DNA of 64,000 nt, taken from Brevibacterium jeotgali (lineage in GTDB: Bacteria > Actinomycetota > Actinomycetes > Actinomycetales > Brevibacteriaceae). Positions 1-64,000 of the stretch are shown piece after piece; within the stretch, counting starts at the first letter, position 1; every line of letters starts with the position of its first letter. The stretch lies in NCBI RefSeq assembly GCF_900169175.1, contig NZ_FXZM01000008.1:62001-126000 (forward strand), read 5' to 3'. The notes beneath the pieces are model-generated. The model saw nothing but the letters and a program-made list of their open reading frames with translations, was not told the origin of the DNA and did no database searches. Both the position numbers and the translations under genes were made by a program.

Positions 1-11
1 TGATCGGGTGG

Positions 12-443
12 TTATCGCAGGTGGTCGGGGCCGAACGCCTCTGGCAGGACCACCGACATGGGCTGGACCCCTCCCGGCATGGCGAGCAGGAGGTCCGGTC
101 CTCCGAACTCGTAGAGCAGCTGTCTGCACCGTCCGCACGGCACGAGCCGCTCTCCCCGCCCGTCCACGCAGGCGAAGGCCAGCAGCCGGCCGCCGCCGGT
201 GCGCGCGAGCTCCGACACGAGGCCGCACTCCGCGCACAGCCCCAGACCGTACGACGCGTTCTCCACATTGCATCCGGTGACGACGCGTCCGTCGTCCACG
301 AGGGCCGCCGCCCCCACCGGGTAGCGCGAGTACGGCACGTAGGCGTGCGCCATGGCGGCCCGCGCCTGGGCGCGCAGATCGTCCCACGTCACGTCGTGGC
401 CGGGCGCTGCGGCCTCCGTGCCCGGAACGTCACTGCTTGGCAT
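12..443 (-). CDS. cdd: cytidine deaminase
   Basis: Zinc-dependent deamination of (deoxy)cytidine to (deoxy)uridine in pyrimidine salvage, cytosolic. The 143-aa product has the usual length of the small homotetrameric family. It shows the N-V-E-N substrate motif (about residues 59-62), the C-A-E zinc/proton-shuttle motif (70-72) and P-C-G-R-C (102-106), which supplies the other two zinc cysteines. The ATG lies inside the end of the upstream permease gene (14-base overlap), so it is the last gene of the nucleoside import operon: imported cytidine can be deaminated at once. The stop is TAA at 12-14. Confidence 0.95.
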   Translation of the reverse strand: MPSSDVPGTEAAAPGHDVTWDDLRAQARAAMAHAYVPYSRYPVGAAALVDDGRVVTGCNVENASYGLGLCAECGLVSELARTGGGRLLAFACVDGRGERLVPCGRCRQLLYEFGGPDLLLAMPGGVQPMSVVLPEAFGPDHLR

Positions 444-1728
444 AGGCCTTGCCGTTCGCGGCCGGTGGGCGCACGCGGCCGACGAAGCCTGCGACCGCGA
501 AGATCGTCACGATGTACGGGAGCATGAGCAGCAGATCACTGGGGACCGGGGTGCCCATCGTCGAGAGTGTGTTGCCGAGGTTCCGTGCGAAGCCGAAGAG
601 GAGTGCGGCGAAGACCGCGCCCAGCGGATTCCATTTGCCGAGGATCATCGCGGCCAGCGCGATGAAGCCCTGCCCTGCGGACATCTCCTTGCCGAAGGCG
701 AGACCGGAGCCCACTGTGAAGAATGCGCCGCCCAGTCCGGCGATGCCGCCTGCGATGAGCACGTTGATGACACGGCTGCGGTTCACGGGGATGCCGACCG
801 TGTCGGCTGCCTTGGGGTGCTCGCCGATCGCGCGTGTGCGCAGGCCCCACTTCGAGTGGAAGAGCGCCACGTAGAGCACGGCGACGACGACGTACATCAG
901 GTAGACCAGGATCGACTGGCGGAACAGGACCGGCCCCAGGACGGGCAGGTCGGCCAGCAGCGGGATCGGGATGATCGGCAGCTGCTGACGGGCGTTCCAC
1001 ATCTCCGGGTTCTGCGTGAGCACCGTGGAGAAGAGGAAGTTCGTGAGCCCGACGACGAGCACGTTCAGCACGACGCCGATGATGATCTGGTCGACCCAGT
1101 AGCGGATCGCGAAGAAGGACAGGACGACGGCGACGAGCGCACCGGCGAAGGGGGCTGCGATGAGTCCCGCATAGGGGTTCTTCACGGCGGAGGCGACGAC
1201 GGCGGCGAGGAACGCGCCCGCCAGCAGCTGCCCCTCGATGGCGATGTTGATGACGCCGGAGCGCTCGCCGACGAGCCCGCACATCGCACCGAAGATGAGC
1301 GGCACGGACAGCGCCAGGGCGCCGGCCAGCAGCGGTGTGACCGGGATGCGTCCGGTGTCCGCACCCGCCCACGTGAGGAAGGCGGAGAGGAAGAGGATGC
1401 CGAAGAGGACCGGGAACCACATCCCGATCTTCTCCCGCTTCGTGGCGAGCCACGTCGCGACCGCAGCCATGGCGACGAGCACGATGCCGACGGCGACGGA
1501 GGTCGCCATCGACGATACGGTGAGCGGCCGGATCTCGAACAGGTCGGTGCCCGCGGAGAAGGAGAAGGTCGTGCTCTTGCCCGCCGCACCGCCGAAGAGT
1601 CCGAAGAGCAGCAGGGTCAGGAGCGCGAGCGCTCCGTAGACGATGGGGAACTTCCAGTCGATCCGCGAGCGCAGTGCGGGCTGTCCGCCCGGCGTCGACA
1701 GGACGTGGGTCTCGGTCGAGGTGCTCAT
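430..1728 (-). CDS. nucleoside ABC transporter permease (second subunit)
   Basis: Inner-membrane permease of the branched-chain-amino-acid-permease-like family used by BMP-type nucleoside importers. The 432-aa protein has an N-terminal cytoplasmic tail, then many hydrophobic segments, including the family-typical region around G-L-V-G-E-R-S-G-V-I-N-I. The frame is open upstream to 2847, but the ATG at 1728 is the real start: it gives the ATGA overlap with the first permease gene, and the upstream extension is an antisense-type shadow. It is paired with the permease at 1725-2954 and the ATPase at 2951-4522. Substrate assignment to nucleosides comes from the BMP lipoprotein and cdd in the same operon, so it is inferred. 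Confidence 0.9.
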   Translation of the reverse strand: MSTSTETHVLSTPGGQPALRSRIDWKFPIVYGALALLTLLLFGLFGGAAGKSTTFSFSAGTDLFEIRPLTVSSMATSVAVGIVLVAMAAVATWLATKREKIGMWFPVLFGILFLSAFLTWAGADTGRIPVTPLLAGALALSVPLIFGAMCGLVGERSGVINIAIEGQLLAGAFLAAVVASAVKNPYAGLIAAPFAGALVAVVLSFFAIRYWVDQIIIGVVLNVLVVGLTNFLFSTVLTQNPEMWNARQQLPIIPIPLLADLPVLGPVLFRQSILVYLMYVVVAVLYVALFHSKWGLRTRAIGEHPKAADTVGIPVNRSRVINVLIAGGIAGLGGAFFTVGSGLAFGKEMSAGQGFIALAAMILGKWNPLGAVFAALLFGFARNLGNTLSTMGTPVPSDLLLMLPYIVTIFAVAGFVGRVRPPAANGKAYAKQ

Positions 1729-2954
1729 CGGGCTCCCTTCCCAACCGGTGCTGGCAGTCTGAAGATCGCGCGGACCAGGGGCGGTGCCGCGATGAGGAGG
1801 ACGATGACGGACTGGACGACGAGGATGATGTCGATCGGCGTGCCCGTCTGCGCCTGCATGGTGTACCCGCCGGCCTTGAACGCGCCGAACAGCAGGCCGG
1901 CGAGGAATGTGCCGACCGGTCGGGACCGGCCCAGCAGCGCGACGGTGATCGCGTCGAAGCCCAGGGATCCGCCGATGCCCATCGTGAGCTTCTGCTCCGT
2001 GCCCAGCACCTGTGCCGCACCCGCGAGGCCCGCGAGAGCCCCTGCGACCATCATGGCGACGAGGGTGACACGTCCCACGGAGATGCCTGCTGTGCGCGCT
2101 GCGTGCGGATTCTCGCCCACGGCGCGGAACTCGAAGCCCAGAGTCGACCGCTCGAGCAGCCACCACACGAGCACGGTGGCGACGACGGCGACGAGGAAGC
2201 CCGCGTTCAGCCGGAAGGGCTCCGGGAGGAGCGGGAAGAGCGCCGCCGATTCGTCGACGACGCGCGACTGCGGGTTCGCGGAGCCGGTCTGGCGGAACCA
2301 CTCCTGCTTGAGCAGGTACGCGATGAGGTAGCCGGCGATCGAGTTGAGCATGATCGTGACGATCACCTCGTTGGCGCCCGTACGGGCCTTGAGCGCACCG
2401 GCGATGCCGCCCCAGATCGCACCGCCGACGATGCCCGCGGCGATCGCGAGGAGCATGTGGAGGCCCAGCGGCAGGGTGAGCCAATAGCCGATGAAGCCGG
2501 CGAAGATCGCGCCGAGGATGACCTGTCCCTGACCACCGATGTTGAAGAGCCCGGAGCGGAAGCCCAGCGCGATGCCCAGTCCGGCGAGGATGAGCGGGGT
2601 CGAGGCGACGAGCGACTCCGTGAAGGGACGCACCGCACGCACGAACGACTGGGCCTCCCAGTCGAAGACCGCACCGCGGAACAGTGCGAGATAGGCCTCG
2701 CTCACCGTCTGCCACACGCTCACGAGGAGGTCGGTGGGCCGGGAGAAGAAGTACCCCAGCGTGGACTGCACGTTCGTGTCCGCCGCGGCGATGAGCACGG
2801 CACCGGCGAGCAGGCCCACGAAGATCGACAGCACGGAGACCATCCACGATCCGGAGAGGATGTCCCGGAGCAGGGTCGGCGCGGGGGGCTCGGGCGCGGC
2901 AGCCTTGTCCGGAGCAGCGGGCACCGGCTGCCCGGTCGCGGTCTTCTCACTCAT
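1725..2954 (-). CDS. nucleoside ABC transporter permease (first subunit)
   Basis: The 409-aa inner-membrane permease forms a heterodimer with the product of 430-1728. After a Pro/Ala-rich cytoplasmic N-terminus (about 35 residues) it has roughly ten hydrophobic stretches and the family region G-F-R-S-G-L-F-N-I-G-G-Q-G-Q, typical of sugar/nucleoside BPD_transp_2 permeases. Four-base ATGA overlaps link it at both ends to the ATPase and the second permease, implying one polycistronic mRNA and fixed stoichiometry. It lacks its own promoter signal. Confidence 0.9.
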   Translation of the reverse strand: MSEKTATGQPVPAAPDKAAAPEPPAPTLLRDILSGSWMVSVLSIFVGLLAGAVLIAAADTNVQSTLGYFFSRPTDLLVSVWQTVSEAYLALFRGAVFDWEAQSFVRAVRPFTESLVASTPLILAGLGIALGFRSGLFNIGGQGQVILGAIFAGFIGYWLTLPLGLHMLLAIAAGIVGGAIWGGIAGALKARTGANEVIVTIMLNSIAGYLIAYLLKQEWFRQTGSANPQSRVVDESAALFPLLPEPFRLNAGFLVAVVATVLVWWLLERSTLGFEFRAVGENPHAARTAGISVGRVTLVAMMVAGALAGLAGAAQVLGTEQKLTMGIGGSLGFDAITVALLGRSRPVGTFLAGLLFGAFKAGGYTMQAQTGTPIDIILVVQSVIVLLIAAPPLVRAIFRLPAPVGKGAR

Positions 2955-4522
2955 GCCGGGTCCTCCTCGGACGCTGAGATCTCCGTTGCGGCGGAGCCGT
3001 CCTCGACGCGGGCCAGCGCTTCGTCCTCCGGCACCCCGGCCATCATGAGGCCCAGGACATCGCGAGGCGTGCCGGCCGGAACGATGCCGACGACCTGCCC
3101 GCGGTACATCACGGCGATGCGGTCGGCGATGTTGAACACCTCGTCGAGCTCCGTGGAGACGATGACGCAGGGTGTGCCGGAGTCGCGCTCGGCGATGATG
3201 CGCTTGTGGACGAACTCGATCGATCCGACGTCCAGACCGCGGGTGGGCTGGCTGGCGACGAGCAGACGCAGCGGACGGCCCAGCTCGCGGGACAGGACGA
3301 CCTTCTGCTGGTTGCCCCCGGACAGTGTGGAGATGGGGTCGTCGATCGATGTGAGGCGGATGTCGAACTCGCCGACCTTCTTCTCCCCCTCCGACCGCAC
3401 CACGGCCGGCTGCATCGACATGCCGGAGGCGTACGGGGCCTGGTCGTAGAGGTCGAGGATCATGTTCTCGCTGATCGTGAACGAGCCGATGACCCCATCG
3501 GTCGACCGGTCCTCCGGCACGAAGCCGATGCCCTTGCGCAGACGCTCCTTCACGGACCTGCCCGCCAGGTCCTCCCCGTCCAGGGAGATCGTGCCGCTGC
3601 GCGGTTCGACGAGGCCCATGACCGCCTCTGCGAGCTCGGACTGGCCGTTGCCGTCGACGCCCGCGATCGCGAGGATCTCACCGCGGCGCACGTCGATGCT
3701 CACGTCGTCGACGACGACGGACTCCGATTTGTCGACGACGGTGAGCCCGCGGACGGAGAACGTGGCCTCACCGGGATCCGGGTGCGTCTTGTCCGTCGTG
3801 AGGTGGACGTCACGGCCGACCATGAGCCCCGCGAGCTCCGATTCGTCGGATTCCGGCGATGCCTCCCCCACGACCCTGCCGCGGCGGATGACGGTGATTC
3901 CGTCTGCGATGGCGCGGACCTCGCGCAGCTTGTGCGTGATGAAGACGATCGACGTGCCGCCGGCCTTGAGCTGGCGCATGATCTCGATCAGCTCGTCCGT
4001 CTCCTGCGGGGTGAGCACGGCGGTGGGCTCGTCGAGGATGAGGATCTTCGCGTCCCTGGACAGGGCCTTGATGATCTCCACGCGCTGCTGCGCACCCACC
4101 GGCAGGTCCTCGATGACCGCGTCGGGGTTGATGTTGAAGCCGAAGCGTGCGGAGATCTCCGTGACCTTCCGGCGGGCCTCTCCGAGGTCCAGGAGGGCGC
4201 CCTTCGTCGTCGGCTCATAGCCCAGGGCCACGGATTCCGCGACCGTGAAGACGGGCACCAGCATGAAGTGCTGGTGGACCATGCCGATGCCGGCGGCCAC
4301 CGCGTCGCCGGGACCGCTGAAAGCCACCGGACGGTCGTCGATGAGGATCTCCCCCTCCTCCGGCGCATAGAGGCCGTAGAGGGTATTCATGAGAGTGGAC
4401 TTGCCCGCCCCGTTCTCCCCCAGCAGCGCATGGATCTCACCGGGTTCGACGACGAGGTCGATCGAGTCGTTGGCGGTGAACGAGCCGAATCGCTTGGTGA
4501 TTCCTCTGAGTTCGAGCTTCAC
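2951..4522 (-). CDS. nucleoside ABC transporter ATP-binding protein (double NBD)
   Basis: Cytoplasmic ATPase energising nucleoside uptake. It has two nucleotide-binding domains in one 523-aa chain. The N-terminal domain has Walker A G-E-N-G-A-G-K-S-T (about 35-43) and Walker B L-I-L-D-E-P-T. The C-terminal domain has the degenerate G-V-D-G-N-G-Q in place of Walker A and the signature L-S-G-G-N-Q-Q-K, as in other RbsA/YufO-type ATPases. I chose GTG at 4522: the product then begins K-L-E-L-R-G-I-T-K and an AGGAG sits 9 bases upstream. Another GTG at 4549 extends the frame but has no ribosome binding site. It overlaps the permease gene by 4 bases. Confidence 0.92.
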   Translation of the reverse strand: MKLELRGITKRFGSFTANDSIDLVVEPGEIHALLGENGAGKSTLMNTLYGLYAPEEGEILIDDRPVAFSGPGDAVAAGIGMVHQHFMLVPVFTVAESVALGYEPTTKGALLDLGEARRKVTEISARFGFNINPDAVIEDLPVGAQQRVEIIKALSRDAKILILDEPTAVLTPQETDELIEIMRQLKAGGTSIVFITHKLREVRAIADGITVIRRGRVVGEASPESDESELAGLMVGRDVHLTTDKTHPDPGEATFSVRGLTVVDKSESVVVDDVSIDVRRGEILAIAGVDGNGQSELAEAVMGLVEPRSGTISLDGEDLAGRSVKERLRKGIGFVPEDRSTDGVIGSFTISENMILDLYDQAPYASGMSMQPAVVRSEGEKKVGEFDIRLTSIDDPISTLSGGNQQKVVLSRELGRPLRLLVASQPTRGLDVGSIEFVHKRIIAERDSGTPCVIVSTELDEVFNIADRIAVMYRGQVVGIVPAGTPRDVLGLMMAGVPEDEALARVEDGSAATEISASEEDPA

Positions 4523-4598
4523 GTGCGGATTCTCCTGGAGTGGGAACACGGGGCGGAGGATGTTGACGGGCCCCGGCAGTCGTCGTCACCCGCGGCCA

Positions 4599-4616
4599 CA
4601 GCCTATCCGAAGGCTG
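4599..4616 (-). terminator. intercistronic hairpin between lipoprotein and ATPase genes
   Basis: A 6-bp stem (CAGCCT/AGGCTG) with a 6-base loop lies in the 143-base gap between the lipoprotein gene and the ATPase gene. It has no T-run. Such hairpins often keep the binding-protein mRNA more abundant than the transporter mRNA. That role is inferred and the stem is short. Confidence 0.3.
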
Positions 4617-4665
4617 GGACGGAGGACGGCGCACCGCCGGGACCCGTTCACGGCCCCTGGTGAGG

Positions 4666-5757
4666 TCAGGGCGAGCTGGGGCTCTCGACCGTCAGTTCAC
4701 CGGAGATGATCTGCTCGCGCAGCTCCTGGACCTTCGAGTCGAGCTCCTCCGGGACCTCTCCCTCGAAGTCGTGGTAGGGAGCCAGGCCGACGCCCTCGTT
4801 CTCCAGCGTGCCGACGTACGGCTCTGCGGAGAAGTTCCCGTTCACGTCCTCCGCGATCGTGTCCTTGACGGCGTTGGAGATCTCCTTCATGACCGACGTG
4901 AGGATGATGTCGCCGTAGTCGGTCGACTCATAGCCGTCCGAGTCCACCCAGATGATCTTGGTGCCCTCTTCGTCCTGCGCGGCCGATGCCGCACCGAGGC
5001 CGACGGGGCCCGCGACCGGCATGATGATGTCCGCGTCCTGGGAGATGAACTGCTCCGTGAGCGCCTGGCCCTGGCTCTGGTTGTCGAAGTCGCCGGAGAA
5101 CGATCCCTCCTGCGATTCCTTGTCCCACCCGAGCAGCGAGACGTCTTCGTCGTTGTCCGCGTTGTACTCGTCGACGCCGTCGGCGAAGCCGTCCATGAAG
5201 ATCGTGACCGAAGGGATCTGGATGCCCCCGAACGTCGCGACCGTACCGGTCTCCGACATGCCCGCCGCGAGATAGCCGGCGAGGAACGAGGCCTCCGCCG
5301 TGTTGAAGATGATCGGCTTGCCGTTCTCCAGCTCGGTCGACTCGCCGTCCGCATCGGAGAACGTCGAGTCGATGAGGCCGAAGTGCAGGTCCGGGTTGGC
5401 CTCAGCGGCCTGCTGGATCGAGTCCTCGAGGAGGAAGCCGACCCCCATCGTCATGTTGCATCCCTGGCCGACCATGCTGTCGACGTTGGGCGAGAAGTCC
5501 GAGTCGCTCTGCGATTCCGCACGAGCCTCGTCGATCCCCAGCTCCTCGACTGCCATTTCGAGGCCCTCCGCAGCGGACTGGTTGAAGGACTTGTCGTCCC
5601 ACCCGCCCGCATCGGAGACGATGCAGCCCAGGTAGTCGGTGCCTTCGCCGCCTTCGCCGCCGCCGCCCGATTCCTCCGGCGCCTCTCCGCACGCGCTCAG
5701 CGCGAGTGCGCCCGCCGCCATCAGCGCCGTGGCCGATGCAAGATGCTTTCGCTTCAC
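4666..5757 (-). CDS. BMP-family nucleoside-binding lipoprotein
   Basis: Substrate-binding lipoprotein of the BMP/PnrA/Med family, anchored outside the membrane and delivering nucleosides to the permease pair downstream. The 363-aa precursor starts at GTG 5757 (V-K-R-K-H-L), followed by a hydrophobic signal and the lipobox L-S-A-C with Cys about residue 23. A flexible Gly/Glu-rich tether then leads to the family motif around D-Y-L-G-C-I-V-S-D. Other family marks are W-D-D-K-S-F-N-Q-S and a W-V-D-S-D near the ligand site. The frame is open to 5835, but that extension would bury the signal peptide. First gene of the operon ending in cdd. Confidence 0.93.
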   Translation of the reverse strand: MKRKHLASATALMAAGALALSACGEAPEESGGGGEGGEGTDYLGCIVSDAGGWDDKSFNQSAAEGLEMAVEELGIDEARAESQSDSDFSPNVDSMVGQGCNMTMGVGFLLEDSIQQAAEANPDLHFGLIDSTFSDADGESTELENGKPIIFNTAEASFLAGYLAAGMSETGTVATFGGIQIPSVTIFMDGFADGVDEYNADNDEDVSLLGWDKESQEGSFSGDFDNQSQGQALTEQFISQDADIIMPVAGPVGLGAASAAQDEEGTKIIWVDSDGYESTDYGDIILTSVMKEISNAVKDTIAEDVNGNFSAEPYVGTLENEGVGLAPYHDFEGEVPEELDSKVQELREQIISGELTVESPSSP

Positions 5758-5922
5758 TGGTTTCTCACTCTCTATGAGTCCGAGGACGACCTCATATACA
5801 CACCTGCGCGCGCGTGCGGCATTCGCCGACGACATCGATGGTGGGCCGTTGTTTCAAGGGATCATCTTCCACGGATTCGGACTGTTTTCACCGGAATCTC
5901 GCACGAGATGCCCCAATCGCAA

Positions 5923-5935
5923 CACAATCGTTGTG
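5923..5935. promoter_or_regulatory. candidate MarR operator
   Basis: Inverted repeat CACAA-TCG-TTGTG in the divergent region between the lipoprotein gene and the MarR gene. It ends 4 bases before the TAGACT -10 box of the MarR gene, so a bound dimer would block that promoter. Autoregulation is inferred from position only. Confidence 0.4.
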
Positions 5936-5938
5936 AAC

Positions 5939-5944
5939 TAGACT
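5939..5944 (+). promoter_or_regulatory. -10 box TAGACT, leaderless promoter of marR gene
   Basis: TANNNT hexamer separated by 7 bases from the ATG at 5952. No Shine-Dalgarno sequence is present, which suggests transcription starts at or next to the ATG. Confidence 0.55.
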
Positions 5945-5951
5945 CGGGTCC

Positions 5952-6569
5952 ATGCTTCCTGAACACCTCCGGACTCAGCTGTTCCCCGAGCAGCCTGCCG
6001 CGAACGCCCCCTCACCCCGCCTGTCCATCGTGGAGCTCATCCACGCGAACCAGGTGCAGACGATGGTCTCCCGGACCGCTGCGGCGCAGTTCGCGCACAC
6101 ACACGGCCTCAATCTGATCGACTTCCACGTCGTGCAGTCCGTGATCGCACTGGGCGACGACCAGGAGACGGCGACGCCGGGCTACATCGCCCGCGGGCTG
6201 TCGCTGTCCGCGTCGACCCTCACCTCGATCCTCGAGCGCCTCGTCCGTGCCGGCCTTCTCGTCCGCGAGCGTGATTCCGCAGACCGCCGCCGGATCTCGA
6301 TCTACCACACGGACAAGTCCGCGCAGCTCATGGCGGATTTCTACCGTCACCTCGCCGCCCAGTACGAGGCGGCGTTCGAATCCGCCGATGACGAGCACGT
6401 CCAGGCCCACACCGCCTTCGTCTCCGAGCTGGAGGCGGCGAACCAGCGCGTCGTCGATGAGTTCGAGAAGTCGGGAGAGAACCTGCGCAGCGCCACGCAG
6501 GGCCGGGCGGCACTCGCCGATCCGCAGTCCTCCGCAGAGCAGCTGTCCCACGACCAGGCCGCCAGCTGA
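5952..6569 (+). CDS. MarR-family transcriptional regulator
   Basis: Predicted dimeric winged-helix DNA-binding protein, 205 aa. The wHTH covers about residues 50-130: G-Y-I-A-R-G-L-S-L-S-A-S-T-L-T-S-I is the recognition helix region, followed by the wing with the family signature R-D-S-A-D-R-R-R-I-S-I. The N-terminal 30 residues and the Ala/Gln-rich C-terminal 40 residues look disordered. It is divergent from the nucleoside transport operon and is followed by a strong hairpin, so it is not in the mevalonate transcript. Its target is unknown; the palindrome in front suggests autoregulation. Confidence 0.88.
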   Translation: MLPEHLRTQLFPEQPAANAPSPRLSIVELIHANQVQTMVSRTAAAQFAHTHGLNLIDFHVVQSVIALGDDQETATPGYIARGLSLSASTLTSILERLVRAGLLVRERDSADRRRISIYHTDKSAQLMADFYRHLAAQYEAAFESADDEHVQAHTAFVSELEAANQRVVDEFEKSGENLRSATQGRAALADPQSSAEQLSHDQAAS

Positions 6570-6611
6570 GGTCCTGACCACCGCCCTCCGGGCACCCCGC
6601 ACACCGACGCC

Positions 6612-6651
6612 GAGGCGCCGGGCACCTTCATCCCGAAGGGCCCGGCGCCTC
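6612..6651 (+). terminator. strong hairpin after marR gene
   Basis: A perfect 12-bp stem (GAGGCGCCGGGC / GCCCGGCGCCTC) encloses a further 5-bp stem (CCTTC/GAAGG). No long T-run follows. It separates the MarR gene from the mevalonate operon and is probably its transcription terminator. Confidence 0.7.
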
Positions 6652-6673
6652 TGTGGTTGCGCGCCTCCCCTTC

Positions 6674-6679
6674 TAGGAT
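6674..6679 (+). promoter_or_regulatory. -10 box TAGGAT, leaderless promoter of the mevalonate operon
   Basis: TAGGAT ends 6 bases before the mvk ATG at 6686, and no ribosome binding site is visible. It lies between the terminator hairpin and mvk, so it is the likely start of the mvk-mvaD-pmk-idi transcript. Confidence 0.6.
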
Positions 6680-6685
6680 GGCGGG

Positions 6686-7666
6686 ATGGGAACGACGCAC
6701 CACGATGCCGGCAGCGCATCCGCAGCCGTTCGCCCCGGCGCCGGAAGCGCCCACGGGAAGGCGATCCTCCTGGGCGAGCACGCCGTGGTCTACGGTGCGC
6801 CCGCGATCGCGATCCCCGTCGACGAACTGACCGCGCGTGTCGACATCGCGCCGTCCTCCGGAGGTCTGCGGATCGAGAGTGCGCTCTACACGGGACCGCT
6901 CGCAGACGCCCCCGCACGCCTCGCCCCCGTCAGCGCCGCGATCGCGGAGGCGTGTTCACGCCTCGGCGCGCCGGACCCGCAGGGCCCCGACGCGCTCGTG
7001 CGGATCGACAGCAAGATCCCCCACGAGAGAGGGCTGGGTTCGAGCGCCGCCGTCGCCGCCGCACTCATCCGTGCGATCTACGACTCCGCATCAGCGGACC
7101 TGGACGCCGACACGCTCTTCGAGCTCATCCAGACGTCCGAGCGCGCCGCACACGGCAGCCCGAGCGGCATCGACGCACGCACGGTGACCTCGCCCGTCCC
7201 CATCAGGTTCACCCGCGGCGAATCGGCACCGGTCCGCATCGGGGCGCCCCTGCACCTCGCGTTCGCGGACTCCGGCAGCTCCGGGTCGACCACACGGGCC
7301 GTCGGCGTCGTCCGCGCGCTGCGAGAGCGCGATCCGGTCCGCACGGAGGCGCTGCTCGCCCGGCTCGCCCAGGTCGCGGAGGGCTCCGTCGCAGACCTCG
7401 AGACCGGCGATCGGTCGGCGCTGGGCGCACGGATGGGGGAGGCGCACGATATCCTTCGTCGCGTGGGAGTGAGCTCACCGGAGCTCGATGCACTCGTCGC
7501 CGCGGCGCACGCAGCCGGTTCTCCCGGCGCCAAGCTGACCGGGGGCGGGTTGGGCGGCTGCGTGATCGCCATCGCCGGCTCTCCCGCTCACGCAGTCGAT
7601 CTGAGCGCAGCACTGCGCCGCGCAGGCGCTCACAGCACCTGGACCGTGGAGGTTCCCGCAGCATGA
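6686..7666 (+). CDS. mvk: mevalonate kinase
   Basis: GHMP-superfamily kinase that phosphorylates mevalonate to mevalonate 5-phosphate, the first of the lower mevalonate steps. The 326-aa product starts with a short disordered tail, then the MVK motif H-G-K-A-I-L-L-G-E-H-A-V-V-Y-G (about 23-37). The ATP-binding glycine-rich motif R-G-L-G-S-S-A-A-V-A lies about 115. The C-terminal G-A-K-L-T-G-G-G-L-G-G-C motif is typical of the family. It heads a four-gene cluster; its TGA overlaps the ATG of mvaD. Confidence 0.95.
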   Translation: MGTTHHDAGSASAAVRPGAGSAHGKAILLGEHAVVYGAPAIAIPVDELTARVDIAPSSGGLRIESALYTGPLADAPARLAPVSAAIAEACSRLGAPDPQGPDALVRIDSKIPHERGLGSSAAVAAALIRAIYDSASADLDADTLFELIQTSERAAHGSPSGIDARTVTSPVPIRFTRGESAPVRIGAPLHLAFADSGSSGSTTRAVGVVRALRERDPVRTEALLARLAQVAEGSVADLETGDRSALGARMGEAHDILRRVGVSSPELDALVAAAHAAGSPGAKLTGGGLGGCVIAIAGSPAHAVDLSAALRRAGAHSTWTVEVPAA

Positions 7667-8640
7667 CCATCGCAGCCGCACGCGCGTTCCCCAACATCGC
7701 GCTCGTCAAGTACTGGGGCAAGCGGGACGAGGACCTCATCCTCCCCGTCGCCGGCAGCCTGTCCCTCACCCTGGACGCCTTCGCCACGACGACCTCGGTC
7801 CAGGTCATGCCGTCTGCGGAGGCCGATGCGTTCGAGCTCAACGGCTCGACGGCGACCGGGGAGGCCGCCCGTCGGGTCAGCACCTTCCTCGACCACATCC
7901 GCGCGCGGGCCGGCTCCGCAGCGCGCGCACGAGTCACATCGACGAACGAGGCGCCCACCGGTGCCGGCCTCGCGTCCTCCGCGGCCGGGTTCGCAGCCTT
8001 GGCGACGGCGGCCTCGGCGGCCTACGGCCTCGACCTGGACCGCCGGGAGCTCAGCCGCCTCGCTCGGCGCGGCTCCGGCTCCGCAGCCCGCAGCATCGTC
8101 CCCGAGGTCGCTGTGTGGCACGCGGGACACGACGACCATTCGTCGTTCGCGGAGCCCGTCGACGCGCCGGACATGCAGATGGTGATCGTCACCGTCGACA
8201 CCGCTCAGAAGACCGTCTCGAGCCGCGAGGCCATGCGCCGGACCGCAGCCACGTCTCCGTACTTCCCGGCGTGGATCTCCTCCACCGAGCAGTCGCTCGC
8301 GGAGATGGTCGACGCGTGCGCCGCCGGCGACTTCACCCGCATCGGTGAGATCGCCGAATCCCATGCTCTGCGGATGCACGGTGCGATCGAGGCGTGCGAT
8401 CCGCCCATCCGATACCTCGCGCCCCGGTCCGTGGCGGTGTTCGACGCCGTGGCGTCGCTGCGCGCCCAGGGGGTCGAGGGGTACGCGACGGCCGATGCCG
8501 GCCCCAACGTCGCCGTCCTCGTCCGACCGGAGCACGCCGAGCGCCTGCGCGACTCCCTCGCCGAACTCGGAGAGGCCCGCCTCGTGGGCCCCGGTGCGGG
8601 TGCGACGCTGATCGACCCCTCCGGGGGAGTCGACTCGTGA
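7663..8640 (+). CDS. mvaD: diphosphomevalonate decarboxylase
   Basis: ATP-dependent decarboxylation of mevalonate 5-diphosphate to isopentenyl diphosphate. The 325-aa protein opens with the diagnostic N-I-A-L-V-K-Y-W-G-K-R-D (about 10-21). It has the GHMP loop P-T-G-A-G-L-A-S-S-A-A-G-F-A and a typical R-R-G-S-G-S-A-A-R-S. The start ATG at 7663 overlaps the mvk stop by 4 bases (ATGA), so translation is coupled; a much longer open frame upstream is a shadow of mvk. It ends in a GTGA overlap with pmk. Confidence 0.95.
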   Translation: MTIAAARAFPNIALVKYWGKRDEDLILPVAGSLSLTLDAFATTTSVQVMPSAEADAFELNGSTATGEAARRVSTFLDHIRARAGSAARARVTSTNEAPTGAGLASSAAGFAALATAASAAYGLDLDRRELSRLARRGSGSAARSIVPEVAVWHAGHDDHSSFAEPVDAPDMQMVIVTVDTAQKTVSSREAMRRTAATSPYFPAWISSTEQSLAEMVDACAAGDFTRIGEIAESHALRMHGAIEACDPPIRYLAPRSVAVFDAVASLRAQGVEGYATADAGPNVAVLVRPEHAERLRDSLAELGEARLVGPGAGATLIDPSGGVDS

Positions 8641-9740
8641 TCGAGAAGCGCGCTCCCGGCAAGCTGTACATCGCCGGCGAGTACGCGGTCGTGGAACCCG
8701 GCGGGAGTGCGGTGCTCGTCGCCGTCGACCGGTACATCACGGTGCGGCTCACCGAGGGGGCCGACAGGGGCCGCGTCCGGTCGAGTGCCTACGGACGCAC
8801 GCCGCTCGAATGGGTGCGGGACGACGCCGGCGACCGCATCATCCTGGAGCACCATCCCACCGACTACGTCTTCGCGGCGATCACGGCGACCGAGCAGCTG
8901 CGCTCGTCGCGCGGACTCGCGCCGCGCTACTACGACCTCGACATCAGCAGCGAGCTGGACGACGTGAGCGGTCAGAAGTACGGGCTCGGCTCGTCCGGCG
9001 CCGTGACAGTCGCCGTGATCGCCGCGCTCGACGAGTTCTACCGGCTCGGGCTCACCGCGACGGAGCGCTTCAAGCTCGCGCTCCTCGCCACGATCGACGT
9101 CTCCCCGGACTCGTCCGGCGGAGACCTCGCCGCGAGCACGTTCGGCGGGTGGATCCGCTATTCCTCACCCGACCGCGGCGCGCTGCGCACGCACCGCGCC
9201 GCGGTCGGCACGGTCGAGACGCTCTTCGCGGACCGCGCATGGGCGGGCAGCGGCGTCAGCCGGCTCCCCCATCCGAACCACCTCGACCTGCTCGTCGGCT
9301 GGACCGGCTCCCCCGCCTCCACAGAGCGGCTCGTCGAACAGGTGCGCGACGCCGAAGGGCGGCCCGCCGTCATCCCGTACGACTCCTTCGCCGGCGACAG
9401 CCGCGCGTGCGTCGACGACCTCGCCGCGGCCTTCGCACGCGGAGGTGAGGGCGCACTCGACGTGGTCCACCGCGCGCGGCGCGTCCTTCAGCGGCTCAGC
9501 GCCTCCTCCGGCGTCCTCATCGAGACCGCCCGGCTGCGGGCCCTCTGCGACATCGCCGAACGGCACGGCGGCGCGGCGAAGCCGTCCGGCGCCGGCGGCG
9601 GCGACTGCGGAGTCGTCCTCACGCGCACGGAGGGTCCTGCCGGTCCTGCCGACAGGATCATCCGCGAATGGCGCGAGAACGGCATCCTGCCGCTCAGCCT
9701 CGCACCCCACCCGGCCACCGGAGACATCGATGACTTCTGA
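8637..9740 (+). CDS. phosphomevalonate kinase
   Basis: GHMP kinase converting mevalonate 5-phosphate to the diphosphate. The 367-aa product begins with R-A-P-G-K-L-Y-I-A-G-E-Y-A-V-V-E-P-G, the actinobacterial/Gram-positive PMK N-terminus. The ATP loop is Y-G-L-G-S-S-G-A-V-T-V-A (about 115-127), and K-P-S-G-A-G-G-G-D-C-G occurs near the C-terminus. The GTG at 8637 overlaps the mvaD stop. In the pathway it acts before MvaD, although its gene lies after it. Confidence 0.93.
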   Translation: MIEKRAPGKLYIAGEYAVVEPGGSAVLVAVDRYITVRLTEGADRGRVRSSAYGRTPLEWVRDDAGDRIILEHHPTDYVFAAITATEQLRSSRGLAPRYYDLDISSELDDVSGQKYGLGSSGAVTVAVIAALDEFYRLGLTATERFKLALLATIDVSPDSSGGDLAASTFGGWIRYSSPDRGALRTHRAAVGTVETLFADRAWAGSGVSRLPHPNHLDLLVGWTGSPASTERLVEQVRDAEGRPAVIPYDSFAGDSRACVDDLAAAFARGGEGALDVVHRARRVLQRLSASSGVLIETARLRALCDIAERHGGAAKPSGAGGGDCGVVLTRTEGPAGPADRIIREWRENGILPLSLAPHPATGDIDDF

Positions 9741-10890
9741 CGCACCGCCCCCCACGGACCCCACGCGCGCGGCGCGCAAGGACGAGCACCTCTCGCTCGC
9801 CCTCGACCAGCACGGGGACGGCCGAGCGCACAACGAGTTCGATGACCTCGACTTCGTCCACCATGCGCTCGACGGGGTGGACGCGGACCTCGTCGACCTG
9901 TCGGTCTCCGTGCCCTATCGCGCCGGTGCCCGGCATCCGGCGGGTCGGTGGCGCTGGCGCACCCCGTTCTACGTCAACGGGATGACCGGCGGGACGGAGC
10001 GCACGACCCGCATCAACCGCCAGCTCGCGATCAGCGCCCGAGAGACCGGCATGCCCATGGCGTGCGGCTCAGTCTCCGTCGCCCTCGACGATCCGTCGAC
10101 CGCACACGGGTTCGCCGTGATCCGCGAGGAGAACCCCTCGGGCTTCGTCATGGCGAACCTGGGGGTCGGACGGCCGGCTGACGACGCGCCGCGTGCCGTC
10201 GAGCTGCTGTCGGCCGATGCCCTGCAGGTCCACGTCAACGCGGTGCAGGAGACGGCGATGCCCGAGGGGTCCCGCGACCTCTCCTCCTGGCTCGCCTCCG
10301 TCGAGGGTCTCGCGGCCGCCTCCCCCGTCCCCGTCATCGTCAAGGAGGTGGGCTTCGGGCTCAGCCGCCGCACGCTCGGCCGGCTGGCCGACATCGGGGT
10401 CGGCGTCGCAGACGTCAGCGGCCGCGGCGGCACCGACTTCCTCCGGATCGAGGACGCACGACGCACCGACGGAGGCTTCGGCATGCTCACGGGCTTCGGT
10501 CAGTCCGCGCTCGCGAGCCTGCTCGATGCGTCCGCCCCCGCATCGTCCTCGAGACCGTCCTCGACACCGACCCTCCTCGCCTCCGGCGGCGTGCGGTCGC
10601 CGTACGACGTCGTCAAGGCGCTCGCGGCCGGTGCGCACGCGGTGGGCGTCGCCGGCGCGTTCGTGTCGGTCGTCGGACCCGATGGCGACGAGGGCGGAGC
10701 GCACCGACTCATCAGCCTGGTCGAGGACTGGACGGAGCGCACCCGTGCCGTGTTCGCGCTCCTGGGCGCAGCGCACCGCGACGACCTGCGCTCGACCGAC
10801 GTCATCCTCCGCGGTCGCCTGCGGGAGTTCTGCGAGTCACGAGGCGTCGACCTCGCCGCTCTGGCCCAGCGCTCCGACACCCGCGACTGA
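9730..10890 (+). CDS. fni: isopentenyl-diphosphate delta-isomerase, type II (FMN)
   Basis: FMN- and NADPH-dependent interconversion of IPP and DMAPP, last step of the cluster. The 386-aa TIM-barrel protein has R-K-D-E-H-L (about 14-19), the substrate-binding region N-G-M-T-G-G near residue 80, E-V-G-F-G-L-S (about 205) and D-V-S-G-R-G-G-T-D-F for FMN/phosphate binding. The ATG at 9730 overlaps the end of pmk by 11 bases. It is unrelated to the Nudix-type (type I) isomerase. A 52-base gap separates it from trpF. Confidence 0.94.
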   Translation: MTSDAPPPTDPTRAARKDEHLSLALDQHGDGRAHNEFDDLDFVHHALDGVDADLVDLSVSVPYRAGARHPAGRWRWRTPFYVNGMTGGTERTTRINRQLAISARETGMPMACGSVSVALDDPSTAHGFAVIREENPSGFVMANLGVGRPADDAPRAVELLSADALQVHVNAVQETAMPEGSRDLSSWLASVEGLAAASPVPVIVKEVGFGLSRRTLGRLADIGVGVADVSGRGGTDFLRIEDARRTDGGFGMLTGFGQSALASLLDASAPASSSRPSSTPTLLASGGVRSPYDVVKALAAGAHAVGVAGAFVSVVGPDGDEGGAHRLISLVEDWTERTRAVFALLGAAHRDDLRSTDVILRGRLREFCESRGVDLAALAQRSDTRD

Positions 10891-10942
10891 TCGACGGCCC
10901 CAGCACGACGGGGACGACGCACCCCACCGAGAGGAGCACACC

Positions 10943-11581
10943 GTGTACGTGAAGATCTGTGGTCTCAGGACCCCGGCCGACGTCGACGCAGTGCGCAGTG
11001 CGGGCGCCGATGCCCTGGGCGTTGTGCTGAGCCGCACCAGTGTGCGCGCGGTCTCCGTCGAGCACGCTCGCAGCCTCGTGGCGCATGCCGAGGCGTCTCT
11101 CCCGGCCGCCGGCTCACACTCGTCGGCGAAACCGCTCACGACCGTCGCGGTCGTGCACGACCTGGGCATCGACGAAGCGCTCGCGGCTGCGGAGGCGATC
11201 GGCGTCGACGTCCTGCAGCTCCACGGCTATTCGCACACCGACATCTGCCGAGCCGCGGAGGTCGAGGGGCTGGAGATCTGGCGGGCGACGTCCGCTCAGA
11301 GCGGGCCCACCACCGTGGGCGCGCACGGCGAGGACGCGCTGCTCCTGGATTCGAGCACTCCGGGATCCGGCACGACATGGGACCTCGGCACACTCGACGA
11401 ACGGCCCACCGGACGCTGGCTGCTGGCCGGCGGCCTCAGCCCGGACACCGTCGCAGAGGCCATCGTCGCCGCACGACCGTGGGGCGTCGACGTCTCCAGC
11501 GGAGTCGAGGCGGTGAGGGGCACGAAGGACCACGGGCTGATCCACCGCTTCGTCGAGGCTGCGAAGACGCCGACTCCCTGA
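10943..11581 (+). CDS. trpF: phosphoribosylanthranilate isomerase
   Basis: TIM-barrel isomerase of tryptophan biosynthesis (PRA to CdRP). The 212-aa product starts at GTG 10943, with GAGAGGAG 5-8 bases upstream. It shows the N-terminal V-K-I-C-G-L-R with the catalytic Cys, a conserved L-Q-L-H-G near the middle, and the C-terminal phosphate site G-V-D-V-S-S-G-V-E. No other trp genes are in the window. It lies just downstream of the isoprenoid cluster and may be read through from it. The separation from a trp operon is a little unusual. Confidence 0.9.
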   Translation: MYVKICGLRTPADVDAVRSAGADALGVVLSRTSVRAVSVEHARSLVAHAEASLPAAGSHSSAKPLTTVAVVHDLGIDEALAAAEAIGVDVLQLHGYSHTDICRAAEVEGLEIWRATSAQSGPTTVGAHGEDALLLDSSTPGSGTTWDLGTLDERPTGRWLLAGGLSPDTVAEAIVAARPWGVDVSSGVEAVRGTKDHGLIHRFVEAAKTPTP

Positions 11582-11596
11582 CCGGGGCAGCGGGGG

Positions 11597-13468
11597 TCAG
11601 CCGAGGTCGTCGGTGAGCTCCAGCCAGCGCTCCTCGATGTCTGCGAGCTCCGATTCATACCCCTGCTGCTCCCGCGTCAGCGAGGCGAGGCCTTCGAAAT
11701 CGCTCTGATCGTGCGCCGCCATCCGCGCGTGCACGTCGTCGACGCTGCGCTGCAGCTTCCCCATCTTCCGCTCGAGAGCGGACAGTTCCTTCTGCGCGGC
11801 GCGGCGCTGTGCACTGGACAGACCGGTGCCCGCGGCCGAGGCCCCGGTTCCCGCCGTGCTCTGGCCCGCCCCGGCACCCGCAGCGTCCGAGCGGGAGGCC
11901 GACAGCGCCTCGGTCGCGGATCCACCTGCTGCGGCACCGCCGGCGGCCCGCGTCGCCTCCTCCGCCACGTCCTGCTCGGCGGACAGCGTGAGGTACTCGT
12001 CGACCCCGCCCGGCAGGTGCCGGACCCCGGCCCCGCGGACGGCGAACTGGTCGTCTGTTACGCGCTCCATGAAGTAGCGGTCGTGCGAGATGACGAGCAG
12101 TGTGCCCGCCCAGGTGTCGAGGAGGTCCTCCATCGCGGCGAGCATGTCGGTGTCCATGTCGTTCGTCGGCTCATCGAGGATGAGGACGTTCGGCTCATCC
12201 AGCAGGGTGAGCAGGAACTGCAGCCGACGGCGCTGGCCGCCCGACAGGTCCTTCACCCGGTTCGCGAGCACATCGCCCAGGCCGAGCTTCTCCGCGAGCT
12301 GGCCGGGCGTCAGGTCCCCGCCCGCCGTCTTGTACTCGGTCTTCTTCCGGCCCAGGAGGTCGCGGATGAACTCGCCCATGAGCGGTTCGAGGTCCCGCAG
12401 CTGCTGGTCGAGGACCGCGACAGAGACGGTCTTGCCCTTCTTCACGCGTCCCCGCGTGGGAGCGACATCGCCGGCCAGGAGGCCCGCAAGCGTCGACTTG
12501 CCCGCGCCGTTCCGGCCGAGGATCCCGATGCGGTCTCCGGGCCCGACGATCCAGTCGACGCCGTCGAGGACCGTCGTCCCGGGGTAGTCGACGCCCACAT
12601 CGGTGAGCTCGAAGACGTCCTTGCCCAGTCGCGAGGTCGCCATGCCGACGAGCTCGACCGTGTTGCGGACCGGCGGGACGTCGGCGATGAGTGCGTTGGC
12701 CGCGTCGACGCGGAACTTGGGCTTCGAGGTGCGGGCGGGGGCTCCGCGGCGCAGCCACGCGAGCTCCTTCCGCATGAGGTTCTGCCGCTTCGCCTCCGCC
12801 TGGTCCGCGAGTCTGCGGCGCTCGAGCCGCTGGAGGACGTACGCGGCGTACCCGCCCTCGTACTGGTCGACGAGGCCGTCGTGGACCTCCCAGGTCTGGG
12901 TCGTGACCTCGTCGAGGAACCACCTGTCGTGCGTGACGACCAGGACTGCCCCCTGGCCGGGCGACCAGCGGTTCCTGAGGTGACGTGCGAGCCACGCGAT
13001 GCCCTCGACGTCCAGGTGGTTCGTCGGCTCATCGAGGAACAGGACGTCGTGGTCTCCCGCGAGCAGTGCGGCGAGCGCGACGCGGCGACGCTGCCCCCCG
13101 GAGAGCCCCGCGACAGGCGCCTCGAGGTCGAGGTCTCCCAGGAGCCCCGACATGACGTCGCGGATGCGCGGCACAGCCGCCCACTCGTGGTCGGCGGCGT
13201 CGCCGACCACCGCCTCGCGGATCGAGGCACCGGGCGCGAAGTCATCCGCCTGGTGCAGGTATCCTGTCGTCACGTCGCGCCTGCGGGTCACGCGACCCGA
13301 ATCGGGTTCGCGCAGGCCCGCGAGGATCGTCACGAGCGTGGACTTGCCGTCCCCGTTGCGGCCGACGATGCCGATCCGGTCCCCCGCATCCACACCGATC
13401 GTCAACTCGTCGAGGATCGTCCGGTTCGGATAGCTGAGGCTGATCGTCTCGCAGCCGAGCAGGTGCAC
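11597..13468 (-). CDS. ABC-F family ATPase (Uup-like)
   Basis: Soluble ATPase with two ABC domains and no membrane part, of the ribosome-associated ABC-F family; 623 aa from GTG 13468 (AAAGG 6 bases upstream). The first Walker A is G-R-N-G-D-G-K-S-T and the second G-R-N-G-A-G-K-S-T. The signatures are L-S-G-G-Q-R-R-R-V-A and L-S-G-G-Q-R-R-R-L-Q. A linker rich in charged residues separates the domains. An Ala/Gly-rich stretch then leads to a C-terminal coiled coil (about the last 70 residues), as in Uup. Housekeeping translation function is more likely than antibiotic resistance. Convergent with trpF across 15 bases. Confidence 0.9.
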   Translation of the reverse strand: MHLLGCETISLSYPNRTILDELTIGVDAGDRIGIVGRNGDGKSTLVTILAGLREPDSGRVTRRRDVTTGYLHQADDFAPGASIREAVVGDAADHEWAAVPRIRDVMSGLLGDLDLEAPVAGLSGGQRRRVALAALLAGDHDVLFLDEPTNHLDVEGIAWLARHLRNRWSPGQGAVLVVTHDRWFLDEVTTQTWEVHDGLVDQYEGGYAAYVLQRLERRRLADQAEAKRQNLMRKELAWLRRGAPARTSKPKFRVDAANALIADVPPVRNTVELVGMATSRLGKDVFELTDVGVDYPGTTVLDGVDWIVGPGDRIGILGRNGAGKSTLAGLLAGDVAPTRGRVKKGKTVSVAVLDQQLRDLEPLMGEFIRDLLGRKKTEYKTAGGDLTPGQLAEKLGLGDVLANRVKDLSGGQRRRLQFLLTLLDEPNVLILDEPTNDMDTDMLAAMEDLLDTWAGTLLVISHDRYFMERVTDDQFAVRGAGVRHLPGGVDEYLTLSAEQDVAEEATRAAGGAAAGGSATEALSASRSDAAGAGAGQSTAGTGASAAGTGLSSAQRRAAQKELSALERKMGKLQRSVDDVHARMAAHDQSDFEGLASLTREQQGYESELADIEERWLELTDDLG

Positions 13469-13654
13469 AGGGAGCCTTTCGCAGGTGGTGTGGAGCGGCC
13501 CCCAGCCTACTCGTCCACGGGCACGGTTCGTCCACACGCACGGGGGAGACGTCATAGTCTGGGAACGATGTCCGCGCAGTCAGCACGGCGGAGCGGACAG
13601 CACGCCAGAACAGCCAGCGGACACGCACGACCAGCGAAGACGAAGGAGCCGTCC

Positions 13655-14398
13655 ATGTCTCTCGACCTCACAGCGTTCGAAGCCCTGAGCTTCGACTGCT
13701 ACGGGACCCTCATCGACTGGGAGGCCGGCATCGCCGCCGTCATCGGCCCGTGGGCACGGCGTCACGACGCCGCGCTCACGGATGAGGAGCTGCTCGTCGC
13801 GTATGCGGAGAACGAAGCGGTAGTCCTTCGCGAGACGCCGACGATCCTCTATCCCGATGCTCTGCGCGAGGCGTTCCGTCGGACCGGGGAGGCCCTCGAT
13901 CTCCCGGTGTCGGATGACGACGCCGACGCGCTGGGCACGTCTGTGCCCGACTGGCCGGCCTTCGACGATTCAGTCGAGGCACTGACGATCCTGCAGCGGC
14001 ACTACGAGCTGATCATCCTGTCGAACGTGGACAGAGAAGGATTCGCCGCCTCGAACCGGCGGCTGGTCGTCGACTTCGACGAGATCCTCACCGCGGAGGA
14101 CATCGGCTCCTACAAGCCGAACCCTGCGAACTTCGCTGCGCTGGCGGCTCGCGTCGCAGACCGCGGACTGTCCGGTCGACTGCTGCACGTGGCGCAGTCG
14201 CTGTTCCACGACCATGTGCCCGCACAGTCGTCCGGGCTGCCGGGCGTCTGGATCAACCGCCGCCACGACCGTCCGGGCTGGGGCGCGACGCCCGATCCCC
14301 GCGAGACGGTCACCCCGGACGCCGAATACTCCTCACTCCTCGCGTTCGCGCACGCCGTCGAGGACGCATGCGCTGCTCGCGGAGACCGACCACGATGA
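13655..14398 (+). CDS. HAD-superfamily hydrolase, haloacid dehalogenase type II-like
   Basis: Soluble 247-aa HAD hydrolase. Motif I, F-D-C-Y-G-T-L-I-D-W-E, lies near residues 13-23 with the Asp nucleophile; motif II S-N-V-D and motif III Lys in S-Y-K-P-N-P are also visible. The F-D-C-Y-G-T-L-I-D form is typical of L-2-haloacid dehalogenase-like proteins, but many relatives are phosphatases, so the substrate is unknown. Start ATG 13655 follows GAAGGAGCC by 4 bases; the longer frame upstream is antisense to the ABC-F gene. Confidence 0.85.
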   Translation: MSLDLTAFEALSFDCYGTLIDWEAGIAAVIGPWARRHDAALTDEELLVAYAENEAVVLRETPTILYPDALREAFRRTGEALDLPVSDDDADALGTSVPDWPAFDDSVEALTILQRHYELIILSNVDREGFAASNRRLVVDFDEILTAEDIGSYKPNPANFAALAARVADRGLSGRLLHVAQSLFHDHVPAQSSGLPGVWINRRHDRPGWGATPDPRETVTPDAEYSSLLAFAHAVEDACAARGDRPR

Positions 14399-14430
14399 TG
14401 TCGCCCCGGAGATGACTCGAGTGCCCCGCC

Positions 14431-15402
14431 TCACTCCACGATGTGGGCGCCGCGGGCGGGTCCGGTCGTCCTCACGACCTCCCGCACACCGCGTGATGCC
14501 TCCAGCAGCACCGCCAGTTCGAGCGCGTGCGTCGCGTTCTGCGCGAGGAAGCCGACCGTCGGGCCCGAACCGGACAGCAGCACGGCGTGCGCACCCGCTC
14601 GCCGTCCCTCGTCCATGACGTGCGCGATGTCCGGCAGCAGGGAGACGGCCGCGTCCGTCATGTCGTTGTGGACATTCGCCGCGAGAGCCTCGACGTCACC
14701 CGAGGCGAGCGCTGCGAGGACCTCGGTGGGGTCGGCCAGCCGCGCGGCGACCTGTCCACCTGGAGCACTGATTCCACCTGGAGCGCTGTGTCCGCCGGCT
14801 GTCCACTGGTCCCGCAGCTCGTCCACCCGCCGGTAGACGTCCGGGGTCGACAGCGTCCCCGTCGACGTCGCGAGCACCCAGTGGTGTGTGCCCTGGGACA
14901 GGACCCGGGTGAGGTCGTCTCCACGGCCTCGGCCCAGGGCTATACCGCCGTGCAGCGCGAAGGGGACGTCGGCGCCGAGCGTCGCGGCGATCTCCTCGAG
15001 CACCGCGCGGTCGTCGAAGCCTGCCAGCTTCGCGACGGCGACGAGCGCTGCGGCAGCATCCGCGGATCCGCCGCCCATCCCGCCGGCGACGGGCACCTGC
15101 TTGTCGATCGTGATCGCGACGCGGCCGCCCCATCCCGTCCGCTTGCGGAAGGCGATGACCGCGGCGAGCGCCAGATTCCTCTCATCGAGGGGGATCCCGT
15201 CACCGGCACGACGGCCCGTGACCTCGACCGAGTCCGACTCCGCCAGCTCGATCGTGACCGTCTCCGGAGTGTTCAGAGCCTCGAAGACCGTGACCAGTGC
15301 GTGGTAGCCGTCCGGCCCCGGATCCCCCACTCCCAGGTGCAGATTGATCTTCCCGTACGCGCGCGCTGTGACGGACGGATGGAGCTGCCGCGGGGTGCTC
15401 AT
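14431..15402 (-). CDS. ispE: 4-diphosphocytidyl-2-C-methyl-D-erythritol kinase
   Basis: GHMP kinase of the MEP pathway, phosphorylating CDP-methylerythritol. The 323-aa product has the IspE N-terminus [21 protein letters not shown], the ATP loop [17 protein letters not shown] (about residues 110-126) and the C-terminal L-S-G-S-G-P-T-V-G. The ATG at 15402 overlaps the rsmA stop by 4 bases, the widely conserved rsmA-ispE pair. It is notable because the lower mevalonate pathway is encoded 5 kb away. The middle contains a short repeated Ala/Pro/Gly insert near residue 215. Confidence 0.94.
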
Positions 15403-16262
15403 ACCGCCGCCTCCGCGATCGCCGCGAAGTCGTCGACGGTGAGTGTCTCGCCGCGGGCGCTGGGATCGACGCCCGCGCGGGTGAGCACGGCCTCGGCGGC
15501 GGAGGCGGAGCCCGCCCACCCGGAGAGAGCGGAGCGCAGGGTCTTGCGGCGCTGGGCGAAGGCGGCGTCGACGACGGCGAAGACCGCGTCCCGGTCGCCC
15601 TCCCGCGGCGTGTCTCGGCGCATGATGCGCACGAGTCCCGAGCCCACGTTCGGTGCCGGCCAGAACACGTTCTTCCCGACGTCCGCCGCACGGTCGACCG
15701 TGCCGTACCACTGCGCCTTGACGCTGGGGACGCCGTACGTGCGGGATCCGGGCGGGGCTGCCAGCCGATCGGCGACCTCGGCCTGGACCATGACGAGCAC
15801 CTGCCTGATGGCCGGGAAGGTCGCGAGGAAGTGGAGGAGGACGGGCACCGCGACGTTGTACGGGAGGTTCGCGACGAGCGCCGTGGGCTCCCCCAGGTGG
15901 TCGGGCAGTTCCGTGACACGCATCGCATCGGCATTCACCAGGGCGAACGGTTCCGCACCAGCAGGCGCGTCGAAGACATCTGCGGCGAACCGGTGGACGG
16001 TCTCCGGCAGACGCGAGGCGAGCAGTTCATCGATCTCCACGGCGACGACCCGATGGCCGGCGGCCAGCAGCCCCAGCGTGAGCGAGCCCAGTCCGGGGCC
16101 GATCTCCACGACCGTCTGCGATCCGTCGAGGTGCGCTGCACCGACGATCATCCGCACGGTGTTCGGGTCGATGACGAAGTTCTGGCCCCGCTGCTTCGTG
16201 GGCCTCAGACCCAGCCCGTCGGCGAGGACGCGGACGTCGCGGGCACTGAGGAGAGTCGTCAT
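15399..16262 (-). CDS. rsmA: 16S rRNA (adenine1518/1519-N6)-dimethyltransferase
   Basis: SAM-dependent dimethylation of two adjacent adenines near the 3' end of 16S rRNA (KsgA family). The 287-aa protein has R-G-Q-N-F-V-I-D (about 28-35), the SAM motif [10 protein letters not shown] and the catalytic N-L-P-Y-N-V (N-x-P-Y/F). I chose ATG 16262 (M-T-T-L-L-S); a GTG 33 bases further upstream is possible. It forms a two-gene operon with ispE. Confidence 0.94.
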
Positions 16263-16345
16263 GTCTTTCACACTAGTGGACGCACACGGGAACACCAGTG
16301 CAGACGCGTCGTGACGTCACCGCCGCGACGCCTCTGTCCACCCAT

Positions 16346-16351
16346 TAGGGT
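16346..16351 (+). promoter_or_regulatory. -10 box TAGGGT, leaderless promoter
   Basis: TANNNT hexamer 7 bases before the ATG at 16359, with no ribosome binding site. It lies in the divergent region shared with rsmA. Confidence 0.5.
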
Positions 16352-16358
16352 GAACCGC

Positions 16359-17588
16359 ATGGATGAGTCCGTTCTCGCACAGCTCCTGGATCCGGAAGCG
16401 CTCGCGCTGCTCGAGTCGATCGAGCACCGGCCGTCGGAGGAACTCGCGATCGCGTCCCGCCTGCGGAAGGACGGGATGAGTCCTGCGCTGGCGTCCGAAC
16501 TCCTCAACCAGGCGCAGCTGCGGAACGAGGCGGGGGCGAAGTTCGGTCCCTTCGCCGACTCCATGCTCTTCACCCGCGACGGGCTCGCCCAGGCGACACG
16601 CCTGTCCGTCGCGGCGCACCATTCCCGTCGCATGCTCGCCACGGCACCGGAGATCATCGCCGATCTGGGGTGCGGCCTGGGCGCCGATTCGATGGCGTTC
16701 GCCGGGATGGGCGGTGCGACCCGCGTCGAGGCGGTCGACGCAGACCCCGTCACCGCCGCACTGGCCGCCTACAACCTCAAGGCGCTCGACACGGTGTCCG
16801 TGACGCAGGGCCTCGCGGAGGACGCGGACCTGAACCGCTTCGGCGCCGTCTGGCTGGACCCCGCACGCCGTACGGGCGACGGGAGGACCACGGCCTCGCG
16901 CCGGCTGGTCGACCCGGAGTCCTTCTCCCCCAGCCTCACGTGGGCCTTCTCCGCTGCAGACACCGTGCCCAGCGTCGGCATCAAGCTGGGCCCTGCACTC
17001 GATCATGCGCTCATCCCCGACGGCTGGGAGGCGCAGTGGGTGTCCGAGGGCGGCGATGTCGTCGAAGTCGCGCTCTACCACGGTGAGGTCCGCGAACGTC
17101 CCGGCCGCAATGCGCTGGTGCACGGGCCCCACGGCGCTCTTCAGATCCACGAGTCCGAGCTGCCCGCGGGCGACGAGGACGGGATCGGAGATCTGGGCGA
17201 GTACCTGTTCGAACCCGATGGCGCGATCATCCGGGCGGGGCTCGTGACGGCTCTGTGCGGGCCCCTGAGCATGCGTCGCGTGAGCGGACCGATCGCATAT
17301 CTCACCGGCGATCGGCTCCCGGAGGGCTCCGCTGCCTCGGCTGTGGCGAGCTACCGCATCGTCGATGTGCTGCCGGCCGGCATCAAGGCGCTGCGTCGCG
17401 CGCTCATGGACCGCGGGATCGGTCGCGTCGTCATCAAGAAGCGCGGAGCGGACATCGTGCCGGACCAGGTCCGTCGTCAGCTCAAGCTGCCTGGCGGCGA
17501 CCCGGCCACCCTCGTCTTCACCCGCGTGGGTGAGGATCACGTCGTCCTCCTCACCCAGCCCGTGGCGGCGGAACCTCCGGGTGACTGA
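16359..17588 (+). CDS. class I SAM-dependent methyltransferase, THUMP-like
   Basis: A 409-aa predicted methyltransferase. The N-terminal 90 residues are helical. The Rossmann motif I follows, I-I-A-D-L-G-C-G-L-G-A-D-S (about 99-111), then an acidic motif V-D-A-D-P, and W-L-D-P-A-R-R at the expected motif IV position (D-P-P/A-R type). The C-terminal 80 residues, ending K-L-P-G-G-D-P-A-T-L-V-F-T-R, match the THUMP-like domain seen in a widespread actinobacterial family. A nucleic-acid substrate is likely but not shown. It is divergent from rsmA, another RNA methyltransferase. Confidence 0.82.
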   Translation: MDESVLAQLLDPEALALLESIEHRPSEELAIASRLRKDGMSPALASELLNQAQLRNEAGAKFGPFADSMLFTRDGLAQATRLSVAAHHSRRMLATAPEIIADLGCGLGADSMAFAGMGGATRVEAVDADPVTAALAAYNLKALDTVSVTQGLAEDADLNRFGAVWLDPARRTGDGRTTASRRLVDPESFSPSLTWAFSAADTVPSVGIKLGPALDHALIPDGWEAQWVSEGGDVVEVALYHGEVRERPGRNALVHGPHGALQIHESELPAGDEDGIGDLGEYLFEPDGAIIRAGLVTALCGPLSMRRVSGPIAYLTGDRLPEGSAASAVASYRIVDVLPAGIKALRRALMDRGIGRVVIKKRGADIVPDQVRRQLKLPGGDPATLVFTRVGEDHVVLLTQPVAAEPPGD

Positions 17589-17640
17589 GCACCTGTCGAA
17601 CTCTGTGCACCTGTCGACCTCCGAGCACCGCCCACCTCTG
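17587..17640 (+). repeat. degenerate 17-18-bp direct repeat, three copies
   Basis: Three imperfect copies of a unit like GAGCACCTGTCGAACTC follow each other in the gap between the methyltransferase and the rhodanese gene; the third is the most diverged. No function is evident. Confidence 0.5.
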
Positions 17641-17657
17641 AGCGAAGGGATCCACCC

Positions 17658-18692
17658 ATGACCGAGACGCGCAGCCGTGTCCTCCTCACCGTCGACGAGC
17701 TCGCGGACCTGCTTCGTCCAGACAGCGCCGCGGCGAGTCCTTCGTCTGCGGCCCGTTCCGCACCCGTCCTCCTCGACGTCCGGTGGACCCTCACACAGCC
17801 CGATGGCCGGCAGGACTTCTCCGCCGGTCACATTCCTGGTGCGCAGTACGTCGCGCTGGACACCGAGCTCTCCGACCACACCTCCGATGATCCGGCGCGG
17901 GGCCGCCACCCCCTGCCGCGCGAGGACCAGTTCGAGGCGACCGTCCGCTCCTGGGGAGTCCGCACCGGCACACCCGTCGTCGTCTATGACGACGTCGCAG
18001 GTCAGGCCGCCGCACGTGCGTGGTGGATGCTCCGCTGGGCCGGACACGACGATGTGCGTGTCCTGGACGGCGGCTGGTCGGCATGGCGGGACGCGGGACT
18101 ACCGGAAGCGACCGGACTGCCGGAGGAGACCGGGCAGCCGGACGAGGAGGGGCTGCCGGACGCGGAGGGACCACGGGACGGGACGGGCGCATCGGACCCG
18201 ACAGCGTCCTCGGGCGAGGGCGGTCTCTTCGTCATCCGGCCCGGATCGATGCCGTCGCTCACCGCGGACGAGGCCGCAGCACTGGCAGGCTCCGGCAGCG
18301 GGGTCCTGCTGGACGCTCGCGCACCCGAGCGGTTCGAGGGACGCGCCGAGCCCTTGGATCCGCAGGCCGGGCACATCCCGGGCGCGCACAACGCGCCGGC
18401 CGGCAGCAGTACGGCGAACGGGCACTTCCGCTCGTCAGAGGAGCTCGTGGACTACTACGGCGGAGTCGGCGCGGCAGACACCGAAGGCATGACCGCCGAG
18501 GGCACGATCCGCACCATCGGCGCCTACTGCGGTTCCGGGGTGAGTGCGTCGCACACGGTGCTGGCACTCGCGAGCATCGGCGTCGAGGCAGCGCTCTTCC
18601 CCGGCAGCTGGTCAGCATGGTCCAACGACTCCGCGCGCCCGGTCGCCACCGGCACGGCCGAGGACGAGACGGTGCATCCGCCCCAGGCCTGA
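17658..18692 (+). CDS. two-domain sulfurtransferase (rhodanese)
   Basis: Thiosulfate or 3-mercaptopyruvate sulfurtransferase with tandem rhodanese domains; 344 aa. The N-terminal domain (about 10-150) is inactive-type, with D-V-R-W, G-H-I-P-G-A and V-L-D-G-G-W. The C-terminal domain (about 190-335) has L-L-D-A-R and the catalytic loop Y-C-G-S-G-V-S-A-S with the active Cys. Between the domains is an unusual low-complexity linker of G-L-P-E/D-x repeats (about 150-185), encoded by imperfect DNA repeats. It is convergent with the GH3 gene across a 25-bp hairpin. Confidence 0.88.
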   Translation: MTETRSRVLLTVDELADLLRPDSAAASPSSAARSAPVLLDVRWTLTQPDGRQDFSAGHIPGAQYVALDTELSDHTSDDPARGRHPLPREDQFEATVRSWGVRTGTPVVVYDDVAGQAAARAWWMLRWAGHDDVRVLDGGWSAWRDAGLPEATGLPEETGQPDEEGLPDAEGPRDGTGASDPTASSGEGGLFVIRPGSMPSLTADEAAALAGSGSGVLLDARAPERFEGRAEPLDPQAGHIPGAHNAPAGSSTANGHFRSSEELVDYYGGVGAADTEGMTAEGTIRTIGAYCGSGVSASHTVLALASIGVEAALFPGSWSAWSNDSARPVATGTAEDETVHPPQA

Positions 18693-18705
18693 CACAGCTC
18701 CCCCG

Positions 18706-18777
18706 GCGAGGGACGGGTGGACGGTTCGACGGCCGGGCGCAGGAGGCCGCACGTCGAACCGTCCACCCGTCCCTCGC
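18706..18777. terminator. 25-bp perfect inverted repeat between convergent genes
   Basis: Arms at 18706-18730 and 18753-18777 are exact reverse complements over 25 bases. The 22-base loop itself can pair GGCC with GGCC. It sits between the stops of the rhodanese gene and the GH3 gene and could terminate both transcripts. It is much longer than usual terminators and has no T-run. Confidence 0.65.
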
Positions 18778-18795
18778 GAGGAGGGCGGCTGCGAC

Positions 18796-20466
18796 TCAGC
18801 CCGCGGCGCAGTCGGGGGCGTCGATCGAGAGCTCGACGGGTGAGGAGCCCTGAGCCTCCAGATCTCCCGCAAGGTACTTCGCGACGGCGGCGAACGCGTA
18901 CGGATTGTCGTCGTAGACCTCGAGGGTCGTGTCGGCAGCCGCATCCTCGACGTCCCACGGGCCGGTCGTGCCGACGACGACGTCCGCGCCCACCGCGCCG
19001 TCTCCGGCACCCAGGCTCACTGTCGTGCCGCCGTCGCCGACGCTCAGGCCCGCTTCCTCCGCCGCCTCCGTGAATGCTGCGCGCGCGGCGTCGGACCCGC
19101 CGGTCACGGTCACCGCGTCCGCGGGCTCCTCGATGCGGCACTCCCCCACCAGCACTGTGAGGGAGGCGTCGGCAAGATCGGTGAGGGCATCATCGGCAGC
19201 AGCGGAGGCGTCTTCGTCGTGCCCCGCGCCCTCGGCCGCTGCGCCGCCGACAGCGCCGATCCGCGCCTGCCACAGCTGCATCGCGACGACTCGCGTCGAC
19301 GCCTCGACGACTCGCTCCCGCGACAGATCGCCGCTTGCCAGAGCCTCCGACAGCGCACCCACGGCTTCACCGGAGTCCGGGGGCATGAGTGCCAGATCCG
19401 CGCCGGCCGCGATCGCCTTGACGGTCTCCTGCCCCGGCTCCTCCGTCACAGCGCCCATGTTGAGCGCGTCCGTGATGGCGACGCCGTCGAAGCCCACGTC
19501 CTCGCGCAGCGCATCGTAGACGTCGGGATTGAGCGTGGCCGGCAGATCCTCAGCCCCGGGGAGGCCGATGTGGCCGACGAGGACCATCGGCGCGCCGGAC
19601 TCGGTCGCCGTGCGGAACGGTTCGAAGCTGTCGCCCGCGAGCTCGTCAAGGGAGTCCTCTGAGACGGGGAGCTCCTCGTGCGAATCCACCGTGAGCGCTC
19701 CGTGGCCCGGGAAGTGCTTGGCGGACGAGGCCAGTCCCGTCTCGGTGTAGCCGCTCACCGCGGCGGCGACGACCTCGGAGACACGCTCCGGATCGTCGCC
19801 GGGCGAGCGCAGGTTGATGACCGGGTCCTCGGCTCCGATGGTGAGATCCGCGACGGGCGCGAAGTCGGCCGTGAAGCCCAGGTTCCGCAGATCGACGCCC
19901 TGCGCCTCGATCGCAGCGCGCGTGATGTCCGCGTCGTCGGCGGCTCCGGCAGCCATGAGCGGGGGGAACTCGAGGGCCGCGTCATCGAGCCGTGCGACGG
20001 GGCCGCCCTCCTGATCGACGCCGATCGCGACGGGCCATCCGCGGTCGCCCGCGGCCGCGGCGAGGGTGTCGGTCACTCCACGCACCTCGTCCGCGCCCGC
20101 GCCGTCGGAGAGGTTGTGGCCCATCACGATCGCACCTGCGAGATGCCGTTCGTTCACAGTATCCGCCGCGGCGTCGACGTCCGTGCCGTTGTAGGTGAAC
20201 ATCACGACGGACCCGACGAGTTCGACATCATCCATGTCCTCGACGATGTCGGCAGCGGCCTCGACATCGTCGTCCGTCACGCCGTCGGCCGGAGGCGCCT
20301 CCGTGTCCGCCGTCGCGTGCGCGCCCGGGTCGCCTGCGGCCTCTCCCACCGCCGAGGTGCCGGTCGGCTGGAGCGCGTCGCCCGCGTCCCCGTCCGGCGG
20401 CTCTGACGAGCAGCCTGTGAGGACGAGTGCGGCGGCGGCGCCGACGACGCCGAAGGAGGTGCGCAT
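18796..20466 (-). CDS. GH3-family glycoside hydrolase lipoprotein (NagZ-like)
   Basis: Predicted cell-surface beta-N-acetylhexosaminidase-like lipoprotein, 556 aa. It has signal peptide and lipobox L-T-G-C (Cys about residue 19), then a Ser/Asp/Glu-rich tether of about 70 residues. The GH3 barrel follows with G-V-D-Q-E-G-G-P-V-A-R, the NagZ signature K-H-F-P-G-H-G and the nucleophile region I-T-D-A-L-N-M-G-A. The C-terminal part (about 400-556) is a small alpha/beta domain. ATG 20466 is preferred over the ATG 9 bases upstream because it lies 7 bases after a TACGAT box. A peptidoglycan amino-sugar substrate is inferred from the family. Confidence 0.88.
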   Translation of the reverse strand: MRTSFGVVGAAAALVLTGCSSEPPDGDAGDALQPTGTSAVGEAAGDPGAHATADTEAPPADGVTDDDVEAAADIVEDMDDVELVGSVVMFTYNGTDVDAAADTVNERHLAGAIVMGHNLSDGAGADEVRGVTDTLAAAAGDRGWPVAIGVDQEGGPVARLDDAALEFPPLMAAGAADDADITRAAIEAQGVDLRNLGFTADFAPVADLTIGAEDPVINLRSPGDDPERVSEVVAAAVSGYTETGLASSAKHFPGHGALTVDSHEELPVSEDSLDELAGDSFEPFRTATESGAPMVLVGHIGLPGAEDLPATLNPDVYDALREDVGFDGVAITDALNMGAVTEEPGQETVKAIAAGADLALMPPDSGEAVGALSEALASGDLSRERVVEASTRVVAMQLWQARIGAVGGAAAEGAGHDEDASAAADDALTDLADASLTVLVGECRIEEPADAVTVTGGSDAARAAFTEAAEEAGLSVGDGGTTVSLGAGDGAVGADVVVGTTGPWDVEDAAADTTLEVYDDNPYAFAAVAKYLAGDLEAQGSSPVELSIDAPDCAAG

Positions 20467-20473
20467 GGCGTCC

Positions 20474-20479
20474 ATCGTA
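20474..20479 (-). promoter_or_regulatory. -10 box TACGAT, leaderless promoter of the GH3 gene
   Basis: TANNNT on the minus strand, 7 bases before the ATG at 20466, no Shine-Dalgarno sequence. It fixes the start at the second of two in-frame ATGs. Confidence 0.5.
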
Positions 20480-20506
20480 GCGGCGGGCCTCGTCGGCACG
20501 AACCGT

Positions 20507-21049
20507 TCAGTCAGGCAGTGGGAACGCGCTGACGTAGACCCGGAACCGGCGAGCAGTGTCGCCGCGCTCGCCGTCTTCGGCGGCGGCCGTGTGGCGCTCC
20601 ACCACCTCCATGAGCTCACGCGACAGCGCCCGCGCCTGCGCGGCGGTCAGCTGAGCGGTCGACGTCGTGTCCACGGACGCCTCCCGCCACTCGGGGGTCT
20701 CGTCTTCATCATGGCCCAGCCAGGCGCGAAGCTTCTCGAACCGGTCCTGCAGATGGTGGCCCATGAGGATGCCGAGCTGCTCCGAGGTCGCACCGTCGGG
20801 TTCGACGACATGTCGGCGGATCGTGAAGCTGATGGGCTTCCACCATCGCTCACGGCCGGTGCCGCGCCCGAAGTCCTCCTCGACGAGACCGTGCTTCTCG
20901 AGCTGCCGGAGATGGTAGCTGGTCTGCCCCGTGCTCTCGCCCAGATGCTGCGCGAGCATCGTCGACGTCGCTGCACCGTGGTCGCTGAGATAGGTGTACA
21001 TCGCCATGCGCAGGGGATGTGCGAAGGCTTTCATAGCTCGCGCATCCAT
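20507..21049 (-). CDS. ArsR-type winged-helix transcriptional regulator
   Basis: Small 180-aa DNA-binding protein. The wHTH spans about residues 5-85: A-F-A-H-P-L-R-M-A-M-Y-T-Y-L is the typical ArsR-like first helix, and S-T-G-Q-T-S-Y-H-L-R-Q-L-E-K-H-G-L-V the recognition helix. The C-terminal 90 residues are acidic and helical, without a metal-binding Cys set, so a metal sensor is unlikely. The start is uncertain: ATG 21049 gives the normal family N-terminus, but the GGGGAGG lies 11 bases away, and the frame is open upstream to 21220. Regulates an unknown target, possibly the divergent small gene. Confidence 0.8.
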   Translation of the reverse strand: MDARAMKAFAHPLRMAMYTYLSDHGAATSTMLAQHLGESTGQTSYHLRQLEKHGLVEEDFGRGTGRERWWKPISFTIRRHVVEPDGATSEQLGILMGHHLQDRFEKLRAWLGHDEDETPEWREASVDTTSTAQLTAAQARALSRELMEVVERHTAAAEDGERGDTARRFRVYVSAFPLPD

Positions 21050-21129
21050 CTCGTGCGAAGCCTCCCCGGGCAGCTTCTCGAAGCGTGCCGCTGCACTGCT
21101 GGACGTCTGCTCGCCCTGCGGAATCGGCG

Positions 21130-21468
21130 ATGACCCCGCTCGACTCGCCCATCTGCTCCACAGCATTCGCCCCGACCACATCCCCCCCCCAGTCCGCCCC
21201 CACCCAGACGACGCGACCACCCGTTCCGTCGCCGGACGACTCCACGCGTCCCCGCCTCACCGCCCAGCTGCGCCGCATCACACTGTTCCTCGGGCTGCTG
21301 CTGGTCGAATGGTCGACGCGGTCAGAGGCCCATTCCGGTACGCCCAGCGATACCGCAACGGACAGCGACACCGAGACGCTGATCCGCCGTCACCACACCC
21401 ACCGTGCTCTCGAACACGAGCAGCGCCGAGCCGAGGCACGCATGCTCATGGCACCCCTCGCCTGGTGA
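21130..21468 (+). CDS. small hypothetical protein divergent to ArsR-type gene
   Basis: Open frame of 112 codons. The first 45 residues are Pro/Thr/Ser-rich; then comes one hydrophobic segment (L-R-R-I-T-L-F-L-G-L-L-L-V-E-W) and an Arg/Glu-rich tail with R-A-L-E-H-E-Q-R-R-A-E-A-R. Small proteins of this plan are, from memory, common beside ArsR-like regulators in Micrococcales; a search is needed. The 5' half contains a run of nine C at 21182-21190. The start is uncertain: another ATG at 21085 would overlap the regulator's N-terminus. Confidence 0.5.
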   Translation: MTPLDSPICSTAFAPTTSPPQSAPTQTTRPPVPSPDDSTRPRLTAQLRRITLFLGLLLVEWSTRSEAHSGTPSDTATDSDTETLIRRHHTHRALEHEQRRAEARMLMAPLAW

Positions 21469-21531
21469 TCTTCTTAACAACCGCGACCCGACCCTCGCGC
21501 GGGCGAGCACGACGTGCAAGAGTCGATTCTC

Positions 21532-22761
21532 ATGAACGACTCTTCTTCCGCGCCGGTTCGATCCGTCCTCGAGTCACTGCTCGGCGACAGCGCTGCTCTC
21601 GCGGTCCTCACGGATCGGAAGCCGACCGTCACCGAGCAGACGCAGGCCGCCTACAACGCCCTCTTCGCCGCCTCGCACCCCCTGCCACCGTCTCTGCTGC
21701 ACACGATCGCCGCGGTGGTCGCAGCGCAGCAGGGGTCCTCCGCCCTGCTTCGCTGGCACCTGACGCAGGTCGACGACCGCGAACTGTTCGATGACCTGGT
21801 GTCCGGTGCGAAGCCCGCAGATCCGCTGCTCGCCGCCCTCATGGAGTACGTGGACACAGTGTCCGTGTCCCCCGCACTCGCCGCCGTCGAGGACCAGCGG
21901 ACCCTCGAATCGGCCGGCGCGGACCCTGACCTCGTCGTCCTCATCGGCCAACTCGTCGCTTTCGAGTCCTACCTCGTCCGGCTCGTCGCAGGACTCTCCG
22001 CGCTGGACGCATCTCCCGCCACGGGGGCACCCGACGGCGCTGCCGCCGAGACCCCCACTGCGCTGCCCGACCTGGCCCGCACTCCCCACTCCCGAGGCCG
22101 TACCGGCGACCGCAGCGCGCTCACCACGACGGGGCGGTCCCGCCCGACGGCATTCACCCGCGAGTTCCTCGACTGGGAACCGTGGCTCCCCGCACCGGCC
22201 GAGGATGAACTCACCGCAGAGCAGATCGAGTCCTTCGCCTCGAAGGCGACGACCGGCAGCGTGTACTTCCGCCTCATCGCCCGCACCCCGGGCGTCACAC
22301 TGGCGCGCTCGACTCTCGACAACGCCGTGTTCACCTCGAAGGAAGGCCTGGAGAAGGGCGAGAGGGAACTCGCCGCCGCAGTCTCCAGCAAGGTCAACGA
22401 CTGCGTGTACTGCGCATCGGTGCACGCACGGAAGGCGGTGCAGCGCACTCGTCGCGACGAGGACGTCGACCGCATGCTCGCAGTCGAGCTGGATCGCGAC
22501 GCCGACTGGGTCGCATCGGACGTCACCGCACTCGCGACCGGCCAGGACGACCGGTGGACGGTGCTCATCGAGACAGCGGCACGGCTCGCTGCGCTCGTGC
22601 CGGCGTTCACCGTCGAAGACGCCGAACGTCTGCGCGGAATCGGCCTCACCGATCTGGAGATGGTCGACCACATCGCGTCGACCGCGTTCTTCGGCTGGGC
22701 GAACCGCCTCATGCTCACTCTCGGCGAGCCCTACTGGCCGGAGACCGAGGAGTCGTCATGA
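21532..22761 (+). CDS. carboxymuconolactone decarboxylase/alkylhydroperoxidase-like protein, two domains
   Basis: A 409-aa protein with two AhpD-like halves. The N-terminal half (about 1-165) resembles CMD-domain proteins but lacks the CxxC pair. A Pro/Thr/Ala linker follows (165-205). The C-terminal half (about 205-405) begins R-P-T-A-F-T-R-E-F-L-D-W and holds the AhpD redox motif C291-V-Y-C294 with H298. From memory, the halves match two TIGR families usually encoded as neighbours (Avi_7170 and Avi_7169 types), here in one chain. Peroxidase or peroxide-linked chemistry is inferred. ATG 21532 is chosen; a GTG at 21514 is in frame. Coupled to the next gene by ATGA. Confidence 0.8.
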   Translation: MNDSSSAPVRSVLESLLGDSAALAVLTDRKPTVTEQTQAAYNALFAASHPLPPSLLHTIAAVVAAQQGSSALLRWHLTQVDDRELFDDLVSGAKPADPLLAALMEYVDTVSVSPALAAVEDQRTLESAGADPDLVVLIGQLVAFESYLVRLVAGLSALDASPATGAPDGAAAETPTALPDLARTPHSRGRTGDRSALTTTGRSRPTAFTREFLDWEPWLPAPAEDELTAEQIESFASKATTGSVYFRLIARTPGVTLARSTLDNAVFTSKEGLEKGERELAAAVSSKVNDCVYCASVHARKAVQRTRRDEDVDRMLAVELDRDADWVASDVTALATGQDDRWTVLIETAARLAALVPAFTVEDAERLRGIGLTDLEMVDHIASTAFFGWANRLMLTLGEPYWPETEESS

Positions 22762-24857
22762 CCGGCACCGCTGAGTCGCCGGACGCGGCGGACGTGTCCG
22801 GTTCCCCGCGCACCATTCGTGTCACGCGCACCGCGCGGGTGACTCGGCAGTTCGATGCGGTGTTCGTGGGCGGCGGACCCCGCACAGTCGCGACGCTCAT
22901 CCGCATGGCCGCACGCCTCCGCCAGGCGAGCGAGAGTGCAGGTGCAGCTGACGCCGGCTCCACAGTCCGTGCGGACGCGGCGATGAGCCGTCGGCCCCTG
23001 CGCATAGCGATCGTCGACGCCCTCGAAGTCGGTTCAGGCGCGACCTGGCTCACGACGCAGCCCGCGCAGTACCTCAACAACACGACAGCCTCCGCCACGA
23101 CGCTCTTCCCGGACGAGTCGACTCCCATGAGCGGTCCACCATCGCCCGGCCCGGATCTCGTCGACTGGATGAGACGGGTCGCGGACGCCGGGACACACCC
23201 CGCAGGTGACTGGGTCGTCGAGGAGGCACGCGAGCTCCGTGCCCTCGACTTCACGTCCCGCCGGCTGCAGGGCGTCTACTACCGCGATCAGCTGGCGGGC
23301 GCGATCACGGCGGGGGGCTTCGAGGTGGAGCAGTTCGTCACCACCGCTCACGACCTCGACCCCGTCGACGTCGAGCCCTTCTCCGGTGACCCGCTCACCG
23401 CGGTCGTACTCGAGGACGGCACCAGACTGGCGGCACCGACCGTCGTCCTCGCACAGGGCATGGTGCAGTCGCTGCCGGACACCGAGGTCGCGGGTCTCAC
23501 TCGCTTCGCGGACGATCACGGACTCCGCTACGTGGCCCCGGGCATGCCTGCCGAACGCGATTTCACGGGCCTCCCCGCTGGCCAGACCGTCATCGTCCGA
23601 GGCCTGGGGGCGAACTTCTTCGATGTCATCGGCGGGCTCATCGCGGAGTGGGGCGGGACCTTCGAACCCGTCGCAGGCGATCCGCACGGCCGTCTGCGCT
23701 ACCTGCCGACCGGGCGCGAACCGCACCTGGTCGCCGGTTCCCGCCGCGGCATGCCCTATCGGACGAAGCCGATCCCCTACGCCGAGCAGCGCGCTTTCAC
23801 CCCTCGCTGGGCGACACCGGACTGGTTCGAGGAGCTCTCCCACCGCCGCGGTCTGGACTTCGCCACCGAGGTCTGGCCCACGATCGCCCAGGAGATCGCC
23901 GACCAGTACCTCAGCGCTCTCGCGGAGTGGGCGCCCGAGGCCGTGGCAGGCACCGCAACGTCGGGGCAGGCAGTGACCGGCACCTCGGGCGCGGTCGGAT
24001 CCTGGGTCGCGGACCTCGCGTCCGCACAGACCGCCGAGGACGTCGAACGGATCCTCGTCGATCACGTCGTCGACCGGCGCTGGTCGTGGACCATCGCGGA
24101 TCTGCGCAGACCCACCCGGGGCCGCAGCGTCACGTCCGACGAGTGGCAGGCGTTCGTCGACACGATGATCGAGGACGAGCTCGCGTCGATGTGCGAACCG
24201 GCCCGGCATCCCCGCGCGGCAGTCAATCGCGTCATGAGCCTGCTGCGCGGATCCGCGCACCGCTTGGGCGCTGTGGGAGCGGTCGCCGGCACATCGCTCG
24301 TGCGCGACCTGCAGGGCTGGTTCGACGCGGACGGACTGTTCCTCGCCTCGGGACCGCCGTCGGTGCGGGTGCGGAAGGTGCTCGCTCTCATCGATGCGGG
24401 AGTGATCGACCTGCTGGGGCCGGAGACGGTCGTGCGCGCCGACGTCGACGCCGGTCGCTTCCGGGCGGAGTCGCTCATCTCCCGGCGAGCGGTCGATTCG
24501 AGAGTGCTGGTCGAGACCCGCATGTCGAAGGGCCGCGTGCCTGACACGGACGACCCGCTGCTGCGGTCGCTGCTCGACTCCGGACGGGCTCGGATCCACC
24601 AGGTCGACGGCGTCATGACCGACTTCATCGAAGCGACTCGTGCCGACGTCGCCGAGGCGGTGACGACGGGGCACAACCTCGTCGCCGCATCGGGCGAGGT
24701 CGACGAATCCGTCATCGTGCTGGGCATCCCCGCGTCCACGACGCAGCCGGGCAGCGCCATCGGCGCGACTCCGGGACTGCCCTCCCCGCTGCTGGCGGGG
24801 GCGGACATCGCCGCGAAGCAGGTGCTCCACCGCGCCGAACGCGTGCAGCCGGGGTGA
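22758..24857 (+). CDS. FAD/NAD(P)-binding protein (flavoprotein oxidoreductase-like)
   Basis: A 699-aa protein with an N-terminal Rossmann segment F-D-A-V-F-V-G-G-G-P-R-T-V-A-T-L (about 33-48) and a second conserved stretch Q-P-A-Q-Y-L-N-N-T (about 98-106), as in the FAD-NAD(P)-binding family (Pfam NAD_binding_9). Q-T-V-I-V-R-G-L-G-A-N-F-F-D in the middle is a second nucleotide-binding site. No active-site assignment is possible and the substrate is unknown. The ATG overlaps the stop of the peroxidase-like gene by 4 bases, so the two proteins very likely work together, for example as flavin reductase and peroxidase-like partner (inference). Confidence 0.8.
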   Translation: MTGTAESPDAADVSGSPRTIRVTRTARVTRQFDAVFVGGGPRTVATLIRMAARLRQASESAGAADAGSTVRADAAMSRRPLRIAIVDALEVGSGATWLTTQPAQYLNNTTASATTLFPDESTPMSGPPSPGPDLVDWMRRVADAGTHPAGDWVVEEARELRALDFTSRRLQGVYYRDQLAGAITAGGFEVEQFVTTAHDLDPVDVEPFSGDPLTAVVLEDGTRLAAPTVVLAQGMVQSLPDTEVAGLTRFADDHGLRYVAPGMPAERDFTGLPAGQTVIVRGLGANFFDVIGGLIAEWGGTFEPVAGDPHGRLRYLPTGREPHLVAGSRRGMPYRTKPIPYAEQRAFTPRWATPDWFEELSHRRGLDFATEVWPTIAQEIADQYLSALAEWAPEAVAGTATSGQAVTGTSGAVGSWVADLASAQTAEDVERILVDHVVDRRWSWTIADLRRPTRGRSVTSDEWQAFVDTMIEDELASMCEPARHPRAAVNRVMSLLRGSAHRLGAVGAVAGTSLVRDLQGWFDADGLFLASGPPSVRVRKVLALIDAGVIDLLGPETVVRADVDAGRFRAESLISRRAVDSRVLVETRMSKGRVPDTDDPLLRSLLDSGRARIHQVDGVMTDFIEATRADVAEAVTTGHNLVAASGEVDESVIVLGIPASTTQPGSAIGATPGLPSPLLAGADIAAKQVLHRAERVQPG

Positions 24858-24975
24858 CTCAGGACGATGCGGCAGGCGGCGGGACGACTCGAAACGGCGC
24901 TGTTCTGACCAGTGGGCCACAGTCAGCGGCGCAGACCACGACATCGGTGTTCCTCCGGCACCGTTCGACGTGACT

Positions 24976-24981
24976 TAGGAT
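24976..24981 (+). promoter_or_regulatory. -10 box TAGGAT, leaderless promoter of GCS2 gene
   Basis: TAGGAT lies exactly 7 bases before the ATG at 24989; no ribosome binding site precedes the start. The 131-base gap after the flavoprotein gene otherwise shows no clear signal. Confidence 0.6.
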
Positions 24982-24988
24982 TCGACGC

Positions 24989-26110
24989 ATGGTTGATTTC
25001 GCACGGTCGGAGCGGTCGACGCTGGGCGTCGAATGGGAGCTCGGCCTCGTCGACCCCACGACGCTGGACCTCGTCCCCCGGGCGGGCGAGGTCCTCGACG
25101 CGATCGCGGACACGCCCCTGGCCAACCGAGTCGTCGGTGAGATGCTCACGAACACCATCGAGGTCGTCTCCGGTGTGCATGCTTCCGTGAGCGGTGTCGC
25201 CGGCGACCTCGAGGACGCGGTCGGGCAGCTGCGACCAGTGCTGGACGATCTGGGACTCGAGCTCCTGTGCGCCGGCACGCACCCGTTCGCGCTCTGGCAC
25301 AACCAGGAGATCACCGGCCACGCCCGGTACGCCGAGCTCATCAACCGCACCCAGTGGTGGGGGCGCCACATGCTGATCTACGGCGTGCACACCCATGTGG
25401 GCATCGATGACCGCGACAAGGTGCTGCCGATCCTCGCGGCGCTCACCTGCTACGTCCCGCACCTCCAGGCGGCGGGTGCGACATCGCCGTTCTGGGAAGC
25501 GACGGACACCCACTACGCATCGAACCGCGCGATGATGTTCCAGCAGCTCCCGACCGCCGGGCTGCCCTACCTCTTCGACGACTGGTCGGGCTACGAGTCC
25601 TACATCGCGGATATGAAGAGGACCGGCGTCATCGACGAACTGACGGAGATCCGCTGGGATCTGCGACCCGCCCCGCATTGGGGCACCGTGGAGGTCCGTG
25701 TCTGCGACGGCCTGTCGACCCTGTCGGAGATCACTGCGGTCACGGCGTTCGTGCAGTGCTTGGTGGACGACTTCTCTGCTCGCCTGGACGTAGGCGAGAC
25801 GCTGCCGACGATGCCGGACTGGTTCCACGTCGAGAACAAGTGGCGCGCTGCGCGGTACGGCATGGACGCGATCATCATCGAGGATGCTGCTGCGAACGAA
25901 CGCCTGGTCACAGAGGTCATCGCGGACGAAGTCGAGCGCCTGCGCCCCGTCGCAGTGCGGCTGGGGTGTGTCGAGGAGCTCGAGCTGATGAACGGATTCG
26001 CCACGTGGGGAGCCGGGTACCAGCGTCAGAGGGCGCGGCTGGCCGAGACAGGTTCGCTCACGTCTGTCGCCGAGCTCCTGGTCTCCGAGTTCCGCGCCGG
26101 AAAGCCGTAG
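24989..26110 (+). CDS. carboxylate-amine ligase (GCS2 / YbdK family)
   Basis: ATP-dependent ligase of the glutamate-cysteine ligase 2 family; 373 aa, the usual length. It shows the N-terminal L-G-V-E-W-E-L (about 11-17), A-G-T-H-P-F near residue 93, H-T-H-V-G-I (about 134-139) and E-V-R-V-C-D-G (about 234). Members have weak gamma-glutamylcysteine synthetase activity; in actinobacteria the real substrate is uncertain, and mycothiol producers do not need glutathione. It is a single-gene unit, convergent with the HNH gene. Confidence 0.87.
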   Translation: MVDFARSERSTLGVEWELGLVDPTTLDLVPRAGEVLDAIADTPLANRVVGEMLTNTIEVVSGVHASVSGVAGDLEDAVGQLRPVLDDLGLELLCAGTHPFALWHNQEITGHARYAELINRTQWWGRHMLIYGVHTHVGIDDRDKVLPILAALTCYVPHLQAAGATSPFWEATDTHYASNRAMMFQQLPTAGLPYLFDDWSGYESYIADMKRTGVIDELTEIRWDLRPAPHWGTVEVRVCDGLSTLSEITAVTAFVQCLVDDFSARLDVGETLPTMPDWFHVENKWRAARYGMDAIIIEDAAANERLVTEVIADEVERLRPVAVRLGCVEELELMNGFATWGAGYQRQRARLAETGSLTSVAELLVSEFRAGKP

Positions 26111-26134
26111 TCGTAGCCATAGCAGGGCGCGCCT

Positions 26135-29020
26135 TCAGAACGGCGGAGGATCGGCTTCGTCAGCTGTCGGACTGCGTGCGTGCGGCACGCTCCGAGGTTC
26201 TGCGCTCACTCTGCGGAACGAGGCCACCTTCCGACGAAGCTCCTCGCGCCACGGAGGCGACTCTTCCACCGGAGGGATCTGTCCGAAGGTCACCACCACA
26301 TCGGGGACCCTGTCCGCAAGGCGGTCGTGCAGCTCCGTCGCGAGCCGGTCCGCGATGGCTGAGGCAGTGCGCGGCAGCTTCCCTGTGGACCGAGGCCCTC
26401 GCACCGCGTTCTCCCCTGGCTGCCAGATCTCGTCGTACGTGGCCGCGAGCTCTTCGATCTCGTCGCGTCTCGCCACCCGCCGTGCTCTCGATTCGAAGAG
26501 TGGGCTGTGAAGGCTGCTGGTCGCACCGCGCTCATGCTCGAAGATCGTCGTCGTCATGGGAATGATCGTCTGCATCGCGATGCTGGACTCGTTGTACTTC
26601 GGTGGAGGAGCTGACCGGGCACGCCTTGTCGAACGCGACCCGACCTCTGGCGGATCGTTGTCGGGCTGATCCTCCGGCTTATCCGCTTCCGATCGGCCCG
26701 CCTCCACCCGAAGCGCCTGCAGGTCCTGTCGTCGTCGCTCCACATCGGCCAGCATCATGGCCGCGAGGCGTTCGTCCCGACTCACCTTCTCATCCCGCCT
26801 GGCGACGTCGAGCGACTGTCTACCAAGACGTGCTTCCCACTCGTCCAGCCGCGCGCGCTCCTGCTCCGGCCACGCTTTCGCCCTCCGCCACTCTGCTTCG
26901 AGATCTGCGTACTGCCCTGAGCGTTCCGCGGCTTGCTCCGCGCAGCGGCGCTCCCGCATGGCCTCCTCCGCCAGAAGCTCCTGCCACGCCCCGGCGAGCA
27001 CTGCATCGGCCGCATCCGCCCCCGTCAATGGATCCGTGACGACTCTTTCTCGGACGACGCGGCGAGCGTCCGCCCTTTCCGGAGACTCCTCCGGCGCGCA
27101 TGCCGCACTGAGGATTCCTCCGTCATCCACCGAGGGAGCCACTGTCGTGTCGGTGGTGCCGACGGGCATGATCCATTCGATCTCATCCGCGGTGACCCGT
27201 CGCATTCGCAGGCGGCCTTCGGTCTTCGCCTGGTGGTGCCTCTTGCACAGCGGATGGAGGTTGGCTGGTTCCGTCCGACCTCCGAGCTCCGGCTCGTGAT
27301 GGTTGAACGGTATACCGTGGTCGATCTCGCATTCGAGTGCTGGACGCGAGCAGCCTGGTGCCGTGCAGGTCTGCCATTTGCCTCGGACTGCGATCCTCGT
27401 AGCGCGGTCTGGTTCGTATTTCAGCGCCGTGTCGTCGAGGACTCTGCCCGTCGTGGGATCTGTGAGCATCCGATACCAGACGGTGGAGCTGGAGGCGACC
27501 ATACGGGCCATATCCGCCGGAACGGGGGCCCCAGCGATCGTTCCGGGCCGATCATCCAGGCCCATGAGCGTGGTCATCGGCACCGTCACGACCACAGACG
27601 CGTGCTTGCGCAGAACGGACGCTTCATCAGAGAAGGCGATACCAACGCGGTACCGGGTCTTCGTGCCGTCCTCGTCGTCGATTTCCTCGAGCACCGTCTC
27701 AGTCCGCGGGGTGGCACCGGTGATCACGTCGAACATCATCTGCCGGATCTGCCGCTCATCTTTCACCGCCAGCGACCCGAGGGGCGGGAGTTCGTCCGCC
27801 GCGGTCATCGGTGTGATTGATTCCGGCACCGAGGCCGAACTCACGTCCGAAGCTGCGCTCCAGTCCGAAGGCGCGCCCGCAGCCGCAGTTGAGTCCGCAG
27901 CCGAACTCAAGCCTGAGTCCGAGCCCGAGTCCGAGTCCGAGCCTGAGCCTGAGCCTGAGTCTGAGGCTGGGTCTGGGTTCGAGTCGACTGTCTTGTCGAT
28001 GGGAGTGACGTCCACGTTCGCGAACTGACGCTTCAACGCTGCGGCGGAGAGCGCATAGCCCTCCTGGAACCATGCGTGCACGAGTGGGGTGGGTCCCCGG
28101 ATTGAGCCGACAGATTCCCCGTCAGGCAAGTCCTCCACCCATGCGGTCCGCCGCGAACGCACCTTCGCAGCGAGCACCGGCTTGTCCACCAGATCGGCCA
28201 AGAAGCGGCACACTCGACGGGTGAACTGCCCTAGTGAGTACCGAGGATCCAACCCGACGATGAACACATCAAGCGCACGCAGATGTGGAAGCGACAGGCT
28301 CTCGATCCGCCGTACGATGGCTTCCCACCGATTGAAACGCAGGCGCCCTTCAAGAATCGCGCTCAGCGTGAGCGGCACGCCGACGTACGCGGTGATCGCC
28401 TGCCCGACGCGCTTCCGCGCTGTGCCGGTGCGCGTATTCAAACGCGCGCTCAGGGTGGCTTCATGCTCCGTCGTGAGCAGATACTCCGCATGGGTCCCGA
28501 ACGCTTCGTAGCTCTCAGCCAACTGCGCATACTGCTCTGAGGTGCAGTCATCCTCATCGGACTCACAGTCCTCGAAGAGGTTCTCCATCCTCTGGCGCGA
28601 AGATTCCTCCGCCCGCGCCAGGGAGAGCGCAGTCGTGGCGAGGTCGACGAGTTCCAAGCCGCGGAGTCGATCCAGCGCGACCGACCGGGACGAGAGCCGC
28701 TCCGCACACGACGCCGCAGCACCGGGCCGAGGTTCAGATCCATGCTCAGCACTTGCACTGGCACTGGCACTGGCACCAGCCTCAAAACTAGTCTCGACGC
28801 CAGCACCAGGTGATTTGTCGCCGGAGGCTCCTTCGCACGTGCTCCACGGCGAGACGATCGCGCTCCAGTCCAGGTACTCGAGGCCACCGAGTACCGGATG
28901 CCCTAAATCCAGCGTCTCATAGAGTGCGTCCACGCTCGCGATCGGAGGAATGGAGACAAGGGGCTCGACACGACGCTGGGCACCAGGGAAGGGCTCAGAC
29001 CGGTCCGCACCTTCCGCCAT
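26135..29020 (-). CDS. DUF222 / 13E12-repeat HNH endonuclease-like protein
   Basis: Large 961-aa protein. The DUF222 region covers about residues 80-540, followed by an HNH nuclease domain (about 545-600) with C-T-A-P-G-C, E-I-D-H-G-I-P-F-N-H-H, N-L-H-P-L-C-K-R-H-H. The DUF222 part is broken by a Ser/Asp/Gly low-complexity insert (about 340-410), and an Ala-Ser run lies near residue 90; both are encoded by hexanucleotide repeats. A 350-residue C-terminal extension contains a long Arg/Glu-rich coiled coil (about 640-790), unusual for the family. ATG 29020 is preferred (GAGGCGG upstream). Such proteins are multicopy in actinobacteria and may be selfish; role unknown. Confidence 0.85.
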   Translation of the reverse strand: MAEGADRSEPFPGAQRRVEPLVSIPPIASVDALYETLDLGHPVLGGLEYLDWSAIVSPWSTCEGASGDKSPGAGVETSFEAGASASASASAEHGSEPRPGAAASCAERLSSRSVALDRLRGLELVDLATTALSLARAEESSRQRMENLFEDCESDEDDCTSEQYAQLAESYEAFGTHAEYLLTTEHEATLSARLNTRTGTARKRVGQAITAYVGVPLTLSAILEGRLRFNRWEAIVRRIESLSLPHLRALDVFIVGLDPRYSLGQFTRRVCRFLADLVDKPVLAAKVRSRRTAWVEDLPDGESVGSIRGPTPLVHAWFQEGYALSAAALKRQFANVDVTPIDKTVDSNPDPASDSGSGSGSDSDSGSDSGLSSAADSTAAAGAPSDWSAASDVSSASVPESITPMTAADELPPLGSLAVKDERQIRQMMFDVITGATPRTETVLEEIDDEDGTKTRYRVGIAFSDEASVLRKHASVVVTVPMTTLMGLDDRPGTIAGAPVPADMARMVASSSTVWYRMLTDPTTGRVLDDTALKYEPDRATRIAVRGKWQTCTAPGCSRPALECEIDHGIPFNHHEPELGGRTEPANLHPLCKRHHQAKTEGRLRMRRVTADEIEWIMPVGTTDTTVAPSVDDGGILSAACAPEESPERADARRVVRERVVTDPLTGADAADAVLAGAWQELLAEEAMRERRCAEQAAERSGQYADLEAEWRRAKAWPEQERARLDEWEARLGRQSLDVARRDEKVSRDERLAAMMLADVERRRQDLQALRVEAGRSEADKPEDQPDNDPPEVGSRSTRRARSAPPPKYNESSIAMQTIIPMTTTIFEHERGATSSLHSPLFESRARRVARRDEIEELAATYDEIWQPGENAVRGPRSTGKLPRTASAIADRLATELHDRLADRVPDVVVTFGQIPPVEESPPWREELRRKVASFRRVSAEPRSVPHARSPTADEADPPPF
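27909..27985 (-). repeat. hexanucleotide microsatellite (GAGTCC/GAGCCT type) in HNH gene
   Basis: About a dozen imperfect copies of a 6-base unit, seen on the plus strand as GAGTCC, GAGCCC, GAGCCT and GAGTCT. They encode the Ser-Asp/Gly-Ser repeat of the HNH protein. Units of 6 keep the frame, so length change alters only the linker. Confidence 0.8.
28745..28780 (-). repeat. second hexanucleotide repeat in HNH gene
   Basis: Repeated ACTTGC/ACTGGC units, plus strand, encode an Ala-Ser dipeptide run near residue 90 of the HNH protein. Confidence 0.7.
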
Positions 29021-29034
29021 GCCACTCACCCGCC

Positions 29035-29082
29035 TCACGCCTCGTTGCGTATCTGCAGTCGATCGACTTCGATCGAACTCAT
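29035..29082 (-). CDS. possible 15-residue leader peptide upstream of HNH gene
   Basis: ATG 29082 begins 5 bases after a good -10 box and opens a 15-codon frame (M-S-S-I-E-V-D-R-L-Q-I-R-N-E-A), ending TGA 15 bases before the HNH ATG, in a different frame. The promoter position would put the transcription start at or near this ATG, so it could be translated as a leaderless peptide. Its existence as a gene is speculative. Confidence 0.3.
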   Translation of the reverse strand: MSSIEVDRLQIRNEA

Positions 29083-29087
29083 GTTCT

Positions 29088-29116
29088 ATTCTAGGGCAGA
29101 ACGGATGAGCGCACAA
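29088..29116 (-). promoter_or_regulatory. near-consensus promoter of the HNH gene
   Basis: On the minus strand, -35 TTGTGC (29111-29116) and -10 TAGAAT (29088-29093) are separated by exactly 17 bases. This is one of the best sigma-70-type promoters in the window. Confidence 0.65.
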
Positions 29117-29251
29117 GAGTGTTCGAGTGAGTTCTTCATCGTGGGGTGTGGATTGCAAAGATCAGTGGCGGGGTCCTCACGGTGCTACGTGGCGGCTCGC
29201 TCTCGCAGTCGTCTCCGGCTGACGAACTACCAGCTCCACAGCGTCGATCGG

Positions 29252-29806
29252 CTAGCTCTTCCTTGAAAGCCTGTCCGCTACGGATTGAATGCGGGCGCGC
29301 AAGAGTCGCTGAAGCAGCGCCGGGTACAGGTGCAAGAGCAGTCCGAGTGCAACCAGCCAAGCAGCGCCTTGCCATGCCCCTGTCGATAGCACGCCGAGGG
29401 CCATAGCCACAGTGACGAGAATGCAGAGGCTGTGGCCGACCTCGGAGCGCCGCGTGTGCTGATCGAGCTCTTGCAACCCCTCTCGCGTGCCGTTGAATCC
29501 GCGTTCTTCTGCTATGACCCGGTTCCATCCGATGACGTCGAGCAACTTCCCGAACAACCGGACCCCCAGTGCTGGGTAAAGCCGCGACTCCCAGCGCCCG
29601 ACCCACAGCCAACCCAGATTCGGAATCTGTACTCGGGGGCCGACGATCGCGGACACCCACGCCATGAGAACGAAATGAGTGACCAAGGCGAAGGAGAACC
29701 CCGCAGGCCCGATGAACAGCCACGCCGCTGCAATAGCTCCGGCGGCGAGTGCCGTCGCCAACGACGCGACCAGCAAGACACGCGCTGATTCGAGAGGTTG
29801 AGACAC
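29252..29806 (-). CDS. small integral membrane protein, possible CrtO-like acyltransferase relative
   Basis: A 184-aa protein with two N-terminal hydrophobic segments (about 8-30, 35-55) and two near the C-terminus (about 125-165). The middle has G-V-R-L-F-G-K-L-L-D-V-I-G-W-N and T-R-R-S-E-V-G-H, and the end L-Y-P-A-L-L-Q-R-L-L-R-A-R. This layout recalls the glycosyl-diaponeurosporenoate acyltransferase (CrtO) family by eye only, so function stays open. GTG 29806 is the start, 6 bases after a TAGCCT box; the GGAG at 29807-29812 is too close to act as a binding site. Confidence 0.65.
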   Translation of the reverse strand: MSQPLESARVLLVASLATALAAGAIAAAWLFIGPAGFSFALVTHFVLMAWVSAIVGPRVQIPNLGWLWVGRWESRLYPALGVRLFGKLLDVIGWNRVIAEERGFNGTREGLQELDQHTRRSEVGHSLCILVTVAMALGVLSTGAWQGAAWLVALGLLLHLYPALLQRLLRARIQSVADRLSRKS

Positions 29807-29812
29807 ACTCCA

Positions 29813-29818
29813 AGGCTA
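29813..29818 (-). promoter_or_regulatory. -10 box TAGCCT, leaderless promoter
   Basis: Minus-strand TANNNT, 6 bases before the GTG at 29806. It lies next to a small palindrome TCGGCA-CA-TGCCGA (29819-29832). Confidence 0.45.
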
Positions 29819-29897
29819 TCGGCACATGCCGAGGCTATAGACGCACGTCGAGGACAACACTGCGCCCAAGATGTCCGTCGCAGTCTGCACTGCGAAT

Positions 29898-29946
29898 GCT
29901 CCGCCTGGGAGCACCCACGCAGAGCGCTCGCTCCGAGCCGCGGCTC
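29898..29946 (-). terminator. two short hairpins after the Nudix gene
   Basis: The palindrome GAGCCGCGGCTC (29935-29946) lies 2 bases beyond the Nudix stop, and TGCTCC-GCCTG-GGAGCA (29898-29913) follows it in the transcribed direction. Together they may end the long tsa-region transcript; no T-run is present. Confidence 0.35.
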
Positions 29947-29948
29947 TC

Positions 29949-30527
29949 TCAGCCCTCGAGCACGCCGCGCAGCGTCGGCCACGCCGCGGCGAAGCCGGGG
30001 TGGAGGCGATAATCCGTCACCTCGGAGAGCGGCACCCAGCGCAGCTCGACGCTCTCGATGTCGTTCACGTACTCCTCGAGGTGCGCGATCGTCCGCGCCA
30101 CGACGGTCGTGTAGGACCACCCCTCCATGTCGACGACATGAGTGTGGATGATGCGGATATCGGCCCCGTCGAGCTGAGGGACTCCGGCCTCTTCGTGGCA
30201 CTCGCGGATCGCGCCCGTCAGAGGCGTCTCGCCCGCGTCGATCGCACCACCCGGGATGCCCCAGGTGCCGCCGTGGGCCGACCATGCGACCCGATGCTGG
30301 AGCAGCACACCCCGGTCCGGATCGTGCAGCAGCAGTCCGGCCGCGCCGAACAGTCCCCAGAACCTGCCTTTCGGGGTCTCGACCCAGCCATCGCCGGCTC
30401 GACGACGAGCACGCAGGTGCTCACGAAGCTCCTGCGACAGCTCGCCCGTCGCACCCGGACCAGACGTTCCAGCAGGCACGGTGTCCTCCTCGGACGACCT
30501 CCCCCGCGCCTCCTCAGACGAGGACAT
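29949..30527 (-). CDS. Nudix hydrolase
   Basis: A 192-aa Nudix protein. The Nudix box is complete: G-G-A-I-D-A-G-E-T then seven residues to R-E-C-H-E-E-A-G-V (about 92-115), giving Mg binding and diphosphate cleavage. The N-terminal 45 residues are charged and probably disordered. The substrate cannot be told from sequence. It overlaps the 3' end of tsaD by 14 bases and is the last gene of that operon. Confidence 0.88.
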
Positions 30528-31644
30528 CGTCCACCTCCAGTGACGACAGCACTCCGAATCCCAGACCCGAGGCCGCCCGCCCCCGCGCAGCGATCTCCGC
30601 TCCCAGCGCGGCCACCATGGCCCCGTTGTCCGTGCAGAGGTCCAGGGGAGGAACGCGGAGTGTCACGCCGGCGGCCTCGCACCGCTCAGCCAATCGGGCG
30701 CGCAGTCGCGCGTTCGCGGCGACCCCGCCGCCCAGCAGGACGTGGCGGATGCCTGTGTCCTCGCACGCCAGGAGGGTCTTCTTCACCAGCACGTCGACGA
30801 CGGCCTCCTCGAACGAGGCGGCGATGTCCGCGAGCCGTGGTGCACCGGGCGAGGGCTCGCCCGCACCCGGGGCGTCGGTCGGCTGGGCGGACACGGCCGC
30901 CTCGGCTGCGGTGACGGTGCGCAGAGCGGCGGTCTTGAGGCCCGAGAACGAGAACGAGAACCGACGCTCCGGATCGCGGAGATCCGTCTTCGTCGAGAGT
31001 CCTCGCGGAAAGCGCACCGCAGCGGGGTCACCGGGGACGCCGCTTCCGTCGAGCAGACCGGCGGCGGCGCGGGAGATGCTGGGCCCGCCCGGGTAGTCGA
31101 GGCCCAGGAGGCGGGCCGTCTTGTCGAACGCCTCGCCGGCGGCGTCGTCGATGGTGGCGCCCAGCAGTTCGATGTCGTCGACGATGTCGCCGATGCGCAG
31201 GATCTCCGTGTGCCCTCCGGACACCAGCAGCGCGATGGTGGGCGTGTGCAGGCCCGGCGAATCGGGAGCGACGAGGTCCACTGCGACGTGCGCGGCGAGA
31301 TGGTTGATGCCGTAGAGCGGCAGCCCCGTCGACGCGGCCAGCCCCTTCGCAGCCGCAGCGCCGACCATGAGGGCGCCGGACAGCCCCGGCCCTGCAGTGA
31401 CGGCGAGCGCATCGAGGTCGTCCAGAGCCACGCCGGCATCCGCGAGCGCCTTCTCGATCATCGGGCCGATCGCCTGCACATGCGCGCGGGAGGCGACCTC
31501 CGGCACGACTCCGCCGAACCGCACGTGCTCGTCCATCGACGTCGCGACGGTGTTCGTGAGCAGAGTGCGGCCGCGGACGATGCCCACTCCGGTCTCATCG
31601 CACGACGTCTCGATGCCGAGGACCAGCGGTTCGGCACGGGTCAT
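30514..31644 (-). CDS. tsaD: tRNA N6-adenosine threonylcarbamoyltransferase subunit TsaD
   Basis: Catalytic subunit for t6A37 formation in ANN-decoding tRNAs, working with TsaB and TsaE, whose genes lie upstream in this same strand. The 376-aa ASKHA-fold protein starts [11 protein letters not shown]. It carries the metal-binding I-N-H-L-A-A-H-V, the L-L-V-S-G-G-H-T-E loop and a C-terminal [11 protein letters not shown] 31644 overlaps the SRPBCC gene stop by 4 bases. The extended frame to 31758 is a shadow. Confidence 0.96.
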
Positions 31645-32177
31645 CCGATCTCCTCGGCCAGAGCCTCGTAGCGGGTCGTCATCTGAGATTCCGGCACGTC
31701 GTAGGCCCCCGGGCTGTCGGTGAGCGTCCCGGCGAGCAGCCGCAGATGCGTCTCCCACACAGGCCCCACCTGTGCAATCGCCTGGGAGAGGATGTCGTGG
31801 TCGATCCCCCGGTCCGCGATCGTATGGGCCAGGGTGATGCGGGTGCCCACGACCTCGGCATCGCTCGGGAGCGGCGTGAGGGTCAGTCCCAAGCGGCCGA
31901 TGCCGTCGACCTCGAGGAGGACGTGGGCGTTGGCGGTGTCGTCCTCGGGTGCGGAGACGCTCAGGACATGCGCGGGCACCGGCTGGTCATCGAGCTCGAG
32001 GAGGATGTCCGCGGCGCCGGAGTCCGACTGGTAGCCGACGAACCAGTCCTCGAGCAGCTCGGAGCGGGTGAGATACGGCCACACCTGCGTGGGCGGCAGG
32101 GCGACCTGCGTGTCGAGGACGAGGTCGATGCCGTCTTCCCATTCGGTCACCGACGCGTGCACCAGATGTTCCGTCAT
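31641..32177 (-). CDS. SRPBCC-domain protein
   Basis: A 178-aa START/Bet v1-like protein of the AHSA1/polyketide-cyclase type: it opens with a beta strand, then [10 protein letters not shown] and L-L-E-D-W-F-V-G-Y, the usual helix-grip features, and ends with a long helix W-E-T-H-L-R-L-L-A. No ligand is known. It sits between rimI and tsaD, an unusual place, has its own leaderless-type promoter, and is coupled to tsaD by ATGA, so it sets tsaD translation. Confidence 0.75.
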
Positions 32178-32183
32178 GCCCTC

Positions 32184-32189
32184 ATCCTA
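32184..32189 (-). promoter_or_regulatory. -10 box TAGGAT, leaderless promoter of SRPBCC-tsaD unit
   Basis: Minus-strand TAGGAT, 6 bases before the ATG at 32177. It lies in the 44-base gap after rimI and would give tsaD a second, internal promoter. Confidence 0.55.
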
Positions 32190-32221
32190 TGCGCGGAGGT
32201 TGATCGGGCGAGAGGCCGGAG

Positions 32222-32737
32222 TCACAGGAACGCCCTCATGACGATCGCGTCCGCGCCCGCGTAGTAGTCAGGACGGCGGCCCAGCTCGTCGAAGCCGAAC
32301 GACCGGTAGAGGCCGAGCGCCGCGCTGTTGTCCGCGGCCACGTCCAGGTGGAGGACCTCTGCGCCCGCATCCCGGGCGCTGTCCGCCGCGTGGCCCAGGA
32401 GCCGTCGCCCCAGGCCGCGTCCCTGCGCGGAGGGTGCGGTGCCGATCGTGAGGATGTCCGCCTGCGCGCCCGCCACGCTCACGCCCACGTAGCCGCACAG
32501 CCCGTCGCCGACCTCCACGGCGATCGTCATGCGCGCGACCGGAGACGCGAGCTGCGACCAGAAGAACTCCGGCGTCCAGGTGTCGGGACCGAAGAGGACC
32601 GTGTCGAGTTCGGCGACACGATCGATGTCCCACCAGCGCATCCGACGGAGTCGGGGCGCGGGGGGCAGCGGAGGTTCGGACCCGGGGCCGCGATGTGCGG
32701 CCGGGTCGGGGCTCGAGGCCGGATCAGGGTGCTTCAC
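32222..32737 (-). CDS. rimI: ribosomal protein S18-alanine N-acetyltransferase (GNAT)
   Basis: GNAT acetyltransferase, 171 aa, expected to acetylate the N-terminus of a ribosomal protein. It has the acetyl-CoA loop Q-G-R-G-L-G-R-R-L-L (about 108-117), a D-I-L-T-I-G-T strand before it and the C-terminal L-Y-R-S-F-G-F. The first 35 residues are Pro/Ser-rich. Start GTG 32737 has GGAAGA 6 bases upstream; an upstream GTG at 32782 is in frame but has no site. Located between tsaB and tsaD as in most actinobacteria. Confidence 0.87.
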   Translation of the reverse strand: MKHPDPASSPDPAAHRGPGSEPPLPPAPRLRRMRWWDIDRVAELDTVLFGPDTWTPEFFWSQLASPVARMTIAVEVGDGLCGYVGVSVAGAQADILTIGTAPSAQGRGLGRRLLGHAADSARDAGAEVLHLDVAADNSAALGLYRSFGFDELGRRPDYYAGADAIVMRAFL

Positions 32738-32865
32738 AGGGTTCTTCCGTCGATGGATCGCGAGGGGTGCGTGCGGGGGCACGAGGTGGAGTGCCAGGGG
32801 GCGAGGTGAGGCGGGTGAGCGCGGTCGGTTCCGTCCTCTCCTCGACCCTCTTCTCAGCCCTCTCC

Positions 32866-33585
32866 TCAGCTGAGGAGCGTCTCACGGCGTGCGCTGGGCT
32901 TCGCGTCGGGCTCGCGCAGGTAGAGCGGCTCGGTCCCCGGCAGTGCGCGCCCGCTGGACAGAGCCCGGTGTGCGAATCGCGCCAACCACGCGGCGGTGGG
33001 GTCGAGGGCGTTCGGATCCCCGTCCTCCGGGTCGCCGAGCACGTCACGGTACAGGACGAAGCCCCGCCCCACACGCCGTGCCGGACGACGCTCTGCGAGG
33101 TCCACGGGAAACAGCGCGGCAGGTCCGGACGCCGGCACGGGCAGACCTGCCTCGTCGAGGCCGCTGTACGTCGTCGCGTAGACCTCGCGGCGGCGGGCGT
33201 CTGTGGCGATGGTGACGGCGGCGGGGTCGGAGCCCGTGACCGCGGCGGGGTCGGTACTCGCGTCGGACGTGGCGGCGAACGCACGGAGCGCCAGCGCATC
33301 GTGGCTCACGACTCCGTGGACCGGTGCCCCCACCCCCAGTGCAGCGCCGATGCCTGCGGCGATCCCGGCACGCAGGCCGGTGAAGGGCCCCGGGCCGATG
33401 CCCACCACGACCGCATCCGGCACCAGGCCCTCCGCGCGGCCGTCGGCCAGCACCTCTGCAAGCGCGGGGCCGACGAACTCGACGTGGCGGCGGGCGGCGA
33501 ACTCCGTCCGATCGGAGACGAGCCGCTCGCCCTCGACCAGCGCGACGGAAGCCGCCGCCGAGGTGTCGATCGCCAGAACGATCAC
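32866..33585 (-). CDS. tsaB: tRNA threonylcarbamoyladenosine biosynthesis protein TsaB
   Basis: Non-catalytic ASKHA-fold partner of TsaD. The 239-aa product has the N-terminal V-L-A-I-D-T-S-A, H-V-E-F-V-G-P-A-L in the dimer region and G-I-G-P-G-P-F-T-G-L-R (about 88-98), all TsaB hallmarks. The GTG at 33585 overlaps the stop of the alr-tsaE gene (GTGA). A gap of 128 bases without clear features leads to rimI. Confidence 0.93.
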   Translation of the reverse strand: MIVLAIDTSAAASVALVEGERLVSDRTEFAARRHVEFVGPALAEVLADGRAEGLVPDAVVVGIGPGPFTGLRAGIAAGIGAALGVGAPVHGVVSHDALALRAFAATSDASTDPAAVTGSDPAAVTIATDARRREVYATTYSGLDEAGLPVPASGPAALFPVDLAERRPARRVGRGFVLYRDVLGDPEDGDPNALDPTAAWLARFAHRALSSGRALPGTEPLYLREPDAKPSARRETLLS

Positions 33586-35528
33586 GGGGCCTCCTCTGTG
33601 CTCGGGTCGCTGGTCGTACCCGCGTCCGCGCCACCGCTCAGGTGTGCGCGGAGCGTCGTGAGTCTACCGGTCCAGGTGTCCCCGTGGGCGGTGAGGACGA
33701 CGGTGCGGAACTCGTCATCGGAGCCGTCCTCGTCCTGCTCATCCTGACTGTCATAGCCATAGCCGTAGCCATCGCCGTCTGCGGCGCCGCCCTCGGGTGC
33801 CGCACCCTCGTGATCCATGCCGCGCGCGGTGTCCGCATCGCTCACGCACACGGCATCGCCGAGGCTCACCACATCGCCCGAGCTTCCTCCGTCCCGCAGA
33901 GCCTCCGCACCCCGCAGAGTCTCCGCATCGCGCAGGATCTCCACGTCGAGGTGGCCGCCCAGGGTCTCCGCCATGCCGCGCCCCCATTCGACGACGGTGA
34001 CCGATTCGTCGAGCCAGGCGTCGAGCCCCAGGTCGTCGAATTCGTCGGCACCTCCCAACCGATAGGCATCGGCGTGGATCAGCCCGGGCCCAGCGCCTCG
34101 CGGCGGGTGCTCTCGAGCGATGACGAACGTGGGCGACGACACCCGTCCGCGCACATCGAGCGACCGTGCGAGGAACTGCGTGAACGTCGTCTTGCCCGCC
34201 CCCAGGTTGCCGGTGAGGACGAGGACGTCGCCGGCACGGACCACCCGGCCGACGGCCTCGGCGAGATCGGCCATCGCCGCCCGGCCCGGAACGGTGAGGG
34301 TCACCGAGACGGGGTTCTGCGCCACGTCACCAGGCGCGCCCGCTCCGACACGGTCGACGCGAGGGCCGATGCGCGTGACGATCTCGTAGTTGATGGTGCC
34401 GGCCCATTCGCCCCATTCCTCGGCGCTCGGGCCGGTGAGGCCGTCGCCCAGGACAGTGACCGGGTCCCCCGTCTGGACGGGCGTCTCACCTGCATCGACG
34501 ATCATCTGATCCATTGCGATGCGACCGACGACGGGCAGCCGGCGGCCGCGGATCGTGACCTCGGCGCGGCCGGACGCCGGCCGGGGGATGCCGTCCGCGT
34601 ACCCGCCCGCCACCAGGGCGAAGCGCGTGGGCCGCTTCGTCGTGTACGTGAGCCCGTAGGAGGCGCCGTGGCCCGCCGGCACGTCCTTCACCGTGAGCAC
34701 ACGCGACGAGAGGGTCATGGCCGGGCGCAGACCCAGGTCCCGCGCGCTCACGTGCTCGAACGGACTGAGCCCGTAGAGGGACAGTCCTACCCGCACCGTG
34801 TCGCCGGGGACGTCGTCGTCGCCCAGCGCGCCGGGCGAGTTCGCGGTGTGCGTCGTCAGCCCCTCGGTCGAGGCGAAGCGGGCACCCGTGCCGGCGAGGA
34901 AATCCGCAAGGGCATCATGGAAGGACGCGAAGGCCTCCTTCTGCCGGTGGGTCGCCGGGTCCCCCGGGAGATCGGCGTTCGCCAGGTGGCTCATGAGGCC
35001 GACGATCTGCACATCCCCCGCCGGGGCTCCCGCAGATCCTGCGCCCGGTCCGCCGAGCTCCCCGAGGAGCTCGCTCAGCTGAGCGGGGCTGAAGCCGCCG
35101 CGCCCCAGCCCGGTGTCGACCTTGAGATGGACGCGGGCGACCTTCCCCGTGCGGCGAGCAGCCTCACCGGCACGGGCGAACCCGTCAGCGGTCGACAGCC
35201 CCACCTCGAACCCGCGCGCAAGAGCAGGGGCCAGATCCGTCGTATCGTCGTGCAGCCAGAACAGGAGGGTCGCCTCATCGCCGAACGGCAGGCCGGCGAG
35301 CTGCTCGTGCAGGTCAAGGGCCTCGGCGAGGGTGGCGACTCCGAACCGTCGGACGCCCGCGGCGAGCACGGCCGGCACCACGTGCGCCGCACCGTGGCCG
35401 TAGGCATCGCCCTTCACGATCGCCATGAGGGTGCGCTCGCCGATCCGCTCGCGGATCGCGGCCACGTTCTGCGCCAGCGCGTCTGCGTCGATGAGCGCGC
35501 GCAGGATCGAAGGAGCCTCAGCGTGCAT
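33582..35528 (-). CDS. bifunctional alanine racemase / TsaE ATPase fusion
   Basis: One 648-aa frame joins two enzymes. Residues about 1-385 form an alanine racemase: PLP-lysine motif V-K-G-D-A-Y-G-H-G (about 37-45), V-D-T-G-L-G-R-G-G-F, G-L-S-L-Y-G-L, V-G-R-I-A-M-D-Q and the end I-N-Y-E-I-V-T-R-I-G-P-R. After a linker, residues about 410-648 are TsaE: Walker A G-N-L-G-A-G-K-T-T, S-S-P-T-F-V-I, H-A-D-A-Y-R-L and V-V-E-W-G. The TsaE tail holds an acidic repetitive insert (about 545-610). No stop or start lies between. ATG 35528 has GAGGAG 7 bases upstream and overlaps nnr by 11 bases. Confidence 0.93.
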   Translation of the reverse strand: MHAEAPSILRALIDADALAQNVAAIRERIGERTLMAIVKGDAYGHGAAHVVPAVLAAGVRRFGVATLAEALDLHEQLAGLPFGDEATLLFWLHDDTTDLAPALARGFEVGLSTADGFARAGEAARRTGKVARVHLKVDTGLGRGGFSPAQLSELLGELGGPGAGSAGAPAGDVQIVGLMSHLANADLPGDPATHRQKEAFASFHDALADFLAGTGARFASTEGLTTHTANSPGALGDDDVPGDTVRVGLSLYGLSPFEHVSARDLGLRPAMTLSSRVLTVKDVPAGHGASYGLTYTTKRPTRFALVAGGYADGIPRPASGRAEVTIRGRRLPVVGRIAMDQMIVDAGETPVQTGDPVTVLGDGLTGPSAEEWGEWAGTINYEIVTRIGPRVDRVGAGAPGDVAQNPVSVTLTVPGRAAMADLAEAVGRVVRAGDVLVLTGNLGAGKTTFTQFLARSLDVRGRVSSPTFVIAREHPPRGAGPGLIHADAYRLGGADEFDDLGLDAWLDESVTVVEWGRGMAETLGGHLDVEILRDAETLRGAEALRDGGSSGDVVSLGDAVCVSDADTARGMDHEGAAPEGGAADGDGYGYGYDSQDEQDEDGSDDEFRTVVLTAHGDTWTGRLTTLRAHLSGGADAGTTSDPSTEEAP

Positions 35529-37215
35529 GCGTGTCTCCTCTTCCCGTCCCCGTCGGACCGACGTGCTCGATCTCTGCAAGCTCCGCCGCGATGGCCTCGA
35601 CGATCCCCGAGGCACTGCGTGCGAAGCGACCCGCACGATTGTGCAGTATGACGGCGAGGGCCGCCAAAGCCGCGGCGCTGCCGGCGGGGTCGTCCGTCGG
35701 ATCCGGACGCAGTCCGGTCGCCAGCGCGGCGCCCACCAGTCCGGCGAGCACGTCGCCGCTGCCGGCCGTCGCGAGTCCCGGCGGTCCCGGCGTGGGGGCC
35801 CACAGGCGGCCGTCCGGTGCGGCGATGAGGGTGCGATGGCCCTTGAGCAGGACGACGGCACCGGTGAGTCCTGCCGCGCGGCGGGCCCACCGGACGGGAT
35901 CGGACTCCACGTCCCCGCGGTCCAGATCGGCTGCCTCATCATCGATGCGGGTGAGCAGTTCCGTGAGCTCGCCCGCATGCGGAGTGAGCACCGTGCACGA
36001 CGGCAGCGGCGAAGTCGCGACCGACAGCAGCGCCGGCAGCAGGGCGAGCGCACCGGCATCGAGCACGAGCGGTGTCCCCGTGCCGATCGCCTCACTGAGG
36101 AACTCCATCATGTCGTGGGGTTCGGGAGCGCCCGATCCCATCGTCCACGCCTGGACCCGACCGGGGGTGGTCACGACCTCCGGTGCGCGGGCCACGACCG
36201 CATCCTGCACCGTCCCCGCACCCTGCACCCTCAGCATGCCGACCCCGGCGTGCACCGCCGCGAGGCTGGTGAGCACCCCGGCTCCCGGGAACTGCCGGGA
36301 TCCCGCGATCACCCCCAGCACGCCTCGCGTGTACTTGTGGTCGTGGGGGCCCGGGCGGGGCCAGTCGCGCAGGTCGACGTCGTCGACGACCCACACCTCC
36401 GGGCCCGAGGCCGCCTCGCTCTCCCGGGACGGCTGGCCTTCGAGGGATGGCCAGCCGTCGAGGGGTGGCCCCCCGTCCTCGGAGGGATGAAGGTCCAGGC
36501 CGAGGTCGACGTATTCGATGCGACCGCTCACCTCGGCTCCACCGGGCAGGTGGAGGCCCGCCTTCCTCGCGCCGAACGTCACCGTGACGTCTGCGCGCAC
36601 GTGGACGTCTCCGCACTCCCCCGTCGTGGCATCGACGCCGGTGGGGACGTCGACCGCGACGACGATCTGCGAGGCGCCGTGGGAGGTGGACCGCTGCCCG
36701 GTGTTCGCCTGCTGGACCGACCGTCGGCGGGCCGCGGCCTGCCACGCGTGGATGAGGGTGCTCAGAGGAGGATCGAGGCGCGGTCGGGCGCCTGTGCCCA
36801 GCAGACCGTCGAGGACGAGGTCGGCTTCGGCGGCGAGACCAGCGGCCTCGGCGGCGGTGGCCTCGGCGGCGGTTTCGACGTCGGCAGCGGAATCGAGGAA
36901 CAGCGCACCGGCTCGACGCGCGGCTCGGCGGCCTTCCGCATGAAGGCGTCCCAGGGGTGCGGAGACGGTGACATGAGCACCGCGGTGCGCGAGGTTCGCG
37001 GCGGCGAGCAGCGCGTCACCGCCGTTGCTGCCGGGGCCCGCGAAGACGACGATGCGGGCACCGGTGATCCGGCCGCGGGCACTCCTCAGCTCGCGGCGGC
37101 AGACGGTGGCGAGCCCGGCCGCGGCAGTGCGCATGAGGGACTCGCCTCGGCCGGCGTCGAGGAGCGGCTGTTCGGCGGCACGGACCGCGGCGGCGCTGTA
37201 GGCGGGGACGGGCAT
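35518..37215 (-). CDS. nnr: bifunctional NAD(P)HX epimerase/dehydratase
   Basis: Repair of hydrated NAD(P)H. The 565-aa protein has an N-terminal epimerase domain (about 1-235) with G-P-G-S-N-G-G-D-A-L (59-68) and V-D-V-P-T-G-V-D. Its C-terminal ADP/ATP-dependent dehydratase domain (about 275-560) has T-P-H-A-G-E-L-T-E, L-K-G-H-R-T and A-T-A-G-S-G-D-V-L-A-G. A short insert with repeated D-G-G/W-P-S-L units lies between them (about 240-270). Start ATG 37215 lies 6 bases after a TAGTCT box. Confidence 0.93.
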   Translation of the reverse strand: MPVPAYSAAAVRAAEQPLLDAGRGESLMRTAAAGLATVCRRELRSARGRITGARIVVFAGPGSNGGDALLAAANLAHRGAHVTVSAPLGRLHAEGRRAARRAGALFLDSAADVETAAEATAAEAAGLAAEADLVLDGLLGTGARPRLDPPLSTLIHAWQAAARRRSVQQANTGQRSTSHGASQIVVAVDVPTGVDATTGECGDVHVRADVTVTFGARKAGLHLPGGAEVSGRIEYVDLGLDLHPSEDGGPPLDGWPSLEGQPSRESEAASGPEVWVVDDVDLRDWPRPGPHDHKYTRGVLGVIAGSRQFPGAGVLTSLAAVHAGVGMLRVQGAGTVQDAVVARAPEVVTTPGRVQAWTMGSGAPEPHDMMEFLSEAIGTGTPLVLDAGALALLPALLSVATSPLPSCTVLTPHAGELTELLTRIDDEAADLDRGDVESDPVRWARRAAGLTGAVVLLKGHRTLIAAPDGRLWAPTPGPPGLATAGSGDVLAGLVGAALATGLRPDPTDDPAGSAAALAALAVILHNRAGRFARSASGIVEAIAAELAEIEHVGPTGTGRGDTHAR

Positions 37216-37221
37216 GCACTC

Positions 37222-37227
37222 AGACTA
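37222..37227 (-). promoter_or_regulatory. -10 box TAGTCT, leaderless promoter of nnr-alr/tsaE operon
   Basis: Minus-strand TANNNT ending 6 bases before the nnr ATG. Behind it lies a 15-base direct repeat, AGTACCGGGCGCAGG (37227-37241 and 37244-37258). Confidence 0.55.
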
Positions 37228-37281
37228 GTACCGGGCGCAGGCCAGTACCGGGCGCAGGGCCGCAGAGACGTCACGAGGGCC

Positions 37282-38514
37282 TCAGGTGTGCGCGTCCGCG
37301 ACCTTCCGGTCCAGTTCCCTGTGGAGCCTGCGGGCAGCGAGATGGGCCAGGAACAGAGAGTGGTCCCCCAGCCCCTCGTCGCCATGGCGGGCGCGCGGCG
37401 AGTGGTTGACCTCCTGGGCCGCGGCATCGACGCCCGGCATCGCCGCGCCCAGGTGGCCGTACGATCCGGGCACCTGCTGGAGGACTCGGGAGAAGTCCTC
37501 TGACCCGGCCCTGGGGTGCGCGACCCGGTGCACACGGTCCTCGCCGAACAGCTCTGCGAACGTCTCGAGATAGAAGCGGGCCTCTGTGTCATCGTTGACC
37601 GTCGCCGGCAGGAGGGTCTCGAACTCGATGTCCGCGCCCAGACCGTGTGCGGCGAGGAATGACTGCGCGACTCGGGGCAGCTCCGCCTCCGCCCGGGCTG
37701 TGGCCTCCGGGGAGAACGTCCGGACGCTCATCGAGAGGTCCGCCGCCTCGGGGATGATGTTCGGCGCTGTCCCTCCGTGGAACATGCCCACGGTGAGGAC
37801 GACCGAATCGAAGATGTTGAACCGACGGGTGATGTACTCCTGGAGCTGGCCGATGAGAGCGGCGCCGGCCTCGATGGGGTCGAGTGCGTTCTCCGGACGC
37901 GCCGCATGCCCGCCTCGGCCGCGGACCGTCACATCGAAGCGCGAGTAGGCCGCCATGTACGGCCCCGACCGCGTGTGCACGTGCCCGGGCTCCTGATCTG
38001 CTGACACGTGCACGCCGTAGGCGCCCACGAGGGGCACCCCCGCTGCGTCGACCACGCCCTCGTCGATCATCCTCCCCGCACCGTCGCAGCCCTCCTCCCC
38101 CGGCTGGAACATGAAGACCACGTCACCGGGGAGCTGGGCGCGGTGCGCGTGGAGGAGGTGGACGGCGCCGATCAGTCCGGCCGTGTGGAGGTCGTGGCCG
38201 CACGCGTGCATCGCGCCGTTGTCGGAGGCGAAGTCGAACCCCGTCTCCTCATCGATCGGCAGGGCGTCCATGTCGCCGCGCAGGAGCACTCCCGAGCCCG
38301 TCTCCTCGCGCCTGCCGCCGCGCAGCACGACGACGATCGAGCTGAGTCCGGCTCCCGTCGTGGTCTCCACAGCGAGTCCCTCCAGCGCGTCGAGGACCGT
38401 GCGCTGGGTGCGCGGCAGGTCCAGGCCGACCTCTGGGTGCTGGTGGAGGGAGCGCCGGATCTGCTGGAGCTGAGGCAGGAGGGCGTCGGACTCCGCAGGG
38501 GTCGGGAGGGTCAT
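37282..38514 (-). CDS. M20-family amidohydrolase (hippurate/IAA-amino acid hydrolase type)
   Basis: Metal-dependent amide hydrolase, 410 aa. It shows G-D-M-D-A-L-P-I-D-E-E-T (about 79-90), the metal ligands in H-A-C-G-H-D-L-H-T-A (about 102-111), Q-P-G-E-E-G with the catalytic Glu (about 136-141), and H-P-R-A-G-S-E-D-F near the C-terminus. Members release amino acids from N-acyl conjugates. It has its own leaderless-type promoter but follows an amino acid permease gene on the same strand, suggesting uptake and hydrolysis of a conjugate (inference). Confidence 0.9.
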   Translation of the reverse strand: MTLPTPAESDALLPQLQQIRRSLHQHPEVGLDLPRTQRTVLDALEGLAVETTTGAGLSSIVVVLRGGRREETGSGVLLRGDMDALPIDEETGFDFASDNGAMHACGHDLHTAGLIGAVHLLHAHRAQLPGDVVFMFQPGEEGCDGAGRMIDEGVVDAAGVPLVGAYGVHVSADQEPGHVHTRSGPYMAAYSRFDVTVRGRGGHAARPENALDPIEAGAALIGQLQEYITRRFNIFDSVVLTVGMFHGGTAPNIIPEAADLSMSVRTFSPEATARAEAELPRVAQSFLAAHGLGADIEFETLLPATVNDDTEARFYLETFAELFGEDRVHRVAHPRAGSEDFSRVLQQVPGSYGHLGAAMPGVDAAAQEVNHSPRARHGDEGLGDHSLFLAHLAARRLHRELDRKVADAHT

Positions 38515-38520
38515 GTCCTC

Positions 38521-38526
38521 AAGCTA
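38521..38526 (-). promoter_or_regulatory. -10 box TAGCTT, leaderless promoter of M20 gene
   Basis: Minus-strand TANNNT with a 6-base spacer (GAGGAC) to the ATG at 38514. The GAGG in the spacer is too close to the ATG to act as a normal binding site. Confidence 0.5.
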
Positions 38527-38561
38527 TCGATGCACGCCCTATCGACGCACGCCGCGGGCGC

Positions 38562-39908
38562 TCACTCCAGGTGCATGCGTGGAACGGGCCGCCGGAAGGC
38601 CCGTGTGGTCCACAGCAGATAGACCATCCCCAGCGCGATCCACCCGATGCCCAGCAGCACGGTGTGTGGTGCGAGGCTCGTCCACAGCCACACGGTGAGG
38701 AGGAAGCCGATGCTCGGGATGACTCCGTACGCGAGGATCGCTCCGACATCGCGCCTCTTCTCCCGCACGAGGAACACGCTCACCACACTCACATTCACGA
38801 CGCTGAATGCGGTGAGGGCTCCGAAGCTCACGATGGAGGCCACGAAATCGACGTCGGCGAACACCGCGGAGATCGACACGACCGCGACGACGAGGATCGC
38901 CCCGACGGGTGTGCGGAAGCGCTCTGACAGTGAGCCGAACACTTTCGTCGGCAGGACCCCGTCTCGGCCCATGGCAAAGAGGATGCGGGCGACCGACGCC
39001 TGCGATGCGAGCGCGGATCCCAGCGCACCAGTCACATAGGCCGCAAGGAAGAGGGCCGTGAGGACTTCTCCGCCCAGCCGCCCCAGCATCGACAGCGCCG
39101 CCACGTCCGCACCGCTACCCGTCACCACGTCCGGGGATGCCATGTGCGCGAACCAGGAGATCGTGACGAAGAAGAATCCGCCGATCACCGTCGTGAGGAT
39201 GACGGCGATCGGGATGGAGCGCGTGGGCCTCTTCGCCTCCTCCGCCATCGTGGAGATCGCGTCGAAGCCCAGGAACGACAGGCAGAGGACCGCGGATCCC
39301 GCGACGACGGCGGGCAGGCTGAAGTCGGACCGCAGGAACGGGTCCAGCGGTCCTGTGTCCGGATCGAACGCACGGGAGGCGAAGACGAAGAAGACGAGGA
39401 AGAAGACGATCTGCAGGACGACGAGCACAACGTTCGCACTCTTCACCACCGTGATCCCGATGACGTTGAGTGCGGTGACGAGCACGAGTGCCACCATGCT
39501 GAAGACCCACGCCGGGATCTGTGGGAACCGCTCCGACAGATAGAGACCGATGAGCAGGTAGTTGAGCATCGGGAGCAGGATGTAGTCGATCATCACCGTC
39601 CACCCGGTGAGGAACCCTGCGCCACCGCCCAGTCCTTCGCGGGCATAGGCGTAGGCCGAGCCTGCGGTGCGGACGCGTCGGCCCAGGAACGCGTAGCTGC
39701 AGGCGGTGAAGAGCATCGCCGCCAGCGTGATGATGTAGGCGCTCGCGAGGAATCCGCCCGTCACCTCATTCACGATGCCGTAGGTCGTGAACACCGTCAT
39801 CGGGACCATGTAGGCGAGGCCGAAGAAGATCAGGGTCGGTACTCCCATCGACCGCACGAGGCCTCGGGGAGCGGACTGGTGGTCGGGTCTGGGTCCGGGT
39901 GCCGTCAT
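38562..39908 (-). CDS. APC-family amino acid/polyamine permease
   Basis: A 448-aa inner-membrane permease with about 12 hydrophobic segments. The first contains the APC-type F-F-G-L-A-Y-M-V-P-M-T-V-F; G-F-D-A-I-S-T-M-A-E-E-A-K lies in the middle, as in YjeH/PuuP-like transporters. ATG 39908 has GAGGAGG 8 bases upstream; a further upstream ATG at 40019 falls in the operator and is rejected. Divergent from a TetR/amine-oxidase pair with a shared regulatory region, so an amine or amino acid substrate is likely. Confidence 0.87.
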   Translation of the reverse strand: MTAPGPRPDHQSAPRGLVRSMGVPTLIFFGLAYMVPMTVFTTYGIVNEVTGGFLASAYIITLAAMLFTACSYAFLGRRVRTAGSAYAYAREGLGGGAGFLTGWTVMIDYILLPMLNYLLIGLYLSERFPQIPAWVFSMVALVLVTALNVIGITVVKSANVVLVVLQIVFFLVFFVFASRAFDPDTGPLDPFLRSDFSLPAVVAGSAVLCLSFLGFDAISTMAEEAKRPTRSIPIAVILTTVIGGFFFVTISWFAHMASPDVVTGSGADVAALSMLGRLGGEVLTALFLAAYVTGALGSALASQASVARILFAMGRDGVLPTKVFGSLSERFRTPVGAILVVAVVSISAVFADVDFVASIVSFGALTAFSVVNVSVVSVFLVREKRRDVGAILAYGVIPSIGFLLTVWLWTSLAPHTVLLGIGWIALGMVYLLWTTRAFRRPVPRMHLE

Positions 39909-39984
39909 CGCGTGCGCCTCCTCGTCGAGTGTCCGCGGCTTCGTGGTGGTCGTCGCTGACCGATGCGCTCTCCGGTCGCGTCTC

Positions 39985-40013
39985 TTGACACGTCCGGCGA
40001 CCCACGGGATATT
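39985..40013 (+). promoter_or_regulatory. promoter of the tetR-amine oxidase operon
   Basis: Consensus -35 TTGACA (39985-39990), a 17-base spacer and -10 GATATT (40008-40013). The predicted start falls near 40020, inside the operator. Confidence 0.6.
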
Positions 40014-40029
40014 GACCATGCGGTCAATA
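40010..40029. promoter_or_regulatory. TetR-type operator palindrome
   Basis: Perfect 8-bp arms TATTGACC and GGTCAATA around ATGC. It overlaps the -10 box of the tetR promoter and lies 101 bases before the permease gene, so one repressor could control both directions. It is the expected size for a TetR dimer. Confidence 0.65.
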
Positions 40030-40064
40030 CCATTGCCGACACACAGTAAGCGGGGTCACATCCG

Positions 40065-40793
40065 ATGTCAACGAGGACGGAACCGGAGACAGAGCCGGAG
40101 TCTGCGACGGGGACCGGGGGCGGGAAGCGGCGCAGGCTGTCCGCCGTCCAGCGTCGTGCGGCGATCCATGCCGCGGCGCAGGAGCTCGCGCTGACGGACG
40201 GACTGCAGAACGTCACCCACCGCAGCATTGCGGGGCACTTGGGGATCACACACACCCTCGTCGTCCACCACGCGGCGGACATGGGCGAACTCCGGTCGCA
40301 CGCCTGCGAGGCGCTGCTGCGCGAGGAGTTCGAGTCCTGTGCAGCACTCGCCGCTCGGCACTCCTCTGCGGTCAGGCAGCTGTCGGCCCTCATCGACACC
40401 CTGAGTCGCACCGGCCGCGAGGACCATTCGAGTGTGTGGCTCGACGGCTGGAGCATCGGCCGCAGGGACCCCCGGATGGCGCACACCATACGATCCGCGA
40501 TGGACACGTGGCAGGAGTTCATCGCCGCGATCCTCGCCGAGGGCGCGTCCCGCGAAGAGTTCAGCGTCGACGATCCGCAGGCTGCGGCGTGGGAGTTCAT
40601 CGCGCTGCTCGACGGGCTCAACGCGCACACCCTGGTCGCCTACGGCGATCCCGCTGACTATCCTGCACGCCTCGCGGCACCGCTCGCCGCACGGCTCTCA
40701 CTCCCCACCGGAGCCCTCACCAGCCCCAGCAGCCTCACCGTCCCAGCCACTCCGACCACCACCGCCCCCACCCGGCCCGAGGAGACACCATGA
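40065..40793 (+). CDS. TetR-family regulator (BetI-like C-terminus)
   Basis: A 242-aa repressor candidate. After a charged N-terminal tail (about 20 residues), the HTH spans about 28-75, with A-I-H-A-A-A-Q-E-L-A and V-T-H-R-S-I-A-G-H-L-G-I-T-H-T-L-V-V-H-H. The all-helical ligand domain resembles the BetI-type (TetR_C) group. A Thr/Pro-rich tail closes the protein. The stop overlaps the amine oxidase ATG (ATGA). Ligand is probably an amine or its product, by context. Confidence 0.85.
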   Translation: MSTRTEPETEPESATGTGGGKRRRLSAVQRRAAIHAAAQELALTDGLQNVTHRSIAGHLGITHTLVVHHAADMGELRSHACEALLREEFESCAALAARHSSAVRQLSALIDTLSRTGREDHSSVWLDGWSIGRRDPRMAHTIRSAMDTWQEFIAAILAEGASREEFSVDDPQAAAWEFIALLDGLNAHTLVAYGDPADYPARLAAPLAARLSLPTGALTSPSSLTVPATPTTTAPTRPEETP

Positions 40794-42193
40794 CACCCCT
40801 TCACGCCACCGCCAGCGACCTCACCTGCGACGTCGTCGTCGTGGGCGCGGGCATCGCCGGACTCACCGCGGCGGAACGACTGGTCGGGGCCGGGCTCGAC
40901 GTCCGCGTCGTCGAAGCCCGCGACCGCGTGGGCGGGCGGACCGAGGGAGGCGAGTTCGCCTCGGGCACGGTCATCGAACTGGGCGGTCAGTGGGTGGGCC
41001 CCACTCAGGACGAAGTGCTCGCACTGGCAGCTCGGCTGGGCCTCGAGACCTTCACGGTCTACGACGAGGGCGCCTCACTGCTGTTCGCCGACGGAGGGCG
41101 CACGGAGGGCGAGGACGACGCCTTCGGACTGGGCGGGGAGGCCGCGAGGGCATTCGCGGACCTCGTCGAGCTCATCGACCGCACTGCGGCCACGATCGAC
41201 CGGGAGGCGCCCTGGGATTCTGCTGACGCAGTGCACCTGGACCGGATGACCGCGGCCCAGTGGCTCGACGTCCACTGCGGCCATGCGGACGCGCGTGCCT
41301 TCATGGACACCATGCTCGCGTCGATCCTCGCGGCGGACGCGGATGAGTACTCTGCGCTCCACCTGCTCTTCTACCTGGGCTCGGGCGGCGGTCTTCATCG
41401 CATGATGCTCACGATCGGAGGAGCACAGGAGTCACGCGTGCGCGGGGGCACCCACCAGCTGTCGGAGAGGCTCGCGGAGGCCCTGGGCGATCGGGTGCTG
41501 CTGGACGAGGAGGTCCTGCGGATCAGCGGCTGGGACGCCGAGGTCGCCGCGGTGACGACCTCGCACCGCACCCTGCGCTGCGACCGCGTCGTCGTCGCGG
41601 TGCCTCCGACGATGGCGACGCGCATGTCGTATGACCCGCCGCTGCCGGCCGGCCGCGACATCGCGCAGTCGCACATGATGCCGGGCAGCGTGCTCAAGTT
41701 CCAGATCGAGTATCCGCGCCCGTTCTGGCGTGAGGAGGGACTGAGCGGAACGGTGATGAGCCTTGATCACGGCGTGTCACTCGTCTACGACAACTGTGTT
41801 CCGGACTCCGACGCGGGCATCCTCGTCGCGTTCGTCGAGGGCGCCCACGCGCGCGCCCTCCACACGCTGGACGACCAGGAGCGGGACCGGCGCGTGATCG
41901 ACGACCTCACAGCGTTCTTCGGCGATGCCGCCGCCCGCCCCACCGAGGTGCTGCAGCGGAACTGGTCGGAGGAGCAGTACACGCGCGGCTGCTACGGCGG
42001 TCGGTTCGCCACCGGGCTGTGGACGACGGTGGGCGCTCACCTCGCCGCGCCGTGCGGGCTGATCCACTGGGCCGGGGCGGAGACCGCCGCAGTGTGGAAC
42101 GGGTACATCGACGGCGCGATCCGCTCGGGTCAGCGGGTCGCCGCCGAGGTCGCGGCACTGTCACCGGCCGCCCCTACCACCTCATACCGCTGA
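40790..42193 (+). CDS. flavin-containing amine oxidase
   Basis: A 467-aa FAD enzyme of the MAO/putrescine-oxidase group, which oxidises primary amines to aldehydes with H2O2 release. The N-terminal dinucleotide fold V-V-V-V-G-A-G-I-A-G-L-T-A-A (about 15-28) is followed by V-E-A-R-D-R-V-G-G-R-T (42-52) and E-L-G-G-Q-W-V-G (64-71). At the C-terminus, I-H-W-A-G-A-E-T-A and W-N-G-Y-I-D-G-A-I position FAD. No signal peptide. It is translationally coupled to the TetR gene and divergent from an APC permease. Its 3' end overlaps that of the LysR gene by 20 bases. Confidence 0.92.
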   Translation: MTPLHATASDLTCDVVVVGAGIAGLTAAERLVGAGLDVRVVEARDRVGGRTEGGEFASGTVIELGGQWVGPTQDEVLALAARLGLETFTVYDEGASLLFADGGRTEGEDDAFGLGGEAARAFADLVELIDRTAATIDREAPWDSADAVHLDRMTAAQWLDVHCGHADARAFMDTMLASILAADADEYSALHLLFYLGSGGGLHRMMLTIGGAQESRVRGGTHQLSERLAEALGDRVLLDEEVLRISGWDAEVAAVTTSHRTLRCDRVVVAVPPTMATRMSYDPPLPAGRDIAQSHMMPGSVLKFQIEYPRPFWREEGLSGTVMSLDHGVSLVYDNCVPDSDAGILVAFVEGAHARALHTLDDQERDRRVIDDLTAFFGDAAARPTEVLQRNWSEEQYTRGCYGGRFATGLWTTVGAHLAAPCGLIHWAGAETAAVWNGYIDGAIRSGQRVAAEVAALSPAAPTTSYR

Positions 42194-43070
42194 TGAGCAG
42201 ATCGAGGAACTCCGACTGCGCGGCGTCCAGGTCGCCCGGAAGAGGGGAGTGGATCTGGGCGCTTCTCTGAAGCAGCTCCGGTTCAGCGAACGGCACCGCG
42301 GTGAGGGACGGGTCATCGACGACCCCGCCACCCAGCATCGAGCGGAAGATCAGCCCACCGCCCGCCCGGACGAAGTCGAGCAGGATCGAGCTGCGATCCG
42401 CTTCGACGACCGGGTCCAGTCGGAGCCCGCGCTTCGCCGCAGCGTCCGACAGCAGATCGCGCTGGGAGCTCTGCCCGCTCAGGAGACCGTAGGGGTGCTC
42501 CAGCGCCTCCGCGAGCGAGAGGTCGCGCCGGTCCGCGAGCACATGGTCATGCGCCATGACCGCGACCATCGGCAGCTGTTCCGTGTACTCGACCCGCACA
42601 CCATCGGGGAGCCCCGTGACGAAGCAGGCGCCGATATCGACGTGCGCGTCCCGGACGAGGCGCACAGCCTGTTCGCTCGAGCACGAGACGACCTCGACCC
42701 GCGCTTCCGGGTGCACGCGGGCGAAGGCGACGATCACCTGCGCGATGAGCGGACCCGCGAAGCCGTCGGAGCAGGCGACCCTGATCCGCCGCACATCGTT
42801 CTCCTCCTGCGCGAGGTCAGCCAGCAGGCGCTTCCCCTCGACCTCTGAGCGGCGCACCGAGGCGAGCAGGCGGAAGCCCTGCGTCGTGAGTTCGACCCCT
42901 CGCCCGTGACGGATGAAGAGCGGGACCCCCAGCGACCTCTCGAGCTTCACGATCTGCCGACTGACCGCCGAACTGGCCACGCGCAGACGACGAGCCGCCT
43001 CATTGACGGAACCGGCGGCCGCAGTCACACGAAAGTACTGCAGCTCGACCGGAAGAAGCGTCGTACTCAC
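42174..43070 (-). CDS. LysR-family transcriptional regulator
   Basis: A 298-aa LTTR. The N-terminal wHTH covers about 8-68: L-Q-Y-F-R-V-T-A-A-A-G-S-V-N-E-A-A-R-R-L with S-S-A-V-S-R-Q-I-V-K-L-E-R-S-L-G-V-P-L-F. The rest is a type-2 periplasmic-binding-like effector domain. GTG 43070 follows AGGA by 7 bases; a longer frame to 43226 is a shadow. Divergent from the AbgT-type transporter, with an interrupted palindrome between them, so it most likely activates transporter-dipeptidase expression. Confidence 0.88.
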   Translation of the reverse strand: MSTTLLPVELQYFRVTAAAGSVNEAARRLRVASSAVSRQIVKLERSLGVPLFIRHGRGVELTTQGFRLLASVRRSEVEGKRLLADLAQEENDVRRIRVACSDGFAGPLIAQVIVAFARVHPEARVEVVSCSSEQAVRLVRDAHVDIGACFVTGLPDGVRVEYTEQLPMVAVMAHDHVLADRRDLSLAEALEHPYGLLSGQSSQRDLLSDAAAKRGLRLDPVVEADRSSILLDFVRAGGGLIFRSMLGGGVVDDPSLTAVPFAEPELLQRSAQIHSPLPGDLDAAQSEFLDLLISGMRW

Positions 43071-43087
43071 ATCCCGTCCTTTCGCAT

Positions 43088-43106
43088 CGTTGCCTTCACG
43101 GCAACG
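43088..43106. promoter_or_regulatory. LysR-type binding site
   Basis: Interrupted palindrome CGTTGCC-TTCAC-GGCAACG, 18 bases upstream of the lysR GTG. It contains the T-N11-A pattern of LTTR recognition sites. A further half-site GGCAACG occurs at 43252-43258, next to the transporter start. Confidence 0.55.
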
Positions 43107-43276
43107 GTACAGTGCCTGATCGGACGTGGCGGAGACCACACATGGACACCGGTCATGGCGTACGTTCCTCTGGAAGAGCGTGGTGCGTGAGGCCTCATCG
43201 TCGACGTCCCCACTCCGCCCCCGCACAGCCGTCGATGCTCATGCGCATCGCGGCAACGATCCCAGGAGAACCACCC

Positions 43277-44803
43277 GTGGACGCAGACACGACCTCACGG
43301 CCGACCAGACGCCGGACCCGCTTCCTCGATCTCATCGAATGGATCGGCAACAAGCTGCCGGAACCGATGATCATCTTCCTGTGGCTCATCGGCATCATCG
43401 TGGTCGGCTCTGCGGCACTCGCCGCTGCCGGAGTGTCTGTGACACACCCCGACAGCGGGGAGAACGTGCCGGTCCAGAGCCTGCTGAGCGGTGACGGCCT
43501 TCAGTTCATCCTCGAGAACACCGTGTCGAACTTCGTCGGCTTCGCACCCGTGGGCACGGTCCTCACGATCATGCTGGGGATCGGGCTGGCCGACAAGATC
43601 GGGCTGCTGGAGGCCCTGATCCGCGCCGTCATGCTCAACATCCCCCTCTGGCTCCTGCCGTACGCGGTGTTCTTCATCGCGAACGCCGCGATCATCGCGG
43701 CCGACGCGGCGTTCCTCATCGTGCCCCCGCTGGCCGCGATCGTCTACCGCACTCTGGGCCGCAACCCCCTCGTCGGGATCGTGTCCGCGTTCGCCGGATC
43801 CTCGAGCGGCTACGGTTCGGGGCTGGTCATCACATCGATCGACCCCATCCTCGCGGGCCTCTCGACTGAAGCCGTCACGATCATCGGCGGCACGCTCGAG
43901 GTCACCGCCGTCGACAACTACTACTTCATGGTCGTCGCCGCGATCGTCTGCACACTGGTCGGCGGGTCCGTCACGCGGTGGATCGTGGAGCCCAGGTTCG
44001 GCACGTACGAAGGGCAGCACACGGCCACAGCAGAACCTCTCCGCGCGGAGGAGAAGCGCGGGCTGGTCGCAGCCGGCGCAGCGGCCGTCGCCTTCATCGT
44101 TCTGATCGCCACGGTCGCCCTCCTCCCGGGTTCACCGATGCAGAACGACGCGGGCGGGCTCGTCCCCTCACCACTGCTGAGCGGAGTCGTCCCCGTCCTC
44201 CTCGTCTTCTTCACGCTCACAGCCCTCGCCTACGGTGCGGGAGCACGGAAGATCTCGCGGGGACGAGACGTCGTCGACCACTTCGCGGAGGCGGTGGGCA
44301 GCATGCGCCACTTCCTCGTCGTCATCTTCTTCATCAGCCAGTTCAGCGCATACTTCACCTGGTCGAACATCGGACTGTGGGTGTCCGTCAACGGCGCCGA
44401 AGCCCTCATCGCGATGAATGCGTCCGGAATCGGTCTGCTGGTCGGCGTGGTGGCCGTCTCCGCGCTCATCACCCTGCTCATCACGAGCGGCACCGGGCTC
44501 TGGGCGATCCTTGCCCCGATCTTCGTGCCGATGTTCATGCAGCTGGGCTTCCACCCTGCCGCAGTCCAGATGGCGTATCGGATCGGCGACTCGTCAACCT
44601 CCATGGTCACGCCCCTCATGCCGTACATGATCGTGATCCTGGGATTCATGCGCGAATGGGACCCCCGGCAGGGGCTGGGGAACCTGATATCCGCGACACT
44701 CCCCTACGCCATCGGCGTCTTCGTCGCGCAGACCGGACTCCTCCTCGTCTTCTACTGGGCAGGACTGCCGCTGGGCCCGGGCGTGGGCTTCCATCTCGAG
44801 TGA
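43277..44803 (+). CDS. AbgT-family transporter
   Basis: A 508-aa inner-membrane transporter of the p-aminobenzoyl-glutamate transporter family, with about 12 hydrophobic segments. It starts with a short charged tail and L-D-L-I-E-W-I-G-N-K-L-P-E-P, the family N-terminus. F-A-G-S-S-S-G-Y-G-S-G in the first half and S-G-T-G-L-W-A-I-L-A-P in the second half are re-entrant loop motifs. GTG 43277 has AGGAG 8 bases upstream, better than ATGs at 43234 or 43240. Family members move p-aminobenzoyl-glutamate or export sulfonamides. The dipeptidase directly downstream favours uptake of a peptide-like conjugate. Confidence 0.88.
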   Translation: MDADTTSRPTRRRTRFLDLIEWIGNKLPEPMIIFLWLIGIIVVGSAALAAAGVSVTHPDSGENVPVQSLLSGDGLQFILENTVSNFVGFAPVGTVLTIMLGIGLADKIGLLEALIRAVMLNIPLWLLPYAVFFIANAAIIAADAAFLIVPPLAAIVYRTLGRNPLVGIVSAFAGSSSGYGSGLVITSIDPILAGLSTEAVTIIGGTLEVTAVDNYYFMVVAAIVCTLVGGSVTRWIVEPRFGTYEGQHTATAEPLRAEEKRGLVAAGAAAVAFIVLIATVALLPGSPMQNDAGGLVPSPLLSGVVPVLLVFFTLTALAYGAGARKISRGRDVVDHFAEAVGSMRHFLVVIFFISQFSAYFTWSNIGLWVSVNGAEALIAMNASGIGLLVGVVAVSALITLLITSGTGLWAILAPIFVPMFMQLGFHPAAVQMAYRIGDSSTSMVTPLMPYMIVILGFMREWDPRQGLGNLISATLPYAIGVFVAQTGLLLVFYWAGLPLGPGVGFHLE

Positions 44804-44848
44804 CATTCCGCAGCCCCATCCGATTCCACCCGACCGAAAGGACCACTG

Positions 44849-46258
44849 ATGGCAGAGACAACGGCATCCTCCGTCGCAGCGCGGGACGAGGCGATAGCCG
44901 CCTCGCAGCGACGCGTCGACTCGGGTCAGCTGTTCGCTGAGCTCCGCACACGCGTCGCACGGCGCACGGTGAGCACGGACCCTGATCTCGTGCAGGAGAT
45001 CGAGGACTACTACAGCGAGGACATCGGGCCGGCCGTGGAGCAGATGGGCTTCGCCTGGCAGCGATACGACAACCCGGTCTCCCCCGGGCACCCGTTCGTC
45101 ATCGCCGACCGCACAGAGGAGGACGCCGCATTCACCGTGCTCCTGTACGGGCACGCGGATGTCCAGCCTCCGCAGACCGACCAGTGGCGGGAGGGCCTGG
45201 ACCCGTGGACCCTCACAGTCGACGGCGACCGCTGGTACGGCCGCGGATCCGCGGACAACAAGGCCCAGCACACGATCAATCTCGCAGCACTCGAGGAAGT
45301 GATCCGTCTGAGCGACGGGCACCTCGGATTCAGTGTGCGAGTGCTCTTCGAATCCGGCGAGGAGGCGGGATCGCCGGGTCTGTCCGAGTTCTGTGCCTCA
45401 CACCGGGACGAGCTGGCTGCCGACGTCTTCATCGCGTCGGACGGACCGCGGATCTCCGCCGCCACCCCGACTGTGTTCCTGGGGTCCCGCGGCACGACGC
45501 TGCTGAGACTCACTGTCGACGAACGGGACCGTTCACATCACTCGGGGAACTGGGGCGGTGTGCTGTCCAACGCGGGAACGATCCTGGCGCACGCGCTGTC
45601 GTCGCTGGTCGATGCGCAGGGACGGATACTCGTCGAGGAGCTGCGCCCCACCGGGATCGATGATGCGGTCCGCCGCGCCACGGACCTCTTGAGCGTGGGT
45701 ACGGACCCCGGAGACCCGTCGTTGACGGACGACTGGGGCGAGCCCGGTCTCACACCGGCGGAGCGGCTCTTCGCGTGGAACACGCTCGAGATCCTCGACT
45801 TCCTCTGCGGAGACCCCTACCAGCCCGTCGGCGCCATCCCCGGAACGGCCCACGCCGACCTGCAGCTCCGCTACGTGGTGGGGTCGACCACCCCCGGGTC
45901 CGTCGTCTCCGCTGTCCGCGCCCACCTCGCCGCCGCGGACCTCGACCGCGTCGCGGTGGAGTCTCGCGGAGACATGGCCGCCACCCGGCTGCACCCGGAC
46001 GACCCGTGGGTGCGCTTCGCGATGGAATCGATCGAGCAGACGACCGGCGGAGTGCCCGCGCTGGTGCCGAATCTCGCCGGCACGATCCCGAACGGCGCAT
46101 TCGCAGACGTCCTCGGGCTGCCGACCGTGTGGATCCCCCACTCGTACCCCGGATGTGCACAGCACGCGCCGAACGAACATGTGCTCGGCCCGCTGGTCCG
46201 CGAATCAATGCAGATGATGGCCGGGCTGTTCTGGGATCTGCGCTCGCACCGGCCCTGA
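44849..46258 (+). CDS. M20-family dipeptidase
   Basis: A 469-aa zinc peptidase of the ArgE/DapE/CPG2 clan. Motifs: L-Y-G-H-A-D-V-Q-P (about 95-103) with the first metal His and Asp, G-R-G-S-A-D-N-K-A-Q (about 131-140) with the bridging Asp, F-E-S-G-E-E-A-G-S (about 167-175) with the catalytic Glu, and the C-terminal H-A-P-N-E-H. ATG 44849 follows AAAGGA by 7 bases. It is 45 bases behind the AbgT gene on the same strand: together they form an import-and-cleave module. Confidence 0.9.
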   Translation: MAETTASSVAARDEAIAASQRRVDSGQLFAELRTRVARRTVSTDPDLVQEIEDYYSEDIGPAVEQMGFAWQRYDNPVSPGHPFVIADRTEEDAAFTVLLYGHADVQPPQTDQWREGLDPWTLTVDGDRWYGRGSADNKAQHTINLAALEEVIRLSDGHLGFSVRVLFESGEEAGSPGLSEFCASHRDELAADVFIASDGPRISAATPTVFLGSRGTTLLRLTVDERDRSHHSGNWGGVLSNAGTILAHALSSLVDAQGRILVEELRPTGIDDAVRRATDLLSVGTDPGDPSLTDDWGEPGLTPAERLFAWNTLEILDFLCGDPYQPVGAIPGTAHADLQLRYVVGSTTPGSVVSAVRAHLAAADLDRVAVESRGDMAATRLHPDDPWVRFAMESIEQTTGGVPALVPNLAGTIPNGAFADVLGLPTVWIPHSYPGCAQHAPNEHVLGPLVRESMQMMAGLFWDLRSHRP

Positions 46259-46334
46259 GAGGCGACAGCGAGCACGCCCAGTCTCCTCGACCCCGTCAGA
46301 CTCGAGGACGACCCGTCACAGAGCCCGCGTCCAC

Positions 46335-46862
46335 CTACCGCGGAGCCCGCCGCGCAGCCTCGCGCTCAGCCCGGCGGGCCTCCCGGGACGCGCGGGCCAT
46401 CGTGCGGAACCGCTCGAGCTCCGCGAGCGCCTCGGGCGAGCCCGGGAGGAGGGGCGCAGGCTGGTCGACCGGCGGCACGATCGTCGCACCGTCGCCCTCG
46501 ACCACGACGAACGTGACCGTCCGGCCCGCGTCGTGGGTGATCGACAGGTGGACGGTCTCGCCGCCCTTCTGCCGGAAGTGCTCGAGCACCCAGCCGGTCA
46601 GCCGGAAGCTGGGGGCACCGGAGAACGCGGAGACGACCTCGGCCTCCTGCCACGGGATGATCTGCGGCAGCTGGAGTGCCTTGACCAGCGCCTCCTTCGC
46701 GGAGAACCGCGCCGCCAAGGACTCCGCGGACCTGCGCTCGCCGTTCTTCCTCAGCTGCTCGGCAGGGGTGAGGAGCCGGTCCAGCAGCTCCGGGACCCGC
46801 TCGATGTGCTCTGCGAACCGCGGCACGTCCGCGATGTCCACGCCTACTCCGATGATCGCCAT
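46335..46862 (-). CDS. acpS: holo-[acyl-carrier-protein] synthase with C-terminal extension
   Basis: Phosphopantetheinyl transferase activating acyl carrier protein. The core (about 1-122) has G-V-G-V-D-I-A-D-V-P-R-F (Mg-binding Asp) and F-S-A-K-E-A-L-V-K-A-L. The product is 175 aa, about 50 longer than usual; the extra tail is Pro-rich then Arg/Ala/Glu-rich and helical. Start ATG lies 7 bases after TACCGT. It is the neighbour of glmS, as in many actinobacteria. Confidence 0.92.
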   Translation of the reverse strand: MAIIGVGVDIADVPRFAEHIERVPELLDRLLTPAEQLRKNGERRSAESLAARFSAKEALVKALQLPQIIPWQEAEVVSAFSGAPSFRLTGWVLEHFRQKGGETVHLSITHDAGRTVTFVVVEGDGATIVPPVDQPAPLLPGSPEALAELERFRTMARASREARRAEREAARRAPR

Positions 46863-46869
46863 GTCACCG

Positions 46870-46875
46870 ACGGTA
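46870..46875 (-). promoter_or_regulatory. -10 box TACCGT, leaderless promoter of acpS
   Basis: Minus-strand TANNNT, 7 bases before the acpS ATG and downstream of the glmS terminator hairpin, so acpS has its own start. Confidence 0.45.
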
Positions 46876-46889
46876 GCCGATCGCTCGAC

Positions 46890-46922
46890 GGCAGCCGATC
46901 ACTCGCGGAGTGATCGGCTGCC
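46890..46922 (-). terminator. glmS terminator hairpin
   Basis: Perfect 15-bp stem (GGCAGCCGATCACTC with its complement) and a 3-base loop GCG, five bases after the glmS stop in the transcribed direction. No T-run follows. Confidence 0.7.
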
Positions 46923-46927
46923 TGCCC

Positions 46928-48802
46928 TCACTCGACGGTGACGGACTTCGCCAGGTTGCGCGGCTGGTCGACGTCGAGGTCCTTCGCAGTCGCGAGCTCC
47001 ATCGCGAAGACCTGCAGCGGCACGGTCGCCAGCAGCGGTGCCAGCAGCGTCGTCGTCTCCGGGACGTAGAAGACCTCGGAGGCGAACTCCTCGACCCCCG
47101 TCTCCCCCTCCTCCGCGATGACGACGGCGTTCGCGCCGCGGGCGCGCACCTCCTGGATGTTCGACAGCACTTTCGCGTGCAGCGAATCACGGCCGCGCTG
47201 CGACGGGACGACGATGATGACCATCTGGCCCTCGTCGATGAGCGCGATCGGCCCGTGCTTGAGCTCGCCGGCGGCGAAGCCCTCCGCATGGATGTAGGCG
47301 AGCTCCTTGAGCTTGAGCGCACCCTCCATCGCGACCGGGTAACCGACGTGGCGTCCGAGGAAGAGCACCGACTGCTCGTGCTTGTGCCGGATCGCGAAGT
47401 CCGTGATCTGCTGCTTCGTCCCCTCGAGGATCTGCTCGATCTTGCCGGGGATCGCCTCCAGCTCGGACAGGATCACCTGGATCTCGTCGTTGTACTTGTT
47501 GCCGCGCAGCTGAGCCAGGTACAGGCCCAGCAGATAGCAGGCGACGACCTGCGACAGGAACGCCTTCGTCGATGCGACGGCGATCTCCGGGCCGGCGTGC
47601 GTGTAGAGCACGCCGTCGGATTCGCGCGGGATCGTCGAGCCGAAGGTATTGCAGATGGCGATGACCTTCGCTCCCTGCTCCCGTGCATGGCGGACGGCCA
47701 TGACGGTGTCCATCGTCTCGCCGGACTGGGAGATGGCCACCACGAGCGTCTTCTCCGTCACGACGGGATCGCGGTAGCGGAACTCGTGCGCGAGCTCGAC
47801 CTCGGTGGGGATGCGGCACCAGTGCTCGATCGCGTACTTGGCGACCTGACCCGCATATGCGGCGGTGCCGCAGGCGATGACGACGATCTTGTCGACGGAT
47901 TTGAGGATCGATTCGTCGATGTTCATCTCCGAGAGCTGAAGACGACCGTCCAGTCCGAACCGACCTCGCAGGGTATCCGCGACCGCCTTCGGCTGATCGT
48001 GGATCTCCTTGTCCATGAAGGACGGGAAGCCGCCCTTCTCCGCGGTCGCGGGATCCCAGTCGACCTCGAACGGCTCGCCCTGGACAGGGGCTCCCTCCGC
48101 GTCGATGATCTGCACCTGCTCCGGGGTGATCGTCACGATCTGGTTCTGGCCGATCTCCACGGCGCGGCGCGTGTAGTCGATGAAGGCGGCGACATCGGAT
48201 CCCAGGAAGTTCTCGCCGTCGCCCAGGCCGATGACCAGCGGCGAGTTGAGGCGGGCCGCGACCACGGTGTCCGGAGCGTCCGCGTGCACTGCCAGCAGGG
48301 TGAACGCTCCCTCGAGCTGACCGACCGTCACGCGCATGGCCTCGGTCATGTCGCCGGTCCTGCGGTAGTTCGCAGCCAGCTGGTGGGCGGCGACCTCGGT
48401 GTCCGTCGCCGAGGAGAACTCGACGCCGTCGGCCACGAGGTCCCGCTTGAGCTGCGCGTAGTTCTCGATGATGCCGTTGTGGATGAGTGCGAGCTTCCCA
48501 CCGTCCGCGAGGTGGGGGTGGGCGTTGTCATCGGTCGGTCCGCCGTGGGTCGCCCAGCGGGTGTGGCCGATGCCTGTACGAGCGTCCGGGAGAGGGTCGT
48601 CCGTCACCGCATCGAGGAGGTTCGCGAGCTTGCCGGCGCGCTTCTGCGAGGCGAGCCCACCCCCTTCGGGGACGACTGCCACGCCCGCGGAGTCGTATCC
48701 GCGGTACTCGAGCCTTCCCAGGCCCTGCAGCAGGACGTCGAGGGCGAGGTGGTCGGCGCTGTTCGCAGCGGCCGACGAGACGTATCCGACGATTCCACAC
48801 AT
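46928..48802 (-). CDS. glmS: glutamine-fructose-6-phosphate aminotransferase
   Basis: First step of UDP-GlcNAc synthesis, making glucosamine 6-phosphate. The 624-aa enzyme starts M-C-G-I-V-G-Y-V, so Cys2 is the nucleophile of the glutaminase domain (about 1-245, with Y-R-G-Y-D-S-A-G and H-T-R-W-A-T-H-G). Two SIS domains follow (about 300-620) with A-C-G-T-A-A-Y-A and S-Q-S-G-E-T-M-D-T. The end is D-Q-P-R-N-L-A-K-S-V-T-V-E. ATG 48802 is fixed by Cys2. No glmS ribozyme is evident upstream. Confidence 0.97.
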   Translation of the reverse strand: MCGIVGYVSSAAANSADHLALDVLLQGLGRLEYRGYDSAGVAVVPEGGGLASQKRAGKLANLLDAVTDDPLPDARTGIGHTRWATHGGPTDDNAHPHLADGGKLALIHNGIIENYAQLKRDLVADGVEFSSATDTEVAAHQLAANYRRTGDMTEAMRVTVGQLEGAFTLLAVHADAPDTVVAARLNSPLVIGLGDGENFLGSDVAAFIDYTRRAVEIGQNQIVTITPEQVQIIDAEGAPVQGEPFEVDWDPATAEKGGFPSFMDKEIHDQPKAVADTLRGRFGLDGRLQLSEMNIDESILKSVDKIVVIACGTAAYAGQVAKYAIEHWCRIPTEVELAHEFRYRDPVVTEKTLVVAISQSGETMDTVMAVRHAREQGAKVIAICNTFGSTIPRESDGVLYTHAGPEIAVASTKAFLSQVVACYLLGLYLAQLRGNKYNDEIQVILSELEAIPGKIEQILEGTKQQITDFAIRHKHEQSVLFLGRHVGYPVAMEGALKLKELAYIHAEGFAAGELKHGPIALIDEGQMVIIVVPSQRGRDSLHAKVLSNIQEVRARGANAVVIAEEGETGVEEFASEVFYVPETTTLLAPLLATVPLQVFAMELATAKDLDVDQPRNLAKSVTVE

Positions 48803-48809
48803 AGGAGAA

Positions 48810-48815
48810 AGCGTA
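48810..48815 (-). promoter_or_regulatory. -10 box TACGCT, leaderless promoter of glmS
   Basis: Minus-strand TANNNT, 7 bases before the glmS ATG. The 7-base spacer is pyrimidine-rich (TTCTCCT), so no ribosome binding site exists. Confidence 0.5.
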
Positions 48816-48967
48816 GCGGTACCAGTCCCCTGCCCTCTGCATTCCACATCACAGTGTCCGGACAGCGCCCGGATCGGAAGAGGAATCGCGGTCTCCTCCT
48901 CGCTTCCTCCTCCTCGCACTGCGCCTCCGCCCTCCCTCGCCGTCCGGTCGTCACCGCAGGCGAACCG

Positions 48968-49912
48968 TCATCGCCGTCGGCCCGGGATCAGCCGCGGGAT
49001 GAGGACGATGAGCACGACCATGACGAGCAGCTCGACGAGAGTCTGGGTGACGACCACGAGCGGCGCGAGGTCGAACTCCGCAGGCAGGGCAAGGACGAGC
49101 GGGAGCACGACCAGCGAGTTCCGGGTCACGCCGCTGAACACGATCGCCCGCCGTCCCGCCGTGTCCACGCCGCCCAGTCGACCGGCGGCCATGCCGATGG
49201 GCACCATGACGGCGGCGAAGAGGATGTAGACGGGGATCACGCGCAGCAGTGAGCCGAGCTGCGCGCCCACGCCCGCGACCTGGGAGGCGACCACGACCGC
49301 GAGGGTGGCCACCATGAGCGGCACCATCGCACCGGTCGCGGTCTGCACCACGACTCGTCCTGCGCGTGTGCGGGCGGCGCACTGCGTCAGCGCGGCCGCG
49401 GCCAGGGGGATGAGGATGATGAGCACGAACGCCTCGACGAAGGGCGCGAACTCGACAGCGGCGACGAACTCGGCGCCGACGAACAGCCAGAGGTGCAGCG
49501 GCAGCAGCAGCATCTGGCCGAGCATCAGCAGGGGTGTGGCTGCCAGCAGGCGCTGCTCGTCACCACCGGCCAGCCCCGCGAACACGATGACATAGTCGAT
49601 GCACGGGGTCAGGAGCACGAACAGCACGCCGACCAGCAGGACCTGGTCGTCGGCCACGATCCGTGACAGCACCCAGACCACCACCGGGACCGCGAGGAAG
49701 TTCACCACCAGGATGGTCATGACGAAGCGCCAATCGCGGATCGCCGGTCCGAACCGGCCGAAGGGGACGCCGAGGAAGGTGACATAGAGCAGCAGCGCCA
49801 GAACCGGGAGGATCGCCGCCTCCGCAGGACCGGCCGCGGCGGGCAGGAGCAGCCCCGCGCATGCACCCAGAGCAAGACCCACCAGATACAACGATGCCTG
49901 ATGGGTCTCCAT
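48968..49912 (-). CDS. arsenic-resistance/BASS-family permease
   Basis: Inner-membrane transporter of the bile acid:sodium symporter superfamily, close to actinobacterial 'arsenic resistance protein' (ACR3-like) members. About 314 aa with ten hydrophobic segments, including V-P-F-G-R-F near the first third, T-P-C-I-D-Y-V-I with the conserved Cys of arsenite carriers, and F-S-G-V-T-R-N-S-L. No other ars genes lie nearby, so the substrate is not secure. The start is ambiguous: ATG 49912, ATG 49927 and GTG 49936 are all in frame and lie in a 20-bp tandem repeat. Confidence 0.75.
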   Translation of the reverse strand: METHQASLYLVGLALGACAGLLLPAAAGPAEAAILPVLALLLYVTFLGVPFGRFGPAIRDWRFVMTILVVNFLAVPVVVWVLSRIVADDQVLLVGVLFVLLTPCIDYVIVFAGLAGGDEQRLLAATPLLMLGQMLLLPLHLWLFVGAEFVAAVEFAPFVEAFVLIILIPLAAAALTQCAARTRAGRVVVQTATGAMVPLMVATLAVVVASQVAGVGAQLGSLLRVIPVYILFAAVMVPIGMAAGRLGGVDTAGRRAIVFSGVTRNSLVVLPLVLALPAEFDLAPLVVVTQTLVELLVMVVLIVLIPRLIPGRRR

Positions 49913-50010
49913 CCACTGCACGGTCATCTTCTGCACTGCGCGGTCATCCTCTGCACTGCGCTGTCACCGTCTGCACTGCGCTGTCACCGTCTGCACTGGG
50001 CGGTCATCCG
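49911..50010. repeat. 20-bp tandem repeat, five copies, at the permease start
   Basis: Five consecutive 20-base units (starting at 49911, 49931, 49951, 49971, 49991) of the type CTGCACTGCG-CGGTCATCCT; the third and fourth are identical, the others differ by a few bases. Read on the minus strand, each unit carries ATGACC or GTGACA, so the array multiplies possible start codons in changing frames. Confidence 0.9.
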
Positions 50011-50040
50011 CATCTGGTCTCCTCGCGTCACGGTGCGCTC

Positions 50041-50646
50041 TCAGGCCATTCTCCCTGAGGTCTGATCGGCCTGGAGGACAGCCGCCAGAAGTCGGTCCAG
50101 CACCTGGTGGGATCGCTCTCGTGCCAGGTCCGCGTCCGTATGCTGAGCAGTCCAGAGCGCAGCCTCATTCATCGCACCGGAGAGCTGTGCGGTCACCGCC
50201 TCGAGAAGCTCCTCGGCGACCCCGACGTCCCGCAGGACCTCCTTCAGGTGTGCCGCGGAGTTCTCTGCGTCGAGCCGCCGCCACTCCTGCCAGCCGATCA
50301 CCGCCGGCGCGTCGATGAGCAGGATCCGCACAGCGGAGCCGGCGGTGACCGCATCGAGGAACGCATGCGCGCCCGCCTTCAGCTGGTCGCTCGGCTCCGT
50401 CCCGGCACTCTCCGCTGCCTCCATGACCGCCTCGGCGACCTGCCGCTGCAGCTGGGCCGCGACCTCGCGGAACAGCCCTGCCTTGCTCCGGTAGTGGTGG
50501 TAGACGGCCCCTCTCGTCACACCGGCGACCTGGGCGACGTCGACCAGTGAAACATCAGCGAAGCCCCGAGACGCGAACAGCTCACCGGCCGAGGCCAGGA
50601 CCAGCCGGGCGGTGCGTGCGGCGTCGGCTGCTGTGGCGCGGGGCAT
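50041..50646 (-). CDS. TetR-family repressor (AcrR-like)
   Basis: A 201-aa regulator. The HTH is at about 10-58: A-S-A-G-E-L-F-A-S-R-G-F-A-D-V-S-L and V-A-G-V-T-R-G-A-V-Y-H-H-Y-R-S-K-A-G-L-F, very typical of TetR. The ligand domain is helical. ATG 50646 has AAAGGA 7 bases upstream; the GTG at 50652 is too close to it. Divergent from the VOC gene with twin operator sites between, so repression of both is likely. Confidence 0.9.
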   Translation of the reverse strand: MPRATAADAARTARLVLASAGELFASRGFADVSLVDVAQVAGVTRGAVYHHYRSKAGLFREVAAQLQRQVAEAVMEAAESAGTEPSDQLKAGAHAFLDAVTAGSAVRILLIDAPAVIGWQEWRRLDAENSAAHLKEVLRDVGVAEELLEAVTAQLSGAMNEAALWTAQHTDADLARERSHQVLDRLLAAVLQADQTSGRMA

Positions 50647-50658
50647 GAGCACTTCCTT

Positions 50659-50677
50659 TACGTACAGGCGGTATGTA
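50659..50677. promoter_or_regulatory. TetR operator 1
   Basis: TACGTAC-AGGCG-GTATGTA, imperfect palindrome (6 of 7 arm positions), adjacent to the tetR start. It is the mirror copy of operator 2. Confidence 0.65.
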
Positions 50678-50689
50678 TCCTGATCGAGC

Positions 50690-50708
50690 TACATACTCAG
50701 TGTACGTA
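50690..50708. promoter_or_regulatory. TetR operator 2
   Basis: TACATAC-TCAGT-GTACGTA; centre 31 bp from that of operator 1, i.e. about three helical turns. Half-sites are like the TACATAC of AcrR/QacR-type operators. Together the two sites form a larger palindrome with 12-bp outer arms at 50655-50666 and 50701-50712. Confidence 0.65.
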
Positions 50709-50720
50709 AAGGAGATGCCG

Positions 50721-51128
50721 ATGTCCCCCACCAGCTTCTACCCGGTCCTCACGACCACCGACGTCGCCGGCACCGCCGCCTTCTACCGGAGAGCGCTCGG
50801 CTTCGAGACGACGTTCGACTCCGAGTGGTACGTCAGCCTGCGCCTGGGCGCATTCGAGCTGGCAGTCCTCTCCCATGACCACGCCACGATCCCCGAGCCG
50901 CACCGGGCCCTCCCCCACGGCCTGATCCTGAACCTGGAAGTGGACGACGTCGACGAAGCCCACCGCAGGCTCACCGAAGAAACCGGTCTGGAACCGATCC
51001 TGGCGCTGCGCGACGAGGATTTCGGCCAACGGCACTTCATCGTCGCGGCACCCGACGGCGTCCTCCTCGATGTCATCCAGCCGATCGCACCCAGCGCCGA
51101 CTTCGCGGACCTCTATGCCGGCGGCTGA
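50721..51128 (+). CDS. VOC-family (glyoxalase/bleomycin-resistance-like) protein
   Basis: A 135-aa single-chain VOC protein: two beta-alpha-beta-beta-beta halves, with [22 protein letters not shown] at the start and [13 protein letters not shown] near the end (metal-ligand Glu/Asp type position). Function may be detoxification or antibiotic binding. ATG 50721 is chosen with AAAGGAG 7 bases upstream; the ATG at 50715 is too near. Under control of the divergent TetR. Confidence 0.85.
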
Positions 51129-51143
51129 GTCACGTCGCAGCAG

Positions 51144-51464
51144 TCAGGCCGCGCCGGTCTCCACCAGCAGCACGCCGCCCACGATGAGCACGATGCCGAG
51201 TCCGCTCAGCCAGGTGAAGGGCTCTGCGAAGAGGATCCGACCCAGCACTGCGGTGAGAGAGACGCCCACCGCTGACCAGATGCCGTACGCCACGCCGAGC
51301 GGCATGCCCTGGGCGAGCACGAGGGCGAGCATGGAGAAGGCACCCGCGTAGAAGACCCCGACGGCGATGTACCAGGACCGCGAGCCGTGGGCCCCCATCC
51401 GCAGGGCGAGGGTGCCGACGACCTCGAGCACGATCGCACCCGCCAGCAGCAGCCACGCCGTCAT
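51144..51464 (-). CDS. SMR-family efflux subunit 1
   Basis: A 106-aa four-helix small multidrug resistance protein. W-L-L-L-A-G-A-I-V-L-E-V-V-G-T-L-A-L-R contains the essential membrane Glu (about residue 14); [16 protein letters not shown] is the SMR signature. The ATG overlaps the stop of the second SMR gene (ATGA), indicating a heterodimeric pump. Convergent with the VOC gene. Confidence 0.9.
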   Translation of the reverse strand: MTAWLLLAGAIVLEVVGTLALRMGAHGSRSWYIAVGVFYAGAFSMLALVLAQGMPLGVAYGIWSAVGVSLTAVLGRILFAEPFTWLSGLGIVLIVGGVLLVETGAA

Positions 51465-51829
51465 GCGTCGACCGTCCCGCATCCGCGTCGCCGCACAGGC
51501 AGGGTGCTGCCCACCTCGACGCACAGCACGCCGGCCGCGATCAGCAGGATGCCGATCCCCATGACCGGGGTGAAGGGCTCCGCGAAGACGACTGCCGAGA
51601 GGATCGCGGTGAGTGCGACGCCGGCCGCAGCCCAGCTGCCGTACGCGACACCCAGAGGCATCCCCGTCCGCAGCGCCAGTGCGAGCAGGACGAATGCGCC
51701 CACGTATGCGGCACCGGTCAGGAGGAACAGCCAGGGGACCTCCAGCGCCGCCTTCAGGGACAGAGAGCCGGCGACCTCCAGGACCACGGCGAAGGCCAGC
51801 GCGGTCCATCCGCGAGCGCGGGCGCTCAT
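51461..51829 (-). CDS. SMR-family efflux subunit 2
   Basis: A 122-aa SMR protein with [12 protein letters not shown] (Glu about residue 18) and [16 protein letters not shown]. It has an additional C-terminal basic tail. It is paired with subunit 1 and preceded by a TetR gene with a 3-base overlap: regulator and pump share one transcript. Confidence 0.9.
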
Positions 51830-52410
51830 CAGCTGCCCGCAGGTCGGTCGGAAGGCGGTGCGGCAGAGGGGCCCGGTTCACCGCCGGGACTCTGCGGCTC
51901 GACGGTGAGGCTCAGTGCCACCTCCAGGACGTCGGCCAAGTCGTCGTGGGAGAAGGAGACGACCCCCAGCGCGCGGTCGAACCACGCCCCGTCTGCGGCG
52001 AGTCGTGCCGCGCGGTACCGCGCCCGGTCCGCTGGCGACGCGTCGATGACCTCACCGATCCACGGCGAGAGCGTGCTGTCCCACAGCGCGACGAGCTGCA
52101 CGGACAGCTTCGCATCGGCCAGCAGTGCGAGGTCGCTCGCGTCGATGTCCTCGGTCATCGTGTACCGGATGTACGCGCGCAGGCGCTCCACCGGCGACGG
52201 GGACTCTCCCGCGTACCTCCGCAGTCCGTCCAGCCAGCGCAGTGCGACGTGCTCCACGACCGCGACGGCGAGCACCTCCTTCGTCCGGAAGTGGTGGACG
52301 AGCCCGGGCTTCGTGAGTCCGGCACGCGATGCCACGGCGTCCAGCGTGAGCGGGTCGCCGCACCGCAGAACCTCGAGCGCACCGTCGAGAATCGCATCCC
52401 TCGTCGTCAT
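51829..52410 (-). CDS. TetR-family repressor of the SMR operon
   Basis: A 193-aa TetR protein. The HTH is right at the N-terminus (about 5-50): [10 protein letters not shown] and [22 protein letters not shown]. The C-terminus is Pro/Gly-rich. First gene of a tetR-smr-smr operon. It has a leaderless-type promoter overlapped by a palindrome, so autoregulation of the whole operon is likely. Confidence 0.88.
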
Positions 52411-52417
52411 ACCCGCG

Positions 52418-52423
52418 AACCTA
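52418..52423 (-). promoter_or_regulatory. -10 box TAGGTT, leaderless promoter of tetR-smr operon
   Basis: Minus-strand TANNNT, 7 bases before the ATG at 52410, overlapping the left arm of the operator. Confidence 0.55.
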
Positions 52424-52440
52424 CCGTCCGTATGGTAGGT
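52419..52440. promoter_or_regulatory. TetR operator of SMR operon
   Basis: Palindrome ACCTACC-N8-GGTAGGT covering the -10 box. It lies 57 bases before coaA, which is divergent, and may also touch coaA expression. Confidence 0.6.
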
Positions 52441-52497
52441 GTGTCACCAGGTGACCACGAGACGTCCCTCACGTCCGCCCGTGGAACAATCGTGGAC

Positions 52498-53544
52498 ATG
52501 GTTGCGAATGCCGACGAGTCCCACGTCTCCGATGCCGCCCGCAGGCTCGCCGGACTGCGGCCCGCTCCCCGCCAGGACTCCGAGAGCGCCCAGTCCCCGT
52601 ACTGGCACTTCACGCGCGAGCAGTGGTCACGCCTGTCGGATTCGACCCCGCTTCCGCTCACCACGTCAGACGTCGCACGGCTGCGCGGTCTGGGCGAGCG
52701 CATCGACATCGATGAGGTGGAGACCGTCTACCTCCCTCTGTCGCGCCTGCTCAACCTCTATTCGGCCGCGCGCGGCCAGAAGCACGACGTCACCCGCAAG
52801 TTCCTCTCACCCCTGCGGAACGAAGGCTTCGAGCCCGCTCCCCAGCGCACGCCGTTCGTCATCGGAGTCGCCGGCTCCGTGGCAGTGGGCAAGTCGACGA
52901 CGGCACGTCTGCTGCGTGAGATGCTCGCCCGCTGGTCCGACACCCCGCGCGTCGAGCTCCTCACCACCGATGGGTTCCTCTTCCCCAACGCTGAACTGGA
53001 ACGCAGGGGACTGAGTGGGCGCAAGGGCTTCCCGGAGTCCTACGACCGCCGCGCCCTGCTGCGGTTCATGGCAGCGGTGAAATCCGGTGCCAGAGAAGTC
53101 CGGGCCCCCGTCTACTCGCACCACACGTACGACATCGTCCCCGGCGCCAGCATCACGGTCCGCCGCCCCGACATCCTCATCGTCGAGGGGCTGAACGTCC
53201 TCCAGCCGCCGCGCCCCCGCGCAGACGGAAAGCTGGGGGTCGCGGTGAGCGACTACTTCGACTTCTCCATCTACGTCGACGCGGCCTCTGCGGACGTCCG
53301 CTCCTGGTACATCAGCCGATTCCTCCGCCTCAAGCACGGCGCCTTCACCGACCCGGACTCGTTCTTCCACCGCTACTCGCAGCTGAGCGACACCGAGGCC
53401 CGGGACCTCGCGACAGAGATCTGGGACTCCATCAACTCCCCCAACCTCCACCAGAACGTCATGCCGTCCCGCGGTCGCGCGGATCTGCTGCTGCGGAAGG
53501 CCTCGGACCACTCCGTGGCGCGCATACAGCTGCGCAAGCTCTGA
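52498..53544 (+). CDS. coaA: type I pantothenate kinase
   Basis: Phosphorylates pantothenate, the first step of CoA synthesis. The 348-aa protein has the P-loop [13 protein letters not shown] (about 122-134), T-T-D-G-F-L-F-P-N, and [12 protein letters not shown], all diagnostic for bacterial type I PanK. It carries an N-terminal extension of about 35 residues. ATG 52498 lacks a ribosome binding site and has AACAAT 7 bases upstream, a weaker version of the leaderless pattern. The longer frame from 51613 is a shadow of the SMR genes. Confidence 0.93.
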
Positions 53545-53614
53545 GCGGAGCTGGGCCCCGTCCGCGCCCCTCCACTCGCTGCCCGCACGTGCTGCCCGCA
53601 TCGCCCGCTCCACG

Positions 53615-53634
53615 CTGCGGAAATGAAACCGCAG
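53615..53634 (+). terminator. short hairpin after coaA
   Basis: CTGCGG-AAATGAAA-CCGCAG, a 6-bp stem in the 142-base gap between coaA and the ABC exporter gene. It could end coaA or act as a leader hairpin. Nothing else is evident in that gap besides the GGAGGGAGG site before 53687. Confidence 0.3.
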
Positions 53635-53686
53635 ACGATGGTGTTGCACGTCGGGTGCGCGCTCCGCGTGCACGGAGGGAGGCCCC

Positions 53687-55564
53687 ATGAGTATGCCCAG
53701 TCCGCACATGATGATGCGACGGCAGACGAGCAGCGCACGCCAGGGCGGCGCCGCCCGCAAGGTCCGCATCGACCGGCCGACGATCCGGCGGATCATCGGC
53801 TTCGCAGGACGCCAGAAGGGCCGCCTCATCGGCTTCCTCCTGCTGTCCGTGCTGGTCAGCGTCGTCGGCGTGATCACCCCCGTGCTCTCCGGCAACGTGG
53901 TCAATGCGATCACGGCAGGCGGGCCCGTGAGCACGATCGGCTGGCTCGCCGCAGGCATCGCGGGCCTCGCGATCGCGGAGGCGATCCTCACGATCGTCAA
54001 CCGCTGGCTGTCCTCACATGTGGGCGAGGGCCTCATCTTCGACCTGCGCACGGCCGTCTACGACCACGTCCAGACGATGCCCATCGCATTCTTCAACCGC
54101 ACCCGCACCGGCGCCCTGGTCTCCCGCCTCAACACCGACGTGATCGGCGCGCAGCGGGCGTTCTCCAACACGCTCTCCGGCGTCGTGTCCAACATCGTCT
54201 CCCTCGCCCTCACGGTGGGCGTCATGGTGACGATCTCGTGGCAGGTCACCGTCCTGTCGATCCTTCTCCTGCCGATCTTCCTCATCCCCGCCCGCACGCT
54301 GGGAGACAGGCTCGCGAAGCTCCAGCACGAGGCGGCGGATCACAATGCGGCGATGTCCACGCGGATGACGGAGCGATTCTCCGCAGGCGGCGCGACGCTC
54401 GTGCGCCTGTTCGGCTCCCCTGCGCACGAATCGTCTCAGTTCGCCGAACGAGCCGGCAGAGTCCGCGACATCGGCGTGCGCGTCGCGATGCTGCAGGCCA
54501 CCTTCGTCACGGCGCTGACGCTGGTGAGCGCGCTGGCGCTGGCACTCGTCTACGGACTGGGCGGCTGGCAGGCGGTCACCGGCTCGCTGGACGCCGGTCA
54601 GGTCGTCACACTCGCGATGCTGCTCACCCGCCTCTACGGCCCGCTCACGATGCTGGCGAACGCTCGCATGGACATCATGAGCGCAGTGGTGAGTTTCCAG
54701 CGCGTCTTCGAGGTGCTGGACCTCGTGTCACTCATCCGGCCGCCCGCCGAACCCACCCCGCTGCCGTCCGGCGCGCTGTCCGTCGCGTTCCGCGACGTGC
54801 GCTTCGCGTACCCCTCCGCGAACGAGGTCTCGCTCGCGTCGCTCGAGGAGGTCGCCGTCCTGGACGAGAGAGGCGGCACGGAGGTGCTGCACGGCATCGA
54901 CGTCGAGGTCCCCGCAGGACGCACCGTCGCCCTCGTCGGCTCGTCCGGCGCCGGCAAGTCGACCATCGCGTCGCTCGTGCCGCGCCTCTACGACGTGACC
55001 GACGGTGCCGTGCAGCTGGGCGGCGTCGATGTCCGCGACCTGTCGTTCGAGGACCTCCAGCGCGCTGTGGGGATGGTGACCCAGGACGGCCACCTCTTCC
55101 ACGAGTCGATCCGCGACAACCTCCTCATCGCGAAGGCGGACGCCACCGACGACGAGCTGGAGTCCGCAGTGCATCGGGCACGCCTGACCGCGGTGCTCGC
55201 GAACCTCCCGGACGGCCTGGACACCGTGATCGGCGAACGCGGGTACCGCCTGTCCGGCGGTGAACGTCAGCGACTCACGATCGCCAGACTCCTGCTCGCG
55301 TCACCGCCCGTCGTCATCCTCGACGAGGCGACCAGCGCGCTCGACTCGACGAACGAGGCGGCGATCCAGCAGGCACTGGGCGAGGCGATGGAAGGGCGGA
55401 CGGCCCTCGTCATCGCCCACCGTCTGTCGACCATCAAGGCCGCGGACGAGATCCTCGTGATCGAGGACGGACAGGTCTCCGAACGCGGTGGACACGCGGA
55501 CCTGCTCGCACGCGGCGGGCGCTACGCGGAGCTCTACCGCACGCAGTTCAGCCAGGACCGCTGA
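53687..55564 (+). CDS. ABC exporter, fused membrane and ATPase domains
   Basis: A 625-aa half-transporter expected to work as a dimer. The six-helix TMD covers about 40-345. The ATPase domain (about 370-620) has Walker A G-S-S-G-A-G-K-S-T, signature L-S-G-G-E-R-Q-R, Walker B V-V-I-L-D-E-A-T-S-A and H-loop I-A-H-R-L-S. The insert S-A-N-E-V-S-L-A-S-L-E-E-V-A-V-L before Walker A is longer than usual. Start ATG follows GGAGGGAGG. Substrate unknown (MsbA/multidrug-like group). Confidence 0.92.
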   Translation: MSMPSPHMMMRRQTSSARQGGAARKVRIDRPTIRRIIGFAGRQKGRLIGFLLLSVLVSVVGVITPVLSGNVVNAITAGGPVSTIGWLAAGIAGLAIAEAILTIVNRWLSSHVGEGLIFDLRTAVYDHVQTMPIAFFNRTRTGALVSRLNTDVIGAQRAFSNTLSGVVSNIVSLALTVGVMVTISWQVTVLSILLLPIFLIPARTLGDRLAKLQHEAADHNAAMSTRMTERFSAGGATLVRLFGSPAHESSQFAERAGRVRDIGVRVAMLQATFVTALTLVSALALALVYGLGGWQAVTGSLDAGQVVTLAMLLTRLYGPLTMLANARMDIMSAVVSFQRVFEVLDLVSLIRPPAEPTPLPSGALSVAFRDVRFAYPSANEVSLASLEEVAVLDERGGTEVLHGIDVEVPAGRTVALVGSSGAGKSTIASLVPRLYDVTDGAVQLGGVDVRDLSFEDLQRAVGMVTQDGHLFHESIRDNLLIAKADATDDELESAVHRARLTAVLANLPDGLDTVIGERGYRLSGGERQRLTIARLLLASPPVVILDEATSALDSTNEAAIQQALGEAMEGRTALVIAHRLSTIKAADEILVIEDGQVSERGGHADLLARGGRYAELYRTQFSQDR

Positions 55565-55588
55565 GCGCCTCACCGCTGAGCGGCTCAG
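55561..55588. terminator. possible bidirectional hairpin between exporter and glmM
   Basis: CTGAGC (55561-55566) can pair with GCTCAG (55583-55588), and the loop contains CCGCTGAGCGG, able to form its own 5-bp stem. It spans the stop codons of two convergent genes only 20 bases apart. Confidence 0.3.
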
Positions 55589-56949
55589 AGCGCCAGACGC
55601 TCCCCCACCACGGCGGCGAGGCGCTGAGCCTGGGTCTGGGCGACGTCCTGAGTAGCGGCCTCGACCATGACACGGATGACGGGTTCGGTTCCCGACGCGC
55701 GCAGCAGCACGCGCCCGGTCTCACCGAGCTCCTCCTCCACCGCTGCGATCTCCGCCTGGACCGCGGTGTCTGCGCCCGAAGCCGTCTTGTCGACACCCTT
55801 GACGTTGATGAGGACCTGCGGGAGCTTCGGGACCTCGGCCGCCAGATCCGCGAGCGTCCTCTTCGTGGAGGCCATGCGGTGCATGAGGTGCAGAGCGGTC
55901 TGGACTCCGTCGCCGGTCGTGCCGTGCTCCAGGAGCAGCACGTGTCCTGACTGCTCACCACCCAGGGAGTAGCCGCCCTTGAGCATGCGCTCGAGCACGT
56001 AGCGGTCGCCCACGGCAGTCTCCTCGATCGCGATGCCGCGCTTCTCCATCGCCAGGCGCAGGCCCAGGTTCGACATGACGGTGACGACGAGTGTGTCGTC
56101 CGCGAGGGTCCCGGCCTCCTTCATCCCCAGCGCGAGGATGCCCATGACCTGGTCGCCGTCGACTTCGCGGCCCAGCGAGTCCACCGCCAGGCAGCGGTCC
56201 GCATCGCCGTCGAAGGCGACTCCCAGGTCTGCCTGCTGCCCCACGACTGCGGCACGGAGGTTCTCGATGTGGGTCGAGCCGACGCCGTCGTTGATGTTGT
56301 AGCCGTTGGGCTCCGCGGCGATGACGATGACCTCCGCCCCCGCCTGTCGCAGAGCGGCGGGTCCGACGACGGCCGCCGCGCCGTGTGCGCAGTCGACGAC
56401 GACCGTGAGGCCGGACAGCGGGCTCGCATCGGTCTTCTCCCCCAGGCCCCGCACCAGGTGCTCTGTGAACTCGTCTGCGGCGGCGGGGTAGCGCGCGATG
56501 CGGCCGACTCCTGCCCCGGTGGGGCGCTCCCACTCCTCATCGAGCAGTGCGAGGATCTCGTCCTCCTGGGAGTCCGTGAGCTTGGTGCCGCCCTGCCCGA
56601 AGAACTTGATGCCGTTGTCCGGCATCGCGTTGTGGGAGGCGGAGAGCACGACGCCGAATGCCGCTCCGGTCGCCTTCACCGCGTGGGCGATGCCCGGTGT
56701 GGGCAGGATGCCGACGTCCTGGACGTCGACCCCCGTCGAGGCGATGCCCGCCGACGTGGACGCAGCGAGGAACTCACCGCTCACCCGTGTGTCACGACCG
56801 ACGATCGCGACGGGGCGCTTGCCGAACGGCGCATTCTCTGGGCGGGCGAGCACGCGGCTGCCGGCCACGGCGAGCTGCAGGGCGAGGCGAGCGGTGATGT
56901 CACGGTTCGCCAGACCTCTGACGCCATCCGTACCGAAGAGTCGAGACAT
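55585..56949 (-). CDS. glmM: phosphoglucosamine mutase
   Basis: Converts glucosamine 6-phosphate to glucosamine 1-phosphate, following GlmS. The 454-aa protein begins M-S-R-L-F-G-T-D-G-V-R-G. The phosphoserine loop is V-L-S-A-S-H-N (about 100-106), the Mg site F-D-G-D-A-D-R-C (about 245-252), and the phosphate-binding C-terminus R-A-S-G-T-E-P. ATG 56949 is chosen as the family-typical start, with AAGGA 10-11 bases away; a GTG two codons upstream is closer to that site and equally possible. Confidence 0.96.
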   Translation of the reverse strand: MSRLFGTDGVRGLANRDITARLALQLAVAGSRVLARPENAPFGKRPVAIVGRDTRVSGEFLAASTSAGIASTGVDVQDVGILPTPGIAHAVKATGAAFGVVLSASHNAMPDNGIKFFGQGGTKLTDSQEDEILALLDEEWERPTGAGVGRIARYPAAADEFTEHLVRGLGEKTDASPLSGLTVVVDCAHGAAAVVGPAALRQAGAEVIVIAAEPNGYNINDGVGSTHIENLRAAVVGQQADLGVAFDGDADRCLAVDSLGREVDGDQVMGILALGMKEAGTLADDTLVVTVMSNLGLRLAMEKRGIAIEETAVGDRYVLERMLKGGYSLGGEQSGHVLLLEHGTTGDGVQTALHLMHRMASTKRTLADLAAEVPKLPQVLINVKGVDKTASGADTAVQAEIAAVEEELGETGRVLLRASGTEPVIRVMVEAATQDVAQTQAQRLAAVVGERLAL

Positions 56950-57066
56950 GTGCACGGGGTCCTTCCTGAGACTTTTCCGCCAGTCTACGGGGCGCGGCGT
57001 TCCACACGTGCGCAGCGCCCCTGCTCACGAGCGCGCAGGGAGCGGGGCCGATGTCCCGTGGGACGA

Positions 57067-57101
57067 CGAAGGCCCCCGACCACTGGGGTCGAGGGCCTTC
57101 G
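57067..57101 (-). terminator. rplM-rpsI operon terminator
   Basis: CGAAGGCCC at 57067-57075 pairs with GGGCCTTCG at 57093-57101, with an inner GACC/GGTC pairing. It follows the rpsI stop by about 37 bases on the minus strand and precedes glmM. Confidence 0.7.
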
Positions 57102-57138
57102 CGCGATCCGCTCTGCAGAGATCTGCGAGAGCGCGGGA

Positions 57139-57636
57139 TCAGCGCTTGGAGAACTGCGGCGCCTTGCGCGCCTTCTTCAGTCCGGCCTTCTTGCGCTCCG
57201 GGACGCGAGCGTCACGGGACAGGTAGCCGGCCTTCTTCAGTTCTGCACGGTTGTTCTCGCGGTCGATCTCGTTGAGCGACCGAGCGATGCCCAGGCGGAC
57301 TGCTCCGGCCTGGCCCGACGGGCCGCCGCCGCTGATGAGGACGATCACGTCGAAGCGATCCTCCAGATCGAGCAGACGGAAGGGCTCGTTCACGAGCTGC
57401 TGGTGCAGCTTGTTCGGGAAGTAGGTCTCCAGGTCACGGCCGTTGATCTTCCATTCGCCCGTGCCCGGCACCAGGCGAACGCGGGCGACAGCCTGCTTGC
57501 GGCGGCCCACTGCCGATCCCGGTGCGGTGATCGACTGTCCGCGGCCACCGGCCACGGCTTCGCCCAGGCCAGCGGAGGCCGGGGTCTCTGTGCTGTATTC
57601 GGTGAGGTCGACGTCCTCGACTGTGTTCTCTGCCAC
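57139..57636 (-). CDS. rpsI: 30S ribosomal protein S9 (uS9)
   Basis: The 165-aa product is uS9 with an acidic N-terminal extension of about 40 residues, common in actinobacteria. The core shows [11 protein letters not shown] and [17 protein letters not shown]; it ends with the conserved basic tail [12 protein letters not shown] that reaches the P-site tRNA. Second gene of the rplM-rpsI operon, 33 bases after rplM. Confidence 0.98.
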
Positions 57637-57669
57637 GATTCTCCTCGGTAAGCTGTTCGACCCGCGCGC

Positions 57670-58113
57670 TTACTGCGCGACCTGGGTGATCTCGTACGGC
57701 TGGGGGTTCTGGGCTGAGTGCGGGTGCTCCGAGCCTGAGTAGACCTTGAGCTTGCGCATCTGCGCCCGACCGAGGCGAGTCTTGGGGATCATGCCGGTGA
57801 CGGCCTTCTCCACCGCGCGCTCGGGGTGAGTCGCGAGGAGTTCGGCGTAGTTGACGCTCTTGAGGCCACCCGGGTAGTTCGAGTGGCGGTAAGCGCGCTT
57901 CTGCTCCAGCTTGGCACCGGTGAGCGCGACCTTGTCGGCGTTCACGATGATCACGAAATCGCCCGAGTCGACGTTCGGCGTGAACGTCGGCTTGTGCTTG
58001 CCGCGGAGCAGACGCGCGGTCTGCGAAGCGAGCCGGCCGAGAACGACGTCAGCGGCGTCGATGACATGCCACTGGCGCTGAACATCGCCGGTCTTCAGGG
58101 TGTACGTACGCAA
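57670..58113 (-). CDS. rplM: 50S ribosomal protein L13 (uL13)
   Basis: uL13, 147 aa, exactly the family length when started at TTG 58113. The product then begins [25 protein letters not shown] lies 5 bases upstream of that TTG. The frame is open to 58158 but the extension has no homology. Other motifs: [15 protein letters not shown] and [11 protein letters not shown]. The upstream 263 bases to the next divergent gene hold its promoter and leader; I see no clear -35/-10 pair. Confidence 0.97.
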
Positions 58114-58364
58114 AGTTGCCTTCTTACATTCGTCAGTAGTCCTAGGGCCCATACACACCCACTCGCTCGAGTCGTGACGTCGAGTCCGCGGACGGGCCTG
58201 TCCTGTGCGCGCTACGCTTCCGACACGGATGACCCACCTGAAACCTGCAACGCGACTAGAGGCTTAGCGAGGAACGTGTGCTGACGTACGCAACGACGCT
58301 CAAATCTACCGCATCCCCACATGACCCCGCAAACCCGCCCCAGCCGGCCCGCAGGGTTCGCCGG

Positions 58365-58370
58365 TAGGCT
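58365..58370 (+). promoter_or_regulatory. -10 box TAGGCT, leaderless promoter of twin membrane proteins
   Basis: TANNNT ending 6 bases before the GTG at 58377, with no Shine-Dalgarno sequence. Confidence 0.55.
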
Positions 58371-58376
58371 TGAACG

Positions 58377-60755
58377 GTGCTCTTCCTCCGTGTGCTCGCG
58401 TCCGTCGCCTGCGTCCTGGGCCTCGTCGTCCCGGGCGTCGCCGTCGCGACACCTGCCCAGGCCGTCGGTTCCAGCGCTCCTCCGGCCGCGGGCGAGGCCG
58501 CGAGCGGCGTCGTCGTGATCGGCGCGTCCGGCCTCACGCTGTCGGACATCGGACCGGAGCGCACCCCGCACCTCTGGTCGATGGCGGAGGACGGAGCGTC
58601 CGCGAACCTCGCCGTCCGCACGCTGACGCCCGCGACCTGCGCGGCTGCGGGCTGGCTGAGCTTCGGCGCAGGTGCGCGGATGCACAGCGTCGACCTCACC
58701 CCGGACTGGTTCAGTCCACTGCTCGCCCACACCTCGTGCCCGCGGATGATCGACCCCGTCCCGGACACCGCCGCCGAGGCCCCGGGCGCCGACGATCCCG
58801 ATGCCGCAGAGGCGTCGGTGGAATCCGACGTCTCCCACGACCCCGACGTCCCCGCCGGCACGCCGGTCGCGGCCGGCCCCGCCACCTTCGAGGACTTCGA
58901 CCGGGTCCTCGCCGCGAACGCGGGCTCGGGCTACAGCGCTGATCCGGGTGTCTTCACCCGCTCCGCGGACAGCGACGACTGGTGCACGGCGGCCTACGGC
59001 AGGGGCGCAGCATACGCGGCGGCGGACGAGGAGGGCCGCGTGACGACCTGGGCCCCGACCACGAGCCTGGTCACCGATCCGACCAAAGCCTCGGCGGGCG
59101 AGGACAGCGCACAGATCCTCGACGCCTGCGCGCTCACCCTCATCGACGCGGGCACCGCGGCGGACCCCACCTGGGAGCCGAACGCGTGGCACGCGTGGAA
59201 CGACGAGTCGCTGGGCCGCACGCGCACCGGACAGATCGCGGCGCTGGATGCCCGCGTCGGCCGGATCCTCGAGCAGACGCCGGACTCCTCCGACATCATC
59301 GTCGCGGGCCTGGGCGATGCCGACCACCCCTCGCGCCTGCGTGCGGTGATCGCCACGGGCCCGTCCTATGAGCCCGGCACACTGCGCTCCTCGTCGACCC
59401 GTCAGCCGGGCCTCGTGCAGCTCACCGACGTGCTCCCGGCCGCGATCGGTGAGATCGGACTCGAGTCAGCGGGGGTCTCTCCCGCGAGCTTCGTCGTCGA
59501 TCCCTCCGACGACGCCGCCTCCCGGATGAACGCTCTGGTCGCGGACTCCCGCAAGGCGGGGACGGTCCACACGCACGCGCAGACCTTCAGCGTCCTCCTC
59601 GACGTCATCCACTACGCGCTCACGATCGCGCTGGCGATCCTGCTGCTGACGCCCGTCGTCCGCACGCTGCGGACGAAGACTCCCCGCACGCTGGCCGCCC
59701 TGCGGACATACGGCGCATGGACGTGCTTCACGATCGGGCTGCTGCCGATGGCGGGCTTCGTGGCCGGGATCCTGCCGTGGGGCCGCCTGCCGGCCCCCGG
59801 GTGGGGACTCACCGGTGCGATCGCGCTGGGCACGGCGGCGCTCCTGGCCGTGTCCGTCGCAGGACCGTGGCGGCGCACCTGGCAGGGCCGCGTGGCGGCC
59901 GTCTCACTGGTGTCCGCCGTCGTGCTCGTCGTCGATGTCGCGCTGGGATCCCGCCTGCAGTTCAACGCTCTCATGGGGTACAACCCGATCGTCGCGGGCC
60001 GCTTCTACGGACTCGGCAATCAGGGCGCCGCGCTCTTCCTCACGGCGGCGCTCCTGGGTCTGGGCATCGTCTCATCGCGCCTGGTCGACGCGGGCAGGGC
60101 CGTGACGGCACGTCTGCTGGTCGCAGGATTCGCCGTCGTGTCCGTCATCGTCCTGGGCAACCCTGCATGGGGTGCGAAGTTCGGCGGCACGGTCGCCGCG
60201 ATCGTCGGCTTCACCGTCCTGCTGCTGTCCCTCTTCCGGATCCGCGTGAGCATCCTGCGACTGGTGCTCATCGGGGCGGGCGCGCTCACGATCATCGTGG
60301 GCGTCGCGGGACTGGACTATCTGCGACCGCCCGCCGAGCGCTCGCACTTCGGCAACTTCTTCGGCCAGGCCCTCGATGGCCAGCTCCTCGACGTCATCGC
60401 CCGCAAGCTGGAAGCGAACCTGAGGATCATCGTCATCAATCCGGCGCTCGCGATCGTCGTGCCGCTGGCCGTCTTCACGGTCCTCTTCAGTCTGGCGTAC
60501 CTGCAGCGCTACACGGCCACCGCGGGACTCGCACGCCCCTGGGCGCACACACTGCCGCCGGCGCTCGCGCACCCCACCGTCCATGCGGGCTTCCTGTCCG
60601 CGGCCATCGCTCTGGGTGTGGGGCTCGTCATCACCGATTCCGGCGTCGCGGTCCCCGCGACCGGAGCCATGATGCTCGTACCGATGCTCGTCGTCATGAG
60701 CGTGGGCATCGACCGTGAGAGGTCGTCCACGATGACGCCCGAGGCCCTCCGATGA
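58377..60755 (+). CDS. large membrane protein with alkaline-phosphatase-like ectodomain (copy 1)
   Basis: A 792-aa protein. It has a signal peptide or anchor (about 1-29), then an extracytoplasmic region (about 30-410) with features of the alkaline-phosphatase/phosphodiesterase fold: G-V-V-V-I-G-A-S-G-L, R-T-P-H-L-W, T-P-A-T-C-A-A-A-G-W-L as possible nucleophile site, and S-S-S-T-R-Q-P-G-L-V-Q-L-T-D. Then 8-10 membrane segments (about 415-780) with the conserved R-F-Y-G-L-G-N-Q. An acidic Asp/Pro/Ala insert is near 125-165. Function unknown; an envelope-polymer phosphotransferase or hydrolase is a guess. The GTG start lies 6 bases after TAGGCT. Confidence 0.75.
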   Translation: MLFLRVLASVACVLGLVVPGVAVATPAQAVGSSAPPAAGEAASGVVVIGASGLTLSDIGPERTPHLWSMAEDGASANLAVRTLTPATCAAAGWLSFGAGARMHSVDLTPDWFSPLLAHTSCPRMIDPVPDTAAEAPGADDPDAAEASVESDVSHDPDVPAGTPVAAGPATFEDFDRVLAANAGSGYSADPGVFTRSADSDDWCTAAYGRGAAYAAADEEGRVTTWAPTTSLVTDPTKASAGEDSAQILDACALTLIDAGTAADPTWEPNAWHAWNDESLGRTRTGQIAALDARVGRILEQTPDSSDIIVAGLGDADHPSRLRAVIATGPSYEPGTLRSSSTRQPGLVQLTDVLPAAIGEIGLESAGVSPASFVVDPSDDAASRMNALVADSRKAGTVHTHAQTFSVLLDVIHYALTIALAILLLTPVVRTLRTKTPRTLAALRTYGAWTCFTIGLLPMAGFVAGILPWGRLPAPGWGLTGAIALGTAALLAVSVAGPWRRTWQGRVAAVSLVSAVVLVVDVALGSRLQFNALMGYNPIVAGRFYGLGNQGAALFLTAALLGLGIVSSRLVDAGRAVTARLLVAGFAVVSVIVLGNPAWGAKFGGTVAAIVGFTVLLLSLFRIRVSILRLVLIGAGALTIIVGVAGLDYLRPPAERSHFGNFFGQALDGQLLDVIARKLEANLRIIVINPALAIVVPLAVFTVLFSLAYLQRYTATAGLARPWAHTLPPALAHPTVHAGFLSAAIALGVGLVITDSGVAVPATGAMMLVPMLVVMSVGIDRERSSTMTPEALR

Positions 60756-62869
60756 GGCGCGCGATCGCGGCGGTGTGGGCCATCATCCTCCTCCTCGCGC
60801 TGACTGCCGCCCCCGCGCTTGCGGCCGGTCCACCGGCGCAGCCGCCCAACCCCGAGCAGGACGAGGCGAGTGCTCACCCCGTCGTCCTGCTGGGATTCGC
60901 CGGCCTGACCTTCGAGGACCTCGATCCGAACCGGACGCCGCACCTGTGGCGGCTCATCGACGAGAGCGCCGTCGGCTCGCTCACCCCTCGTTCCGTGCGC
61001 GACACCAGCTGCGCGGCGGACGGGTGGCTAGCCCTGAGCTCCGGACGGCGCGCAGCGGATGAGCCCCGGCCCACGTGCCGCGTGCTGCAGGAGCCGATCG
61101 GCGGGTGGGTGCCCGACTGGGACGTGTACCTGGACCAGGCCGCGGAGGACAACTACACGCCGGCAGTCGGAACACTCACCGAGGCGGTGGAGGCGGCCGA
61201 CGCCCGCGTCACGGGGATCGGTCCCGGCGCTGCGATCGGCACCGCGCGGTCGGACGGGCGCACCGAGGACTGGCAGCCCCTGCGCGAGCCCGGTGAGGTG
61301 GGTGAGCAGGTGACGGCGGCCGCGGGGACGTCGGACATCGTGCTCGTCGACCTCGGAAGCGTGTACTCGCCCGGGCAGTCCGTCACGGGCATCGACGAAG
61401 CCGTCGGCGAGGTCCTCGCAGCGACCGACGGGCTGCCTGCCGCCCAGTCCCCCACCCTCATCGCCGCCTCGATCGCCGATGCCCGCACCGATGATTCGCG
61501 GATGCAGTTCGCCGCCGTGCGCGGCGGGATCGGTGCCGGCGGACCGCTGGGCGGCGACGGATCGTCACAGCTGATCACGTCGTCATCCACGCGGCAGCCC
61601 GGGCTCGTGCAGGTCACGGACCTCACCCCCACGCTCCTCGCGTCCGCGGGCGTCACGGGGGCCGGCGGGTTCGCGGGCGCTCCCGTGTCGTTCGTCGACG
61701 GCCCCGCCGATGCCGCGGACAAGCAGCAGAGGATGATCGACCGGCAGACCGCCGTCCTCACGCAGGAGAACGTCTCCGCCTGGTTCTATGCCGCGTGGGG
61801 GATCCTCCTCGCGGGCCTGCTGGTGACGTGCTCCGTGATCGTCAGGAGGCGCGGACCGCGGAGGGCGGCGAACATCATGCGGGTCGGAGGACTGCTCGGA
61901 GCCGCACTGCCCATCTCCACGTTCCTCGTCAACGTACTGCCGTGGGAGCGCTGGCCGTCCGCGGACGTCGCGATGCTGGGCGGGGTCGCCGGGTGGGCGA
62001 TCGTGCTCACCGCGCTCGGATTCCTGGGGCCGTGGCGGAGACTGCCGGGGGGCCCGCTGGGCTTCATCGCCGTCACGACCGTCGGGGTGCTCGCCGTCGA
62101 CGTCAGCACCGGGTCCTCGCTCCAGATGTCGACGCTGCTGGGAGAACCGCTGCTCATCGCGTCGCGGTTCTACGGGATCGGCAACTCAGCGCTCGCACTG
62201 TACTGCACCGCTCTGCTGGTGGGCCTGGGCGTCGTCTGCTCCTGGATGCGACGACGCTGGTCGATCACAGCGGTCGTCGTCTCAGCAGTGCTGGGCTCCT
62301 GCGTGCTGCTCGCGACCCCTGGGCTCGGCACCAAGTTCGGTTCCGTGCCCACGCTCCTCCTGGGCACGGCCTTCTTCGCCGTCACCGCCGCAGGCGTGAC
62401 GATGTCGTGGAGGCGCCTCATGCTGATCGGCGGCGGTGGCGCGGCAGGGCTCATGCTGCTCGTGCTGTTCCTCGACTGGACGCGCCCCACGGACCGGCGG
62501 ACACACTTCGGGAACTTCTTCGACTCGATCCTCACCGGAGAAGCCGGTGCCGTGCTCCTGCGGAAGATCGGCATGAACATCGACATCCTCACGCAGAGCT
62601 GGATGACGATCCTCCTGCCGTTCGCGCTGGCGGCGATTCTGTGGGCCGCCATCTCCCCGAATCGATTCCGCATCCCCCTGCTGGGTGAGTGGTACCGCGA
62701 GATGCCGCTGCTGCGCACGTCCGTCATCTCACTGGCCGTGCTGCTGACCGTGGGCACGTTCATCAACGACTCCGGCATCGTCGTGCCGGCCGTCGGCATC
62801 CTCTTCCTGGTGCCGGCCCTCACCCACCTCGTCGGGGCGAAGGCGAAGGCACTGCCACTCGACCGGTGA
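60752..62869 (+). CDS. large membrane protein with alkaline-phosphatase-like ectodomain (copy 2)
   Basis: A 705-aa paralogue of the preceding protein, coupled by ATGA. It has a signal peptide (A-P-A-L-A, about 20-24), then the ectodomain with V-V-L-L-G-F-A-G-L, R-T-P-H-L-W-R, T-S-C-A-A-D-G-W-L and S-S-S-T-R-Q-P-G-L-V-Q-V-T-D. A membrane half follows with R-F-Y-G-I-G-N and H-F-G-N-F-F-D. The pair shares architecture but is diverged, so they may act as a heterodimer or on different substrates. Confidence 0.75.
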   Translation: MRRAIAAVWAIILLLALTAAPALAAGPPAQPPNPEQDEASAHPVVLLGFAGLTFEDLDPNRTPHLWRLIDESAVGSLTPRSVRDTSCAADGWLALSSGRRAADEPRPTCRVLQEPIGGWVPDWDVYLDQAAEDNYTPAVGTLTEAVEAADARVTGIGPGAAIGTARSDGRTEDWQPLREPGEVGEQVTAAAGTSDIVLVDLGSVYSPGQSVTGIDEAVGEVLAATDGLPAAQSPTLIAASIADARTDDSRMQFAAVRGGIGAGGPLGGDGSSQLITSSSTRQPGLVQVTDLTPTLLASAGVTGAGGFAGAPVSFVDGPADAADKQQRMIDRQTAVLTQENVSAWFYAAWGILLAGLLVTCSVIVRRRGPRRAANIMRVGGLLGAALPISTFLVNVLPWERWPSADVAMLGGVAGWAIVLTALGFLGPWRRLPGGPLGFIAVTTVGVLAVDVSTGSSLQMSTLLGEPLLIASRFYGIGNSALALYCTALLVGLGVVCSWMRRRWSITAVVVSAVLGSCVLLATPGLGTKFGSVPTLLLGTAFFAVTAAGVTMSWRRLMLIGGGGAAGLMLLVLFLDWTRPTDRRTHFGNFFDSILTGEAGAVLLRKIGMNIDILTQSWMTILLPFALAAILWAAISPNRFRIPLLGEWYREMPLLRTSVISLAVLLTVGTFINDSGIVVPAVGILFLVPALTHLVGAKAKALPLDR

Positions 62870-62902
62870 GGCTGAGCGGACGGCTCCCGGCCTGCAGCCG
62901 GG

Positions 62903-62958
62903 TGGTCCCTGCCGGCTGGTCCCTGCCGGCTGGTCCCTGCTGGCTGGTCCTCTGCTGA
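62903..62958. repeat. 14-bp tandem repeat, three good copies
   Basis: TGGTCCCTGCCGGC repeated at 62903-62916, 62917-62930 and 62931-62944 (one change), plus a degenerate copy after it. It starts 34 bases after the second membrane protein gene. The rest of the 380-base gap to the LPRTG gene holds a terminator hairpin and irregular TCAGAG-rich direct repeats at about 63170-63255; no gene is seen. Confidence 0.85.
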
Positions 62959-63100
62959 CCAGTCCCCCTCTGGGCCGTCTCCTGCTCGAGTGCGTACGAC
63001 CTGGTCCGCTCCGCGCGCGTCGGGGCCGAATCGGGCTCACTCACTGGTGCACTCGATATCGCAGGCGGTCGTGGGCAGGAGAATCTGCCGGGAAGCACGG

Positions 63101-63134
63101 CGAAGGGCCCGCACGTCTCCGTGCGGACCCTTCG
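63101..63134. terminator. bidirectional terminator between convergent genes
   Basis: CGAAGGG-C-CCGCACG pairs with CGTGCGG-A-CCCTTCG: a 15-bp stem with one mismatch and a TCTC loop. It lies between the twin membrane genes and the surface protein gene. Confidence 0.7.
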
Positions 63135-63248
63135 TGTGCCGAGGTACCGGTGACGCTGAGGTCCTCACCGGTCAGAGACTCTCATCAGACAGAGGCTCTC
63201 ACTCCTCAGAGGCCCTGACACATCAGAGACCTCCGTCAAAGACCTCCG

Positions 63249-64000
63249 TCAGAGGCCCTTGCCGCGCTTGCGGCTGGCTGCCAGTGCTGCACCGCCCGCC
63301 GCGACGAGTGCCGCCGCGAGACCGAGGATGCCGCCCAGCTCTGCGCCGGTGCGAGGCAGATCGCCGCTGTCATCGTCGCGGGCCTCGTCGTCGCGACCGT
63401 CGTCACCACTGCCGCCGCCGTCGCCGCCGTTGTCACCGTCGTCGCCGTTGTCATCGTCGCGGCCGTCATCGCCACCGCCCTCGCTGTCCTCGTCGCCATC
63501 GCCGCCATCGGACCCGTTGTCGTCGCCGTCCTCGCCCGGCTGAGCATCCGTGACGGTGACCGTGAGGTCGAGCGAACGGCTGACCGGCAGCGGGCTGTCA
63601 TCCCACCATGCGTGCTCCGGATCCGCGACGAGCGTCGCGGTGACCGTGTGCTCACCGGTCGCCACGTCATCGCCGGCTGCGACGGTGAGCTCGCTCTCCG
63701 TCGAGCCCTCTGCGATCGCGTCGAGCACCGCGGACTCCACAGTCGTGGCGTTCGCCGCCGTGAACGCGTCCTCAACCCCTGCGAGGTCGGCGGAGAAGCC
63801 GTCCGGCAGTTCGAGCGCCAGGTCGAAGGGTCCCTCGATATCGCGCGCGGCCTCGGTCATGAAGGTGAGCCCGACATCGCCGCCCTGCTCGACCTCGATC
63901 TCCTCACCGCCCTCATAGGTGAACGACGCCTCGAGATCCTCCGTGCGGATGACGTCGAGAGCGAAGTCCGCCTGACGCTCCTGCGGATCGCCCTCGACGA
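63249..64000 (-). CDS. LPRTG-anchored surface protein, 5' end beyond window
   Basis: Partial: about 250 codons of the 3' end are present and the frame is open to position 64000. The visible part has beta-rich, Thr/Val/Asp-rich segments, then an Asp/Gly-rich spacer of about 60 residues. The sortase signal follows, L-P-R-T-G, a hydrophobic stretch (I-L-G-L-A-A-A-L-V-A-A-G) and the tail R-K-R-G-K-G-L. It is a cell-wall-attached protein; its N-terminal function cannot be seen. No sortase gene is in the window. Confidence 0.88.
   Translation of the reverse strand, partial: VEGDPQERQADFALDVIRTEDLEASFTYEGGEEIEVEQGGDVGLTFMTEAARDIEGPFDLALELPDGFSADLAGVEDAFTAANATTVESAVLDAIAEGSTESELTVAAGDDVATGEHTVTATLVADPEHAWWDDSPLPVSRSLDLTVTVTDAQPGEDGDDNGSDGGDGDEDSEGGGDDGRDDDNGDDGDNGGDGGGSGDDGRDDEARDDDSGDLPRTGAELGGILGLAAALVAAGGAALAASRKRGKGL

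Follow-up and report, generated by a model that had tools for sequence, protein, structure and literature searches.

The locus considered here lies in a window of 64,000 nucleotides of Brevibacterium jeotgali (contig NZ_FXZM01000008.1, positions 62,001 to 126,000 of the forward strand) and comprises two divergent genes separated by an intergenic gap of 74 bp, with a G+C content of 49% in the gap vs. 69% window-wide. The gene on the reverse strand (tetR, 50041–50646) encodes, as judged from its translation and Pfam, a 201-aa member of the TetR family combining the TetR_N helix-turn-helix domain (PF00440, 52.8 bits at a cut-off of 24) with the TetR-type C-terminal domain TetR_C_41 (PF21351, 67.6 bits at a cut-off of 27). 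Its start codon is the ATG at 50646; the mechanically delimited reading frame starts earlier, at the GTG at 50652. The gene on the forward strand (50721–51128, 135 aa, ATG at 50721, with an in-frame ATG at 50715 as an alternative possible start) encodes a protein of the VOC superfamily with the Glyoxalase/bleomycin-resistance fold (PF00903, 40.6 bits at a cut-off of 20.6), whose closest PDB entry, 3vcx, is matched over the full length (E 6e-41). The VOC fold is shared with 3vcx and with the BLMA-type proteins, but the matches to bleomycin-binding proteins are weak: an assignment to BLMA was rejected at 29.3 bits vs. a cut-off of 140.

Palindromic operators adjoining the regulator's own gene, as expected of the TetR family, are represented in the gap by two predicted sites, both strandless and recognized from the sequence and its comparison with relatives: operator 1 on the TetR side (TACGTAC-AGGCG-GTATGTA, TACGTACAGGCGGTATGTA; 50659–50677, centre 50668) and operator 2 on the VOC side (TACATAC-TCAGT-GTACGTA, TACATACTCAGTGTACGTA; 50690–50708, centre 50699). 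These coordinates bear out the preliminary description of two 19-bp sites with 31 bp between their centres; its statement that the sites are mirror images holds for the half-sites and fails for the N5 centres. Within each site, its own two arms agree at 6 of 7 positions (TACGTAC vs. TACATAC). The outer arms, earlier given as perfect over 12 bp, were found to be perfect over 13 bp (TCCTTTACGTACA / TGTACGTAAAGGA), but a part of this symmetry has another cause, since its outermost bases, AAAGGA, belong to the outward-facing Shine-Dalgarno sequences of the two genes. About the axis at 50683.5, 32 of 45 positions are symmetric, the second-best value among all axes in the window, and the 3.3-Mb genome contains no exact match to TACNTAC-N5-GTANGTA other than these two in the tetR–VOC gap. 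The most symmetric axis of the window (36/45) belongs to a long inverted repeat at 18708–18775 (GAGGGACGGGTGGACGGTTCGAC ... GTCGAACCGTCCACCCGTCCCTC), possibly a terminator.

Within the genus Brevibacterium, a TetR of this type (E up to 1e-25) is present in 8 of 57 genomes. The nested pair with a spacing of 31 bp, searched with up to two mismatches, was detected in six of these eight and in none of the 49 genomes lacking the regulator (Fisher p 8e-7, to be read with the reservation that the genomes are not independent). In the seventh TetR-bearing genome (G051, locus L095), the twin sites are 29 bp apart; in the eighth (G055, locus L096), no site with up to two mismatches was found. The TetR match at L096 begins only at residue 17, which may reflect decay or rearrangement of this copy. 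In a comparison with loci L011, L013, and L092–L098, the TetR of the window shares 76% identity with homologues from Nesterenkonia and Gordonia vs. 62–70% with those of its own genus, which, along with its presence in only 8 of the 57 genus members, suggests horizontal spread.

The wider comparison was made with the best 80 of 408 TetR matches in genome contigs, i.e., with the closest relatives. A VOC homologue (45–76% identity) is encoded divergently in all 80, and two sites are recognizable in 75, making 76 loci with that of the window; a single recognizable site was seen in a few relatives (L033, L041, L081, L090). Scans with variable-gap patterns, covering 396 genomes of the order and 395 of the class, returned few loci because exact outer arms are rare; a further 32-bp case was recovered in one genome (G714). 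The sites of the relatives fall into two types, TACNTAC-N5-GTANGTA and CATACC-NNN-GGTATG, the latter being found in Streptomyces, Nocardia, and others. The repressors differ in parallel: residue 45 of the recognition helix is R in 50 of 50 loci of the TACNTAC type and K in 26 of 26 loci of the CATACC type. Sequence comparison in this way establishes that the sites exist and are conserved, that the two genes form a pair, and that site type matches repressor type.

Residue 45 aligns with Arg48 of EthR2 (Rv0078) of M. tuberculosis, the closest PDB relative of the TetR in the window. In the crystal structure, Arg48 is the sole base-contacting residue (PMC6016246). The alignment further pairs Thr47-Arg48 and Tyr52 of EthR2 with T44-R45 and Y49, so the base-contacting Arg and neighbouring phosphate contacts of the EthR2-type recognition helix appear to be retained; unlike EthR2, L34 stands here at the position of its T37, leaving no Thr. 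The pattern at residue 45 is consistent with a role as a determinant of operator specificity, although the R45/K45 difference is a single change on the TetR tree. Because the change is single, the pattern is inseparable from common descent, and the covariation was dropped as an independent proof. The N-terminal domain also matches AcrR in NCBIfam, below the cut-off. AcrR-type operators, which we take to have the form TACATAC ... GTATGTA with half-sites about N10 apart, would resemble the present sites in the half-site itself, and the recognition helices are similar; the half-sites are separated here by N5 vs. that presumed N10.

The sites adjoin the presumed signals of gene expression. Operator 1 abuts the Shine-Dalgarno region of tetR (AAAGGAAG, 50652–50659, reverse strand) and operator 2 that of the VOC gene (AAAGGAG, 50708–50714, forward strand), and both of these signals, predicted from the sequence, are kept beside the respective sites in the relatives. 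A scan of the gap for consensus sigma-70 promoters found none, and a −10 element on the VOC strand was not identifiable from the alignments of the relatives. On the TetR side, position −4 is A in 75% and position −3 is G in 68% of the 76 linkers, and position −1 is A or T in all of them (100%). Hence, the five linker bases preceding the TetR-side site and the first T of the site form xAgxAT in the relatives, which fits a −10 element at its best-conserved positions and hints at CAGGAT (50677–50682, reverse strand), whose last base is the first T of operator 1, as a candidate −10 element of tetR. If this assignment is correct, transcription of tetR would start near 50670, inside operator 1, and the operator would extend over the predicted promoter from about −7 to about +12.

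On comparative grounds, it is close to certain that both sites are operators of the adjacent TetR. The control of the regulator and of the divergent VOC gene through these sites, as proposed in the preliminary description, stands as the best inference from the sequences, given the gene pair in 80/80 and the twin sites in 75/80 relatives, the co-occurrence within the genus, and the pattern at residue 45. In a tested set from streptomycetes, TetR regulators with a gap below 200 bp repressed the divergent neighbour (PMC3511530).

The locus very probably represents a self-regulated switch of two genes, organized on the same plan as the tetR/tetA control region of Tn10, with one TetR_C_41 repressor dimer on each 19-bp site. 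The sequence that we take to be the Tn10 tetR/tetA control region (matched at 100% in plasmids) features 19-bp operators 30 bp apart from centre to centre. The resemblance includes the divergent pair of a TetR-family regulator and its target, a pair of palindromic operators belonging to one length class, and, by comparison of the sequences, their placing as separate sites at about 30 bp from each other, the distance being 31 bp here. The differences lie in the operator sequence, in the effector, and in the target (an efflux pump in Tn10 vs. a VOC protein here), and in the spacing, which in the present case varies between relatives.

As regards the operation of such a switch, we infer binding, repression, the ligand, and the function of the VOC protein as follows. 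The dimer on the TetR side would cover the −10, start, and ribosome-binding region of tetR, and its counterpart on the VOC side would do the same for the VOC gene; with the promoters very close to each other, each dimer would probably hinder the polymerase at the other promoter as well. A small compound binding to the C-terminal domain of TetR would release both dimers and raise the level of both the VOC protein and TetR, and the VOC protein might then bind or modify the inducing compound. The distance between the sites would be selected to stay near 31–32 bp, either by a weak cooperativity of dimers mediated by their contact or by DNA shape, or by shared promoter geometry.

The alternatives concern mostly the last point and the number of dimers involved. 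Among the 76 loci, the most frequent spacings are 31 bp (20 loci) and 32 bp (19), followed by 29 bp (7), 30 bp (6), 27, 33, and 35 bp (4 each), 28 and 34 bp (3 each), 23 and 24 bp (2 each), and 26 and 37 bp (1 each), so the mode of 31–32 bp accounts for 39 of the loci within a range of 23–37 bp. This distribution supports a preferred spacing of about three helical turns in the sequences compared.

According to the first alternative, the two operators would be independent: each dimer would block its own promoter only, and the spacing would result from the packing of the promoters in the absence of any interaction of the dimers. This is quite conceivable, if somewhat short of probable. It agrees with the R45 clade, where the sites are anchored to their own genes, the median distance from site centre to start codon being 22 bp, and changes of the spacing are frequent, and with the precedent of Tn10 tetO1/tetO2, which control both genes with no cooperativity indicated (PMC3037858). 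The K45 clade speaks against it: there, the sites have drifted to 23–100 bp from the VOC gene and 17–97 bp from tetR, yet the median spacing is still 31 bp, with an SD of 2.7 bp vs. 17 and 20 bp for the site-to-gene distances (Levene p 2e-4 and 0.01). Since the spacing is steady while the gene distances spread, the distance between the sites is conserved in its own right, and anchoring to the genes alone is insufficient, although promoter overlap could explain the pattern.

The second alternative, put forward in the preliminary description, implies that two touching dimers sit on the same DNA face three turns apart and bind cooperatively in dependence on the helical phase; we regard it as possible but doubtful. 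The modal spacing corresponds to 3.0 turns at 10.5 bp, is kept where the gene distances vary, and is accompanied by a clustering of the phase over 35 clusters defined at 75% identity (Rayleigh R 0.37, p about 0.009). Still, this clustering displays no excess over a unimodal (normal) null of the same mean and SD (p 0.20), 8 of the 35 clusters (23%) are more than a quarter turn away from 31.5 bp, spacings of 23–28 and 34–37 bp occur in functional-looking loci, and the Tn10 pair is reported to be non-cooperative (PMC3037858). The TetR tree requires at least 37 changes of the spacing. What endures of the proposed helical phasing is a spacing centred on 31–32 bp; a strict rule of helical phase was abandoned in view of the distribution. 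A related and rather unlikely variant holds that the distance of the operators would be selected apart from the promoters via a cooperative but phase-tolerant contact of the dimers, with residue 45 (R/K) setting the operator type.

A further alternative follows the example of EthR2, in which two dimers staggered by 7 bp bind to one 21-bp operator from opposite faces (PMC6016246); up to four dimers, two per site, would then be accommodated in the gap. The EthR2/Rv0077c pair is a close parallel in its arrangement, with a divergent target 61 bp away and an operator overlapping both start sites, EthR2 is the closest solved relative, and the outer half TACGTA is itself palindromic and could offer a second register. 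However, the overall similarity to EthR2 is modest, and the gap of the latter is described with one operator, as opposed to the two separate 19-bp palindromes kept in the TetR–VOC loci; multi-dimer binding is judged distinctly improbable. Least credible by far is the notion that the symmetry is a by-product of the facing Shine-Dalgarno sequences and promoters or of a DNA or RNA hairpin, devoid of a repressor role: the AAAGGA at both ends does add to the outer arm, but the TACNTAC motif is distinct from the Shine-Dalgarno sequence, a related motif is kept far from the start codons in the K45 clade, and the site pair co-occurs with this TetR.

The self-regulated switch with one dimer per site would in itself be an ordinary drug- or metabolite-responsive device. 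The module is widespread and conserved; no earlier description of it was found in the literature searched, which likewise contained no characterized TetR–VOC pair with this operator. Its value is twofold: for an uncharacterized repressor family in many genera of actinobacteria, an operator, a target gene, and a specificity residue can now be predicted, and the natural spacing variants, from 23 to 37 bp, represent material for studying the need of twin TetR operators for helical phasing.

Two observations concern the flanks of the module. Adjoining it at 51144–51829 are two adjacent genes of the small multidrug resistance (SMR) family, located beside a second TetR gene (51829–52410) and likely constituting a paired SMR operon. 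On the other side, 4.8 copies of a 20-bp unit in tandem array (49914–50008, 89% matches) overlap the beginning of an SBF/ACR3-like transporter gene, in its start region, downstream of tetR.
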